Shown here piece by piece: positions 1 through 64,000 of a DNA stretch of 64,000 nt. The DNA is from Mucilaginibacter xinganensis. GTDB lineage: Bacteria > Bacteroidota > Bacteroidia > Sphingobacteriales > Sphingobacteriaceae. A program made the position numbers and the translations under genes. Under the pieces are notes generated by a model. That model was not told the DNA's origin, made no database searches, and saw only the letters and a program-made list of their open reading frames with translations. Position 1 is the stretch's first letter, and each line of letters opens with the position of its first letter. The DNA lies in contig JAMFSA010000047.1 of assembly GCA_026225055.1 (NCBI GenBank), positions 62,001 to 126,000 on the forward strand, read 5' to 3'.

Positions 1-2356
1 CCAAAGCTCCATTCGGGAGGCTTAGGATTTTTTCGCGGTCAAAGCCGATATTGAAGTCAGTGGACCAATTGATCCCTCGTTCACTTCGAAGGTTAACGCT
101 GCTCAATGTTAGTTCCAATCCTTTATTTTGGGATGTGCCCAAATTAGAAACCTGGGAAGAGGCACCATTGGTCACCGGCAATTGGTTAGGCAAAATAATC
201 CCGGTCGTCTTGGTTTGGTAGGCCTCGACAGAACCCGTAATACGATTTTTAAGGACGGCAAAATCCAATGCTAAATTATATTCTGCGCTTCGCTGCCAGG
301 TAAGATTTGAATTGACAAGCGTCGTCACTCTTACGCCCTGCTGATCCCCTGTGGAGGCCCCGCCAAACTGGTATTTACTCGAGCTTAGCTGGCCCAAAGT
401 GTTGTAAGGTGAAATTGTAGTGATCGTTGATGTTTGTCCATAGCCACCGCGCAGCTTTAAGTTATCAATGAAAGTAAACTGCTTCATGAAATCTTCATTG
501 CTGATGACCCAACCTAAACCGACAGATGGATAAGTTGTCCGCTGATGGCCGGCAGCCAGCGCTGAGTTGGCATCAGAGCGGATAGCGAGTGTAAGATCAT
601 ATTTCCTGTCGTAAGCATAATTCAGGCGTCCTACATAAGAGACGAGGCCCTGCTCGCTGTAGGCCCCGCTTTGCGGAATGACAGTTTGCGCCAGCGCCAG
701 GTTGGAATTCAGGTTCGCATTAGAAGGTATGCCTGTAGCGTTGAACCCGGAATTTTCAGTATGTGCAAGTTCATTTGAAAAAACCGCAACAAAGTTCACT
801 GCATGTTTTTCAGCAAAGACGTTATCATACGTTAATAAGTGCTCCTGTGTTAAACGGTATGAATAATTGTTGGTGGTACTTGCTGTAGTTTGCGGTATGG
901 TTAAGATACCGATGCCGTTAACACCATTGTAGGTTCCGGCCAGTGATTGATTATAGCTATAATTTACACTATACCGGTATTTTAAGTGCTCGATAGGGTT
1001 AAGCTCTCCATATAAAATACTATTACTTTCAAAACTGCGCGTGTAGTTATAATACAGGTCCGGACGGGAACCAGGATAAAGCGGGTTGCCGGTAGTGGCA
1101 TCGAATTGATCCGATTGCGGCAACAGGTTGATCGAACCATCTGCATTGTAAGGGTAGGTCAGCGGGCTCATATAGTCTGCTGACTGTAGCTGGTTACCGC
1201 CCCCGGCATTGATCATCCGTACAGTAGTTAAACTACTGAGCCCGAATTTAATATATTTGTTTATCCTGTGATCAAGCGTAGCATTCAATGAAACACGTTT
1301 AGTACTGTTATTAGGCTCCAAACCTGTATTGATGCGATAGCCGGCACCGACAGTAAACTGTGTTCTATCTGTACCGCCCGATACCCTGAGGCTTTGATCC
1401 GAGATATACCCATTCTTCAGTAAAAGATCAGGGTAGTTTGTACTGATACCCGCGTTCAGAGCCTTGTTTTCCGTGGCAGATAAGGCATAATTGTTTCCTA
1501 CAACGTTACTCTGGAGCAATGCACCCTGCGTCGCATCGGTTTCTAACTGGGCAAATTGCTTACCGTTAAGCAATTTCATACTGCCCTCAGGGGTACTGAC
1601 GCCGTAGTAATTGTCATAGCTGGTGACGGTCTGCCCGACGCGGCCCCTGTTGGTGGTGATGAGAATTACCCCACCGGACGCACGTGAACCATAAATAGCT
1701 GTTGCTGAAGCGCCTTTTAATACATCGACACTCTTGATGTCATTTGGATTTATATTTTCAATAGAGTTATAAAAGGGCTGGCCGTCCAGAATGATGAGCG
1801 GACCGTCCGTGCCCGGCGAGGCACCTATGGTACGATCTCCCCGTATGGTAATTACAGGCCCGTTGGTACTGGAAACGACATCCAGACCGGCCACCCTGCC
1901 TTGTAACTGTTGAAAAACATTTGAAGCTGGTATTTCTTTCAGGGTTTTAGCATCAATGGTGGCTACGGTTCCGGTAACGTTCTCCCTTTTTAAGGTGCCA
2001 TAACCTACAACCACCACTTCACTCAGATCTTTTGAAGAGGGACTTAAGGTAATGGTTCCGAGATTTTTGGACCCGGATGGAATTGTTTTCGTCAAATCAG
2101 TATAGCCGACAAAGGAGATCACAATTTCTTTGGTGCCATTTGGAACATCTAAAGTGAAACTTCCTTCTACATTAGCGGTGGCTGCAGTTGATGTTCCGGG
2201 AATGCGAACGGTGGCACCGATCAGCGGCTCGCCTTTCTGATTCACTATTTTGCCTCGCAGTGCTATCGTCTGCGCATAAAGGGTAAAGGAAAACAGATTC
2301 ACCGATAGGGTGAGCATCATAATTTTCCAGATTTTAAAAAGTTGAAGTTTTTTCAT
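1..2356 (-). CDS. SusC/RagA-like TonB-linked outer membrane receptor, 5' part; gene continues past the left edge
   Basis: Reverse frame open from ATG at 2356 (MKKLQLFKIWKIMMLTLSVNLFSFTLYAQTIALRGKIVNQKGEPLIGATVRIPGTST...) with carboxypeptidase-D-like N-term, SEVVVVGYGT, plug domain (GPVITIRGDRTIGASPGTDGPLIILDGQP, DIKSVDVLKGASATAIYGSRASGGVILITT) and beta-barrel repeats. Confidence 0.95.
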   Translation of the reverse strand, partial: MKKLQLFKIWKIMMLTLSVNLFSFTLYAQTIALRGKIVNQKGEPLIGATVRIPGTSTAATANVEGSFTLDVPNGTKEIVISFVGYTDLTKTIPSGSKNLGTITLSPSSKDLSEVVVVGYGTLKRENVTGTVATIDAKTLKEIPASNVFQQLQGRVAGLDVVSSTNGPVITIRGDRTIGASPGTDGPLIILDGQPFYNSIENINPNDIKSVDVLKGASATAIYGSRASGGVILITTNRGRVGQTVTSYDNYYGVSTPEGSMKLLNGKQFAQLETDATQGALLQSNVVGNNYALSATENKALNAGISTNYPDLLLKNGYISDQSLRVSGGTDRTQFTVGAGYRINTGLEPNNSTKRVSLNATLDHRINKYIKFGLSSLTTVRMINAGGGNQLQSADYMSPLTYPYNADGSINLLPQSDQFDATTGNPLYPGSRPDLYYNYTRSFESNSILYGELNPIEHLKYRYSVNYSYNQSLAGTYNGVNGIGILTIPQTTASTTNNYSYRLTQEHLLTYDNVFAEKHAVNFVAVFSNELAHTENSGFNATGIPSNANLNSNLALAQTVIPQSGAYSEQGLVSYVGRLNYAYDRKYDLTLAIRSDANSALAAGHQRTTYPSVGLGWVISNEDFMKQFTFIDNLKLRGGYGQTSTITTISPYNTLGQLSSSKYQFGGASTGDQQGVRVTTLVNSNLTWQRSAEYNLALDFAVLKNRITGSVEAYQTKTTGIILPNQLPVTNGASSQVSNLGTSQNKGLELTLSSVNLRSERGINWSTDFNIGFDREKILSLPNGAL

Positions 2357-3189
2357 AAAAAAGTAATAATGGTTAAAAATTCTTTTGATATCCGGACAAG
2401 TCTTACCTGTCGGGATTAATGGGTGAGTTTACGTGTTGTTTTTTTTATCATATGGATTATTAATTGGTTTATAAATAGTTAGAGTTACATTCAGGTTAAG
2501 AGGCCGTGCTCTACTGAAAGCGCCTCAAAAATGCCTTTGGGACATCGTTGATGTTTTCAGTCGATCGCGAAATCATTCAATGACCTGTCGCCATCAATTT
2601 TTTTGTTAAGTCAGTTATTTGATATATTTATTTATAATGGTTCTCCGCCAGGGATCGGTCAGTTGTGTAAAACTCTTGTTGTCAAACTTCAGAAATCGCA
2701 GGGACGCGAACTGTTCCAATTGTCTAAAATGTTCTTTCTAATGTTTAATATTTGCGTTTTTTATTTACGGCATAGATAAAGCCCATAAATAAATCAGATA
2801 TGCTTCGTTCAGGAAAAAACGATGGGCCTGATGTGAATGAATAGCAACTTTGGTACTTCATTGAAGAATTAAAGAACCCTGCTCACTATGGGATAAATAA
2901 GTAGTGCCTGCAGGGAGAAATGCATTTAGTGGCGGCCAGGTACGAGCCTGTACTAACATGCCCCTTATTTACGCGGTTTAGGTATTTTATAAAGAAACGG
3001 TGCTCCGGACGATTGTATTGATAAAGCCCTCATTACCCTTTCATGGCTCAACACAATAAACAATTCATAAGAAATTAGTCTAACCACGCACATTCACGAA
3101 GCGGCATAAATTATCCGGCTGCTAAACAGTATTTAATAAGTAAAAAATGGACAAAGCAAAGGGCGGAGCAGGCTGATTGACAATACATA

Positions 3190-3232
3190 CAATAGCAGTG
3201 CAGAGGAAAGTTGTCGCTCTGCATTGCTATTG
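3190..3232 (-). terminator. Stem-loop downstream of the GH30 gene
   Basis: CAATAGCAGTGCAGAG / CTCTGCATTGCTATTG arms (16 bp, one G-T type mismatch), 11-nt loop, 7 bp past the GH30 stop; no strong T-tract. Confidence 0.55.
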
Positions 3233-3238
3233 TTTACT

Positions 3239-4471
3239 TTAAAGTGATACCAATGTGGTTACACTGGAGGGTAAAAGATTGATGGCAAAACTGCCACCTG
3301 ATACGGTGATGGAATTAGCGGCAAGATTGGCCGTACTGGTTGTTGCATACCGGTTGAAACCGGTAACTGTTATCCCGCTATAGGTAAAAGGTTGGTATGT
3401 TGTCGCGTTATTTTGATTGACGATGACGACGACCAGCTTGGTCCCGCTCTTGTAAGCCGTAACATACACCCCGGTGGAAGGATTGTAGGTACAAGATATT
3501 TTACTGTAGCCAGGCCGGATGTACCGGGCGTATTGCGCCATTACATAACCAAGTTTGGTAATATTGCTGCTTTCGTCAATCGGGCCGTAGCTTCGGCGGA
3601 TATACCACCATACATATGCAGCCCAGCCTGCGTTCATGCAGTCGTTGATTTCCTTGCCTGCCGTCATTGCATTGTTCCAGTCATCCCCGCTGACACTTGA
3701 ATTGGTATAATGTTCAGTCATCCAGACCGATTTGCTGATACTCCCCAAGTTATACGGAGTGACACCGTAAATATGCCCGCAGACAAAACTGGTGTTCGAT
3801 TTTGCGGTAGCATTACTAAGATAAGTATTAATGAAAGTCTGGTCCATATTGAAAGGCTCGGGCGCCATTATTGGAGCGCCGCAATTAGTTCCCTGCGCCG
3901 CAACAAAATTTGCCACCTCTGTTGCTGTAGCTTCCATCCACCCGGACCCACTATAGTTAGGTTCGTTAAAAGGGCTGATGGCGTAGACCCCGCCGACGGC
4001 ACTGTTATAGGAACTTAAATAAGATGCATATGCGGCGTATGAACCGGTGTTCAGGTGGACGCCTGTCATCATGCTGGACGGTGCGTTCCATGCTGTTGCA
4101 ACCACTTTGGCGCCATAGCTTTTCGCGGCATCTATGGTAGGTTTTTCAGCTGCGAAACTTCCGGAACCGGTGCTGGGGACCATTACACGAAGTATGCTCA
4201 AGCCTATGCCGTTGGTGGTAGAAAAGGCCTCCGTTCTTTGGGTACTGGTTAAATCAGCTTCCCAGGCTAAAATACTCGCACCGCCAAATCCCTGGACTGT
4301 CTGTTGGACGGTGCCGGCATTGATCGCAGCTGTACCTGAAACATTTGCGCTTAAGGATGTAGCCGTACCTGCATGTCGCAGTTTCGGAGAATTTGGAGTC
4401 TCCGAATCATTTTTGGCGCAACCTGCAAAAAGCACTGCTGCGACCCATAAAGGAATTAGTTTTCTTTTCAT
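3239..4471 (-). CDS. GH30-family glucuronoxylanase-like lipoprotein
   Basis: Lipobox FAGC; QTVQGFGGASILAW, TAWNAPSSMM, SPFNEPNY, WMTEHY, GWAAYVWWYIRRSYGPID motifs typical of GH30 (subfamily 8-like). Confidence 0.85.
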   Translation of the reverse strand: MKRKLIPLWVAAVLFAGCAKNDSETPNSPKLRHAGTATSLSANVSGTAAINAGTVQQTVQGFGGASILAWEADLTSTQRTEAFSTTNGIGLSILRVMVPSTGSGSFAAEKPTIDAAKSYGAKVVATAWNAPSSMMTGVHLNTGSYAAYASYLSSYNSAVGGVYAISPFNEPNYSGSGWMEATATEVANFVAAQGTNCGAPIMAPEPFNMDQTFINTYLSNATAKSNTSFVCGHIYGVTPYNLGSISKSVWMTEHYTNSSVSGDDWNNAMTAGKEINDCMNAGWAAYVWWYIRRSYGPIDESSNITKLGYVMAQYARYIRPGYSKISCTYNPSTGVYVTAYKSGTKLVVVIVNQNNATTYQPFTYSGITVTGFNRYATTSTANLAANSITVSGGSFAINLLPSSVTTLVSL

Positions 4472-4603
4472 AAAAGTGGTAAATAAAGGTTAATTGGATC
4501 GGCAGGAATTATTCCTGTCTCGATGTAAAATTATACCGTTGCGTTCGCCAGCGATATCACAAAATGCTTATTTACTAAGCTAAATGTTTAATGAAATTAA
4601 AGG

Positions 4604-4721
4604 GGACTGCCTCAAAAGTCCGGGAATAACCTCTATTCTTTACTTTATTCGGATAGTTGTGCGGAGAACGTTTTCATACAGACAATTCTCAGTGACGTCG
4701 ATTTTACTTTTGAGACAGCCT
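4604..4721. repeat. Small (118 bp) element bounded by imperfect inverted repeats, MITE/IS-remnant-like
   Basis: GGACTGCCTCAAAAGT (4604-4619) and reverse complement of ACTTTTGAGACAGCCT (4706-4721), 13/16 matching; resembles IS ends of the type GAGGCTGTCTCAAAAGT. Confidence 0.45.
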
Positions 4722-4828
4722 CATCTCATTTGCCTTTTTATCAAATTCATTCGGATTGTCAAAATCAATTCCGGTTTTCAAGCATTTGCTTCGCTCATTA
4801 AGTAAGTGATCTGGTGATCTAAAAGAGT

Positions 4829-5218
4829 CTAACGACTTAGATTACAGATTATGACGTAAAGTAAACCACGAAGCTTTGCTTCATTAAATACGGGGAAACA
4901 AGTGCCACAATATTTTCTGTGGGATTTAAATAGTATGGCATCTTTATAATATAAAATGCAGATAATTGTAATGGTTAATCTCACCAAACTTGTTAAGATA
5001 TAAATGACGTTTTTATTCAATAAGGCTATTGCAGGAGACAACCATTCCGGTATTTCCTCATCGGGCAGATCAACTTTGCAATTGATAAGTCGGAGGTTAT
5101 CTATGCCATCCTCAGTATTTATAGTATAGGCAATCGGGATAGATACCTGTTTTCCAGTGGCTTGTAAGTGGATTGATATTGAAACTGCTTTTTCCATATG
5201 TCCATTTTTACCTGTCAC
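4829..5218 (-). CDS. Hypothetical protein, possibly a remnant; start overlaps the GH127 stop (ATGA)
   Basis: 129-aa ORF with ATGA overlap; no recognisable family. Confidence 0.3.
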   Translation of the reverse strand: MTGKNGHMEKAVSISIHLQATGKQVSIPIAYTINTEDGIDNLRLINCKVDLPDEEIPEWLSPAIALLNKNVIYILTSLVRLTITIICILYYKDAILFKSHRKYCGTCFPVFNEAKLRGLLYVIICNLSR

Positions 5219-7566
5219 ATTTTACTTGTTAATATCCGTACATCAGTGATATCCGCTGTCTGCATTCCGTTGGTCGCCAGGAATTCGACAAGCAAGGGAC
5301 CCTTTATGTCCGGCGGCAATGTATAATCGGCGCTGATGGTACTATTGGCTGTATCTGCTTCCATCTCAATATGTGCCACTTTTAATTTGTTGACGAGGAT
5401 ATCAAAGGAACACTTTACGGTGGAGGAGCGGTAAGCAATATGCAAAGTCCTGGCTAAGGGTGAGAAACGCATCTGATAGCTAAAAGTGCCCGATGCATAC
5501 CGCCAATGCGAGTTATTGTTAAAGCCGGATTGGCTGCTGTTGAGCTGCAAATGATGGTCAACCTCAGACTGCTGTTCTCCGGGTGAAACCTGGTCAATGG
5601 TCCGTGGGGCTAATTTGAGATAAGTTTCATCCAGCGCGACAAGCTCTGCTTCTTTTTCGCTGATACTGTCTTTAACGGTAATTGGCCAGTAGAGCATATA
5701 CCGCGTGTCATGGACGCGATAGAACGGGATAAGCTTCAGGTTTTTAAATTGCGGCTGCAGGATCATATCGCTTATTTCAAAAGTCATTTCCCTGGAGCCT
5801 TCTTTTTTAAGACCGGAAGCAGGGTTATTCCCCGTTTTAACCAGCAGCGGGGATTTTGTCAACGCATATAAAGGTCCCCCTGCAATATGTCCCCAACGGC
5901 TATCATTAGCAAACAGGCCGCTCATGTTTGTGGTATCCGTTGGTGCTGCCAGAACGATCGGACCATGTAAAAATGATATCCAGTCGGAGTGGTCCGGCAG
6001 GTATTCCGTATAATTTTTCATGGGTAGCATGACAGTCACCTTATCGCCTTTATGCCATGTACGGCGGATGCCCGCATAGTTCCCGTGGCCGTTTTCAGGC
6101 AGCACCTTCCCATTGACTTTCAGGACAAATCCCCCATCAATGACCCAATAAGGTTTCCTGACAAATAAGGTAAATAATTTTGGTGAGGTTACCTCTACGG
6201 ACAGGGTTGTTTGTTCCTGGTCAGGAAATCCATTCTGCTGTATGAGCCTAATGCCCTTATCCTTCCAGTTCAGCACCGAAGGTATGAACAGGTTTAGGTA
6301 AATGTCGTTATTTTTATGCGTATAGATCAGTTCGCCATACTTTCCATGGTTTTCCATGCCCGTGCCTACACAGCACCAGAAGCTCTCATCGGCAGTGGAA
6401 TACACCCGGTAATGCTGCGGGTGGATCGGCGTAAAATACACGAACCCGCCGGCGCCGGGGTGTTGGGAAGACAGGATATGGTTATAAAGCAGCCTTTCGT
6501 AAAAATCCATGTATTCAGGTTTGTCCTCATCTAAGAACAGCATCTTAGATAGTTTAAGCATGTTATTGCTGTTACAGGTTTCAGGGCCCTGTTCCGATTC
6601 GATCATCGGCGAGAAATTATCAGTTGGGTTGAAGTGTTCGCGAACGCTGTTACCGCCGATCGAAATGCTGCGGTTGCGTACGACTGTCTGCCAAAAAAAG
6701 CGCGCGGCAGCAGCATAACTGCTGTCGTTGCTCAGTTCGGCTATCCGCTCAAAGCCTATTACTTTAGGTATCTGTGTATTGGCGTGCAGGCCGGTTAGCC
6801 TGTCTTCATGGTTCTCCAGTGGATCCAGAATTTGGTGCTGGCAGAACCTTTCTGCCAGCACCAAATATTTATGGTGACCCGTAATGGCATAAGCGTCCGC
6901 CAGCACTTCGTCCATCCCGCCTTGCTCGGTGTTGAGCATTGTTTGCATTTGCTTTTCACTTAAGCCGCTTGTTTCGTTATATGCCCAGTCGGTAAGTTTT
7001 AGGAATTCCTGCCGGGCCTGTTCATTGCCCGCCAGTAAATAGCAATCGCGCAAGCCTGCAAACAGTTTATGCAGGTTGTACCAGGGTACCCACTTTTTAT
7101 TGAATTCGCTGAAATCACCCAATTTAAACTGTGCCCACATGTGCATGCCTCCGGGAACGCCGCCTATATACCCGTTTCCATTCTTTTCCTGGCAGCGGCC
7201 AAGCTCACTTACCATATAGTCGAGGCGCCGTTTACATTCATCAGATTTTGTTGCCGCATACATTTGTGCAAGCGCGGTAAGGTAATGTCCGCCGGTGTGG
7301 CCGTCAAGGCCGGTGCTTTCCCAGTTGCCATAGCTTTTCGCTTTCGGTTGCAGGCCCGCTTCACGCAGAAATGGGGCCAACAGCCTGTCGGGTTCCAATT
7401 TAAGCATATATGCGAGGTCAGTCTGCTCTGCCGAAAGAAAGGGGCTTTGCAGCAACCGGACGTCGGAAAGTTTAAAAAGCAGCATTTTGTTGGACTGGCC
7501 GAATGTCGGTGTAAAAAGGCCTGCGGAGAGAATGACTATCAGTGTCTTTAAATGAGATTTTTTCAT
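5215..7566 (-). CDS. GH127-family beta-L-arabinofuranosidase-like (DUF1680)
   Basis: Signal peptide; FKLSDVRLLQSPF, LDGHTGGHYLTALAQMYA, NTEQGGMDEVLADAYAITG, ESEQGPETCNSNNMLKLSKMLF, WCCVGTGMENHGKYGELIYTH. Confidence 0.9.
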   Translation of the reverse strand: MKKSHLKTLIVILSAGLFTPTFGQSNKMLLFKLSDVRLLQSPFLSAEQTDLAYMLKLEPDRLLAPFLREAGLQPKAKSYGNWESTGLDGHTGGHYLTALAQMYAATKSDECKRRLDYMVSELGRCQEKNGNGYIGGVPGGMHMWAQFKLGDFSEFNKKWVPWYNLHKLFAGLRDCYLLAGNEQARQEFLKLTDWAYNETSGLSEKQMQTMLNTEQGGMDEVLADAYAITGHHKYLVLAERFCQHQILDPLENHEDRLTGLHANTQIPKVIGFERIAELSNDSSYAAAARFFWQTVVRNRSISIGGNSVREHFNPTDNFSPMIESEQGPETCNSNNMLKLSKMLFLDEDKPEYMDFYERLLYNHILSSQHPGAGGFVYFTPIHPQHYRVYSTADESFWCCVGTGMENHGKYGELIYTHKNNDIYLNLFIPSVLNWKDKGIRLIQQNGFPDQEQTTLSVEVTSPKLFTLFVRKPYWVIDGGFVLKVNGKVLPENGHGNYAGIRRTWHKGDKVTVMLPMKNYTEYLPDHSDWISFLHGPIVLAAPTDTTNMSGLFANDSRWGHIAGGPLYALTKSPLLVKTGNNPASGLKKEGSREMTFEISDMILQPQFKNLKLIPFYRVHDTRYMLYWPITVKDSISEKEAELVALDETYLKLAPRTIDQVSPGEQQSEVDHHLQLNSSQSGFNNNSHWRYASGTFSYQMRFSPLARTLHIAYRSSTVKCSFDILVNKLKVAHIEMEADTANSTISADYTLPPDIKGPLLVEFLATNGMQTADITDVRILTSKM

Positions 7567-7574
7567 TTTATCAG

Positions 7575-8249
7575 TTATGTTATCGGTAAGCCAGGTAACT
7601 TGTCCGCTTTTACTGCAGGCTGCCCGGAAGCCCCGCGGTTTGCAGATGGTTTTGCCGGAAGGTTTTCCGGGTCATGACCTGCCTTAAGCGCGGCAGCATC
7701 CGGGTCAGGTGAGAACTTGACTTTGGCCGCCTGCCTGAAGATACGTTCCCGGGTTGCCGGCGCAACCGATGCTGTAGGTGAAAAGGCCCGGCTGACGGTG
7801 GACGGGGAAATCCGCAGGGTTTTAGCTATGGTATAAATGGTTGGCTTTGAGGAACCGTTTTTTTCACTGTTACGGGCGACAAGGTTCCTGGCATTGTTAT
7901 TCAGCTCATAACCCATCTCTGCTGCCGCTGCTAACACCTTTGCCGTCGTTTTTGGGGAAACTGTTTCTGAACGTTGTAATGCGCGGCATACCGTGCATGC
8001 TGAGATATTCAGCCGGTTCGCCAGATCCCGCATGGTCACCCTGCCGTTTGTAAGAGGATCAGCGGCAACAATATTTTTTTTGAAATAACCTTTGTATCCT
8101 GCCGCAGCAGCTACGTATGCCCGTGTTGCGGGTTTGACTTTCGGATGCCCGTTTAGCGCCTGGCTTACGGTCGACGGGGACAAGTGTAAAAAGGCCGCCA
8201 GTTCCGCCAATGTAATTTTCTTTTTAGGTTTGACCTTTTTCTTCTTCAT
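7575..8249 (-). CDS. Sensorless regulator with three tandem LacI-type HTH domains
   Basis: Three LacI HTH signatures: ITLAELAAFLHLSPSTVSQALNGHPKVKPATRAYV; VTMRDLANRLNISACTVCRALQRSETVSPKTTAKVLAAAAEMGYELNNNARNLVA; TIYTIAKTLRISPSTVSRAFSPTASVAPATRERIF. No periplasmic-binding-like domain. Start MKKKKVKPKKK at 8249 preferred over the ORF-track start at 8390. Confidence 0.85.
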   Translation of the reverse strand: MKKKKVKPKKKITLAELAAFLHLSPSTVSQALNGHPKVKPATRAYVAAAAGYKGYFKKNIVAADPLTNGRVTMRDLANRLNISACTVCRALQRSETVSPKTTAKVLAAAAEMGYELNNNARNLVARNSEKNGSSKPTIYTIAKTLRISPSTVSRAFSPTASVAPATRERIFRQAAKVKFSPDPDAAALKAGHDPENLPAKPSANRGASGQPAVKADKLPGLPIT

Positions 8250-8291
8250 ACTAATCGGCTTACAGAGTACAGGCAAATGTCCCGGCTCACC

Positions 8292-8353
8292 TGCAGGATC
8301 CCGCAAAGACAAACTCTGCTGGATCCTGCAAGTCCTGTCAGCGGGAGATCCTG
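8292..8353. promoter_or_regulatory. Candidate operator array upstream of the triple-HTH gene
   Basis: TGCAGGATCCCGCA (8292-8305) and TGCTGGATCCTGCA (8317-8330), plus a degenerate third GGGAGATCCTG (8343-8353); GATC centres at 8298.5, 8323.5 and 8348.5, i.e. 25-bp spacing. Confidence 0.5.
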
Positions 8354-8476
8354 TTATAGTCGCTGTTCCTGACGTGAATAAAATTATCATATGCAGACGG
8401 CATTGAATTGCTCTATTGTCAAAACTTATACATTAAATGTTCAGAGACGGGCCCGGCTTATCCGGGTTCCGGTTTA

Positions 8477-10435
8477 TTAAGGCCGATCGGTGCGGAAAGG
8501 AGAGGCAGGCAATCCCGCGTTGTTTATTAAATTCGCTCCTTCAGGGTTATCTGCCCAGGCATACCTGACATAAACGGGCTGCTGAACCTCGCTGCTGCTG
8601 ACGACCACCTGATCACCGGCAATCCGGGCTTCGGCCCAGACGAAGTGTTTATCCGGCCCGGCAATGGCAAAACCGGCCAACGGGCGGCTATCCGCTGTGG
8701 CCAGGCCACAGCCCACCTCATTGAAAGTAACTGTGATCCGGTCGCCGCTGACCCGTGCCGATTGAAAAAGGGGCCCCGATGCGATCACCTGCTGATCAGC
8801 GTAAGCCACTTTTTCAGCGGCCAGCGCCAATCTGTCTCCAACATCTTTTTTATCCAGGGGGTGAATGTCGTTCCATTCCCCTGTTCCGATAGTTACCGCC
8901 ATCGCGGTATTTGGCAGCGAAAGCGCCCTGAACTGTGCTTCCCTGATTTCCGCCCAGGAACTTTCGGACGGCGAATACTGCACTTCTCCGAAATTTGGCA
9001 ACTGGACGATCAGAAAAGGCAGGTCGTTTCTTTTCCAGCCATAGCGCCAACTGCTGATCAGTGTCATCAGCAGCTGGCGGTAATCCCGGCTGCCGGTGTT
9101 CGACTCGCCCTGGTACCAAATGATGCCTTTAACAGCGAAGTTCAGCGCCGGGGCCACCATGGTGTTATATAACCCCGCAGGTTCGTTCTGCGGTGAAAAT
9201 TGCAGGTCACCACCCGTTCCGCGCATATTGCGGGAAGGCGGGTAAACGAGCCCGACCTGGTAGGTCCAGTCGCCGCGCAGATCAATCTTCGTTTGTCCGT
9301 CTGTTAGTTCATAACGTTTGTCGGGTACAAAGCCGCCTTTCCCTGCTGGGTTGGTGACACGTACGACGATTTGGTTTTTGCCTTCCTTCAGCAATCCTGC
9401 CGGCACATCGTAGCGCCTGGGCGGGTACTCATAAGTCGTATTACCGACAAGCCTGCCATTCAAATAGGTTTCGTCGGCATTGACGATCCGGCCTAAAAAC
9501 AGTTTGGCTGGCTTGCCTGTCATTTCAGCCGGGATATCGAATTCTTTCCGGAACCAGACGATGCCGTTCAGGTCACGAACCCCCTGATCGGCCCAATAGC
9601 CGGGCAGCCAAAACCGGTGCCAGTTGTCGGGTACGTAAGCCGGATCGTACCACTTGACATCGGCCGACATCCCCCTGTCCTGTCCGGTGAAAAGCCGTCC
9701 CGCGGCTCCGCCGGAGTGCTCCGGGTGCAGTGCGTGCTTCATAAAGGCCGAATCATGAAATTGTGCCAGCCGCTGCGCGTAACCGGCTATCCCTTTGATG
9801 CTATCTTCGCTGATCCAGGCTTGTATGGGTGTGCCGCCGATGCTGGAATTGATGATACCGATGGGTACATGATACCTGGCAAAGAGCTGTTTGGCAAAAA
9901 AGTAAGCCACCGCGCCGATGTCCAGTATATGCTCACTGGTGACGGTGGTCCAGTTGCCCGGCGGCAGATCATCGTGCACCCGCTGAACATCTGCCAGGGT
10001 GGGTACGAAGAAATACCTGATCCGGGGGTAGTTTGCACCGGTGATTTCCCCGGGATATTTTTCTTTAACCCGCTCCATTTTGATCGTCATATTGGATTGG
10101 CCGGAACAAAACCAGACATCTCCTATCAGAATGTCCTGAAGTAAGATGCGGTTATCGCCCCTGAGTTCCATCCGGTAAGGGCCGCCCGCATGCATTTCCG
10201 GCAATACCGCAAACCATTTGCGGTCGCCGCCGGTGCGGGCGCTGATCCTTCTCCCGTTAAACGTAACAGTCACTTTTTCGCCGGGCCTGCCCCAGCCCCA
10301 TAAATTAATTTTGGCATCCCGCTGAATGACCATACCGTCCGCAATCAGTTGCGGCAGGCGTATATCAGCCCTGGTGCTATTACACTGAAATAAGGCTAAA
10401 ACGAGTCCTAAACAAAAAATGAGTAATTTTTTCAT
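8477..10435 (-). CDS. Sialate O-acetylesterase-like (SASA/SGNH) carbohydrate esterase with inserted beta-sandwich domain
   Basis: IGDVWFCSGQSNM, GIINSSIGGTPIQAWIS, IIWYQGESNT, IHPLDKKDVGDRLAL motifs; signal peptide. Confidence 0.85.
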   Translation of the reverse strand: MKKLLIFCLGLVLALFQCNSTRADIRLPQLIADGMVIQRDAKINLWGWGRPGEKVTVTFNGRRISARTGGDRKWFAVLPEMHAGGPYRMELRGDNRILLQDILIGDVWFCSGQSNMTIKMERVKEKYPGEITGANYPRIRYFFVPTLADVQRVHDDLPPGNWTTVTSEHILDIGAVAYFFAKQLFARYHVPIGIINSSIGGTPIQAWISEDSIKGIAGYAQRLAQFHDSAFMKHALHPEHSGGAAGRLFTGQDRGMSADVKWYDPAYVPDNWHRFWLPGYWADQGVRDLNGIVWFRKEFDIPAEMTGKPAKLFLGRIVNADETYLNGRLVGNTTYEYPPRRYDVPAGLLKEGKNQIVVRVTNPAGKGGFVPDKRYELTDGQTKIDLRGDWTYQVGLVYPPSRNMRGTGGDLQFSPQNEPAGLYNTMVAPALNFAVKGIIWYQGESNTGSRDYRQLLMTLISSWRYGWKRNDLPFLIVQLPNFGEVQYSPSESSWAEIREAQFRALSLPNTAMAVTIGTGEWNDIHPLDKKDVGDRLALAAEKVAYADQQVIASGPLFQSARVSGDRITVTFNEVGCGLATADSRPLAGFAIAGPDKHFVWAEARIAGDQVVVSSSEVQQPVYVRYAWADNPEGANLINNAGLPASPFRTDRP

Positions 10436-10474
10436 AGTGGTTTTCCCGGTTAAGTGGTCTGGCTATTGTTCCGC

Positions 10475-11536
10475 TTATTTTACGAACGGATCAATCAGGG
10501 CAATACTTCCGTCTGCACGGTGGTGAAGAAGAGCAACTTTAATGTTCCGCAGATGCGTTTTGCCGGAAAGCTGCGTGTCATGGTAAAACAAATACCAGGT
10601 ACCTTTGAAATCAACGATGGAATGATGGGTTGTCCAGCCCTGAACCGGCTTCAAAAAGATCCCTTTATAGTAAAAAGGTCCGTAAGGGCGGTCCCCGATA
10701 GCGTAGGCCAGGTAATGCGTGTCCCCTGTCGAATAGGTGAAATAATATTTACCGTTATATTTGTGCATCCACGATCCTTCGAAGAACCGCCGGTCATGGT
10801 CTTTTCCCAGCAGGGGCTTTCCTGCCCCATCGAGAATAACCACGTCATGCACCTCCCCGTCAAATTGCTTCATATCAGGCTTTAGTTTGACCACCTTGCA
10901 GTTCAGCGCCGGCTGATTATCCTGCTTAAGGTCGGTTTTGGAGCCGTTCGGATCGTATTTTCCCGTGGCCCAGCGCTGCAGCTGCCCGCCCCAGATGCCG
11001 CCGAAATACATATAAGCCTGGCCGTCGCTATCCGTGAACACTGCCGGGTCGATACTGTAGCTCCCTTTGATTGGTTCTGGCTCAGCCCTGAACGGCCCCG
11101 CCGGATTCCTGGAGGTAGCCACCCCGATCCGGAAGACATCCTTTTTATCTTTCGCAGGAAAATACAAGTAATAGGTGCCGTTTTTGTAGGCGCAGTCGGG
11201 CGCCTAGAGCTGCCTGCCTGCCCAGGGGATATCTTTAAGGTCGAGCGCTATCCCATGATCGGTAGCCGGGCTGTTTGCGCTGGTCATGGATAAAATATGG
11301 TAATCATGCATAGCGAAATGATCGCCCATGTCATTTTCTGGAATGCCGGCATCGATATCATGTGAGGGATAGATATAAATCTTTCCCTTAAAAACATGCG
11401 CGGACGGGTCGGCCGTGTAGATCGATCTGATCAGCGGCTGGGACAGGTATTGCCGCTGGGACTGCGCAGCAGTGATCGCCGGAACGAGCAAAGCCGCCGC
11501 GGTGATGCACTTTGATATGATAAATTTTCTTTTCAT
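10475..11536 (-). pseudogene. GH43-family glycoside hydrolase interrupted by one in-frame TAG (11204-11206)
   Basis: ...DLKDIPWAGRQL*APDCAYKNGTYYLYFPAKDKKDVFRIGVA...; both halves in the same frame. Paralogue at 29636 reads MWAPDCIERAGKYYFYFPA, so TAG replaces Trp. Confidence 0.85.
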
Positions 11537-11551
11537 AAAGGGTTATTTAGA

Positions 11552-13714
11552 TTAATTGATTCCTTGTCCGGGCACCCCCGGGAATTTCAGGGATTTATAA
11601 TAATTCAGGTCGTGTTCCGGTTTTTCATAGCCGGGCGGTATTGGCATCTGGGAAAATGTCTGGAAATAAAGTACACAGGCATCCCTCCAGCGGACTGCTT
11701 CTTCATATTGGATAGCCAGCAGTTGCTTTACTGCGAGGAAGCGCTCGCTGTCTACATAGCTTTGTAGCGTATCCCAACGCCGTTGCAGCTGTTTTACCGA
11801 ATCAGCTCCGGCATAATAATGACCGACCATCTCCTGCCATAGCGTTTTTCCTGACCGCATTTTATACCGCCAGCTCAAATGGTGGAACCATAACAGGTAT
11901 TCATCGGGGCAGGTTTCCAGGTTTTCAAAGCGTGCACGGACCTGCGGCGAATATTGCGCCAACGTATTGCTGCCGCTTCTTGTGCGGTCAAATCCGATCC
12001 CGCCCGTGTCCGCCTTGTGGTAATAGACGGCCGTCCAGTCCGCCCTGGCCATGTTGTCGGTCCAGGGACCAGGCCCGTAATGACCATTGGCGCTCATGAT
12101 GTGGTGCAAACCAAGCGGTGTCATGTAATTCACGGTATTTTCACGGGAACGGAGCATTTCCTGTTTCATGGGTTCGACAAACCGGAGGTCATTCGTAAAT
12201 GTCATGCGGAGCCAGTCATCGGCAATGTCAGACGCGGACTGTTGCGGATCCCAGGACAACCTGCCGAAGCTATACCAGTTGGCCTGCGCGAAGGGATGCC
12301 CGCACCAGTTGATATCGGTTCCGATATTGGCTACGCCTGCCATCCCGGTAATCAACCGGGGATTGTATTTTCCTTCCAAAATAGCAGAAACTGTGCTGTT
12401 TTTCCCCATCATGTAAGTGTCGGAATTCAGGCATTCGTTAAACAGCGGAGCCTCATAAACTAGGTGTGTGGAAAACCCGAGGTATTCCTGTGTCAACTGT
12501 ACCTCCATCATGACCGGAGTATGGGGGAGCGCCCCGAACAGGGGGTGAAATGGTTCCCGCGGCTGAAAATCGATGGGGCCATTTTTCACCTGGATGATCA
12601 CATTATCTTTAAACAGCCCGTCCAGCGGCTTAAATTCATTGTAGGCTTGTTTGGCCCGGTCATCCGGAACCTTATCGTCATATACGAATGCCCGCCACAT
12701 CACTATCCCTTTATGCGGTGCAAGTGCATCTGCCAGCATATTCGCGCCATCGGCATGGCTCCTGCCATAGGTCTGCGGACCGGGTTGTCCTTCCGAATTG
12801 GCTTTAACGAGAAATCCGCCAAAATCCGGGATATAGCCGTAAATCTCGTTCACTTTATTTTTCCACCATTTCATGACAACGGGGTCAAGCGGGTCAGCTG
12901 TGTTCAGGCCGCCAAGTTCTACCGGACTGCTGAATTTCACCGAAAGATAAATCCGAATTCCATAAGGGCGAAAAGCATCGGCCAATGCCTTGGCCTTGAT
13001 CAGGTAGGCGGGTGTCAGCATCTGGACGCTGGCATTGACGTTATTAAGCACCGAGCCGTTTATGCCTACAGAAGCGTTTGCCCGGGCATAGTCCAGGTAA
13101 CGCGGATCAATATATCCGGGAAGTTTATGCCAGTTCCAGATGGAAAAACCCGCGTAACCGCGCTCGACTGTTCTGTTAGGGTTATCCCAGTGATCCAGTA
13201 TGCGGAACATGGTTTTCGGGTGTTCCCTGATATCCAGGGCACCGAGCTTTCTGTTTGTTTGTAAAAGCCTGAGAAAATAGAACGTGCCGTACAAAATACC
13301 TTTGTCGGTATTCGCGGTCAGCAGGATTTTTCTGTGACCGGCCTGACCGATGGTCTTCAGCATAAAACCCTCTGTTCCGATTTCTTTTGCTGCGTCCTGG
13401 GGGACCGATCTTTGCAGCGCCCCTAGTTTATCGATCGTTGCCACGACCAGACCACTTTGCGCGGCAGATCCGGATTGGGAAACCGGCCCGATTAGTCCGG
13501 AAAGTCCCCGGGTCAGTTCGGTTTGGGCAGCCTTTAGCCGGTCCGACCCGACCGGGAAATAAATTTCCCGCAGGTAACTACGGTATTGCGCGCGCAATAC
13601 CCGGTCCTTTACCGGATAGTACCTCAGCCAAAGGTCATAACCATTTTCGGCGAATACAGGCTGGCCCAGCCAGCATACAGCTATAGCGAACAGCGCAATA
13701 AAAGGTCGTTTCAT
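11552..13714 (-). CDS. GH67-family alpha-glucuronidase
   Basis: Signal peptide; YDLWLRYYPV, RILDHWDNPNRTVERGYAGFSIW, GINGSVLNNVNA, DFGGFLVKANSEGQPGPQTYGRSHADGANMLA, WCGHPFAQANWYSFGRLSWDP. Confidence 0.95.
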   Translation of the reverse strand: MKRPFIALFAIAVCWLGQPVFAENGYDLWLRYYPVKDRVLRAQYRSYLREIYFPVGSDRLKAAQTELTRGLSGLIGPVSQSGSAAQSGLVVATIDKLGALQRSVPQDAAKEIGTEGFMLKTIGQAGHRKILLTANTDKGILYGTFYFLRLLQTNRKLGALDIREHPKTMFRILDHWDNPNRTVERGYAGFSIWNWHKLPGYIDPRYLDYARANASVGINGSVLNNVNASVQMLTPAYLIKAKALADAFRPYGIRIYLSVKFSSPVELGGLNTADPLDPVVMKWWKNKVNEIYGYIPDFGGFLVKANSEGQPGPQTYGRSHADGANMLADALAPHKGIVMWRAFVYDDKVPDDRAKQAYNEFKPLDGLFKDNVIIQVKNGPIDFQPREPFHPLFGALPHTPVMMEVQLTQEYLGFSTHLVYEAPLFNECLNSDTYMMGKNSTVSAILEGKYNPRLITGMAGVANIGTDINWCGHPFAQANWYSFGRLSWDPQQSASDIADDWLRMTFTNDLRFVEPMKQEMLRSRENTVNYMTPLGLHHIMSANGHYGPGPWTDNMARADWTAVYYHKADTGGIGFDRTRSGSNTLAQYSPQVRARFENLETCPDEYLLWFHHLSWRYKMRSGKTLWQEMVGHYYAGADSVKQLQRRWDTLQSYVDSERFLAVKQLLAIQYEEAVRWRDACVLYFQTFSQMPIPPGYEKPEHDLNYYKSLKFPGVPGQGIN

Positions 13715-13759
13715 AATAGGTGTTTATGCGGGCTGAATTATCTGCCGGAATTTCTTACG

Positions 13760-13802
13760 CAATCGATTGTAAAGATAACAACGTTTGCTGAGGATCACCA
13801 AA
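13760..13802 (-). promoter_or_regulatory. Candidate GH67 promoter with adjacent palindromic operator
   Basis: On the minus strand: TTTG (13802-13799), 21-bp spacer, TATCTTTA (13777-13770, near Bacteroidota -7 TAnnTTTG), then CAATCGATTG (13760-13769). Confidence 0.5.
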
Positions 13803-14250
13803 TTGGTACATAGGGTGCAACTATTCCGGAAACACCCCCTGGTTTTTTAACAGGATAACAAAGATGGCCGGCGCTGATGTGCTGTTGTTTTTATAATTCC
13901 TTGAATTACAGTTGATTTATGGTGCTTTTGGGTATGTAACGACGGGTCGTAGACTTCGGGTGCCGTGGTTGATCCTGCCTTTGGGCCCATGATCAGGGGC
14001 AGCCGGATGAACATTTGTGATAGAAATTTGGCAATTTGTTAGTACCTGGAGCTTGATATAACGGCTTTCGGGCTGTCCGGGCCGCCTACCCGGCACCTAT
14101 AAAGCGGGCAATCCGGAGAGAACGCCAGGGGCGCACAGGCTAATCATACGCCCGGATCCCGCCCGCGCTTTTTGCGGTGGATCTTTTATTTGCTTTAAAT
14201 ATTTGGTTACATGTATTTTAAAGAAAAAAAAACCGCAGGAAGCAGTTCCT

Positions 14251-14275
14251 GCAATCGATTGCTTTTGTATATTTG
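14251..14275 (+). promoter_or_regulatory. Candidate HTCS promoter -7 element with abutting perfect palindrome
   Basis: GCAATCGATTGC perfect 12-bp palindrome (14251-14262) just upstream of TATATTTG (14268-14275), an exact TAnnTTTG match. Confidence 0.5.
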
Positions 14276-14348
14276 TGTGAATTACCAATTACCAGATAAC
14301 CGGCGACCAGCGCTTTTTTAATCATAGTATTTTTAACTAAAACAATCG

Positions 14349-17300
14349 ATGCAGAAATTCCGGACAGGATATTTATTGTTAAGTCTATTGCTTTGTTGTA
14401 CGTTTGGCAGCTCAGCGGCTAACGGTGATATCAATTTCACAAACATTACCGTAAAAGAAGGCCTGCCTTCGAACACGATCTATGCCATCCTGAAAGACAG
14501 GTCAGGGTTGATGTGGTTTGGTACGAACAACGGGCTTTGCAAGTTTGACGGCACTAATTTCGTCGTTTACCGGCAGGTGCCCGGGAAGGCGAATACACTG
14601 CCCGGAAATGAAGTATTGTGCCTGTATGAGGACAGGGCCGGGCGATTATGGATAGGGACCAGTGAGGGCGGCCTTAGTTATTACGACAGGACGAAAGACC
14701 GGATCGTTCCTTATCGGGGCGACGGTTCCTGGCCGGAGCTCGCGCATGTTTCACCTAGGGTGATCCTGCAGGACCAGCAGGGGAAGTTATGGATAGGTAC
14801 CTACGGTGAACTCAGAACCATTGACCTGGGAACCGGGAAAATAACCAGCATACGCCTGGCCGGCATCATCAAAACAGGGGAAGAAAACTTCGTTCCGCTT
14901 TCATTGCTGGAAGACGGCAAAAAACAGATATGGATAGGTACCAATCATGGGCTTTATGCTTACAATGCGGCGGGTAAAAGCCTGACCAGGTTCATTAACG
15001 ATCCCCATGATCCGGGTAGTTTGTCCAGCAATGTCGTTAAATCCCTTATTGAAGACAAAAACGGAGATATCTGGGCGGCTACTCTGGACGGCCTGGACAA
15101 AATATTGCCTGGCGGGCGTTTTGAGATCTTCAGGCACCGGAACGGTTCCCTGAATTCTTTGAGCAGTAATGCTTTGTTTACCATGAAAATAGATAAGGAT
15201 GGCAAGCTTTGGATCGGGACGGAGGACGGTGTCGATATTTTCGACCCCCGGTCGTCATCATTCCAGGTTATGCGGCCGGATCCGAGAAATGTTTTCAGTT
15301 TGAAGAGCCAGTCGATCCGCAGCATTTTCATTGATCCTGACGGCATCTATTGGGTAGGCACATTTGGGGGCGGGCTGTCTAAATATGATGAAAATTTGCC
15401 ACTATTTAACCTGAAACAGTATGATCCGTTTGACCCGTCAGGCTTAGGTTCCACGATGGTCAATGCATTTGCTGAATATAAGGATAACTCGGTTTTTGTG
15501 GCAACAGACGGGGCCGGGATTCAAGTTTTCAATAAAAAAACTGGTCTGTTTACACACCTTAACGTCAGGAGCAGGCTACAGAATTCCGCGACAGGCTTAA
15601 CCGTGTGGCCATTATACATCGATCATGCAGGTAATCTGTGGGCCGGAACCTATCACGACGGACTGTTCCGCATCGACCTCCGCACAGGAGGTTTCGAGCA
15701 GTTCGTTGCCGGTGGGGATGCCGGCGCGTTGACCAGCAATGATATTACCACGATCATGGAAGACGGGAATGGCAGGATGTGGATCGGTACTTTGGGCGGC
15801 GGGGTGAATATTTATGATCCGGTCAGGCATCGATTCAGCCGTTTTTCACAGGAATTTCACCAGGCGCTGCCGCTGAACGCATTCATCAGTTACATCGCTA
15901 AGTCGCCGGCGGGGGACATCTGGGTATCGTCTGCGGGAACAGGTATCGCTGTTTATAACCCGGCCACCCGGGAAATGCGGCACTACACCAAAGCGCAGCA
16001 ACATCTGCCGGACGATGTGGTGAACCATTTATTTTTTGACCATGACGGAACCTTATGGATTTCGACCCAGAGCGGCATGTGCCGTATGGATAAAAGGAGC
16101 GGACTGGTGACGACCTTTACTGAAAAAGACGGACTTGCCGATGATATGGTTAAAACCATACTGGAAGACAAGACAGGATTGCTCTGGATCAGTACCGCCG
16201 CCGGTATCAGCTCTTTTAACAAACACACCGGTAAATTCCGGAACTTCGATGTCCAAAATGGCGTTCAGCAGGGCTCCTTTTCCAACGGTGCGGGTTTGAG
16301 GCTTTCCAACGGCGATATCTATTTTGGCGGACGGGACGGCTTTAATTTTTTTCGCCCGGCAAGTCTCCAGTATAGATCCGGCTCCGGCTCCGTTTTGTTA
16401 ACTGACCTGAAGGTGAGTAACGAATCCGTGGTACCCGGAGAAAACGCCCCGATCAAAGATCAGATAGCCGTTTCCAAAGAAATCAACTTAAAGTACGGCC
16501 TCAATTTTTCGATCAGTTATGTGGCTGTCAATTATACGGCGCCGCTGCAGAATCAATTCGCCTACAAACTTGTCGGGTTCGACAAGGAATGGAATTATGT
16601 GCACAAAAGCCGGACGGCGAATTATACCAATATCGATCCCGGCACCTATACGTTCGAAGTCAGGGCCAGTAACGATGGCGAGCATTGGAGCGATCCTCCT
16701 ACAGCTATCACGATAACTGTATTCCCCCCGTTCTGGCGCACCAGGTATGCCTATGCCTTCTATATTTTCACGGTCGGGCTGGTTTTATTTTTGCTTAGGC
16801 GGAGGGGAATTCAAAATATCAGAAATGAATTTGAAATTCAACGGGAGAAAATGGAATTCAGGCTGTTGCTGGACAGGGAACGGCGCGAAGCTGAACAGTT
16901 GCACGAGTTGGATCTTTTAAAGATCAAATTTTTAACGGACCTCAGTCATGAGTTCCGGACGCCGATATCGCTTATTATGGCACCTGTTGAAAAGCTGCTC
17001 CAACGCAAACCTGCCTGTGAGGAACTGGAGGATGTCCGTATGATCAGCCGGAACGCGAGGCGGTTACTGAACATGGTCAACCAGCTCCTGGATTTTCGTA
17101 AGATGGAGGAACAGGAGCTCAGCCTTAATTTGAGCCCGGGAGAGATCGCCGGCTTTATCAGGGAAGCCGGCGAATCCTTCAAAGATGTGGCGGCAAAAAA
17201 GAAAATTACGTTCACGATAAAAACGGAATGCCCGTGCTGCTGGGCTTCCTTTGATCATAACAAGCTGGAAAGGATCCTGTTTAACTTATTGTCCAATGCT

Positions 17301-18551
17301 TTCAAATTCACCCCTTTGGGAGGCGAGGTGACATTGATCATGGAGATGATCGATATCCCTGATGCCACTGCGCACCTGATCATTACGGTAAGCGATACCG
17401 GCGTAGGTATTCCTGAAAAGGATATCACAAAAATATTTGACCGGTTTTATCAGCATCAAACCAATACCATACTCAACCAGGGGACAGGCATCGGGCTGTC
17501 TATCACCAAGGAGTTTGTTGAGATGCATGGGGGAAGCATACATGCGGAAAGTCAACCTGGGACAGGCAGCAGTTTTGTTGTTGACTTGCCGTTGGTCACT
17601 TATGCCTGGGAAGTAACGCTTAAAGGCCCGCCAGGCAACGAACTGAATGAAAGTATGACGGATACAGCACAGAGTTTTCTAATAGGCCACGCAGAGGACC
17701 ACGTGCAGATGGACAGCGCCGGCATGGCAGGTCCCGACAGGAACACCACCATTTTACTGGTGGAAGATAATGAAGAATTTCGCGCCTATCTGGCCAAGCA
17801 TCTCTGCAAATATTACCAGATCGTTGAAGCGGCAGACGGCAAGCAGGGCTGGCAAAAGGCGCTGAGCGCACACCCGCAACTTATTGTGAGTGATATCAAT
17901 ATGCCAGTTATGACCGGTATAGAACTGAGCAGGAAAATCAAGGATGATAAACGTACGTGCCATATCCCTGTGATACTGCTGACGGCCATGGCCGGTGAGG
18001 ATGACCAGTTGAAAGGCCTGAAATCGGGTGCCAACGACTATCTTTCCAAGCCCTTTAATTTTCAGATACTGAATACCAGGATCGAAAATCTGCTTAATCT
18101 CAATAAAAGCGTAAAAGATACCTATTCAAAGCAGATCCAGTTGGACGGGCATGACATTGTCACCGAATCAGGTAATCTGAAGTTGCTGAATACTATTCTT
18201 AAGTATATCGAAGATAAGTTAAGTGATCCGGATATGTCGGTTGAGGAACTCAGCAGGCATATAGGCATGAGCAGGGGCTCGCTCTATTACAAATTAATCG
18301 AGCTCACGGGCTTATCGCCGATAGAATATATCCGGACTGTCAAATTAGAGAAAGCCGCTACCCTAATGGAGACAAGTGAGTTGAATGTTACACAGATCGC
18401 TTATATTACTGGGTTCGGCACACCGAGTTATTTCACCCGGATGTTCAAAAATAAGTACGGTGTCGTTCCGTCAGAATACTTAAATGCCAAACGGCCGACA
18501 CCAAAGCCGGTCATTTATCCATCCATGAGTTATTCCGAAAAGACGTCCTGA
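14349..18551 (+). CDS. Hybrid two-component system regulator (HTCS)
   Basis: Signal peptide, repeated propeller motifs (GLMWFGTNNGLCKFDG, LWIGT...), Y_Y_Y-like domain, HisKA (LSHEFRTPISLIMAP), HATPase, receiver (ILLVEDNEEF...IVSDINMPVMTG) and AraC HTH (VEELSRHIGMSRGSLYYKL...ITGFGTPSYFTRMFKNKYG). Confidence 0.97.
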   Translation: MQKFRTGYLLLSLLLCCTFGSSAANGDINFTNITVKEGLPSNTIYAILKDRSGLMWFGTNNGLCKFDGTNFVVYRQVPGKANTLPGNEVLCLYEDRAGRLWIGTSEGGLSYYDRTKDRIVPYRGDGSWPELAHVSPRVILQDQQGKLWIGTYGELRTIDLGTGKITSIRLAGIIKTGEENFVPLSLLEDGKKQIWIGTNHGLYAYNAAGKSLTRFINDPHDPGSLSSNVVKSLIEDKNGDIWAATLDGLDKILPGGRFEIFRHRNGSLNSLSSNALFTMKIDKDGKLWIGTEDGVDIFDPRSSSFQVMRPDPRNVFSLKSQSIRSIFIDPDGIYWVGTFGGGLSKYDENLPLFNLKQYDPFDPSGLGSTMVNAFAEYKDNSVFVATDGAGIQVFNKKTGLFTHLNVRSRLQNSATGLTVWPLYIDHAGNLWAGTYHDGLFRIDLRTGGFEQFVAGGDAGALTSNDITTIMEDGNGRMWIGTLGGGVNIYDPVRHRFSRFSQEFHQALPLNAFISYIAKSPAGDIWVSSAGTGIAVYNPATREMRHYTKAQQHLPDDVVNHLFFDHDGTLWISTQSGMCRMDKRSGLVTTFTEKDGLADDMVKTILEDKTGLLWISTAAGISSFNKHTGKFRNFDVQNGVQQGSFSNGAGLRLSNGDIYFGGRDGFNFFRPASLQYRSGSGSVLLTDLKVSNESVVPGENAPIKDQIAVSKEINLKYGLNFSISYVAVNYTAPLQNQFAYKLVGFDKEWNYVHKSRTANYTNIDPGTYTFEVRASNDGEHWSDPPTAITITVFPPFWRTRYAYAFYIFTVGLVLFLLRRRGIQNIRNEFEIQREKMEFRLLLDRERREAEQLHELDLLKIKFLTDLSHEFRTPISLIMAPVEKLLQRKPACEELEDVRMISRNARRLLNMVNQLLDFRKMEEQELSLNLSPGEIAGFIREAGESFKDVAAKKKITFTIKTECPCCWASFDHNKLERILFNLLSNAFKFTPLGGEVTLIMEMIDIPDATAHLIITVSDTGVGIPEKDITKIFDRFYQHQTNTILNQGTGIGLSITKEFVEMHGGSIHAESQPGTGSSFVVDLPLVTYAWEVTLKGPPGNELNESMTDTAQSFLIGHAEDHVQMDSAGMAGPDRNTTILLVEDNEEFRAYLAKHLCKYYQIVEAADGKQGWQKALSAHPQLIVSDINMPVMTGIELSRKIKDDKRTCHIPVILLTAMAGEDDQLKGLKSGANDYLSKPFNFQILNTRIENLLNLNKSVKDTYSKQIQLDGHDIVTESGNLKLLNTILKYIEDKLSDPDMSVEELSRHIGMSRGSLYYKLIELTGLSPIEYIRTVKLEKAATLMETSELNVTQIAYITGFGTPSYFTRMFKNKYGVVPSEYLNAKRPTPKPVIYPSMSYSEKTS

Positions 18552-18614
18552 TGACTAACTTGTAAGCTTTTTTCCTCACAATCCCGGTACGCTAACGCGA
18601 TAAAATTGCGCGGG

Positions 18615-18646
18615 TCCGGGCTGTTGTGATAGCACAACAGCCCGGA
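18615..18646 (+). terminator. Strong stem-loop downstream of HTCS
   Basis: TCCGGGCTGTTGTG - ATAG - CACAACAGCCCGGA, perfect 14-bp stem, 4-nt loop, about 64 bp past the stop. Confidence 0.65.
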
Positions 18647-18677
18647 TCATTGGCCACCGGACTCAGTTAAGATGTAA

Positions 18678-18693
18678 AAAGCCTTAAGGCTTT
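18678..18693. repeat. Small palindrome AAAGCCTTAAGGCTTT
   Basis: Perfect 16-bp inverted repeat downstream of the HTCS terminator-like stem. Confidence 0.5.
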
Positions 18694-18783
18694 ATTGCAA
18701 TACAAATGATACAATTGTTTTTAAAGAAAAGAAAAACTATTAATGTTGACGTTACTATTTATTAACCAGCGGTTTTCGTGTAC

Positions 18784-18912
18784 ATGGCGGACTATAATTC
18801 CTATAGTGATGAAGAATTGTACTTACTTTTAATTAAAGGTGAGTTAAGTGCTTTTAACGCCATCCACAAATTGTATTATGGAATCTTTATGCGCACGCCT
18901 GCAAGATATTGA
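18784..18912 (+). pseudogene. Truncated ECF sigma-factor N-terminus
   Basis: MADYNSYSDEELYLLLIKGELSAFNAIHKLYYGIFMRTPARY* resembles sigma-70 region 2 start; the shifted frame reads NLYAHACKILTGF, consistent with a frameshift. Confidence 0.5.
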
Positions 18913-19201
18913 CAGGATTCCGGTAAGCGCACAGGCGCAATTAATATGACTTACAACCCGTGACTGGGTACGCCGTCATTTGTTAAAAAAAACTAAAATT
19001 GCGTTACCTGGCAGGCACGCGTCTGTCTGCCTCCTATTCATTAATCAGGTTTCTATTGTTGCCCTGCCAACTTGGCCTTTTTTTGAACATTTGTTTTAGA
19101 ACTATAGACATTTGTGACGCTTTAAGCTACGCTGTCATTTTATATTTGACGACCCGTCATCAATCATCAACATTATTTAAAAAACCTATCTCAATAAATG
19201 C

Positions 19202-19618
19202 ATGTATAAAAAATTCTTTTGCTTTGCCTGCTTTTTTTGGACCCTGTATTTTTTTTCTTATGGCCAGGGATACCCGCATCCCCAAAAGGATGATCGACGA
19301 TGTACATGGATTAAATGTCCATATGATCATTTCGATATGGGTATCATTCGGCCTGCAAACCAAACAATACCACGAATTAAAACAGAAAAATATGCTGCTG
19401 AATTTTATCACTTGGCAGCAATCCGGCAAGATTATCCGTCAGGTGTGCAAGGCAGGTTCAGCGAGATTAAATTCCACTGGGATGATAAAAAGAGAATCCT
19501 GAAAATTGCGGACAGGTCTGGTTCATTCCCCGGAATGCTGAATCAACGCCGGTTCAGGATTGTGGTGGCCACGAAAGGAGACCATGTGAATGAAGATTCA
19601 AATAATTATAAATGGTAA
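19202..19618 (+). pseudogene. Internally deleted, frameshifted GH31 remnant
   Basis: Signal peptide then YPHPQK; in another frame MIDDVHGLNVHMIISIWVSFGLQTKQYHELKQKN (compare YPDPKKMIDELHKSNIHGMISIWPVFGKGTKDFDTLKKM in the intact GH31 at 59380); then FSEIKFHWDDKKRILKIADRSGSFPGMLNQRRFRIVV (compare FTFAWNDKQKELSISATKGNFPGMLRQHIFNIIL). Confidence 0.75.
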
Positions 19619-19651
19619 AGCTATAGCTGTTACACTTTAATTTTATAGACA

Positions 19652-20965
19652 TTGAAAACCTTGAAACTATTTTTTGCTGTTCTTTTACTTGCATCGGTTA
19701 CCGTTAGCCGGGCGCAAAATCCTATTATTCAAACAAAATATACCGCGGATCCCGCCCCGCTGGTCTATAAGGATACTGTCTTTTTATATGTCGGACACGA
19801 TGAGGATGACGCCACCAACTTCAAAATGTTCAATTGGTTGCTTTATACATCGACCGATATGGTAAACTGGACAGACCACGGTAAGATAGCCTCGCTGCAC
19901 GATTTTAGCTGGGCGCCACAAAACGGTGCCTGGGCTGCTCAGGTTATTGCCCGGAACGGTAAGTTCTACATGTATTGCCCGATTCACTTAAAGGGCATCG
20001 GTGTTTTGGTGTCCGATTCGCCATACGGGCCTTTTAAAGATCCTTTAGGCAAGCCAATGATTTTTCAGAGTATCAATGACATCGACCCTACTGTTTATAT
20101 CGATGACGACGGGCAGGCCTATCTGTACTGGGGGAACCCGGATTGCTGGTATGTCAAGCTGAACAAAGACATGATTTCTTACTCCGGAGCTATTGTTAAG
20201 ATAGATTCAAAACCGGCTAACTATCAGGAGGGCCCGTGGTTTTATAAAAGGGCCGGCCATTATTACCTGGCTTACGCGTCTACCTGTTGCCCCGAAGGGA
20301 TAGGTTATGCCATGAGCGATCATGCAACGGGGCCATGGATCTACAAAGGAATGATCATGGACGGCAACCCGGTTTCATCCGGGAACCACCCCGGAATAAT
20401 TGACTATAAGGGCAATTCATACGTGTTTGGGTTCAATTACACTTTAAATTACGCGAAAACCAAAACGCATAATGAAAGGCGCTCCGTTTGTTTAGCAAAC
20501 ATTACCTATAATGCGGATGGTACCATCCCGAAACTTCCGTTTTGGTTAACGGAAGGAGTGAGGCAGTTGGGTACGCTGGATCCTTACGTCCGTACAGAAG
20601 CCGAGACCATCTCTTGGGCAAGTGGGGTGAAGACAGACAAAGATGATGAAGCGGGCATGTTTGTCACCGATATAGATAATGGCGATTATATCCGCGTATG
20701 CGGGGCGGATTTTAAAAGCGGGGCCGGGAAATTTACTGCAAACGTGTCCGGTTTGTCGGGCGGAGCGATTGAATTACATGTCGACAGCCTTAAAGGGCCT
20801 GTATTAGGGCAATTAGACGTGCAAGGCAATAAGACGGCTGGTCACTGGGAAACGCTGACTTGCCGTATAAAAAAGGTCAAGGGAGTGCATGACATCTATT
20901 TCGTTTTTAAAGGTAATGAGGGCCAGTTGTTCAATTTTAACTGGTGGAAGTTTAAAAAAGACTGA
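19652..20965 (+). CDS. GH43-family arabinofuranosidase/xylosidase with C-terminal CBM6-like module
   Basis: Signal peptide; QTKYTADPAPLVYKDTVFLYVGHDE, DIDPTVYIDDDGQAYLYWGN, EGPWFYKRAGHYYLAYAS; C-term RTEAETISWASGVKTD...NGDYIRVCGADF. Confidence 0.9.
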   Translation: MKTLKLFFAVLLLASVTVSRAQNPIIQTKYTADPAPLVYKDTVFLYVGHDEDDATNFKMFNWLLYTSTDMVNWTDHGKIASLHDFSWAPQNGAWAAQVIARNGKFYMYCPIHLKGIGVLVSDSPYGPFKDPLGKPMIFQSINDIDPTVYIDDDGQAYLYWGNPDCWYVKLNKDMISYSGAIVKIDSKPANYQEGPWFYKRAGHYYLAYASTCCPEGIGYAMSDHATGPWIYKGMIMDGNPVSSGNHPGIIDYKGNSYVFGFNYTLNYAKTKTHNERRSVCLANITYNADGTIPKLPFWLTEGVRQLGTLDPYVRTEAETISWASGVKTDKDDEAGMFVTDIDNGDYIRVCGADFKSGAGKFTANVSGLSGGAIELHVDSLKGPVLGQLDVQGNKTAGHWETLTCRIKKVKGVHDIYFVFKGNEGQLFNFNWWKFKKD

Positions 20966-21105
20966 CAGAAAATAGAATGAGGACAGTCCGGTTAAAACTA
21001 AAGAAGCGATCAATGAGCATTACAAGGGCGAAGCTTATGCGTATGGCCAGCTTGCTGCGTTTAATACTGGTATTTAAAACCGACCAAATATATTTGCTTT
21101 TTATA

Positions 21106-21429
21106 TTACCGTGGAGACATACCTGTGAATTTTTTAAAGGTTTTAGAAAAATAAGACAGGTTTTCAAAGCCGGTTTGCAGGCTGATATCCGAATACGTCA
21201 TCCGACTCGTAGCCATCAGATACTGGGTCCGTTCAATACGCTGCTCATTGATATAAGTGACCGCCCGCTCCCCGGTGTATTCTTTGAACTGCCGGGAGAA
21301 ATAATCTATATTTTGACTGACCCTTGATGCCAGATGTGCAACCGAAAGATCCTGATGGAGATTAACCAGGATAAAGCAGAGTGTTTCAGATATTCCGTAA
21401 GTATGCGTTTTGGAACAGGGGTTATTAAA
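21106..21429 (-). pseudogene. AraC-family regulator remnant (DNA-binding domain only, no start codon)
   Basis: Reverse frame: TYGISETLCFILVNLHQDLSVAHLASRVSQNIDYFSRQFKEYTGERAVTYINEQRIERTQYLMATSRMTYSDISLQTGFENLSYFSKTFKKFTGMSPR*; upstream in-frame TAA at 21430-21432. Confidence 0.8.
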
Positions 21430-21459
21430 TTATTTATTAACTCTAATTACCGAATATAA

Positions 21460-22485
21460 ATGGAAATATTAATATGTACTGAGCCGGGATTACTTGATTA
21501 TAGAGAACGGCAGAAACCGGTTTTGATCAGGGATCATGCGATTATCAAGATTAAGAGGATTGGCATTTGTGGAACTGATCTGCACGCTTTTGAAGGTACA
21601 CAGCCTTTTTTTAATTACCCCCGTGTGCTGGGTCACGAACTTTCCGGAGAGTTGGTTGCATTTGATAATGCACCCGGTTTTGAATTGAATGAAATCGTGA
21701 CGTTTACGCCGTATTTTAATTGCGGGCATTGTATAGCGTGCCGGTCAGGCAGCACTAACTGCTGTGTTAACATAGAAGTTTGCGGTGTACATATCGACGG
21801 CGGAATGGCTGAATACCTGCTGGTTCCTTCGCATACTCTGGTACATGGGGAGGGGCTAAGCTTTGATGAGCTGGCGCTTGTTGAGCCATTGGCTATCGGT
21901 GCTCATGGCGTCAGGCGCGCAGCTATAATAAGCGGTGAATTCGTGTTGGTAATGGGCGCCGGTCCCATTGGTCTGGGTACTATGGAGTTTGCCCGGATAC
22001 GCGGCGCGAAAGTAATTGCTTTAGATGTTAATGAAGAACGACTTAACTTTTGCCGGGAAATAATTAAAGTAGATTATACCATAAATGCCTGCTCGCCCGA
22101 TGTGATGCAGGTGTTGAAGGAGATAACCGGCGGGGATATGCCAACTGTTGTTATCGATGCCACAGGCAACCTCAATGCCATCAATAATGCCTTTCGCTAC
22201 ATGGCTCATGGGGGCAGATATGTACTGGTCGGGTTGCAGAAGGGAGATATCTGCTTCAGTCATCCTGAATTTCATAAACGCGAGGCAACCCTGATGAGCA
22301 GCAGGAATGCTACCGAACTGGACTTTGATTACGTGATCAATTCTATTAAGAAAGGTTTGATAATGCCCCTGAAGTATATCACCCACAGGGTTAAGTTTAG
22401 CGAGGTTAAAAGAGATTTTGCAAGCTGGTTAAAACCTGAAAATGGTGTGATAAAGGCGATGATTTCAATGGATGATCTCTATTAG
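21460..22485 (+). CDS. Zinc-dependent medium-chain alcohol/polyol dehydrogenase
   Basis: GICGTDLHAFEG, YPRVLGHELSGEL, FNCGHCIACRSGSTNCC, VMGAGPIGLG motifs. Confidence 0.9.
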   Translation: MEILICTEPGLLDYRERQKPVLIRDHAIIKIKRIGICGTDLHAFEGTQPFFNYPRVLGHELSGELVAFDNAPGFELNEIVTFTPYFNCGHCIACRSGSTNCCVNIEVCGVHIDGGMAEYLLVPSHTLVHGEGLSFDELALVEPLAIGAHGVRRAAIISGEFVLVMGAGPIGLGTMEFARIRGAKVIALDVNEERLNFCREIIKVDYTINACSPDVMQVLKEITGGDMPTVVIDATGNLNAINNAFRYMAHGGRYVLVGLQKGDICFSHPEFHKREATLMSSRNATELDFDYVINSIKKGLIMPLKYITHRVKFSEVKRDFASWLKPENGVIKAMISMDDLY

Positions 22486-22551
22486 GAGCTGCAAATGCTT
22501 AAAAACCTGATAGTCAACCGTGCAGAATAGAAATAGAATAGTTGTTCTTAA

Positions 22552-22944
22552 CGATTTGCACGGGCTATTGTTTATCTGTCGCCCGTTACTCATTTTGCCG
22601 ATTAGTACCGGTTTTATCTGGATAACCCGATGTTCGATTTTTTTCAACAGGTGCCGACCACCTGAGACGAAACAAGAGTGCTGTCATGTACCAGCATAGG
22701 CGATGTGGTGGCCTTTGCACGCCGTAAGGGCGATACCTGGTGGATAGGCGTGATGAACGGGGGCGATGCGCGGGAAATCAAGATCCCGCTGAATTTCCTT
22801 AGAAAGCAAACGCAAGCCTCCCTGGTTTATGATGGCGCAACTAATACCAGTATCAACAGGCGTGAGCAAATGCTAACGAAGCGGGATGTATTAACGATAA
22901 AGTTGCGTACCAGCGGAGGCTTTTTTGCCAGAATGCAACAGTAG
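22552..22944 (+). pseudogene. GH97 C-terminal remnant with internal TAG and TGA
   Basis: RFARAIVYLSPVTHFAD*YRFYLDNPMFDFFQQVPTT*DETRVLSCTSIGDVVAFARRKGDTWWIGVMNGGDAREIKIPLNFL...LTIKLRTSGGFFARMQQ*; matches the GH97 C-terminal pattern PTTWDET...ARRKGD.W..G.M. Confidence 0.8.
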
Positions 22945-23418
22945 CCGGGTATTCCGGATAGTTGAAGCAGTAGTTCCAATAGCTCCGCTGCGGCAAACGG
23001 CTGGTTAATTACCAGCATAATTGGTTAAGATATTGTTCTGTTTTTTGTAAAAGAAGTCCAGATCAAAAGGACAACCAAAATGATAAATCAATAATTGAGT
23101 AAAGACAATTGGGAACAACGTGGGACTTTGAAGTATGGCACCAGCCGACGCCAGCGTTGTACGATCAGGGCCTTTAAGGTTCGGATAGGATCAACAGATG
23201 TTAAATAACCGATGCGGTAAACATATGTTGTATATATACCACAATATGTGCGGGTCTTTTTTGCCTTGATATCAGAGTTTTGCGCTTACAGAAGGGGGCT
23301 GTCCCAGTGATGTTTAATCAAAATTTGCAGACAGTCACCGATGAGAATATTTGCAGTATTGTTTGCGGTTATTAAAACTTAAAATAGCTACCGGCTAATA
23401 AATTGCGTTTCATCATCA

Positions 23419-23440
23419 GTATTGATGATATTATCAATAC
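23419..23440. promoter_or_regulatory. Inverted repeat upstream of the GH51 gene
   Basis: GTATTGATGATATTATCAATAC; 8-bp arms GTATTGAT/ATCAATAC around GATATT. Confidence 0.4.
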
Positions 23441-23477
23441 GGCATATAAATCACTGAAGAAAAAAACAACTTACTAA

Positions 23478-25478
23478 ATGGTAAAATCTTTAAAAAATAT
23501 AATATCGGTTGTCTTGATATCAGGTGCACTTTTTGGAACTAGTGCTTCCGCCCAACAGTTGACAAAGCTTACGCTCCGGTTGGATCAGCAGGGAGTTCCT
23601 GCGAGCCCGATGTTATACGGGTTGATGACCGAGGAGATTAATTATGCGTACGATGGCGGAATATACGCGGAGCTGATCAGGAACCGAAGCTTTAAAGATA
23701 ATTACAAAAATCCGGACCACTGGACCTTGATAAAAAGCGATGCCGATTCGTCCGAAATTGCGCTGGATAATAAACACCCGGTAAATGAGGCTTTAACCAT
23801 TAGCTTGCGACTGCACCAGAAAGCCGATGGCAAGCATACCGCATTGGCAAATGACGGTTTTTGGGGAATACCGGTGCTCCCCTCAACTCTTTATAAAGGC
23901 AGTTTTTATGCGATGACCGACAACAGCAGCGCAGGCCCTGTTACGGTAAGTATCGAATCGACCGATGGCAAAACTATTTTTGCGACGGCTGATGTCAGCG
24001 GCCTCGCCGGCAGCTGGAAGAAATTTACTTTTAAATTTTTCACTACAGCTTCCGCCGTGCCTACTGCGGCAACGCGTTTCGTCATCAGGCCCCCCGGCAA
24101 AGGAAATTATTGGTTTACACTTGTATCCCTTTTCCCGCCTACTTATGTGAACACCGCCAACGGAAACAGGCGCGATATTATGCAGTTGCTGGCGGCCATG
24201 CACCCTGAATTTCTGCGACTGCCCGGTGGGAATTACCTGGAAGGCGGAATGTTTTCGACCAGATATAACTGGAAAAAAACACTGGGCCCGATTGATCACA
24301 GGCCGGGTCATCAGGGGACCTGGGGATACCGGTCATCTGACGGGATGGGGCTGCTTGAATATCTGGAATGGTGCGAAGACCTCAAAATGGAGCCGTTACT
24401 GGCCGTTTTTGCAGGTTATACCTTAAATCATGACTACGTGGAGGCGGGACCCTTACTACAGCCTTACGTGGAAGAAGCGCTGGAAGAAATTGAGTATGTT
24501 ACCGGCGATACCAGTACAACCTATGGACGGGAACGCGCCCGCGACGGGCATCCGGCCCCATTCCCACTCCATTATGTGGAGGTTGGCAATGAGGATGGCT
24601 TCGACATGTCGGGGAGCTATAACGGCAGGTTTGCCCAGTTCTTCGATGCAATCCGCGCCAAGTACCCTGATCTGAAAATCATTTCCACGATGGGAGGGAA
24701 AGATTTTTTGGGGCAGCGCTTCCCCCTTACCAAACGTATTCCGGATGTCATTGACGAACATTATTACAGGAGCGCGTACGACATGGAAAGCGATGCCGGT
24801 CACTACGATAACTATGACAGAAGCGGCCCCAGGATATTTGTCGGCGAGTGGGCTACCCGGGAAGGAAAACCAACGCCTAACTTTAATTCAGCACTTGGTG
24901 ATGCAGCCTGGATGACGGGAATGGAACGAAATTCGGATCTTGTGGTGATGTCCTGCTCTGCCCCTTTATTTGTAAACGTCAACCCCGGTGGTATGCAATG
25001 GGAATCGGACCTAATTGGCTATAATACCTTAACGAGCTACGGTTCGCCTTCGTACTATGCACAGCAGATGTTCAGCAATTACCGCGGCAATGAGGTAGTT
25101 AGCATCGTTGGGGAGGGAATACCGATCAAGCTGCAGGTATTAAGCCATAAGGATTCGCTCAATAAGGTAGTTCCCAAAACTTACCCCTCCTTATTCTACG
25201 TAGCGACCCGCGATACAAAAAACGGCAGATTGTATATCAAGGTTGTTAATGCAGGGTCTTCGGCGCGGGAAGTAGCCATAGATCTGAACAGGGTAACGTT
25301 TGTAAACAGCAAGGGGAAAATAGTTATGATGCAGGCCGATAAACCGGAAGATACCAATACAATAACGGAGCCGAAAAAAATCTTCCCTGTAGTTTCGACC
25401 TACACAGGGTTTAAAAGATCCTTTTCCTACAACTTTCCTAAATATTCAATCAGTATACTGCAAATCGATACAAAATAA
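23478..25478 (+). CDS. GH51-family alpha-L-arabinofuranosidase
   Basis: Signal peptide; MLYGLMTEEINYAYDGGIYAELIRNRSFKDN, FLRLPGGNYLEG, VEVGNEDGF, GEWATREG. Confidence 0.93.
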   Translation: MVKSLKNIISVVLISGALFGTSASAQQLTKLTLRLDQQGVPASPMLYGLMTEEINYAYDGGIYAELIRNRSFKDNYKNPDHWTLIKSDADSSEIALDNKHPVNEALTISLRLHQKADGKHTALANDGFWGIPVLPSTLYKGSFYAMTDNSSAGPVTVSIESTDGKTIFATADVSGLAGSWKKFTFKFFTTASAVPTAATRFVIRPPGKGNYWFTLVSLFPPTYVNTANGNRRDIMQLLAAMHPEFLRLPGGNYLEGGMFSTRYNWKKTLGPIDHRPGHQGTWGYRSSDGMGLLEYLEWCEDLKMEPLLAVFAGYTLNHDYVEAGPLLQPYVEEALEEIEYVTGDTSTTYGRERARDGHPAPFPLHYVEVGNEDGFDMSGSYNGRFAQFFDAIRAKYPDLKIISTMGGKDFLGQRFPLTKRIPDVIDEHYYRSAYDMESDAGHYDNYDRSGPRIFVGEWATREGKPTPNFNSALGDAAWMTGMERNSDLVVMSCSAPLFVNVNPGGMQWESDLIGYNTLTSYGSPSYYAQQMFSNYRGNEVVSIVGEGIPIKLQVLSHKDSLNKVVPKTYPSLFYVATRDTKNGRLYIKVVNAGSSAREVAIDLNRVTFVNSKGKIVMMQADKPEDTNTITEPKKIFPVVSTYTGFKRSFSYNFPKYSISILQIDTK

Positions 25479-25599
25479 TGGCGTAAGCGGTGGTATAGCA
25501 CTTTGTAAACAATTGATTTCGCACCCGCATCAGTGATGCTTGCCGGTATTTGGAAACCAATGCTACCGGCCGGTACATTTTTAAACTAAATATAGCTAA

Positions 25600-27180
25600 A
25601 TGGTCATGAGGAAAATTTTCGGCACCTCTCTTTTTATCATTCTTTCGTTGTTCATGGCACCAACCGCTTGCCTTGCACAGACTGCCCATAACCCTATTAT
25701 CTATGCGGATGTGCCCGACATGTCAATCATACGCGTGGGTAATACTTATTATATGAGCAGTACCACTATGCATATGAGCCCTGGCGTGCCCATTATGAAG
25801 TCCCGGGACCTCGTCAACTGGCAAATTGTCAACTATGCCTACAGTATTTTAGATGACACCGATGATTTAAACTTAGATAATGGTCAAAACAGTTACGGGA
25901 AAGGTTCCTGGGCTAGCAGCCTGCGTTACCACAAGGGTACTTATTATGTATCGACTTTTGCCGGCAATACGGGTAAAACTTACATCTACACTACTAAAAA
26001 TATTGAAAAAGGGCCATGGAAGGCTGTTTCCTTTAAACCAAGCCTGCATGATCATTCCCTGTTTTTTGACGATGACGATAAAATTTATATGGTTTACGGC
26101 AGCGGGCGGATAATGCTGGCCGAATTAAACGATGATCTGTCGGGAATAAAACCTGGCACAACGCCACAGATACTGATAGCGAACGCCAGTTTGGCCGCCG
26201 GTCCGAACCCGGGACTGCTAGCGGAAGGTTCGCAGTTGTTCAAGGTCAACGGAAAGTATTATCTTTTTAATATCACCTGGCCGAGAGGCGGTATGCGAAG
26301 TGTCCTTATTCACCGGGCCGATCACATTACAGGACCGTACGAAGGCCGGCTGGCATTGCAAGACAAGGGCATTGCCCAGGGTGGCCTGGTAAATACGCCT
26401 GAAGGTTCATGGTATGCTTACCTTTTCCGCGACTTCGGTTCGGTGGGGCGCGTCCCTTATCTGGTTCCGGTAAAATGGGAGGAAGGCTGGCCTGTATTGG
26501 GCATTGATCATAAGGTGCCGGACTCGCTCTCGCTGCCGGCGAATAAACCGCTGATGCCCGGCATTGTCGCGTCGGATGAATTTGAACGCCGGCGCAGCGA
26601 TCCTGACCTGCCCCTGGTTTGGCAATGGAACCATAACCCTGTCAACCAACTATGGTCTGTGAGGCAGCGAAAAGGATACCTCAGGCTGACTACGGGACGG
26701 ATTGATACGACACTGGTTGCCGCTAGAAATACACTCACACAAAGGACCTTTGGCCCAGAATGCAGCGCAATTACGGCTATTGATGTGTCCGGGCTTAAAG
26801 ATGGAGACCGTACGGGGCTGGCTTTGCTTCAACGCAAATTCGGGTGGGTAGGTGTAAAAATGGAAAATGGAAATAAGTTCGTTGTGATGATCAATGCGCA
26901 GGGAGCACTGCCAGCCGAGGCAGCAAGTATTCCATTGGTGGGTAACCGACTTTATTTAAAGGCAGATTGTGATTTTAGCGATAGCAGGGATAAAGCATAC
27001 TTTTATTACAGCCTTGACGGGAAGCACTGGACACCAGTCGGCTCCGCGTTACAAATGGCTTATACCATTCCCCACTTCATGGGCTACCGGTTCGGCCTTT
27101 TTAACTATGCCACGAAAACTACGGGGGGATATGCTGATTTCGATTTTTTCAGGGTGAGCGATAAAACCGGAGCCAGGTGA
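25600..27180 (+). CDS. GH43-family (subfamily 12-like) enzyme with C-terminal beta-sandwich
   Basis: NPIIYADVPDMSIIRVGNTYYMSSTTMHMSPGVPIMKSRDLVNW, DHSLFFDDDDKIYMVYGSGRI, AEGSQLFKVNGKYYLFNITWPRGG. Confidence 0.92.
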   Translation: MVMRKIFGTSLFIILSLFMAPTACLAQTAHNPIIYADVPDMSIIRVGNTYYMSSTTMHMSPGVPIMKSRDLVNWQIVNYAYSILDDTDDLNLDNGQNSYGKGSWASSLRYHKGTYYVSTFAGNTGKTYIYTTKNIEKGPWKAVSFKPSLHDHSLFFDDDDKIYMVYGSGRIMLAELNDDLSGIKPGTTPQILIANASLAAGPNPGLLAEGSQLFKVNGKYYLFNITWPRGGMRSVLIHRADHITGPYEGRLALQDKGIAQGGLVNTPEGSWYAYLFRDFGSVGRVPYLVPVKWEEGWPVLGIDHKVPDSLSLPANKPLMPGIVASDEFERRRSDPDLPLVWQWNHNPVNQLWSVRQRKGYLRLTTGRIDTTLVAARNTLTQRTFGPECSAITAIDVSGLKDGDRTGLALLQRKFGWVGVKMENGNKFVVMINAQGALPAEAASIPLVGNRLYLKADCDFSDSRDKAYFYYSLDGKHWTPVGSALQMAYTIPHFMGYRFGLFNYATKTTGGYADFDFFRVSDKTGAR

Positions 27181-27238
27181 TTTAACAGCTGGTCAATCAG
27201 TCGGGTAAGATATTTAAACAACCCGCGCCTTGCTTAAC

Positions 27239-27260
27239 AATTATTGAGCGCTCAATAATT
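27239..27260. promoter_or_regulatory. Perfect 22-bp palindrome resembling a symmetric lac-type operator (or AT-rich terminator)
   Basis: AATTATTGAGCGCTCAATAATT; perfect inverted repeat, CG-centred core TGAGCGCTCA. Confidence 0.5.
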
Positions 27261-27451
27261 TTATAAAGAGATAAAATGGGTAAGGATACTCCATTTTTAA
27301 ACACAAGTGTTACAAATGGAGCAATAAGTGGTAGCGTAAAAATGGCAAAGCGCCTACCTTGCGCAACTATCCATTATATAAACCGAATCATAATGGCAGC
27401 GCATGTTGCTTTCACGATATTAAATGGTAGTAAACTATTATTAATGTTCCA

Positions 27452-28360
27452 ATGAAAGTGATTATAACAACTGTATTATTTGCGGCGATTTTGAGCACGT
27501 TTGCCATGGCGCAAGACACGATTAGCTTATATGCAGGTGCCATACCTAATTCAAGGCCGAACCGTATGACTTTCCCTGTGGGGCATATAACACCTGGGCT
27601 GGTTTACCAAGTTATCCATCCCATGCTGGAAGTTTATCTTCCTGAAAAGGAAAATGCCACAGGAGCGGCAGTAATTATTTGTCCCGGCGGAGCCTATAAA
27701 GTGTTAACCTACGAGGCTGAAGGCGTGCGCACCGCCAAACAATTCGCCAAAGATGGCATTGCTGCATTTGTACTTAAATACCGTCTTCCAGATGATTCCA
27801 CGATGACCGACAAAAAGATGGGGCCGCTGCAGGATGCCCAGCAGGCTATAAAGCTTGTGCGCGGGAACGCCTTAAGGTGGAATATTGATAAGAACAGGAT
27901 AGGGATCATGGGTTTTTCAGCCGGCGGGCACCTTGCAGCGACGGCGGCTACCCATTTTCAATTTCCGGTGATCAGGAATGGCGACAGCATCAGTTTGCGG
28001 CCTGATTTCCTGATATTGATTTACCCGGTTATCAGTATGAAGGATGGCCTCACGCATGCCGACTCGCGCACAAATCTGTTGGGCAGTAATCCATCCCGGC
28101 AAGTAATTGATGAATTTTCGGAGGAGCTACAGGTAAATGATGATACCCCGCCTGCATATATTACCCATGCTGGTGATGATCAACTGGTTGATGTGGATAA
28201 CAGCATCCTGTTTTATGAAAGCCTGCGGCGCCATCATGTCAGGGCGGAGCTGCATATCTATCCCAAAGGCGGCCATGGTTTTGTGCTCTCCCAGCCCGCA
28301 GCGGAATGGATGGCTCCCGTTTATAAATGGATGATAATTGAAAAACTTATTGAAAAGTAA
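27452..28360 (+). CDS. Alpha/beta-hydrolase esterase (acetyl-xylan esterase-like)
   Basis: LEVYLPEKENATGAAVIICPGGAYKVLTYEAEG, IGIMGFSAGGHLAATAATHF, GDDQLVDVDNS, GGHGF. Confidence 0.88.
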   Translation: MKVIITTVLFAAILSTFAMAQDTISLYAGAIPNSRPNRMTFPVGHITPGLVYQVIHPMLEVYLPEKENATGAAVIICPGGAYKVLTYEAEGVRTAKQFAKDGIAAFVLKYRLPDDSTMTDKKMGPLQDAQQAIKLVRGNALRWNIDKNRIGIMGFSAGGHLAATAATHFQFPVIRNGDSISLRPDFLILIYPVISMKDGLTHADSRTNLLGSNPSRQVIDEFSEELQVNDDTPPAYITHAGDDQLVDVDNSILFYESLRRHHVRAELHIYPKGGHGFVLSQPAAEWMAPVYKWMIIEKLIEK

Positions 28361-28379
28361 CCTTTAAATTAACCATGTC

Positions 28380-29531
28380 ATGAAAAGAACAATTTACCTG
28401 CTTTTTGCCCTGCTGCTGACGGGTTTATCGGTGTGGGGGCAGGCGATGCCCCCAGGTGCAGCAATGCACATGCCCGGTTCCGGGGTTCCGGCTTCTTCCA
28501 ATATACGTTCGGCAAAGTACCCGGAAGTCTTGCCTGATCACCGGGTGGTTTTCAGGATCAAAGCGCCGGATGTACAAAAAATGCAGGTGGACCTGGGCCG
28601 GAAATATGATATGGTGAAGGATAGAGCCGGGTATTGGAACCTCACAACTGACTCTATTGGCGAAGGGTTCCACTACTATACGCTGCTGGTGGACGGGCTG
28701 GCGGTCGCCGATCCTTCCAGCGAATCTTTTTACGGGATGGGGAGTATGGCCAGCGGCATTGAAATTCCTTTTTCCGGCGGCGATTACTATGCGGAAAAAG
28801 ATGTGCCGCATGGCGGTATTCGCATAAAGCGCTATTATTCAACAGTTACCAATTCCTGGCGGCAGCTGTATATCTACACGCCACCTGGCTATGATACCGT
28901 AACGGATGATAAATATCCTGTACTCTATCTGCTGCACGGCGGCGGCGAGGATGAACGCGGCTGGGCAACACAGGGAAAAACAGCGTTGATCATGGACAAC
29001 CTGATTGCGGCATCGAAGGCAAAGCCTATGCTGGTGGTGATGCCCGATGCCAATCTCGGTGCCGGTGGATTTGGCGAAGATGGATTGAAGGCATTTGAGT
29101 CGGAGATCAGGCAATGTATTATTCCGTTCATCGATAAAAACTACAGGACCAGGAACACTAGCGCCAGCCGGGCGCTAGCCGGTTTATCAATGGGCGGATT
29201 GAATACGTTGTATACCGGAATATATAATACGGATCTTTTTTCCTACCTGGGCGTTTTAAGTTCCGGATGGATTTTGCCGGCCCAAAGCGGCATAGCCAGT
29301 GCCCAATACGATTACCTCAGGCAAAATGGCCCGAAAGTTAACGGCGCTCTGAAATTACTCTGGATATCGGAGGGCGGGAAAGAAGACATCGCTTATAAAA
29401 ACGGTCATATTATGCTGGGCCGGCTGGATGAGCTGCACATAAGGTATAGTTATTACGAATATCCAGGCGGCCATACCTGGCCTGTTTGGCGGAATGACCT
29501 TTACCATTTTGCGCCGCTGTTGTTTCGGTAA
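28380..29531 (+). CDS. CE1-like feruloyl/acetyl esterase with N-terminal E-set domain
   Basis: VFRIKAPDVQKMQVDLGRKYDMVKD...; [53 protein letters not shown]. Confidence 0.9.
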   Translation: MKRTIYLLFALLLTGLSVWGQAMPPGAAMHMPGSGVPASSNIRSAKYPEVLPDHRVVFRIKAPDVQKMQVDLGRKYDMVKDRAGYWNLTTDSIGEGFHYYTLLVDGLAVADPSSESFYGMGSMASGIEIPFSGGDYYAEKDVPHGGIRIKRYYSTVTNSWRQLYIYTPPGYDTVTDDKYPVLYLLHGGGEDERGWATQGKTALIMDNLIAASKAKPMLVVMPDANLGAGGFGEDGLKAFESEIRQCIIPFIDKNYRTRNTSASRALAGLSMGGLNTLYTGIYNTDLFSYLGVLSSGWILPAQSGIASAQYDYLRQNGPKVNGALKLLWISEGGKEDIAYKNGHIMLGRLDELHIRYSYYEYPGGHTWPVWRNDLYHFAPLLFR

Positions 29532-29635
29532 ATTTGCGCACCGTATATATTCCTCTCAGTTGCTGCTGATCATCTGGCGGGGGGGTAAATAGATCATGAT
29601 CAGGTATCACATATCCATAACTATAAACATTAACG

Positions 29636-30976
29636 ATGAAATATTTTAGGCAATGCCTGGCGGTTGCCGGGCTGATCTTTTTGAACAGTCATCTGTCGGC
29701 ACAAAATCCGCTGATCATGACACAATTTACTGCTGATCCCTCGGCGCGCGTTTTTGAGGGTAAGGTATATCTTTATCCTTCGCACGACATCCCGGCGATG
29801 CCCGGGCATGGAAAGGCCGGTTGGTTTTGTATGGAGGACTATCATGTCTTCTCCTCGCCGGACCTTACCCGCTGGACGGATCATGGTGTGATTATAAGTC
29901 AAAGCAAGGTGCCGTGGACGGACTCCACCGCTTACAGTATGTGGGCGCCTGATTGCATAGAGCGGGCTGGAAAGTATTATTTCTATTTCCCGGCAACGGC
30001 GAAAGCCGGCAATGGCAGGGGATTTGCGGTAGGGGTTGCCATAGCTGATAATCCATACGGCCCTTTTGTGCCACAACCGCAGCCGGTCGCGGGCATACAT
30101 GGTATAGATCCGAATGTCCAGATCGCGCCGGACGGCACGGCTTATATCTATTGGGCGCAAGGAAATCTTTACGGTGCAAAACTTAAAGCAAATATGCTTG
30201 AACTGGCATCGGAGCCGGTAAAGCTGGAAGGCTTTCCCGACAAGGGTTTAAAGGAAGGCCCTTACCTGTTCGAACGCAAAGGTATTTATTATATGACCTA
30301 TCCGCATGTGGCCGATAAGACGGAGCGGCTCGAATACGCGATGTCTGATAGCCCCCTCGGGCCTTTTAGATATGGCGGTGTACTGATGGACGCGTCCCCG
30401 TCGGGCTGCTGGACCAATCACCAGTCCGTTATCGAATTCAAAAATCAATGGTATTTATTTTATCATGATGACGACCTGTCGCCAAACTTTGATAAGAACC
30501 GGTCGGTAAGAGCGGACAGTTTGTTTTTTAATGCGGACGGCACGATTCGCAAGGTTATCCCCACCCTGCGTGGCGTTGGTATCACCGCCGCATCGCAAAA
30601 AATACAGATCGACCGCTACAGCTCCAGGAGCGCCGAGGGTACGGCAATAGCGTTTCTTGATACCCTTGACAGGTTTAGCGGCTGGGAAACCATTTTCGAT
30701 AAACCGGATGCATGGGTACGATACAACAGCATCTATTTCGGCAAGAAGAAAAGCAGGGCTTTGGTAATCAATGCGCGTTCGGCAACCGGAGGCACTTTGC
30801 TGATAAGAACTGTTGGTGCAGCCGGAAAGATCGTCGCGCAAGTGCCTATTCCAAAGGGGAACGATTGGAAGGGTGTTAAAAAAGCAATTTCGGCTATACC
30901 TGCCGGCCTGAAAGACCTTGCCGTTCAGTTAAAAGACGGGGGCAGGGTAGAAGTTGACTGGATAAGTTTCGAATAG
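29636..30976 (+). CDS. GH43-family enzyme with CBM6-like C-terminus
   Basis: MTQFTADPSARVFEGKVYLYPSHDI, MWAPDCIERAGKYYFYFPA, GIDPNVQIAPDGTAYIYWAQGN, EGPYLFERKGIYYMTYPH. Confidence 0.92.
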   Translation: MKYFRQCLAVAGLIFLNSHLSAQNPLIMTQFTADPSARVFEGKVYLYPSHDIPAMPGHGKAGWFCMEDYHVFSSPDLTRWTDHGVIISQSKVPWTDSTAYSMWAPDCIERAGKYYFYFPATAKAGNGRGFAVGVAIADNPYGPFVPQPQPVAGIHGIDPNVQIAPDGTAYIYWAQGNLYGAKLKANMLELASEPVKLEGFPDKGLKEGPYLFERKGIYYMTYPHVADKTERLEYAMSDSPLGPFRYGGVLMDASPSGCWTNHQSVIEFKNQWYLFYHDDDLSPNFDKNRSVRADSLFFNADGTIRKVIPTLRGVGITAASQKIQIDRYSSRSAEGTAIAFLDTLDRFSGWETIFDKPDAWVRYNSIYFGKKKSRALVINARSATGGTLLIRTVGAAGKIVAQVPIPKGNDWKGVKKAISAIPAGLKDLAVQLKDGGRVEVDWISFE

Positions 30977-31006
30977 GCCCCTGGCGACCAGGGAATTAAT
31001 AACATA

Positions 31007-32599
31007 TTGCCAGCGCTGACGGCCATTCAATTACACCAGTTTCACAAACCAATTAAACAAAATATGAAAAAGTTGCTACCTGTACTGGCGTTTGCCCTTC
31101 CTTTTTCGCTGTTTGCCCAAAATGCGAAAATAAAGATTGATGTAAACAGAATTATCGGAGATATTGATCCCAGGATATACGGGGTATTTATGGAACCCAT
31201 TCAATTTAGCGGTAAAAGAATGGGGTTGCCGGATTCTGTAAAATTTAATACCCTTTATGGTACGTTATACGATCCATCTTCACCGCTGGCTGATGAAAAC
31301 GGTTTTAAAAAGAATTATATCGATGCCATGCGAGAGCTTAAAATCACCAATATGCGCTGGCCGGGCGGTAATTACCTGATGGGGTATAACTGGCAGGATG
31401 GCATCGGCCCGAAGAATAAGCGGCCTGCCCGTATCAACCTGGCGTGGGGCGGCGTTGATAATAATCACGTAGGTACCGACGAATGGTTTGCTTTAAACAA
31501 GGCGATCGGCAGCGAAAATATTGTAGGTGTAAACCTTGGCCTAGGAAATATTCAGGATGCCGCCTACTGGCTTGAATACTGTAACTATCCCAAAGGAACT
31601 TATTACTCGGAGTTAAGGGCAAAGAACGGGCATAAAGATCCTTACAACGTAAAAATATGGGATCTCGGAAATGAAGTTGACGGTGCGCCCTGGGAGCTGG
31701 GCCATAAAACGGCCGAGGATTATGTAAACATCGGCAGAGAGGCAGTAAAGGCCATGACCGCTGTTGACAGTACCATTAAATTCGTTGCCTCCGGTTCTTC
31801 CTATTATGAAAATACCGGGCAGTGGATCGAATGGAACCGGAAAGTGCTTTCCGGGTTGGGTGATAAAATAAGTTACCTGTCTATTCACAGGTATTGGGAT
31901 AAATCCGACGATTATTATACCTATATGGGCCAGAGCGCGGTGGATTTCGACGAAAAGATTAAGGTTACCGCCGATGAAATAGAAGCTGTAAGAACAATGT
32001 ACGGCTTTAAAAACCCGATCTACATAGCGGTTGATGAATGGGGAATTATGTCAAGGGACCTCATGTCTGTCTTGCCGATAGCGCAATGCTTCAACTCATT
32101 TTTGCGTCATGCCGATGTCGTTAAGATGGCCAATTTCACCATGCTCACTTCATTACTGGCAAGCGACAATCGTAAAGGAACGTTTAAAACACCCCTGTTT
32201 TATATTTTTAAAGCATATGCCAACATTTGTTCAGGCAGTTCGGTAGACGCCTTTGTTGAGTCCGGTACATTCAATACAGCCAAATACAAGGATATTCCCT
32301 ATTTGGATGTCACGGCAACGTATTCCAAAGCAGATAAAACAATTGTTATTAATGTTATAAACAGATCGGAGGATCAAAGCATCTCCACGGCTATTTCCAA
32401 TACTTCAGGAGGTTTCGAGGGCCAGGCAGAAGTGAGCCTTATCGCCGGCAAGGAGTTGCAGGAAGCATTTTCATTTGATAAACAGCGCCAGTACATACCT
32501 GCAACAAGTCATGTGGCGGTCAGGAACGACGAGTTCTATTATACTTTTTTACCCCATTCATTCACCCAGATCAAATTAAAGGCCGGAAGCCAGCTATGA
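31007..32599 (+). CDS. GH51-family alpha-L-arabinofuranosidase (signal peptide MKKLLPVLAFALPF... suggests an internal start)
   Basis: IKIDVNRIIGDIDPRIYGVFMEPI, MRWPGGNYLMGYNWQDGIGP, WDLGNEVDGAPW, VDEWGIM. Internal Met before KKLLPVLAFALPFSLFAQ is the likely start. Confidence 0.93.
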   Translation: MPALTAIQLHQFHKPIKQNMKKLLPVLAFALPFSLFAQNAKIKIDVNRIIGDIDPRIYGVFMEPIQFSGKRMGLPDSVKFNTLYGTLYDPSSPLADENGFKKNYIDAMRELKITNMRWPGGNYLMGYNWQDGIGPKNKRPARINLAWGGVDNNHVGTDEWFALNKAIGSENIVGVNLGLGNIQDAAYWLEYCNYPKGTYYSELRAKNGHKDPYNVKIWDLGNEVDGAPWELGHKTAEDYVNIGREAVKAMTAVDSTIKFVASGSSYYENTGQWIEWNRKVLSGLGDKISYLSIHRYWDKSDDYYTYMGQSAVDFDEKIKVTADEIEAVRTMYGFKNPIYIAVDEWGIMSRDLMSVLPIAQCFNSFLRHADVVKMANFTMLTSLLASDNRKGTFKTPLFYIFKAYANICSGSSVDAFVESGTFNTAKYKDIPYLDVTATYSKADKTIVINVINRSEDQSISTAISNTSGGFEGQAEVSLIAGKELQEAFSFDKQRQYIPATSHVAVRNDEFYYTFLPHSFTQIKLKAGSQL

Positions 32600-32642
32600 A
32601 GGCAAGCGGGGCATTTCGAAATGCGGAACAAGGACCTGTTTT

Positions 32643-35600
32643 ATGAATTTGCTTATAGAGATACCTATGAACGATCGCGCTAATAGAAGTCCTTTGGGAC
32701 ATTGTTTAAGGGCCTTTACTGTTGCTGTATTATTAATTACTGTCAGTGCTTTATCAATGGGGCAGACGGTCGTAAGGCTCAAAGGTAGGCCAGCTGTCTA
32801 TAGCCAGTATAAAGTTGCCGGAAAAGCATTTATGATCGCTTCCAGCGGCGTTTCGGCACCGATCTTAGTGGACCCGGGAGACTGGAAGGGCGTTATACGC
32901 GCTGCGGGCGACTTTGGGGATGATGTCCGCAAGGTCACCGGCACAGCGTCCCAGGTTATTCAAGACGGTACCCTTGGTAAACATTCAGTTTTGGTGGGGA
33001 CTATCGGTAAAAGCCGGATCATTGATCAGCTCATCGCTGAAAAAAAAATTGATGTTACCTCTATAAGGGGCAAATGGGAATCTTTCCTGATCCAAACGGT
33101 AGATGATCATCTGGTCATTGCGGGGAGCGACAAACGCGGGACTATTTTCGGTATTTATGACCTCTCGGAAAAAATTGGGGTATCGCCCTGGTACTGGTGG
33201 GCTGATGTGCCCGTAAAAAAAAGTAAAAGCCTGTATGTGGAAGCCGGCCGATTTGTACAGGAATCCCCCAAGGTAAGGTACCGGGGGATTTTCATCAATG
33301 ATGAAGACCCGTCATTTGGGGGCTGGGCGCGTAATAAATTCGGCGGAATTAATTCAAAAATGTATGTTCATATTTTTGAGTTGTTACTGCGCTTAAAAGC
33401 CAACCTGCTATGGCCTGCTATGTGGGGCAAGTCCTTTAATGAGGACGACGTGTTAAACCCGGTTTTGGCGGATGAATATGGGATAGTGATGGGTACATCG
33501 CACCACGAGCCGATGATGCGCGCTCAGAAAGAATATACCGACAGGAAAAATGACATAGGCGATTGGGATTATACTACCAACGCCGATAACATCAGGACGT
33601 TTTGGACGGATGGACTGGAACGGAACAGGCACTTTGATAACCTCATCACCATCGGCATGCGCGGTGATGGTGACGTGGCTATGGGCAAAGGCAACGATGC
33701 GGACAACATGCAGACCTTGAGCAAGGTCGTCGCTGATCAACGCGATATTATCAGTAAGGTCTATCATCAGGACAGCGCCGAAGTTCCGCAGGCGTGGGCG
33801 ATATTTACTGAAGTACAGCGCTATTATGATGCAGGTTTTACTGTTCCCGATGATGTAACCCTTTTATTTTGTGATAACAACTAGGGGTATATCAGGCGAA
33901 CTGGCCCGCTGAAGGAACGGGAGCGTAAAGGAGGCCTGGGGATCTATTACCACATTGACATGAATGGCGGCCCCTGGAACGACCGCTGGATAAATACGAC
34001 CACCCTTCCCAAATTACACGAACAGCTTAACCTGGCCTATCAAACAGGGATTAACCGGGAATGGATCATCAACGTGGGCGACCTTAAACCTAAAGAGTTG
34101 CCTATTGATTTTATCATGCATTTTGCCTGGGACCCGGATGCCATTCACGCAAATGAGACCCGCCATTATACGGTTAAATGGGCCGGATCGATATTTGGAA
34201 AAAAGCATTCCGCAGCAATTGCCGATATCGTTTCGAAGTATGCCAAATATAATCTCTGGCGAAAACCTGAAACACAGGATCCGCGTATCTTCAGTTTCGT
34301 GAATTACCATGAAGCGGATCGCGAGTTTAAGCTATGGAGCAGCTTGGAAGGCCGCGCTGAAGCATTGGGAAAGGAGATTGCCCCCCGGGCCGTGGACGCC
34401 TATTACGAACTGGTACTATATCCTGTAAGGGCTTCTGCGGGCGTAGCCGAAATATATCTGGATGCGGGACGTAATAATTTATATGTAAAGCAGGGAAGGG
34501 TGAGCGCAAACTATTATGCGAAGCAGGCCCGGGATCTTTTTGATACCGATCAGCAGTTAAGTAATTTCTATAATGATACCCTGGCCGGGGGCAAGTGGAA
34601 GCATATGATGTCTGATGTTCACATCGGCTACCGGCAATGGTCCATGCCCCGCCAGAATCAGCTGCCTGAACTTAAGCAGGTGGTGCCGCTTACTGCCCCG
34701 GCAATGGGCGTTGCCGTTGAGGGCAGCGAAGAGGCCTGGCCGGGCAGTATGGCGAAAGCTGAATTGCCTGTATTTGACGCGCTAAATAAACAGCATTATT
34801 TTATCGACATCTTTAACCGCGGCACCGGTCCGTTTAAGTTTACCGCAAAAGCTGATCAGCCCTGGGTGAAAATCAGCCGGGCTAAAGGGACAGTCGATAA
34901 ACAGGATTTGCGGCTTAATGTGGACATTGACTGGAAAGCCGCCCCGGCAGGTAAAACACAGGCGATTATCGAAATTCAGCAAGGTAATATACAGGTGCCT
35001 GTGGCCGTTACGCTTATTAGCAGCACACTGCCGCATGTGAGGCAGCCTTATTATGGGGGCTGGGGAGAATTTTCCATTCCCGCGCAGCAGTTTAAGGTCA
35101 ATAAGCCGGGAAGGCAGGCCAGATGGATAGTCCTGCCTGATCTTGGCAGGGATGAGGCAGGCATGGGGATCGATCCGGTTACCGCCCCGAGTTCCACACC
35201 GGGATCGGCACCCGTACTGGAGTACCGCATTTTCCTGCCTGATACCGGCGGCACCAAAGTGTGCCTGGGTATTTTACCAACACAGGATGTAAACCCGCGC
35301 CGGGGGTTAAGAATTGCGGTAGCGATAGATGACCAGGTGCCGCAAATTATCGACGCCCGCAAAGGTTTTCATGACGAGTTCAATGAATATACCCCAGCCA
35401 GCCTGGCTATGTCGCCAGGGTTGAAGCCCTTGCCGCCATTAGGCCCGGATTATGCACTTGTTTCGCGCGCCAGTCCCCGCCGGAATGAGGTGTTTGATAA
35501 TTTAAGATGGCTGGACGTGGAACTGGAAGTGAAAAAAGCTGGAATGCACCAATTAAAGGTCTTTATGGTTGACCCTGAAGTAGTATTGGAAAACATCGTT

Positions 35601-35657
35601 GTCAATCCCAGCGACAGGTACCCGAGTTATTTTGGCGCGCCACCGGTGAAACACTAA
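32643..35657 (+). pseudogene. GH115-family alpha-glucuronidase interrupted by one in-frame TAG (33882-33884)
   Basis: ...VTLLFCDNN*GYIRRTGPLKERERKGGLGIYYHIDMNGGPWNDRWINTTTLPK...; both halves in the same frame; the conserved GH115 motif CDNNWG indicates Trp at the TAG. Confidence 0.88.
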
Positions 35658-35658
35658 G

Positions 35659-35673
35659 ACCGGCAAAGCCGGT
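35659..35673 (+). terminator. Short stem-loop after GH115
   Basis: ACCGGC-AAA-GCCGGT two bases past the stop. Confidence 0.4.
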
Positions 35674-35873
35674 TCACACCTGTAAACCCGTATCGTTGAG
35701 ACGCCATAGGGAATTATCCCGCGCTTCGGCTGACCTGTTCGCGTAACAAAAGCAAATCGTTTTAAATAAACAACGGCAATACGTTAGGAGGAACCTAAAA
35801 AGTTTGTTTTTTTATGGGCCTGCCTTTACCGCTTTTCCACAGCTGTTAACAACCCGGAGCGCCACGCTGCTAA

Positions 35874-38800
35874 TCAGGCCGTTTCACTGCTTTTTTCTGC
35901 TTTCCTGTATTCTGTCGGCAGCATATGGAACTTCTCTTTAAAAGACCGTGAAAAATAATGAGGCGTGGCAAAGCCGGCCTCATAGGCTATCTGCGAAACC
36001 GTCAGGTCGGTTTTTAAAAGCAGTATGGCTGCCCGGTCAAGTTTATATGACCTGATAAATTCCACAGGCGGGAGCCCCGTGAGCTCGAATATTTTGGTAT
36101 AAAGTGCAGCACGGCTCATCGCTAAATGCTCGCTGAGGTCCACCACAGAAAATTTGGGGTTGTTCAGGTTGTTTTCTATGTATTTGATAACGTTGCCCAG
36201 GAATTTTTCCCGGCTTGACTCCACTTCTATGTCCGGGTGAACTACCTTCAGCTGCCTGGTGTACGTATTTTTAAGCATCGTATTGAGGTGCAGCAGATTT
36301 TTTATCTTGACATTTAAAATTTCAAAATTAAAGGGTTTGGTGAGATAATCATTTGCTCCGGATTCAAGTCCTTTCAGCTGCTCATCTTCGCGGGTGCGGG
36401 CGGTCAGCAGAATAAACGGAATGTGGCTTGTACGCTTATCCGCCTTGATTTTCTTACTCAGCGTTATGCCATCCATGTGGGGCATGGTGATGTCGCTGAT
36501 AATCATATCGGGGTGGCATGACAGGGCTTTATCCCAGCCTTCCAGGCCGTTGGCGGCTTCAACAACCTTATATTGCCCTTTGAGGTTATCCTTGATATAA
36601 TACCGAAACTCATCATTGTCTTCAACAATGAGCACGACAGGCATTTCTCCGGCAGCCAGACCAGCCCTTTTTGCGCGCTGTTCTTTTTCCTTCAGGTTCG
36701 GTTGGTTTGCCGGTTCGGCTGCCGCTGTACTTTCAGCGAAAATTTCCAGCGGGAGCAGCACGCTGAAAACGGAGCCTTTTCCTATTTCACTGTCAACAGA
36801 AATACTGCCGTCATGCATCTCTACAAATTCTTTGGTGATAGAAAGACCGATCCCGCTGCCGGGGTTCAAATTCCCTGAGTTGGTATCAGGCGCCTGATAA
36901 AACCGTTTGAATATTAAGTTTTTTCTGTTCGGGTCCACGCCGATCCCGGTATCGCTTATTTTTAATTCCAGCACTATTTTTTGGGGGCTGGCGGTGGCAT
37001 GCTTGATGACGTTGACAGCGACCGTTCCTCCGGGTAAAGTAAATTTGAACGCATTGGAAAGCAGGTTAAACAGGATACGTTCCACCTTATCGTGATCAAA
37101 ACGTACAAAAAGCTTTTCCTGCGGTGCATCGAAACGGAAATGAATGTTCCGCGATTCCGACAGGTCATGAAAGGAATCAATCACATCGCTGACAAACGAA
37201 ATGATTTCGCCTTCGCCAACGCTGAGCTTTAATTCCTGTTCTTCCAGTTTCCTGAAGTCTAAAAGCTGGTTCACCAGGTTCAGCAGCCGCCGGGCATTTC
37301 TTCGTATGACCGCCAGCTGGCCTGTAGTCTGCTGGTCGCTATGCTCTGTCATCAGCTTATCTGCGGGTGCCATGATCAATGATATCGGCGTGCGGAACTC
37401 GTGGCTCAGATTTGTCAGGAACTTAATTTTCATCAGGTCAAGTTCATGCAGGCGCTCCGCTTCTTTTCTTTCTTGCTCCAGCGCGAGTTTTTCCTTCACT
37501 TTCTTAATTCCCCTGTGGCGAATCAGCAGCAGTATACCCAATGCCACCAGGCCATACATCAGGTAGGCGTACCAGGTCATCCATAACGGCGGGTGGATGA
37601 TGATTCGGATTTGCGCGCCCGTATTGTTCCAGATGCGGTCATTATTACAGGCACGCACCATAAATAGGTATTCACCGGGATCTAAATTGGTATAATAGGC
37701 AGTGGTAGTTGAACCCACGTAATTCCAGCTCTTATTAAACCCTTTCAGCCTGTAAGCGTAGCGGTTCTGCTGCGGAAGGGTAAAGTTAATCGCTGCATAG
37801 CTGATCGAGAAATCCTGTTTATAGTCCAGGTCGATCTGTTTTGCTACTGAAATATCCTGTTTAATTGCCTGATTACCGGCCGGTTTTACAATGTTGTTGT
37901 TTATTTTTAACGCGGTGAGGAATACAGGAGGAACATTAGCGTTCCTTTTAACTTCCTGTTGCGGTTCGATATAATTAAAGCCGTCCGCTCCCCCAAAAAA
38001 AAGCGCCCCCTTACTGGTTTTAAGTCCGGATCCGTCAAGAAACGCGTCGTTTTGCAATCCGTTATAAGCCGAATAATAAATGAATTTTTTTAACGATGTG
38101 TTCAGGGTGCAGATGCCTTTATTCGTACTTAACCATATATTACCACTGTTATCTTCCAGTACTTTGTGCACTACGCCATCCGGCAGTCCTTCCGGCGCGG
38201 AATAGGCTGAAAATTTCGCATCTTTGACATGAAGGCAAAACAGCCCGTCCCCTGCTGTGCCGATCCACATATTGCCGTTATGATCTTGCAGGAGCGAAAA
38301 AACGCGGTCGATCGCCATTCCGGTATTTTTGTTGTTGTATACCTGGAATTTTTGGCTTACCGGGTTTAAAACAGCTATCCCGCTGCCATAGGTGCCAATC
38401 CATATATTCCCCTTGTGATCCTCCTCGATGGCCCGGATATAACCATTCACGGGCAAAGGCCGGTCTCCGGGGGAGGCAGGTGCCGGGACATATTTTAAAA
38501 ACGTTTTTGTGATAGGGTTGAACACGTTCACACCTCCGCCGTTAGTTCCTATCCATACCTGGCCGTTTTTGGTTTCCTTTAAGCAGAAAATATCGTTGTG
38601 GTTAAGGTGCAGATCGTCTTTTCCGGCATTCAATTGTTCGTAACGGCCAGTTTGGGTATTGTAGATAAACAGTCCGTCCTGAAAAGTGCCGATCCAGAGC
38701 TGTTGATTGTGGTCCAGCATCATGCTGAGGATCGGCAGCCCGGCTGAATTGCTTTTTTCTTTTGCTTTAATGGCGATATGGCTGAACAGGCCGCTGTTGA

Positions 38801-40022
38801 CGTGAAAAAGGTTCAGGCCGCCGCCATCTGTGCCGACGAATATATCGCCGTCTTTGCCTTCCGCAAACGATGACACGAAGGGCGCGTTAAGCCCGCCAGG
38901 GTCGTAGGCATTGTTTTGCCGGGAATTGAATAAGGTAAGGTTCCTGTCATACTTGTCCACACCGCCCTGGTAAGTGCCGAGCCAGTATATACCCTTCGGG
39001 TCGATATAAATACAGCGGATAGATTTGCTGTTCACGCTGAATTTATCCCTGTCATCATGATAAAAGCGCCTTACATTTCCGGAAGCCGGGTCGATAATGT
39101 CGAGGCCTCCTTCGGCTCCAACCCAAATTTTATCGCCATCTGCTGCTATGCTGTAGATCAGGTTGCCGCTGAGCGTATTGGCATCTGAGGGACTGTACCT
39201 ATAAATTCCGAAAGTGTTGAGGTCAGGTGACAGGCTGCATAATCCGTTATCAGTCCCTATCCACAATCGTCCCTGGCATTCGGCAATCGTATTCACCGCG
39301 CCCGCAGGGATGCCTGGGGCAGCAGCATCTTCATGCTTAAAGGCTATAAAACCGTCCGACCTTTTATCATAGAGGTACAAGCCCTCGTCCGTGCCAACCC
39401 ACATTCTCATTTGGCTGTCACGGAAAATACATAATACAATGCCTGAACGGAGCCGTCCGTTTTTGCCTTTATCTGGCCGGTAAAGTATTTCTTTTTTGGT
39501 TGCGGGGTCCAATACGCACACGCCCGTGATTGTTCCGATCCAAAGGCGGCCGTAATTATCGCCGTATATAGATTTGATATAGCTGTGAGCAAGGTACCCC
39601 CCCGAATCGGCCTCGGCATAAGTCAGGAACTGGTCGTGGGAACGGTCGAGGTAATACAATCCGCCGCCCATGGTACCCACCCAAAGCCGCCCCGCGCTAT
39701 CCTCATATATGCTGGTAACTTCTTTAGAGCGGTACCCAGATTTATCCCCCGGATCAAAGCGATAGGCTTTATGTTCCATGCCGTCGAACCTGTCGAGTCC
39801 GTCTGCTGTTGCAAACCACAGAAATCCGTAATGGTCTTTGATAATTGCATTAATCGTATTGGAGAGCAGGCCGTCGTGAGAAGTCAATACTGTAAATCGT
39901 ATAGCCTGTCCGCGGCATTGGAAAGTAATACCTGCGCTAACGGTGAATATAATGCAGAAAAATAAGCGCGAAACCATTGCTCGCTTAAACCCTGCCCGTA
40001 AATATAACATGCCCGGTGTCAT
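35874..40022 (-). CDS. Hybrid two-component system regulator (HTCS)
   Basis: Propeller repeats (GFLWFATADGLDRFDG, LWVGTMGGGLYYLD...), HisKA LSHEFRTPISLIMAP, HATPase, receiver (VLIVEDNDEF...IISDITMPHMDG), AraC HTH (VVDLSEHLAMSRAALYTKI...AGFATPHYFSRSFKEKF). Confidence 0.97.
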   Translation of the reverse strand: MTPGMLYLRAGFKRAMVSRLFFCIIFTVSAGITFQCRGQAIRFTVLTSHDGLLSNTINAIIKDHYGFLWFATADGLDRFDGMEHKAYRFDPGDKSGYRSKEVTSIYEDSAGRLWVGTMGGGLYYLDRSHDQFLTYAEADSGGYLAHSYIKSIYGDNYGRLWIGTITGVCVLDPATKKEILYRPDKGKNGRLRSGIVLCIFRDSQMRMWVGTDEGLYLYDKRSDGFIAFKHEDAAAPGIPAGAVNTIAECQGRLWIGTDNGLCSLSPDLNTFGIYRYSPSDANTLSGNLIYSIAADGDKIWVGAEGGLDIIDPASGNVRRFYHDDRDKFSVNSKSIRCIYIDPKGIYWLGTYQGGVDKYDRNLTLFNSRQNNAYDPGGLNAPFVSSFAEGKDGDIFVGTDGGGLNLFHVNSGLFSHIAIKAKEKSNSAGLPILSMMLDHNQQLWIGTFQDGLFIYNTQTGRYEQLNAGKDDLHLNHNDIFCLKETKNGQVWIGTNGGGVNVFNPITKTFLKYVPAPASPGDRPLPVNGYIRAIEEDHKGNIWIGTYGSGIAVLNPVSQKFQVYNNKNTGMAIDRVFSLLQDHNGNMWIGTAGDGLFCLHVKDAKFSAYSAPEGLPDGVVHKVLEDNSGNIWLSTNKGICTLNTSLKKFIYYSAYNGLQNDAFLDGSGLKTSKGALFFGGADGFNYIEPQQEVKRNANVPPVFLTALKINNNIVKPAGNQAIKQDISVAKQIDLDYKQDFSISYAAINFTLPQQNRYAYRLKGFNKSWNYVGSTTTAYYTNLDPGEYLFMVRACNNDRIWNNTGAQIRIIIHPPLWMTWYAYLMYGLVALGILLLIRHRGIKKVKEKLALEQERKEAERLHELDLMKIKFLTNLSHEFRTPISLIMAPADKLMTEHSDQQTTGQLAVIRRNARRLLNLVNQLLDFRKLEEQELKLSVGEGEIISFVSDVIDSFHDLSESRNIHFRFDAPQEKLFVRFDHDKVERILFNLLSNAFKFTLPGGTVAVNVIKHATASPQKIVLELKISDTGIGVDPNRKNLIFKRFYQAPDTNSGNLNPGSGIGLSITKEFVEMHDGSISVDSEIGKGSVFSVLLPLEIFAESTAAAEPANQPNLKEKEQRAKRAGLAAGEMPVVLIVEDNDEFRYYIKDNLKGQYKVVEAANGLEGWDKALSCHPDMIISDITMPHMDGITLSKKIKADKRTSHIPFILLTARTREDEQLKGLESGANDYLTKPFNFEILNVKIKNLLHLNTMLKNTYTRQLKVVHPDIEVESSREKFLGNVIKYIENNLNNPKFSVVDLSEHLAMSRAALYTKIFELTGLPPVEFIRSYKLDRAAILLLKTDLTVSQIAYEAGFATPHYFSRSFKEKFHMLPTEYRKAEKSSETA

Positions 40023-40102
40023 TTGCTTTTAAATTGTACAGACGTTCACCTACTGATGAACAGAAATAAATTGTAGTGTAGAAAATAAACGGTTTATAAG
40101 GC

Positions 40103-40138
40103 GTGCCCTTTATGCTAAAAGTTTAGCATAAAGGGCAC
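40103..40138. repeat. Perfect 36-bp palindrome in a divergent intergenic region
   Basis: GTGCCCTTTATGCTAAA-AG-TTTAGCATAAAGGGCAC; 17-bp perfect arms. Confidence 0.9.
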
Positions 40139-40645
40139 ACTTGTAAATTTAGATTTTAATTCGTTAGGAAACAATGCAGCGCACAATAAAAGAAAAGTAT
40201 AGCCCAACCTGGCACATTTTTACTACTCATGCAATGTTTTTTGGATGCTTTGCATGTATTCTTTATAACAGCAATGTCTCACAGGATGCTCAAAGTGGAG
40301 CCGGTGTGCTGGTTTAGATGGCCTGGCGATTCGTTGCATAATTCTGCATTCAGGTTTTCGCGGGCCTAAAATCTGCTATTTTCAACCAAAGTGTTAAACA
40401 TTTGGACATTTGTGGCACATGAAGCAGCATTTTCAAAATACTTTTGGTCGGAATCAGCAGTGAAGGCATTTGCTTCACTTCCTGTTAAATTTTATACCGG
40501 CCTGGAAATAATTTTGTCCGGGAGGATTAAAATTCCTCCCGGTACCACGTAAACCATACATTATGAACAAAAACTGCTTTTTTAACAGGTCTTCGGATAG
40601 TTTGACCATACAGGATATTTAACCCCGGCACAACGAGAGAAAGCT

Positions 40646-43186
40646 ATGGCAGATAACGGCGAAGTATTAGCAAACAACAACCATCTGAAGGGGGCCTTTT
40701 TTTGGGTGATACTGTTATTGCTGCACAGTTACTTACCATGTTACGGACAGGCAAAGCCACGGCTTTATTTATTCGCGAAGGAAAATAACGGTATTGTGCT
40801 GCACGGGAAGGATGAGAAACTGCAGATTGATTTTATTGACGCAGAGACTGTAAATGTGAAATACGTCCCTTCCGGCGATTTCAAAGACAACGGTACAGAT
40901 GTATGCGTCCCACGGCAGAAAAAAACTGTAGATTTTACGCTTCGCCGATACGCGGGGCTGATCACCCTGAGCACTTCGCGGCTAAAGCTGGAAATATCAA
41001 CGGTTTCCGGCAGCATAAAGTACTTTGACAGCGCAGGCAAACTGTTGCTTGCAGAGAATGCGCAAAACCCCCGTTTGGCGCAAAAAATAAAGTTAAACAC
41101 CAGCGTATTTGATGACCGGAATAGCAGGACTGAAAAAACGGCCAATGGGGATGTGGTAGTTGCCGATATAAAGAAGGAAGACGCCGCAGGTACCGCATGG
41201 AGGGTGAGGCAACAATTTACCTGGCAGCCGGGTGAAGCTTTATATGGACTTGGCTCGCACCAGGAAGGTTATATGAACCTGCGCGGAACCTGTCAGTACC
41301 TCTATGAATACAACCTTAAAAAAAGCATGCCGGTGCTGATGTCCAGCAAAGGTTACGGGTTGTTGTTCGATGCGGGATCAGCAATGGTTTTCCATGATGA
41401 CATTGCTGGCAGTTTTATGGATATGCTTGCCGTAAACCAGGTGGACTATTATTTTATGCTGGGGCCCGGATTCGACCAGGTCATACACCATTTCAGGTCG
41501 TTGACAGGTAAGGTCGAACTCCCGCCGAAATACGCTTTCGGCTATGTTCAGTCCAAAGAGCGGTATGTCGGTTCGCATGATATTGACAGCGTGCTCAATC
41601 GCTTCCGCTCTGCCCGTATTCCGCTGGATGTGATCGTTCAGGACTGGTTGTACTGGAAAGATGGTTTATGGGGCTATAAAAAGTTTGATGAAGCCAAGTA
41701 TCCCCAGCCGGAAAAGGCCATTGCAAATGTTCATAATAACCATGCCCATTTCATGTTATCCATCTGGCCGCAGCTGGCGGCAGACGAGGAAAAGGCCATG
41801 ACGGAAAAAGGATTTGTGCTGGGCCGGAATATATATGATGCCTTTAACCCGGCGGCCAGGAAGATGTATTGGGATAATTATGTGTATAAAAATTTATTTA
41901 TAAAGGGCGTTGATGCATGGTGGTGCGATTCCTCGGAACCCGTAGAGTTTGACTGGAACAGGGGGGGTAATGCTATCGCAGGTGATCCGGCTGCACGTTT
42001 CGAGAAAAATGTACAGCTGATGTCGGAATTGCTGGGCGCCATGAGGGTAAATACGTATTCATTGCACCATACCCAGGGAATTTATGAGAACCAGCGTAAA
42101 AGCGATCACGAAAAGCGGGTTTTTATTTTAACAAGAGCGTCTTACCCTGGGCAGCAGCGATATGGTACGATGGTTTGGAACGGCGATACCAAGGCTACCT
42201 GGGCTGATTTTAGCAGCTGGATACCCGGTGGCTTAAATTATATGGTGACAGGGTCGCCATACTGGACGATAGACGCGGGTGCATTTTTCGTACGCAGCCG
42301 GCCCGAATGGTTCGCAAAGGGCGAATTTCCAGGTGGCCTTGCTGACACCGGCTACCGGGAGTTTTACGTGCGTAACCTCCAGTACAGCGGATGGCTGCCG
42401 CTTTTCAGGAGCCACGGCAGCGACGTAGCGAGGGAGCCCTGGGCCTTCGGAGTACCGGGCGATGTGTTTTACGATGCCATCCTCAAGCAGATCAATCTTC
42501 GGTATCGCCTGCTACCCTATATATATTCTACAGCTGCCAAGGTCACCAACGAAGATTATACCATGACGCGTTCCTTGCTTTTTGATTTCCGGACGGATAC
42601 CAATGTTTATAACCTGAAGGATGAGTTCATGTTCGGCCAGTCTTTTTTGATTTGCCCGGTCATCGTGCCGATGTATTATTCACCGGGGAATAAACGCCTG
42701 GATAAAGTGGCGAAGGAGCGGGTGGTTTACCTGCCAAAAGGTGCCGGATGGGTCGATTTCTGGACCGGGAAACGATCAGCCGGCGGCGAAACCATTGATG
42801 CGGCTGCGCCTATCGATCATATTCCTGTATTTGTCAGGGAGGGTTCTATCGTCCCTATGGGGCCGCTGGTACAATACACCGCGGAAAAGCCTGCCGGTGC
42901 CTGGGAGATCAGGGTTTATCCCGGCGCTGACGGAAAATTCACCGTTTATGAAGATGAAGGCGACAATTACAACTATGAGAAGGGCCACAAAACCGCTTTC
43001 GACCTGTCATGGAACGACAAAAATCAAACGCTCATCATTGGCAAAAAAACAGGCGCTTTTAAGGGCATGGCCGCAACAAGGGAGCTGCATATAGTGATGG
43101 TAAAAGAGGGCGCCGGGACGGGCATAGCGGGGTTTGAAGGCAAAAAAATCACCTATAGCGGCCAGCCGCTGACTGTAAAATTATAA
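40646..43186 (+). CDS. GH31-family alpha-xylosidase/alpha-glucosidase-like
   Basis: GLGSHQEGYMNLRG, KYAFGYVQSKERY, DVIVQDWLYWKDGLWG, DAWWCDSSEP, PLFRSHGSD, YSTAAKVTNEDYTMTRSLLFDF. Confidence 0.94.
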   Translation: MADNGEVLANNNHLKGAFFWVILLLLHSYLPCYGQAKPRLYLFAKENNGIVLHGKDEKLQIDFIDAETVNVKYVPSGDFKDNGTDVCVPRQKKTVDFTLRRYAGLITLSTSRLKLEISTVSGSIKYFDSAGKLLLAENAQNPRLAQKIKLNTSVFDDRNSRTEKTANGDVVVADIKKEDAAGTAWRVRQQFTWQPGEALYGLGSHQEGYMNLRGTCQYLYEYNLKKSMPVLMSSKGYGLLFDAGSAMVFHDDIAGSFMDMLAVNQVDYYFMLGPGFDQVIHHFRSLTGKVELPPKYAFGYVQSKERYVGSHDIDSVLNRFRSARIPLDVIVQDWLYWKDGLWGYKKFDEAKYPQPEKAIANVHNNHAHFMLSIWPQLAADEEKAMTEKGFVLGRNIYDAFNPAARKMYWDNYVYKNLFIKGVDAWWCDSSEPVEFDWNRGGNAIAGDPAARFEKNVQLMSELLGAMRVNTYSLHHTQGIYENQRKSDHEKRVFILTRASYPGQQRYGTMVWNGDTKATWADFSSWIPGGLNYMVTGSPYWTIDAGAFFVRSRPEWFAKGEFPGGLADTGYREFYVRNLQYSGWLPLFRSHGSDVAREPWAFGVPGDVFYDAILKQINLRYRLLPYIYSTAAKVTNEDYTMTRSLLFDFRTDTNVYNLKDEFMFGQSFLICPVIVPMYYSPGNKRLDKVAKERVVYLPKGAGWVDFWTGKRSAGGETIDAAAPIDHIPVFVREGSIVPMGPLVQYTAEKPAGAWEIRVYPGADGKFTVYEDEGDNYNYEKGHKTAFDLSWNDKNQTLIIGKKTGAFKGMAATRELHIVMVKEGAGTGIAGFEGKKITYSGQPLTVKL

Positions 43187-43225
43187 CCGAATTAAAATAA
43201 AGAACTATTTATCATCACCAGTTAT

Positions 43226-45820
43226 ATGAACCTGAAAAAAAAATTACTCACTGCAGTATTTATGGTGTGCGGGCTATTTGTTTCCGCACAGACACTTCCT
43301 TATCAAAACCCTGCCCTGTCCTCTGATGCCAGGGCAAGAGATCTTGTAAAGCGCCTCACCCTTAAAGAAAAAGTGGGCCTGATGAAAGATATTTCGGATC
43401 CGGTGCCGAGACTGGGCATTAAGAAATTTAACTGGTGGAGTGAGGCCTTGCACGGCTACGCGAATCAGGGGCCTGTATCGGTTTTTCCCGAGCCAATAGG
43501 GATGGCCGCATCTTTTGACGACCAGTTATTGTTCCATGTTTTTGACGCCGTGTCCGACGAAGCACGTGCCAAGAATAATGAGTATAAGAAACAGGGGGAA
43601 AGCCAGCGTTTCCATGACCTGTCTGTCTGGACGCCGAATGTGAATATCTTCCGCGATCCACGCTGGGGCCGGGGACAGGAGACTTATGGAGAAGATCCCT
43701 ATTTAACCTCGCGCATGGGTATTTCGGTAGTGAAAGGTTTACAGGGCCCGGCGGATGCCAGGTACCGGAAGTTGCTGGCCTGTGCCAAGCATTATGCGGT
43801 ACATTCGGGTCCTGAATGGAGCCGTCACCAAATCAATATCACCGATGTAAGTCCGCGGGACCTTTTTGAAACCTATTTGCCGGCTTTTAAGGCTTTGGTG
43901 CAACAAGCTGATGTAAGAGAGGTGATGTGTGCTTACCAGCGGCTGGATGACGAGCCTTGCTGTGGCAATAACCGGCTGCTGCAGCAGATCCTGCGAAATG
44001 ACTGGGGCTATAAATACCTCGTTGTTTCAGATTGCGGCGCTATCACGGATTTTTTCAATTCCCACCATGTATCATCAGACGCTACCCACGCCTCCGCCAA
44101 AGCAGTGCTGGCCGGCACTGATGTGGAGTGCGTAGGTTATGCATTCGATAAGATACCCGATGCGGTCGCACACGGGTTGATCCAGGAGAAAAACATAGAT
44201 AACAGTGTTATCCGGCTGATGACCCAGCGTTTTGAACTCGGTGAAATGGATAAGGATGAACTTGTGCCCTGGACTAAGATCCCACTATCGGTCGTCAATT
44301 CCGCCGCGCATCAGCAACTTGCCCTTGCTATGGCCCGCGAGACGATGACCCTTCTTCAAAACAGAGACAATATTTTGCCGCTCAGTAAAAATCTTCCTAA
44401 AGTAGCTGTTATCGGGCCCAATGCCAACGACGCGCAGATGCTGTGGGGGAATTATAACGGTACACCTGCACAGACCATCGATATACTCGAGGGTATTAAA
44501 GGCAAATTACGGCCGGAGCAGGTTATTTATGACCAGGGCACAGACCTCACTGAAGATAAGATCACATCGGGCGTCATGGCAGAATGTGCCATTGACGGGA
44601 AGAATGGCCTCCGCGCTACTTACTGGAACAACAGGAATTATGAAAGCCCCGTTGTTATAACGGAACAGTTGAATGATCCCCTCAATCTTACCACATTTGG
44701 CGCTCACCAGTTCGCCCAGGGGGTCAATACCGAAAATTTTTCCGCCAAATATGAAACGGTTTACAAGCCTTCGGCCGGCGGGGACATTGTGTTTAAGCTG
44801 GAGGCGACCGGTTCGGCAGAGCTCTTCATCGATGGAAAGTCTGTATTACGGACCGGCAGCTGGAGGTCAGTACCTACCCGGTTTTCTTTTACGGTTGAGG
44901 CCGGAAAGGAATACCATATTGAACTGCGTTACCGCCAGCTGAATAACTGGGCAGCCAATTTGAAGTTTAATTTCGGGCGGGAGATTCCGGTTACTTATGA
45001 CGCTTTGATTGCTAAAGTAAAGGACGCAGACGTTGTGGTGTTTGTCGGCGGTATATCGCCAAAACTGGAAGGTGAAGAAATGCCGGTGCTGCTGCCGGGT
45101 TTTAAAGGAGGTGACCGCACCGATATCGAATTGCCCGAAGTGCAAAGGAATTGCATGAAGGCTTTGAAGCAGGCAGGTAAAAAGGTAGTGTTTGTAAATT
45201 GTTCAGGATCGGCCATTGCGATGGTGCCGGAGACCGAGAACTGTGACGCTATCCTGCAGGCCTGGTATGGCGGGGAAGCAGGCGGACAGGCGGTGGCGGA
45301 CGTGCTGTTTGGCGATTTTAATCCCTGCGGGCATTTGCCGGTTACATTTTACAGGAACCTGCAGCAATTGCCTGACTTCAGCGACTATTCGATGAAAGGG
45401 CGCACTTACCGTTACCTCACCTCAGCGCCTTTATTCCCATTTGGATACGGGCTCAGCTATACTACCTTCGCCATTGGCGAGGCCAAAGCCGACAAAACGG
45501 TTATTGGTAAAGCGGAGGGCTTGCAGCTTACCGTACCGGTAAGCAATACGGGGAAAATGAATGGAACAGAGGTCCTTCAAGTCTATGTGCGGAAATTAAA
45601 TGACACGGCGGGACCGGTCAAAACACTCCGGGCCTTTCAGCGTGTGCCGCTCTCTTCCGGAGAAAATAAATCAGTGGCCATTCCGGTGCCTGCAAAAGCA
45701 TTTGAATTTTTTGACCCTGCGGATGCCGTAATGCGTGTCCTACCGGGGACCTATGAATTATTATATGGAGCAAGCTCGAATGAAAAAGACCTGAAGGCAG
45801 TAAAAGTAACTATCAGGTGA
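43226..45820 (+). CDS. GH3-family beta-xylosidase/beta-glucosidase with PA14-like insert
   Basis: NWWSEALHGYANQG, PNVNIFRDPRWGRGQETYGEDPYL, CAKHYAVHSGPEWSRH, YLVVSDCGAITDF; PA14-like GLRATYWNNRNYESP...ELFIDGKSVLRTG. Confidence 0.95.
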   Translation: MNLKKKLLTAVFMVCGLFVSAQTLPYQNPALSSDARARDLVKRLTLKEKVGLMKDISDPVPRLGIKKFNWWSEALHGYANQGPVSVFPEPIGMAASFDDQLLFHVFDAVSDEARAKNNEYKKQGESQRFHDLSVWTPNVNIFRDPRWGRGQETYGEDPYLTSRMGISVVKGLQGPADARYRKLLACAKHYAVHSGPEWSRHQINITDVSPRDLFETYLPAFKALVQQADVREVMCAYQRLDDEPCCGNNRLLQQILRNDWGYKYLVVSDCGAITDFFNSHHVSSDATHASAKAVLAGTDVECVGYAFDKIPDAVAHGLIQEKNIDNSVIRLMTQRFELGEMDKDELVPWTKIPLSVVNSAAHQQLALAMARETMTLLQNRDNILPLSKNLPKVAVIGPNANDAQMLWGNYNGTPAQTIDILEGIKGKLRPEQVIYDQGTDLTEDKITSGVMAECAIDGKNGLRATYWNNRNYESPVVITEQLNDPLNLTTFGAHQFAQGVNTENFSAKYETVYKPSAGGDIVFKLEATGSAELFIDGKSVLRTGSWRSVPTRFSFTVEAGKEYHIELRYRQLNNWAANLKFNFGREIPVTYDALIAKVKDADVVVFVGGISPKLEGEEMPVLLPGFKGGDRTDIELPEVQRNCMKALKQAGKKVVFVNCSGSAIAMVPETENCDAILQAWYGGEAGGQAVADVLFGDFNPCGHLPVTFYRNLQQLPDFSDYSMKGRTYRYLTSAPLFPFGYGLSYTTFAIGEAKADKTVIGKAEGLQLTVPVSNTGKMNGTEVLQVYVRKLNDTAGPVKTLRAFQRVPLSSGENKSVAIPVPAKAFEFFDPADAVMRVLPGTYELLYGASSNEKDLKAVKVTIR

Positions 45821-45961
45821 CCGGATCCGGCTGTTTCCCCGGGAACAGCGCTGACCTCACGGTCAGGAACTCAGGTAACCTCAGTCCGGAAGGTTTACTA
45901 ACCTTCGAAAAGTACCGGGCGGTACTGCCAAAGAATTATAGCATTATGATTATTTAATTTC

Positions 45962-47959
45962 ATGAAAAAAAACATACGGAGATTCATCTATAAAAACAGC
46001 GCCTGCCTGATCATGATTGCGGCAATTCTTGCGACGTTACCGGCGGGCGCTTTTGCTGCCTTGGGGCAGGGCAGGTTCGCGGATTCCTCCCGGTTTTATC
46101 AGACAGTTAACACCTATGTTAATCCTGTTCTCCCAGGCGATCATCCCGATCCTACCTTGTTGAAAGTAGGTAATGATTTTTATTACTGTGGCTCGACTTT
46201 TCACTTCAATCCATACCTGCCGGTTTATCATTCCAGGGACCTGGTTCACTGGGAAGTTATTGCGAGGGTTCTCCCGGCGTCTAAAGCCGGGTGGGTGAGT
46301 GATCATCCCTCAGCAGGTATCTGGCAGGGGGCTATCACCTATTTTTATGGTTCCTACTGGATCTATTTTTCGGCCGGCGGCCAGTGGGTCTGTAAAGCGC
46401 GCTCCGCTGCGGGTCCATGGTCAGCGCCGGTTCAGGTAAAGACCTATACTGCCACTGGTAACCTTGGCTACGACAATTCCATTTTTGTTGATGATGACGG
46501 CAAGCCTTATATGGTTATTAAAAACGGCCAGAAGGTCAACCGGCTGCAGGCGATTGGAAAGGATGGTCAATTAACAGATAGCGTCATCAATCTTGACTGG
46601 ATAAACGCCCGGTTACAATATAGCTGGGCGGAGGGGCCGGTGATGTGCAAGCGTAACGGTTATTACTATTATTTTCCTGCGGGTGACGTATCGGGGGGGC
46701 AATATGTCCTCAGAGGCACGGCATTAACAGGCGATTCCACGAAGTGGGTAAGGCTGGGTGATTTCTTTAAGCCCGTTACCGATGCTAAAGCCGGTTTCCG
46801 CCGTCCCAATCACATCGCCGCTCCCGTACAGCTGGCGGATGGCACCTGGTGGACGATCGGCCAAAGTTATGAAAAGTATGATGGCGATGACTGGTCGGGC
46901 ATGGGCCGGCAGACATCGCTGTATCAGGTAATTTGGGAGGGTGACAGGCCATGGGGCCTGGCACCTTCCAGTCAACCGGCTTTAAAACCGGACCTGCCGC
47001 GGTCCGGGATCTCATGGAGAAGTGTCCGGACAGATTATTTTGACAGCGATTCATTGGGCGCCTGGTGGCATTTTTTAACAAAAAAGGCATCAGCTGCCTT
47101 TACGTTGACCGAAAGGAAAGGCTGGCTCAGGCTAATGCCGGGATCTGCCGGTACGCATATCGTACAAAAAGAAACCGATCATAGCTACACTGCGGTTACC
47201 AGGGTGGCTGTTACTGCAAATGATACCGCTGACCAGGCCGGGATATACCTTACCAATGGCGACCAGCATGTGGTGGTAAAACTATACACGGGTTATGATA
47301 ATGGCAGAAAAGTCGTTTTAAAGATGGATACGGCAATCCGTGCTGCGCAAGTTGCCACTGGAGATACGGTTTGGTTAAAACTGGAAAGAGATGGTCATAG
47401 TTTAACTGGCTATTACAGCGGTGACGGCAAATCGTGGCTGGCCCTGGGCGCACCTGTCAGTGCCGTTAACCTGGACAGGGCTCAACCCAATTTTAATTCC
47501 TGGGTGGGCACGAGCGTGGGTTTATTTGCAGAAGGAAAACCGGCCGATTTCGATTTTTTCGTTTGTAAGGACGGCCGCTCGGTTATTCCTGCTACCGGCT
47601 ACCGGAACTATTACGGAGTGACTGCAAATGTCAGAAATGGCCTGCGGTCAGTTACCAATACTTCTGTATATGGCGGCTGGTTCATGATTTCAGGTGTGGA
47701 AATAGGCCGGCTGCCACCTTCAGCTATCGAGATCGTCGGATCCTCCGCTATCAATGGCAAATTGGAAATAAGGATAGATGATTTACAGGAGGGGAGGTCA
47801 ATTGCTGAAATGGCGGTAAGCCGGACGAATGAGGGCAGCTGGAAGGCGTTTACTGCACCGCTTAAACAGGTAACGGGCCAGCATGATGTTTTTGTAAAGT
47901 TCCCGCAGGGACAGCCAGGTAAAATATTAGTAAAAAGTATAAGATTTCTTTATCAATAA
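45962..47959 (+). CDS. GH43-family enzyme with C-terminal CBM6-like module
   Basis: YVNPVLPGDHPDPTLLKVGNDFYYCGSTFHFNPYLPVYHSRDLVHWEVI, YDNSIFVDDDGKPYMVIKNG, AEGPVMCKRNGYYYYFPAG. Confidence 0.92.
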   Translation: MKKNIRRFIYKNSACLIMIAAILATLPAGAFAALGQGRFADSSRFYQTVNTYVNPVLPGDHPDPTLLKVGNDFYYCGSTFHFNPYLPVYHSRDLVHWEVIARVLPASKAGWVSDHPSAGIWQGAITYFYGSYWIYFSAGGQWVCKARSAAGPWSAPVQVKTYTATGNLGYDNSIFVDDDGKPYMVIKNGQKVNRLQAIGKDGQLTDSVINLDWINARLQYSWAEGPVMCKRNGYYYYFPAGDVSGGQYVLRGTALTGDSTKWVRLGDFFKPVTDAKAGFRRPNHIAAPVQLADGTWWTIGQSYEKYDGDDWSGMGRQTSLYQVIWEGDRPWGLAPSSQPALKPDLPRSGISWRSVRTDYFDSDSLGAWWHFLTKKASAAFTLTERKGWLRLMPGSAGTHIVQKETDHSYTAVTRVAVTANDTADQAGIYLTNGDQHVVVKLYTGYDNGRKVVLKMDTAIRAAQVATGDTVWLKLERDGHSLTGYYSGDGKSWLALGAPVSAVNLDRAQPNFNSWVGTSVGLFAEGKPADFDFFVCKDGRSVIPATGYRNYYGVTANVRNGLRSVTNTSVYGGWFMISGVEIGRLPPSAIEIVGSSAINGKLEIRIDDLQEGRSIAEMAVSRTNEGSWKAFTAPLKQVTGQHDVFVKFPQGQPGKILVKSIRFLYQ

Positions 47960-47964
47960 GTCAA

Positions 47965-49299
47965 TTGTTATCTGGGAAAAGTCTTCCGGTTAATTTTATA
48001 AAGAACATAAATTCAATTCAGCAAATGAAAAAAAGCAGCCTATTCCTCACCGCCATCCTCCTGGTACCGGTTTTTGCCTTCTGCCAGGCCAAATCTTTAA
48101 AGCGCCGCAAAAGTGCCGGTGCGGCATTTGAGTCAGGGCATTACCGGAATGTTTTTCGCGAAGCGGGGTATACGCAGGAGGCTATCGACCGAAAAGTCGC
48201 GAAGGCTTACTACGATGTGTTCGAGGGCCCTACGCGCGTGTATTTTGAAGTCGGTGATACGATGGGATATGTGTCTGATTTAAAAAATCACGATGCCAGG
48301 ACCGAGGGACTTTCCTATGGGATGATGATCGCCGTACAGCTCAACAAGAAGGATGTTTTCGACAGGATATGGCGCTGGTCAAAAAAATATCTGCAGCACC
48401 AGGACGGGCCTCACGAAGACTATTTTGCCTGGAGCATCAACCCTCAAACCCTGAAGCGCAATTCAGAGGGCTCCGCTTCGGACGGCGAACTCTACTTCAT
48501 TACTGACTTGTTATTCGCCTCCAATCGCTGGGGCGACAGTTCCGGCATTAATTATTACGCGGAAGCGCGGAAGATACTGGATGCGATGTGGAAAAAAAAC
48601 GGCACCGGTAATGTTTTTAGCTTAATTAACCTTGAGCATAAACAAATAAGTTTTGTACCGGAGGGGAATGGATATAACTGGACGGATCCGTCTTATCATT
48701 TGCCCGCATTTTATGAAATATGGGCGCTTTATGCTAAAGACGGGCATGAGCAATTTTACCGCGATTGTGCGGATACGGCGAGGGCTTTTCTACACCGCGC
48801 TTGCGATACCATAACCGGTTTAAATGCTGATAATACCTATTTTAGCGGTAAGCCGCTATCCAACAGATGGATGCCGGCCGCATTTCGTTATGATTCGTGG
48901 CGGGTGCCCATGAATATCGCCATGGACTATAATTGGTTTAGAAAAGACAAGGAATGGCAGGAAGGATATGCCCGGCGTTTCCAGCGCTTTCTGCGCTCGA
49001 AGGGTATCGATAGTTTTGAAGACCAGTTTAACCTTGATGGTTCCCGCCCCGATTTTATCCTTCAGGCGGGCCAGGTAAAAAGGCTAAGGCATTCCATTGG
49101 TTTGGTGGCAACGGCGGCATCAGCTTCCATTATGAACAAAGACCCCCAAAGTATTGATTTTGTGCGCGTATTATGGAATGCAAAGTTAGAGCCTTACGAC
49201 GACGGGTACTTTGATCCCTACTACGACGGGTTACTTTATTTATTCAGTTTGATGCACCTGAGCGGCAAGTACCAGATTATAAAACCAACTATAAATTAG
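47965..49299 (+). CDS. GH8-family reducing-end xylose-releasing exo-oligoxylanase-like (start probably the internal MKKSSLFLTAILL)
   Basis: GDTMGYVSDLKNHDARTEGLSYGMMIAVQLNKKDVFDRIWRWSKKYLQ, FAWSINPQ, SASDGELYFITDLLFA, RYDSWRVPMNIAMDYNW. Confidence 0.93.
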   Translation: MLSGKSLPVNFIKNINSIQQMKKSSLFLTAILLVPVFAFCQAKSLKRRKSAGAAFESGHYRNVFREAGYTQEAIDRKVAKAYYDVFEGPTRVYFEVGDTMGYVSDLKNHDARTEGLSYGMMIAVQLNKKDVFDRIWRWSKKYLQHQDGPHEDYFAWSINPQTLKRNSEGSASDGELYFITDLLFASNRWGDSSGINYYAEARKILDAMWKKNGTGNVFSLINLEHKQISFVPEGNGYNWTDPSYHLPAFYEIWALYAKDGHEQFYRDCADTARAFLHRACDTITGLNADNTYFSGKPLSNRWMPAAFRYDSWRVPMNIAMDYNWFRKDKEWQEGYARRFQRFLRSKGIDSFEDQFNLDGSRPDFILQAGQVKRLRHSIGLVATAASASIMNKDPQSIDFVRVLWNAKLEPYDDGYFDPYYDGLLYLFSLMHLSGKYQIIKPTIN

Positions 49300-51300
<2,001 letters not shown>

Positions 51301-51416
51301 GCAGCCGGGCTGCAGGCGCAGATCTGTTATGGTGTACGTTCGCCGCGCATATAAAAGGAACTGTACAACGGCGACCATTAATTGAAATTAAATATTTGGC
51401 TTATTATGTATTACCA

Positions 51417-52268
51417 ATGAAAATAAAACGGAGCGTCATGTTATGTATGGCGGTGATTCTTTTGACCGGCAATGCGTTCGCTCAAAAACGGCATCTTTAT
51501 CTATTCCTGTGCTTTGGGCAGTCAAACATGGAAGGGAATGCCCGATTTGAACCGCAGGATACAACCGTGGATAGCAGGATGCGCGTGTTACAGGCGGTAG
51601 ATTGCCCGGACCTGGGCAGGCAAAAAGGAAGCTGGTATACGGCCGTTCCGCCTTTGTGCCGTTGCAAAACAGGACTGACGCCTGCCGATTATTTTGGAAG
51701 AACGCTCATTGCCCGGCTCCCGAAAAAAATAAAAATTGGCATCATCAATGTCTCGGTAGCCGGGTCCAGGATTGAAATATTCGATAAGGATAATTTCCAG
51801 GCCTACCTTTCCGGAGCTCCGGGATGGATGAAAAATATAGCAGCTGAATATAACGGCAATCCCTATGCTACGCTTGTTGAGTTGGCGAAAAAGGCTCAAA
51901 AAGTTGGCGTTATCAAGGGCATCCTGTTGCACCAGGGGGAATCTAATCCAAATGATTCGCTCTGGACAAAAAAGGTGAAAGGCATATATGATAACCTGAT
52001 GAAAGATTTGAACCTGAAACCGAAGTCAGTTCCTCTGCTTGCCGGTGAACTTGTTAATGCTGACCAGGGGGGCGCCTGTGCAAATATGAATAAAATCATC
52101 GCGACACTGCCTGCGGTCATCCCTAATGCCTACGTTATTTCTTCTTCTGGCTGTTCCTGTGCCGGTGATCACCTGCATTTTATGGCTGAAGGCTACAGGA
52201 AATTAGGGAAAAGGTATGGGACTAAAATGCTGGCTTTGTTGGGTTACGGGGACATGGCCGTCGAATGA
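51417..52268 (+). CDS. SASA/SGNH acetyl-xylan esterase-like
   Basis: MKIKRSVMLCMAVILLTGNAFAQ signal peptide (start at 51417, not 51243); LCFGQSNMEGNARFE, GIINVSVAGSRIE, ILLHQGESNPND, GDHLHFMAEGYRKLGKRYG. Confidence 0.88.
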   Translation: MKIKRSVMLCMAVILLTGNAFAQKRHLYLFLCFGQSNMEGNARFEPQDTTVDSRMRVLQAVDCPDLGRQKGSWYTAVPPLCRCKTGLTPADYFGRTLIARLPKKIKIGIINVSVAGSRIEIFDKDNFQAYLSGAPGWMKNIAAEYNGNPYATLVELAKKAQKVGVIKGILLHQGESNPNDSLWTKKVKGIYDNLMKDLNLKPKSVPLLAGELVNADQGGACANMNKIIATLPAVIPNAYVISSSGCSCAGDHLHFMAEGYRKLGKRYGTKMLALLGYGDMAVE

Positions 52269-52310
52269 CCATGCGGGCGGCTACTGACTATAAAATACAA
52301 ACTATCTCTT

Positions 52311-54806
52311 ATGTACGTATTATTTAATAAAAAGCCGGGCATGCTGTTGCTGGCAATACTGGTATCGCTGAGCGTTCTGGCGCAGCAGGCGGATCGCGGC
52401 CTTAAGCAAAAAAATGCAATTGATGCCGCTAAACGCTATAAACTGTGGTATGATAAGCCTGCTGCGAACTGGAACGAAGCCCTGCTGGTCGGCAATGGCT
52501 TTATCGGCGCCATGATCTTCGGCAATGTTCAAAATGAACGCATCCAGCTCAACGAGTCAACTATCTGGGGAGGCGGCCCCAATAATACGATTGATTCGGG
52601 AGCAAAGCCATATATTACCAGGGTACGGTCCCTGCTGGCCGGGAAGCAATATGCGGAGGCCCAGGCGTTGGCTAACAGTAAACTTGGGCCGAAGGGAAAC
52701 AGCGGGATGCCATACCAGCTTGCCGGCAATTTGTACATCAGCTTGCCGGGAACAGACATCGTTAGTGACTACTATCGGGATTTGGACATAGGTAATGCTA
52801 CGGCTGTTGTCAGGTACACGATGAACGGCGTACACTATAAAAGGGAATATTTCACCTCTTTCGGAAGGAATGTGATGATGGTGAGGTTTACTGCAGATCA
52901 GCCGGGTAAGATCAGCTGTAAGGTGAAACTTCAGAGTCCGCTCAGATCATCGGTGACCATTAACGAAAAAAAGGAACTGGTATTATCCGGGTGGGGCAGC
53001 GATCATGAAAACCAAAAGGGGTTAATTAAATTTAATGTGCTTACCAAGGTCAAAAATTCAGGCGGCAGGCGCGTGGCTGATACTTCCGGCATTACGGTGT
53101 CACATGCGGATACTGCGGTGATCTATCTTTCGATAGCTACCAATTTTGTCAACTATCATGATATTTCGGCTGATGCGCTAAAGCGTGCGGAGGACATTCT
53201 GACCAGGGCTTCAAAAGATAGTTTTGATGCGTTGCTGCACAGCAATATCCGGTTTTACAGATCTTATTTTAACCGGGTAAAACTTGATCTTGGCATTAAT
53301 GAGGCCGCAAGACAGCCTACGGATTTACGGATTAAAAATTTTTCAGGCAATAATGACACCCAGTTAGCCGAATTATGTTTTTAGTTTGGCCGGTATTTGC
53401 TGATTTGTTCATCCCAGCCCGGTTCGCAGCCCGCTAATCTGCAAGGCATCTGGAACGGGGAGGTCAAAGGCCCCTGGGACAGCAAGTACACGGTTAATAT
53501 CAATACGGAAATGAATTACTGGGCAAGCGAGGTAACCCAGTTACCGGAATTGAGTACACCGCTTTTCCATATGATCAAAGATTTATCCGTTACTGGTAAG
53601 CCTGCCGCGCAAATCATGTACGGCGCGCGCGGCTGGGTATTACATCATAATACGGATATCTGGCGGATAACAGGTATAGTAGACGGGGCTTTCTGGGGTT
53701 TATGGCCAACTTCGAATGCATGGCTGTGCCAGCACCTCTGGGAACATTATTTGTATTCCGGCGACAAGCGGTTCCTCCAGGAATATTACCCGGTAATGAA
53801 AGGCGCCGCTGAATATTATATTGATGCGCTGCAAAAGGAGCCCGGGCATGGCTGGCTGGTTGTTTCACCCTCCGTATCGCTTGAGCACGAATATATTGAA
53901 GGGAAAGAACAGGTATCCGTTACAGCTGGTGCCACGATGGATAACCAACTGGTTTACGGACTATTTACTGACTTGATCAGGGCTGCTGCCGAACTCCACT
54001 TTGACCGTGATTTTGCAGACAGCCTGGCGTCCTACAGGGAACAGTTACCACCGATGCAGATTGGCCGGTACGGGCAATTGCAGGAGTGGCTGGAAGATTT
54101 TGACCGCCCGGACGACAACCATCGTCATGTTTCTCATTTGTATGGCCTGTTCCCGGGCAACCAACTGTCACCTTTTACGCAACCGCAACTTTTTGCTGCT
54201 GCAAAAAACTCGCTCATTTATCGCGGCGATGTTTCCACGGGATGGTCCATGGCATGGAAGATTAATTTGTGGGCGCGTTTGCTGGACGGCAATCATGCTT
54301 ACAAGCTGATCAGGGATCAGATAAAACCTGTTAGCGGTCATTCCGGCGGCAGTTACCCCAATCTGCTGGATGCCCATCCGCCTTTTCAGATCGACGGTAA
54401 TTTGGGCTGTACTTCGGGGATAGCGGAAATGCTGGTGCAAAGTCATGACGGCGCAATTTATCTGTTGCCGGCCATACCGGATGAATGGGAGAACGGCAGT
54501 ATTTCGGGACTCATGGCCAGAGGTGGTTTCAAGATTGACATGACCTGGGCCAGTCATAAAATAACAAAGCTGGTGGTTTATTCCTCACTTGGCGGCAATT
54601 GCCGCTTACGCATCAATCAACCTGTCAGCAGCGGAATGCTGACCGAAGCCCGTGGTACTAACAAGAATCGTTTTTACCAGGTCATGGATTTGAAAACACC
54701 GATTGTTAAAGAGAGCGGCAAGGACCTGACAGTCAACTTACCCAAAACCTGGCTGTACGATCTGGCAACAAGCCCCGGTCGAACTTATACGTTTATAACT
54801 AAATAA
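52311..54806 (+). pseudogene. GH95-family enzyme interrupted by one in-frame TAG (53382-53384)
   Basis: WYDKPAANWNEALLVGNGFIGAMIFGNVQNERIQLNESTIWGGGP...; break at [33 protein letters not shown], where GH95 proteins read YFQFGRYLL; both halves in the same frame. Confidence 0.88.
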
Positions 54807-54820
54807 GCTATGGGTCGTTT

Positions 54821-54848
54821 ACCGGTCTGTTTAGTTCAGCAGACCGGT
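54821..54848 (+). terminator. Stem-loop downstream of the GH95 locus
   Basis: ACCGGTCTG...CAGACCGGT 9-bp arms. Confidence 0.5.
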
Positions 54849-55113
54849 GAAATGGAATGCAAATGGTACAACCGGTCCGCGAGTCGCTGCTATCGTTAAT
54901 AATTTTTCCGGCAATTACCCGGCTGCTGCGCAGGGTTAATTGCCGATGCTTGAACTTGACCACGTGATTTCGTGCGCTTTAGAACACTGAGTTGTGTTTA
55001 AGGGGAAGAAGAATAGCAATTAATCCTTAAGAAGCTGGTGTGGTTAAGGTGTTCAGGAAATGCCTGTTTGTATTTTTCGAAGTGGGGTAGTCAATTGCTC
55101 CTAAAAATCCATT

Positions 55114-56124
55114 CTAATTTTTAAATAGCTCCAGCTTCGCAAAAAAATCGCCAAACATCAAACCGGTATCGATATGCTGATATACCCTGATTTTTCTGCT
55201 ACCTGGATTTAACTGATAAATACCCGAGCTGCTAATGGTGGGACAGGGCTTATCTACATAATCGCTGGATGAGGTGTCCGGATCGAAAGAGGATTGCAGG
55301 GCGGTTAACAATACCAAAGGGCTATCGCCCAGTATATATGTTTCGCCAAGGTTCAGCTTATACTTTTGCATCCTCACTATCAAACTTTCAAGAGTATTGT
55401 AAAGATATTTGCCGATTTCACCGTTAGGCTTAATTTTTAGTACCAGTTCTGAATAAGGCAAAATCGCCTGCCGGTAAACGTTGCGGGGCAACTGCCATAA
55501 GTTGATCCGGCTCCGGTTGAACACTACTCTTGCCGCATAAATGTCTATATTCAAGTTATACTCGACCGGAGAGGCATTCGGTGGCGGCAAGGCAAGGTCG
55601 CTGTATTCGGGACCGCCAATCCATATCAACGTTAGTTTTCCTGTTATTTCCGGCTTAGTCAAAACTGCTGAAGCAATTTCGGTAAGGCCCGCACCGCATA
55701 GTACGTATAGCGGCAATTTGGTATCGGTACGTAATGCCTCTTTAATAATGAAGTCAACGGCATCGCTTTTTACCGGCGTACTGTCGTTTTGCATGCCGGA
55801 ATTAGAGCCGGCTATCACGGGTATCTTGCCATCCATTTTCATAACCGACAATAATTCACGGGCTTTTTTTGCGGCATTGTCCGCCTGTGTTTTGGACGGA
55901 TCGAATCCATCGTGAGCGTTCAGGTGTGTACCTATAATAGCTCTTATTTCCACCGATGGCGACAAAAGCAGGTGGGTTAACTGGAAAAGGCCATCCGGGT
56001 CACCGCCAAAATCATTGTCAATAATCACACGCATACGTGGTGTTATTGGAGAAGCCGTTTGGCCAAAGGCAAAGATCGTCGACATGAACAATAGGATGAA
56101 CGAGACAATATGAAAAGGTTTCAT
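55114..56124 (-). CDS. Nucleoside-hydrolase-like secreted protein
   Basis: Signal peptide; MRVIIDNDFGGDPDGLFQLTHLLLSPSVEIRAIIG (D-rich metal-binding start of the IU-nucleoside hydrolase fold), IPVIAGSN, LTLIWIGGPEY. Confidence 0.75.
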   Translation of the reverse strand: MKPFHIVSFILLFMSTIFAFGQTASPITPRMRVIIDNDFGGDPDGLFQLTHLLLSPSVEIRAIIGTHLNAHDGFDPSKTQADNAAKKARELLSVMKMDGKIPVIAGSNSGMQNDSTPVKSDAVDFIIKEALRTDTKLPLYVLCGAGLTEIASAVLTKPEITGKLTLIWIGGPEYSDLALPPPNASPVEYNLNIDIYAARVVFNRSRINLWQLPRNVYRQAILPYSELVLKIKPNGEIGKYLYNTLESLIVRMQKYKLNLGETYILGDSPLVLLTALQSSFDPDTSSSDYVDKPCPTISSSGIYQLNPGSRKIRVYQHIDTGLMFGDFFAKLELFKN

Positions 56125-57126
56125 AATTAATGGCTGGTTTATGTTGAAACAAAGCTAAATTAAAATAATAGTAAATACGGAGATGATATTGCGGGCGCCG
56201 CTCGCAGTGCGGGTTAATTTCAGGTTAAAAAGCTCTGTTCATCCATCTTTATAGATAACGGTGAATCAATGGGTCTGGAATGCGGTTTGTTTCTTGTAGT
56301 TGATATACAAATACTTATTTTAATAAGTGTGCCCGTTTTTAGCTTAACTCGATTGTTTTGTTAAAAGACAGACTTCCCGGACAGAGGTTGATATTTCTTC
56401 TATATTGAACATTTCGCACGCTATTTAAATGCTTTTGTACCCGTCCAGCCATTTTTTACTTCTATAATTTTACTGTTAGGTTAATAAAATTAATAGTGCC
56501 TAAAACATGGTAGTTGAATGTTGGCTGTTGTTTCAACGCTTGTGCTTACTACCATAGATACGTTTTGTTTTTATTAGCTATCCGCCCGCCTGCGGGAAAT
56601 GAAAATTTAACCAACTATATACGCCTGTTCAGACTTGCTTATTCATGTTGAAAAATGAAGCTGATATTAAACTCTTCTGTAGCCGGAACGGTTAGCGGTT
56701 TATTATTAGTCTTTTTAAGTCAGTATAATACTGTAAAAAGCTACCGGTACGCATTGCAAAAAATGTTAGATGGTGGATTTTGTTACCTTAAAAAAAGAGC
56801 TGATTAAGGCCATTATTTGTAATCGTGATGCCATGAACGTAGCATATGCGAAATTTAACAGGCTACTCACTGGGCTTTTGTCTATAACAAAAACTGCATG
56901 GGATTTGATAGCTTTTGTGGTTTCAAAAGGTGAGAATAGCATCATTGTTATAAATACCGGCCTGAAGTGGATAATAAATCATATTACCATTACCAGCATT
57001 GATGTAAAACCAGGTGGCTATATGATAAGCCTCCTTAGTCTATTCAGTTGCCTAACGCCTTCAATTCCAAATAACCAATTATTCATTGCGGCAAATTTGA
57101 TGCGTCGCGACTTAACCAATTTTATT

Positions 57127-58830
57127 ATGAAAAAAACCTTAAATTATCTTTTATGCATCCTGGGAATCCTGACTTTGACAAGATGCAGTAAGCGCGAAAT
57201 TGCTAATCCAAGTGCTAAATCGTTTATGACAAAGAAAGGTAATAACACATTAAATTTAGCTTCGTATCCGAGTTACAATACTTCACCGCTAGCGCCCGAT
57301 CAAACAGGGATGACCAGTACCGCAGTCCAGATTGCTTCAAATATCACGTTAGGGATTAATATCGGCAATACCATGGAAGCTCCCGGTAACGAACAGGGAT
57401 GGGGAAACCCCATGATTACCCAGGCGCTCATTGACAATTATAAACAAAGGGGTTTTAACGCCGTACGAATCCCTTGTAATTGGGACTGGTCACATGTAAT
57501 TAATACATCAACTGAACAAATAGACCCGGCATGGCTCTCGCGGGTGCAGCAGGTTGTGCAATATTGTGTTAACGATGGTATGTATGTGATATTAAATATA
57601 CATTGGGATGGCGGATGGTTGCAGAGTAATGATACAGTCACCGCGCAGGCTGCGACTAATGCCAAACAAAAGGCACTCTGGGAGCAAATTGCAACGCAAA
57701 TGCGTGGTTTTGACCAACATCTGCTATTTGCCAGCACGAACGAACCTGGTGGAACGACTGCCGCAGCAATGAGTGTTCTGCTTTCGTATCATCAAACATT
57801 TATTAATGCGGTGAGGTCGACCGGCGGGCACAACAGTTACCGGACGTTGGTGATCCAGGGCCCCAACGGCGCTGATATTGTTGCAACTAACAATCTGATG
57901 AACACGATGCCAACTGATCAGGCATCCAATCGTTTGATGGTGGAGGTCCATAATTATACGCCTTACAATTTCTGCTTGATGGGCTCGGATCAATCATGGG
58001 GCAATGTTTTCTATTATTGGGGCTCGGGATACCACACCACCTTCGATGTTGCGCACAATCCCACCTGGGGTGAAGAATCGACGCTTAGCGGCTACTTCCA
58101 AATGATGAAGACAAAGTTTGCTAACAATGGCATCCCGGTAGTAATGGGCGAATTTGCAGTACAGAGCCTGAATCTTAAGGGAGATTCTTTAAACTTCAAC
58201 CTTGCTTCCCGGGCGTATTGGTATAATTACAATATGCACCTGGCATTCGCGAACGGCATGCTTCCTTTTCTGTGGGATACCGGGTCGATCATCAACCGGT
58301 CGACTTACGCGGTGCAGGATCAGCGGGACTTAGCGGCACTGGTACAAGGAACACAAACCGGCGGATCCGCGACATTTCAGGTTGGTGGTGTATACCAGAT
58401 CATCAACAGGTATAGTTTTAAGCCATTAGAGATTGCCGGTTGGGGCACCGCCAACGGGTCACTGGCGGATCAATGGGATTATCAGGCCGGTACCAACCAG
58501 CAATTTATAGTACAGAGTGCGGCAAATGGTAGCTATTTGTTGACACCTATGCATACCAGCGGGAAGTGTCTGGAAATCTATAGCTGGTCCGGCGCTAACG
58601 GCGGTGCTGCGGATATATGGAGTTACACCGGTACCGGCGGCGGTAATCAAAATTGGTTGATTCAGGCAACCGACAATGGCTACTATAAGATTATAAATGT
58701 AAATAGCGGAAAAGCCCTGGAAATTACTTTAGGAAACAATCCGGCAATTCCCTTCAGAAATGGTTCCGCGGTTGATCAATATGATTATAATGGCGGCAAA
58801 AATCAGCAATGGGCGTTTGTGAAAATATAA
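57127..58830 (+). CDS. GH5-family endoglucanase-like lipoprotein with C-terminal ricin-type (CBM13) domain
   Basis: Start MKKTLNYLLCILGILTLTRCSK (lipobox) preferred over 56770; GINIGNTMEAPGNEQGWGNP, FNAVRIPCNWDW, LNIHWDGGWL, LFASTNEPGG, VVMGEFAV; C-term NRYSFKPLEIAGWG...QWDYQ...NQQWAFV repeats. Confidence 0.9.
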   Translation: MKKTLNYLLCILGILTLTRCSKREIANPSAKSFMTKKGNNTLNLASYPSYNTSPLAPDQTGMTSTAVQIASNITLGINIGNTMEAPGNEQGWGNPMITQALIDNYKQRGFNAVRIPCNWDWSHVINTSTEQIDPAWLSRVQQVVQYCVNDGMYVILNIHWDGGWLQSNDTVTAQAATNAKQKALWEQIATQMRGFDQHLLFASTNEPGGTTAAAMSVLLSYHQTFINAVRSTGGHNSYRTLVIQGPNGADIVATNNLMNTMPTDQASNRLMVEVHNYTPYNFCLMGSDQSWGNVFYYWGSGYHTTFDVAHNPTWGEESTLSGYFQMMKTKFANNGIPVVMGEFAVQSLNLKGDSLNFNLASRAYWYNYNMHLAFANGMLPFLWDTGSIINRSTYAVQDQRDLAALVQGTQTGGSATFQVGGVYQIINRYSFKPLEIAGWGTANGSLADQWDYQAGTNQQFIVQSAANGSYLLTPMHTSGKCLEIYSWSGANGGAADIWSYTGTGGGNQNWLIQATDNGYYKIINVNSGKALEITLGNNPAIPFRNGSAVDQYDYNGGKNQQWAFVKI

Positions 58831-59379
58831 GTTTGAATAGAAGTTTACGAACTGCAACATCTTTAAAGCTTAACTCAAAGCATTAGAGATGTTGTATTTT
58901 AATAACTGTTTTAGAACAAAAATATATTGCCGTTTACAATGGATCCCTGTATATCCTTTTTTATATAATGTCCTTGATACCTGTCATGGGTTTCATCATT
59001 GGAGAGCCCCACATCAATGACGACCCGCGTTAAGAAAGTGCGTGAAAACATGAAAGGTTGTGAGTAATTCACGGGCAAGATGACTTTGTATTTGCGTCTT
59101 TCGTTAAAAAAAGTAAATCCCCGTGTGGCTTTTTGTCAAATTGAACATTCCATACTCTATTTTCTGACTTTTGTACCCCTTCTTCCATTTTTGTCTCTTA
59201 TAATTTTATCGCCGGATCAATAAACCTAAGACGGTCTTAAAAATTGGCGGCTCAGATATTATAGGTGAAAAGGCGGTTGAAAATGCCTGCCCTTAAGCGG
59301 CATTCATTTTTCCTATTACAATTTGCTTTATAAAAATGTGCAGCAGCCAATGTAAATAAGCCGGTGTAACCCTGTATTC

Positions 59380-61758
59380 ATGTTAAACAAAAAAGCTATG
59401 TTAAATTCCTTACTGTCCAAAGTAGTGACAGCCATTCTATTATTCTTCATTGCAGCGATACCTGCAGTTAACGCCTCTGTTTTATCTTACAAAAAGGAGG
59501 CTAACGGGCTTTTATTTACCTTAAGTAACGGGTTGATGAAAGTTAAGGTCTGCAGGGAAGATATCATCGAAGTGAAATACACGCCCTTCGGTGAATTTAC
59601 CAGCAAACCTTCACTGATCGTAAACGCAAAATGGAACCCGCCCACCTTTAAGGTTTCGGAAAACGGGAACCAGGTTGTTATGATAACCGCAAAGCTGAAA
59701 ATCATCGTAAACAAAGTAACTGATAACGTTGCTTATGAAGACCTCCATGGTAATGAGCTTGTCTCCGAAGATCAAAAAAGCGTTACGCCAGCCACTATAG
59801 CCGGCATCAGCACCTATAATATCAGCACCCAATTTAATTCCCCGAAAGACGAGGCACTTTTCGGCCTGGGCTGCCACCCGACTGACACGGGGGCTATTAA
59901 CTATAAAGGCAGAAATCAGGACCTGGCAATAAAATATATGACCGGGGCTGTACCGGTATTATTATCTACCAGGGGTTATGGCCTGATGTGGGATAATTAT
60001 TCGGCATCAAATTTTTACGGTGCCGAGGCAGAAAATACCAAATTTAAATATGTATCCGAAAGTGGGAGGCAGGCCGACTATTACTTTTTTTACGGGCCCA
60101 ATTTCGACCAGATCATCAATCTGTACCGCACAGCCACCGGCAAGGCTCCAATGTTTGCAAAATGGGCATTCGGGCTGTTCCAGTCGCAGGACAGGTATAT
60201 GAGCCAGGATGAAATACTTTCAGTAAAGGACAATTACCGCAATAATCACATCCCGGTAGATGTTATTGTACAGGATTGGTATTATTGGGATCCGTTCCCT
60301 ATTGGTGCTCATGTAATGAACCCTGCACGTTATCCTGACCCAAAAAAAATGATCGATGAATTACATAAATCAAATATTCATGGGATGATATCTATCTGGC
60401 CTGTATTTGGCAAAGGGACTAAAGACTTTGATACCCTGAAAAAAATGGGCGGATTAACCAGCATTACCTGGGATAATGTTGTCAGCCATACATTTGATAC
60501 CTATTACGATGCGCATAATCCCAAAGCACGTGAACTATACTGGGACATGGCCCGCGACAGCTTAGTTAAAAGATATGGCTGGGATGCCTGGTGGGTTGAT
60601 CAATGTGAGCCGGATAATGGCCTGTTATTGGACGAACGCCGGAAAGCCGACTTTTGGACCGGGAAGGGTATTGACTATTTCAACACTTATTCGCTGGAGC
60701 ATTCAACAGGCATCTACCAGGGCTGGCGGCGGGATATCCCTAATAAAAGAGGCTTTTTTCTGCTCAGGCAGACCTTTGCCGGTGAGCAGCGAAATGCTGC
60801 GGTGATATGGACATCGGATATTTCCTGCTCGTTTGACGCGTTAAAAAGCCAGATACCGCAAGGCATCAATACCTGTGTATCCGGAATTCCTTATTGGACA
60901 TCTGACATCGGCGGATACCAGTACAACTGGACGGTGCCTGATTGGTCTAAACCGGAATTCAGGGAACTGTTTACCCGTTGGTTCCAGTTTGGTACATTTT
61001 GCCCAATTATGCGTATCCACGGCAAGGGTGAACGGGCCATATTTTCAAAGAATTGGGACGAAGGCACAAGGTCAATCCTGTTAAAATATGATAAGCTGCG
61101 TTATCGCCTGTTGCCTTATATTTATTCGCTTGCCGCAAAAACCACGCTTGATAATTATACTATGATGCGTTCGCTGGCATTTGATTTTCGCAATGATAAG
61201 AATGTATACAAAATACCAGATCAATATATGTTTGGCCCTGCATTTTTGATTAACCCCGTTACCGGAAAAGGTGAAACGGAAAGAAATGTTTATTTGCCGG
61301 GCGCGGGCCTGTGGTATAATTTCTGGACAGGTGAAAAACTTAACGGGGGTAAAACAATTAATGCTGCTGCACCGATTGATGAGATGCCATTATATGTGCG
61401 TGCCGGTTCTATCGTCCCGATGGGCCCTGAAGTGGAATATGCTACCCAAAAAACCAATAAGGTTATTGAACTGCGGATCTATCCCGGTGCAGATGGCCGG
61501 TTTACTTTTTATGAGGACGAGAATGATAATTACAATTATGAGCAGGGCCGGTATTCCACTTTTACATTCGCCTGGAATGATAAGCAGAAAGAACTAAGCA
61601 TATCGGCTACCAAAGGAAATTTTCCTGGGATGTTAAGACAGCACATCTTTAATATCATATTGGTTAACGGCCAGCATGGTAGCGGCCCTTTGGCCACTAA
61701 AGTTGTTGACGAAACGATTACCTATAAAGGTAAGGCAATAATTGTGAAAGTAAGATAA
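59380..61758 (+). CDS. GH31-family alpha-xylosidase/alpha-glucosidase-like
   Basis: GLGCHPTDTGAINYKGR, KWAFGLFQSQDRY, DVIVQDWYYWDPFPIG, DAWWVDQCEPDNG, PIMRIHGKGE, YSLAAKTTLDNYTMMRSLAFDF. Confidence 0.94.
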   Translation: MLNKKAMLNSLLSKVVTAILLFFIAAIPAVNASVLSYKKEANGLLFTLSNGLMKVKVCREDIIEVKYTPFGEFTSKPSLIVNAKWNPPTFKVSENGNQVVMITAKLKIIVNKVTDNVAYEDLHGNELVSEDQKSVTPATIAGISTYNISTQFNSPKDEALFGLGCHPTDTGAINYKGRNQDLAIKYMTGAVPVLLSTRGYGLMWDNYSASNFYGAEAENTKFKYVSESGRQADYYFFYGPNFDQIINLYRTATGKAPMFAKWAFGLFQSQDRYMSQDEILSVKDNYRNNHIPVDVIVQDWYYWDPFPIGAHVMNPARYPDPKKMIDELHKSNIHGMISIWPVFGKGTKDFDTLKKMGGLTSITWDNVVSHTFDTYYDAHNPKARELYWDMARDSLVKRYGWDAWWVDQCEPDNGLLLDERRKADFWTGKGIDYFNTYSLEHSTGIYQGWRRDIPNKRGFFLLRQTFAGEQRNAAVIWTSDISCSFDALKSQIPQGINTCVSGIPYWTSDIGGYQYNWTVPDWSKPEFRELFTRWFQFGTFCPIMRIHGKGERAIFSKNWDEGTRSILLKYDKLRYRLLPYIYSLAAKTTLDNYTMMRSLAFDFRNDKNVYKIPDQYMFGPAFLINPVTGKGETERNVYLPGAGLWYNFWTGEKLNGGKTINAAAPIDEMPLYVRAGSIVPMGPEVEYATQKTNKVIELRIYPGADGRFTFYEDENDNYNYEQGRYSTFTFAWNDKQKELSISATKGNFPGMLRQHIFNIILVNGQHGSGPLATKVVDETITYKGKAIIVKVR

Positions 61759-61835
61759 GGGAACGAAACGGAAAATTGAACGATAAACCAGATTACAGTT
61801 GATCGTAGCCGTGAAGTTAATTCAATATCATGGCG

Positions 61836-61872
61836 ATGCGTTCCGTAGAGTCAGCTACGGACGCATTTTTTA
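61836..61872 (+). terminator. Rho-independent terminator downstream of GH31
   Basis: ATGCGTTCCGTAG - AGTCAG - CTACGGACGCAT followed by TTTTTATTT. Confidence 0.8.
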
Positions 61873-62025
61873 TTTAATAACCCACCTTGTTTAAGGTAGC
61901 TAAAAATTGAAAGATGTCTATTTTAGTAACCGAAACCCGGCTGTTGATGCAATACTTTTATTACCTTAGTGTACCGGCTTTAAAAAGTCAACCTGTTGAT
62001 TTTTTGCTTTTTCAATGATAACCCG

Positions 62026-64000
62026 ATGCGCGTAAAATTTTGTTCTCTTCTTGCGGTTGCAGTAATTTTTGTATGCGTAAATGCATTTGGGCAGGGTAGC
62101 CAGTATCGTTTCTCGCACCTGGATGTAAGCGACGGGTTATCACACAATCAGGTTAACTGCATATTTAAAGATTCGGAAGGCTTCATGTGGTTTGGTACCG
62201 CATCGGGCCTCAATCGATTTGACGGCTATACCTTTAAGGTATTTAAGCATGACGGGAATAATAAAAATTCACTTTACGACGATTATATAGCCAAGATTTT
62301 TGAGGGACCGGATAAAAAATTATGGATATCGACCCGCAATGGGTTCTGCGTTTATGACCCTGATAAAGAGGATTTTAATAGTGATATGTCGTTGCTGTTA
62401 CGCGCTCTGAAACTTCCTGTAGGGCAAAATGTTACCAAGATATTGCAAACGAGTGCTATGGACTTTTGGTTTTTGTATCCTGATTCAGGCATTTACAGAT
62501 ACAATACCCTGACTAGGCAAACGAAACGGTATTATCACAGCACATACGTTATGCCATCTCTATATTCGAATTCGATTGCGGATATTACGGTTGATGCTAA
62601 ACGTAATATATGGATTGTATACAGTGACAGGACTGTTGAAATGCTGGATATTAAGACTAATAAAATCACCTATCAAACCAATGTTTTTGATACGGTGAGC
62701 AATGAGAAAAACAGCAGTTATTCATTAATTGTCGATAAAGATAATGATCTGTGGTTTTACGCGTCATATGGCGATCTGGGCATATTTTATTACAAGCCTT
62801 CAACTGGGGAACTCCGGCACATTGACAAAGAATCAGCCGGGGCAAGGTTAACTACAAACATCATCAGCAATATTATTGAGGATAACGATGGCCTGCTATG
62901 GATTGCGACCGATCACGGGGGCATAAATGTACTCGATAAACGGGGTTTCAAAATCACTTATTTACTGAACCGGCAGGACGACGCTAAATCGCTAAGGCAA
63001 AACAGCGCAACATTATATAAGGATAACCTGGGTATCATGTGGGCCGGTACTTTTAAAAAGGGAGTAAGCTATTATCATAAAAACATTATCAGGTTCCCGC
63101 TTTATAAGCATTTTGCATCAGACCCCGGCAGCCTGAATTTCGAAGATGCTGACAAATTTGTAGAAGACAAAGTCGGAAATCTTTGGATTGGCACCAATGG
63201 GGGAGGCCTGATCTATTTTAACCGCAAAACAGGCAAGTTTACCCAGTATAAACATGAGCCGGGAAATCCCGGCAGTTTGGCTAATGACATTATTATTAGT
63301 ATGTGCATAAGCGATGATCAGAAATTGTGGATTGGCACCTACTTCGGAGGGTTGGATTGCTTTGATGGCAAGGTTTTTACGCATTATAAGCACGACGACA
63401 AATTGGCCACGAGCATTGCTGATGACAGGGTATGGAGCATCCTGGAAGATTCCTCGCGCCGTTTATGGGTAGGCACCTTTGGCGGCGGTCTTGAGCTATT
63501 TGACCGGTCAAAAAAAACATTTTATCATCCATTTAAACAGTCCGATATAAGGTCCTCGATGGTGTCGTCAATCTTTGAGGATAAACAAGGCAATATTTGG
63601 ATAGGCGGTTTTTTGGGGATCGATGTGATATTGAAAAAAAACGAACGCGTGATCCATTACGTTTCGGACGGAAACATCAAAAATGGCCTGATCGACAATA
63701 CCATCAATAGCATTAACCAGGATCGCCGCGGTTTGATATGGATAGCGACGCCGGGTGGGCTAAGCATTCTGAATCCTAAAACAAACGGTTTTACCTCATT
63801 GACAACAAAAAACGGTCTGCCGGCCAATTCGGTGCTGTGTACGCTGGAGGATAATAAAGGAGCCATGTGGTTAAGCACCTCAAACGGATTAAGCCGCGTC
63901 ACCTTAACCCCAATAGCCGGCACATTTAATTTCCGCTTTGAAAACTTTGATGAGACGGATGGCCTTCAGGGCCGAGAATTTAATATAAATTCTGCTTTGA
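62026..64000 (+). CDS. Two-component/HTCS-type regulator, N-terminal propeller part; continues past the right edge
   Basis: MRVKFCSLLAVAVIFVCVNAFGQGSQYRFSHLDVSDGLSHNQVNCIFKDSEGFMWFGTASGLNRFDG...; repeated LWIGT/LWIST propeller motifs; frame open to the end. Confidence 0.93.
   Translation, partial: MRVKFCSLLAVAVIFVCVNAFGQGSQYRFSHLDVSDGLSHNQVNCIFKDSEGFMWFGTASGLNRFDGYTFKVFKHDGNNKNSLYDDYIAKIFEGPDKKLWISTRNGFCVYDPDKEDFNSDMSLLLRALKLPVGQNVTKILQTSAMDFWFLYPDSGIYRYNTLTRQTKRYYHSTYVMPSLYSNSIADITVDAKRNIWIVYSDRTVEMLDIKTNKITYQTNVFDTVSNEKNSSYSLIVDKDNDLWFYASYGDLGIFYYKPSTGELRHIDKESAGARLTTNIISNIIEDNDGLLWIATDHGGINVLDKRGFKITYLLNRQDDAKSLRQNSATLYKDNLGIMWAGTFKKGVSYYHKNIIRFPLYKHFASDPGSLNFEDADKFVEDKVGNLWIGTNGGGLIYFNRKTGKFTQYKHEPGNPGSLANDIIISMCISDDQKLWIGTYFGGLDCFDGKVFTHYKHDDKLATSIADDRVWSILEDSSRRLWVGTFGGGLELFDRSKKTFYHPFKQSDIRSSMVSSIFEDKQGNIWIGGFLGIDVILKKNERVIHYVSDGNIKNGLIDNTINSINQDRRGLIWIATPGGLSILNPKTNGFTSLTTKNGLPANSVLCTLEDNKGAMWLSTSNGLSRVTLTPIAGTFNFRFENFDETDGLQGREFNINSAL

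Follow-up and report, generated by a model that had tools for sequence, protein, structure and literature searches.

Twin Palindromes in the Leader of a Triple-HTH Gene

Two tandem palindromes lie directly upstream of a gene of the soil bacterium Mucilaginibacter xinganensis that codes for a protein with three LacI-type helix-turn-helix (HTH) modules, and our favored reading, at even odds, is that they form a tandem LacI-type operator for autoregulation of this gene. In the window, i.e., the whole 64,000-nucleotide stretch of DNA analyzed here, candidate operator palindromes 1 (TGCAGGATCCCGCA) and 2 (TGCTGGATCCTGCA) match the DNA exactly at 8292–8305 and 8317–8330, respectively (these and the other palindromic sites below are given without strand). 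Both are even 14-bp palindromes of inverted half-sites with one mismatched pair each, and they display a GGATCC core with the center AT and TGC...GCA ends. As an earlier note on this DNA had claimed, both fit the pattern TGCnGGATCCnGCA, with 25 bp between their centers, and they lie within the proposed range of about 40–100 bp upstream of the gene, namely at −43 to −81 relative to its ATG (8249). The note's statement that the window holds no other full match to this pattern is likewise borne out by a scan of the window, which gave exact matches at these two sites only. The window contains one pair of mutually similar near-palindromes no more than 120 bp apart, whereas 40 dinucleotide shuffles gave 0.025 such pairs on average.

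Two further elements of the earlier description did not survive. The sites had been called phased, but 25 bp corresponds to 2.38 helical turns at 10.5 bp per turn, which sets the sites about 137 degrees apart on different faces of the helix; therefore, the palindromes are not phased. The claimed degenerate third copy (CGGGAGATCCTGTT, 8342–8355) is an unconvincing, weak match that was picked after the fact: it agrees with the pattern at 7/12 fixed positions, which 1.7% of the 14-mers in the window also achieve, and we dropped it as an unproven site with a chance-level match.

The genome-wide scan that had been proposed as a check returned two exact matches to TGCnGGATCCnGCA in the whole 6.64-Mb genome, both before the triple-HTH gene. 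Matches with one mismatch number 12, against about 15 expected from simple arithmetic under uniform base composition, and on these near-chance numbers we rejected a TGCnGGATCCnGCA regulon elsewhere in the genome. The motif has about 30 occurrences across 148 other Mucilaginibacter genomes, nowhere in side-by-side copies; 28 of the 29 loci inspected fall within long ORFs, and none of the 29 adjoins a LacI gene. Even with up to three mismatches allowed, the 25-bp-spaced pair is absent from all other genomes of the 149 in the Mucilaginibacter set that includes this one. The pair, being unique in this set, is therefore not a product of chance, although its uniqueness alone does not prove a function. 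A REP-like dispersed repeat was ruled out, as the 20-nt arm of the inverted repeat that spans the two sites (see below) is present once in the genome.

The Triple-HTH Protein and Its Genomic Context

The gene downstream of the palindromes (7575–8249, minus strand) codes for a 224-aa protein, for which the earlier note had proposed three DNA-binding domains. This is confirmed by three matches to PF00356, the LacI-type HTH (E 1.6e-25), and by three tri-helical modules of moderate confidence in an AlphaFold model built from two sequences. The approximately 35 residues that follow HTH3 are modeled with low confidence, and among the 25 Pfam families shown for the protein there is no match to a sugar- or effector-binding domain. 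In a typical LacI regulator, each subunit has a single HTH and a sugar sensor. The 224-aa protein shares the PF00356 module with these transcription factors, and its modules are closest to the TIYDIA...TVSRAL LacI regulators of the genus; however, unlike the LacI family, in which PF00356 is coupled to a periplasmic-binding-type effector domain, it features three modules per chain and no effector domain that we could find. An alternative start at 8390, which would make the palindromes coding, was judged unlikely because the Mucilaginibacter rivuli relative of the protein begins near its first HTH and because the 47-codon extension to 8390 displays neither homology nor a codon-position coding signal.

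The host cluster is a xylan/arabinoxylan-type utilization operon, i.e., one for the digestion of plant fiber. A GH127 gene (5215–7566, minus strand; PF07944) lies 8 bp downstream of the triple-HTH gene and is probably co-transcribed with it. Upstream and co-oriented is a gene for a SASA-type esterase (8477–10435, minus strand; PF03629), which leaves a leader of 227 bp between it and the ATG of the HTH gene. In this leader, we recognized neither a sigma-70-type nor a Bacteroidota-type promoter site. The cluster also contains GH43, GH67 and hybrid two-component regulator genes. The GH43 gene (10475–11536, minus strand) is interrupted by a single in-frame TAG stop at 11204–11206, which could be a genuine nonsense mutation or an assembly error.

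Comparison with the Operators of Ordinary LacI Regulators

In the genus, a 14-bp palindrome of the form TGCAATCGATTGCA or TGCAACCGATTGCA precedes several ordinary LacI genes. The present genome has seven exact copies of this type, two of them directly before LacI genes, one of which adjoins a gene that, from its N-terminus, we take to code for a xylulokinase. At the head of the present cluster, the GH67 gene and a gene for a hybrid two-component regulator diverge from a shared 634-bp promoter region, which contains two related LacI-operator-like sites: CGCAATCGATTGTA (13758–13771) before the former and TGCAATCGATTGCT (14250–14263) before the latter. By their resemblance to TGCAATCGATTGCA, they suggest that the head of the cluster is under LacI control.

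Palindromes 1 and 2 share with the TGCAATCGATTGCA operators the 14-bp inverted repeat, the TGC...GCA ends and a position 30–140 bp before the start of a LacI-HTH gene, but differ from them in the GGATCC core and in having AT rather than CG at the center. In a survey of LacI-family regulators, sites lie mostly 30–140 bp before the start codon, 72% of the regulators studied are autoregulated, and even operators have a central CG in 1173 of 1251 regulators (PMC4052901). The remaining 78 of the 1251 have even motifs without a CG center, 49 with a different and 29 with a degenerate central pair (PMC4052901), and the CG center is thus usual rather than obligatory. Of these traits, the twin palindromes display the even symmetry and the location, and lack the central CG. 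They further depart from the autoregulatory operators of that survey (PMC4052901) in that two tandem copies lie 25 bp apart and that the regulator downstream carries three HTH modules but lacks an effector domain.

The same comparison bears on whether the palindromes might serve a different regulator, for instance one of the ordinary LacI proteins that this genome encodes, in place of the triple-HTH protein. Several such regulators are present, and TGCAATCGATTGCA operators lie at the head of the cluster; yet the core of the twin palindromes differs from the recognized operator of the genus, and the genome offers no second TGCnGGATCCnGCA target, which fits a site that acts only locally and on its own gene. 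We regard operators for another regulator as quite improbable.

A Hairpin in the mRNA as the Main Rival Explanation

The two palindromes together with their flanks form a larger inverted repeat (8289–8333, minus strand) with 20-bp arms and a 5-nt loop, which the earlier note had missed. On the mRNA (minus) strand, 19/20 positions of the stem are paired, including two G-U pairs (ΔG −34.2, z −5.0), whereas the plus-strand fold is weaker (ΔG −26.3). This hairpin is the main rival to the operator: as an intercistronic stem-loop between the esterase and the HTH-GH127 segments, it might stabilize or separate segments of the message or lower downstream expression, with the palindromic character of its arms being secondary. 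We consider such a role possible but rather doubtful.

In its favor, in addition to the extent of the pairing and the greater stability on the mRNA strand, the six positions that flank the palindromes are all paired, which by simple arithmetic would occur by chance in about 0.3% of cases for six given positions; as tandem palindromes alone do not require this, we count it for an RNA-level role. The signal is also retained in a 97-nt leader (z −5.0). Against this, an RNA stem has no need of arms that are themselves palindromic, for which the chance is about 0.1% per 14-bp site with one mismatch (simple arithmetic), and related DNA contains several hairpins of similar quality per 100 kb. Moreover, there is no Rfam match, and no homolog of the hairpin was found among the 148 other Mucilaginibacter genomes from which covariation could be assessed. 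The hairpin thus resembles the intercistronic stem-loops of bacterial operons in being a stable structure between co-oriented cistrons, but differs from them in that each arm is a palindrome in itself and in the lack of a terminator T-run. An intrinsic terminator is ruled out because no T-run follows the stem, and no terminator-like site was detected at 8289–8333 on either strand. Known riboswitches and other Rfam RNAs were likewise sought, with none in the window. Elsewhere in the window, a near-perfect hairpin (40099–40142), the arms of which measure about 18 bp, lies just upstream of the gene for a second hybrid two-component regulator (35874–40022, minus strand).

Distribution of the Triple-HTH Gene and Possible Mutational Origin of the Repeat

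Over 1,000 Bacteroidota genomes were searched; apart from ordinary LacI proteins, they yielded a single other triple LacI-HTH protein, from M. rivuli, which is 38% identical across all three modules. Its gene (L007:1483–2085) adjoins a hybrid two-component regulator gene and a xylanase-like gene, the product of which we presume from its sequence to be a GH10 enzyme. The DNA upstream of the M. rivuli gene is AT-rich and holds no matching palindromes. No relatives were found on plasmids, and the literature, in a partial coverage, yielded no description of triple LacI-HTH proteins. In a related genome, G048, which has largely the same cluster, the esterase and GH127 genes are separated by a gap of 83 bp that lacks both the HTH gene and the palindromes; hence, the HTH gene and its leader were either gained here or lost in G048.

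A near-perfect inverted repeat is also found inside the GH127 coding sequence (6826–6870); the G048 relative can be aligned here gap-free, but its sequence is no palindrome. This repeat looks like a template-switch mutation, and its absence from G048 implies that a process of this kind seems to act here, making a purely mutational origin possible for the repeat in the leader as well. The twin palindromes would then be a by-product devoid of function: either a palindrome was duplicated, or template switching in the course of replication turned a quasi-palindrome into a near-perfect inverted repeat. The other such repeat, in the GH127 gene, and the lack of conservation evidence for the palindrome pair speak for this origin. 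However, the pair falls in the 227-bp leader of a gene for a DNA-binding protein, is spaced from this gene as an operator would be, and matches the LacI operators of the genus in length and ends. A neutral event would not predict this, and we consider the explanation improbable.

A Predicted Effector-Blind Autoregulatory Circuit

Returning to the operator, we propose that the 224-aa triple-HTH protein, lacking a sugar sensor, probably binds palindromes 1 and 2 and that, once bound, it would repress or tune the transcription of its own gene and of the GH127 gene that follows after 8 bp. The effect would be a local, effector-blind feedback within the xylan/arabinoxylan utilization operon. This scheme assumes an internal promoter for the HTH gene, and the direction of the effect is likewise our supposition. 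The autoregulation put forward in the earlier note is therefore plausible in outline, given the LacI-type modules, the 14-bp TGC...GCA operators of the genus and a pair unique to this leader, whereas its scheme of three sites for three domains finds no support: the third site is no better than chance, the 25-bp spacing is unphased and the two palindromes comprise four half-sites. A LacI HTH module normally contacts a single half-site, and four half-sites facing three modules count against three-for-three binding. This mismatch, the AT center, the lack of palindromes in M. rivuli, the failure to recognize a promoter and the strong hairpin are the points that weigh against the operator.

More speculatively, and in our view with a fairly low likelihood, the triple-HTH protein may represent a sensor-less regulator that reads tandem GGATCC-centered operators, a dimer of which would carry six HTH modules and could bind several palindromes simultaneously, providing effector-blind feedback or competing with an ordinary LacI regulator in xylan clusters. 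If a sensor-less chain of three LacI HTH modules is indeed linked to a matching, unique tandem operator, the DNA-binding modules of the LacI family would be re-usable as an effector-independent regulator in the polysaccharide clusters of Bacteroidota.
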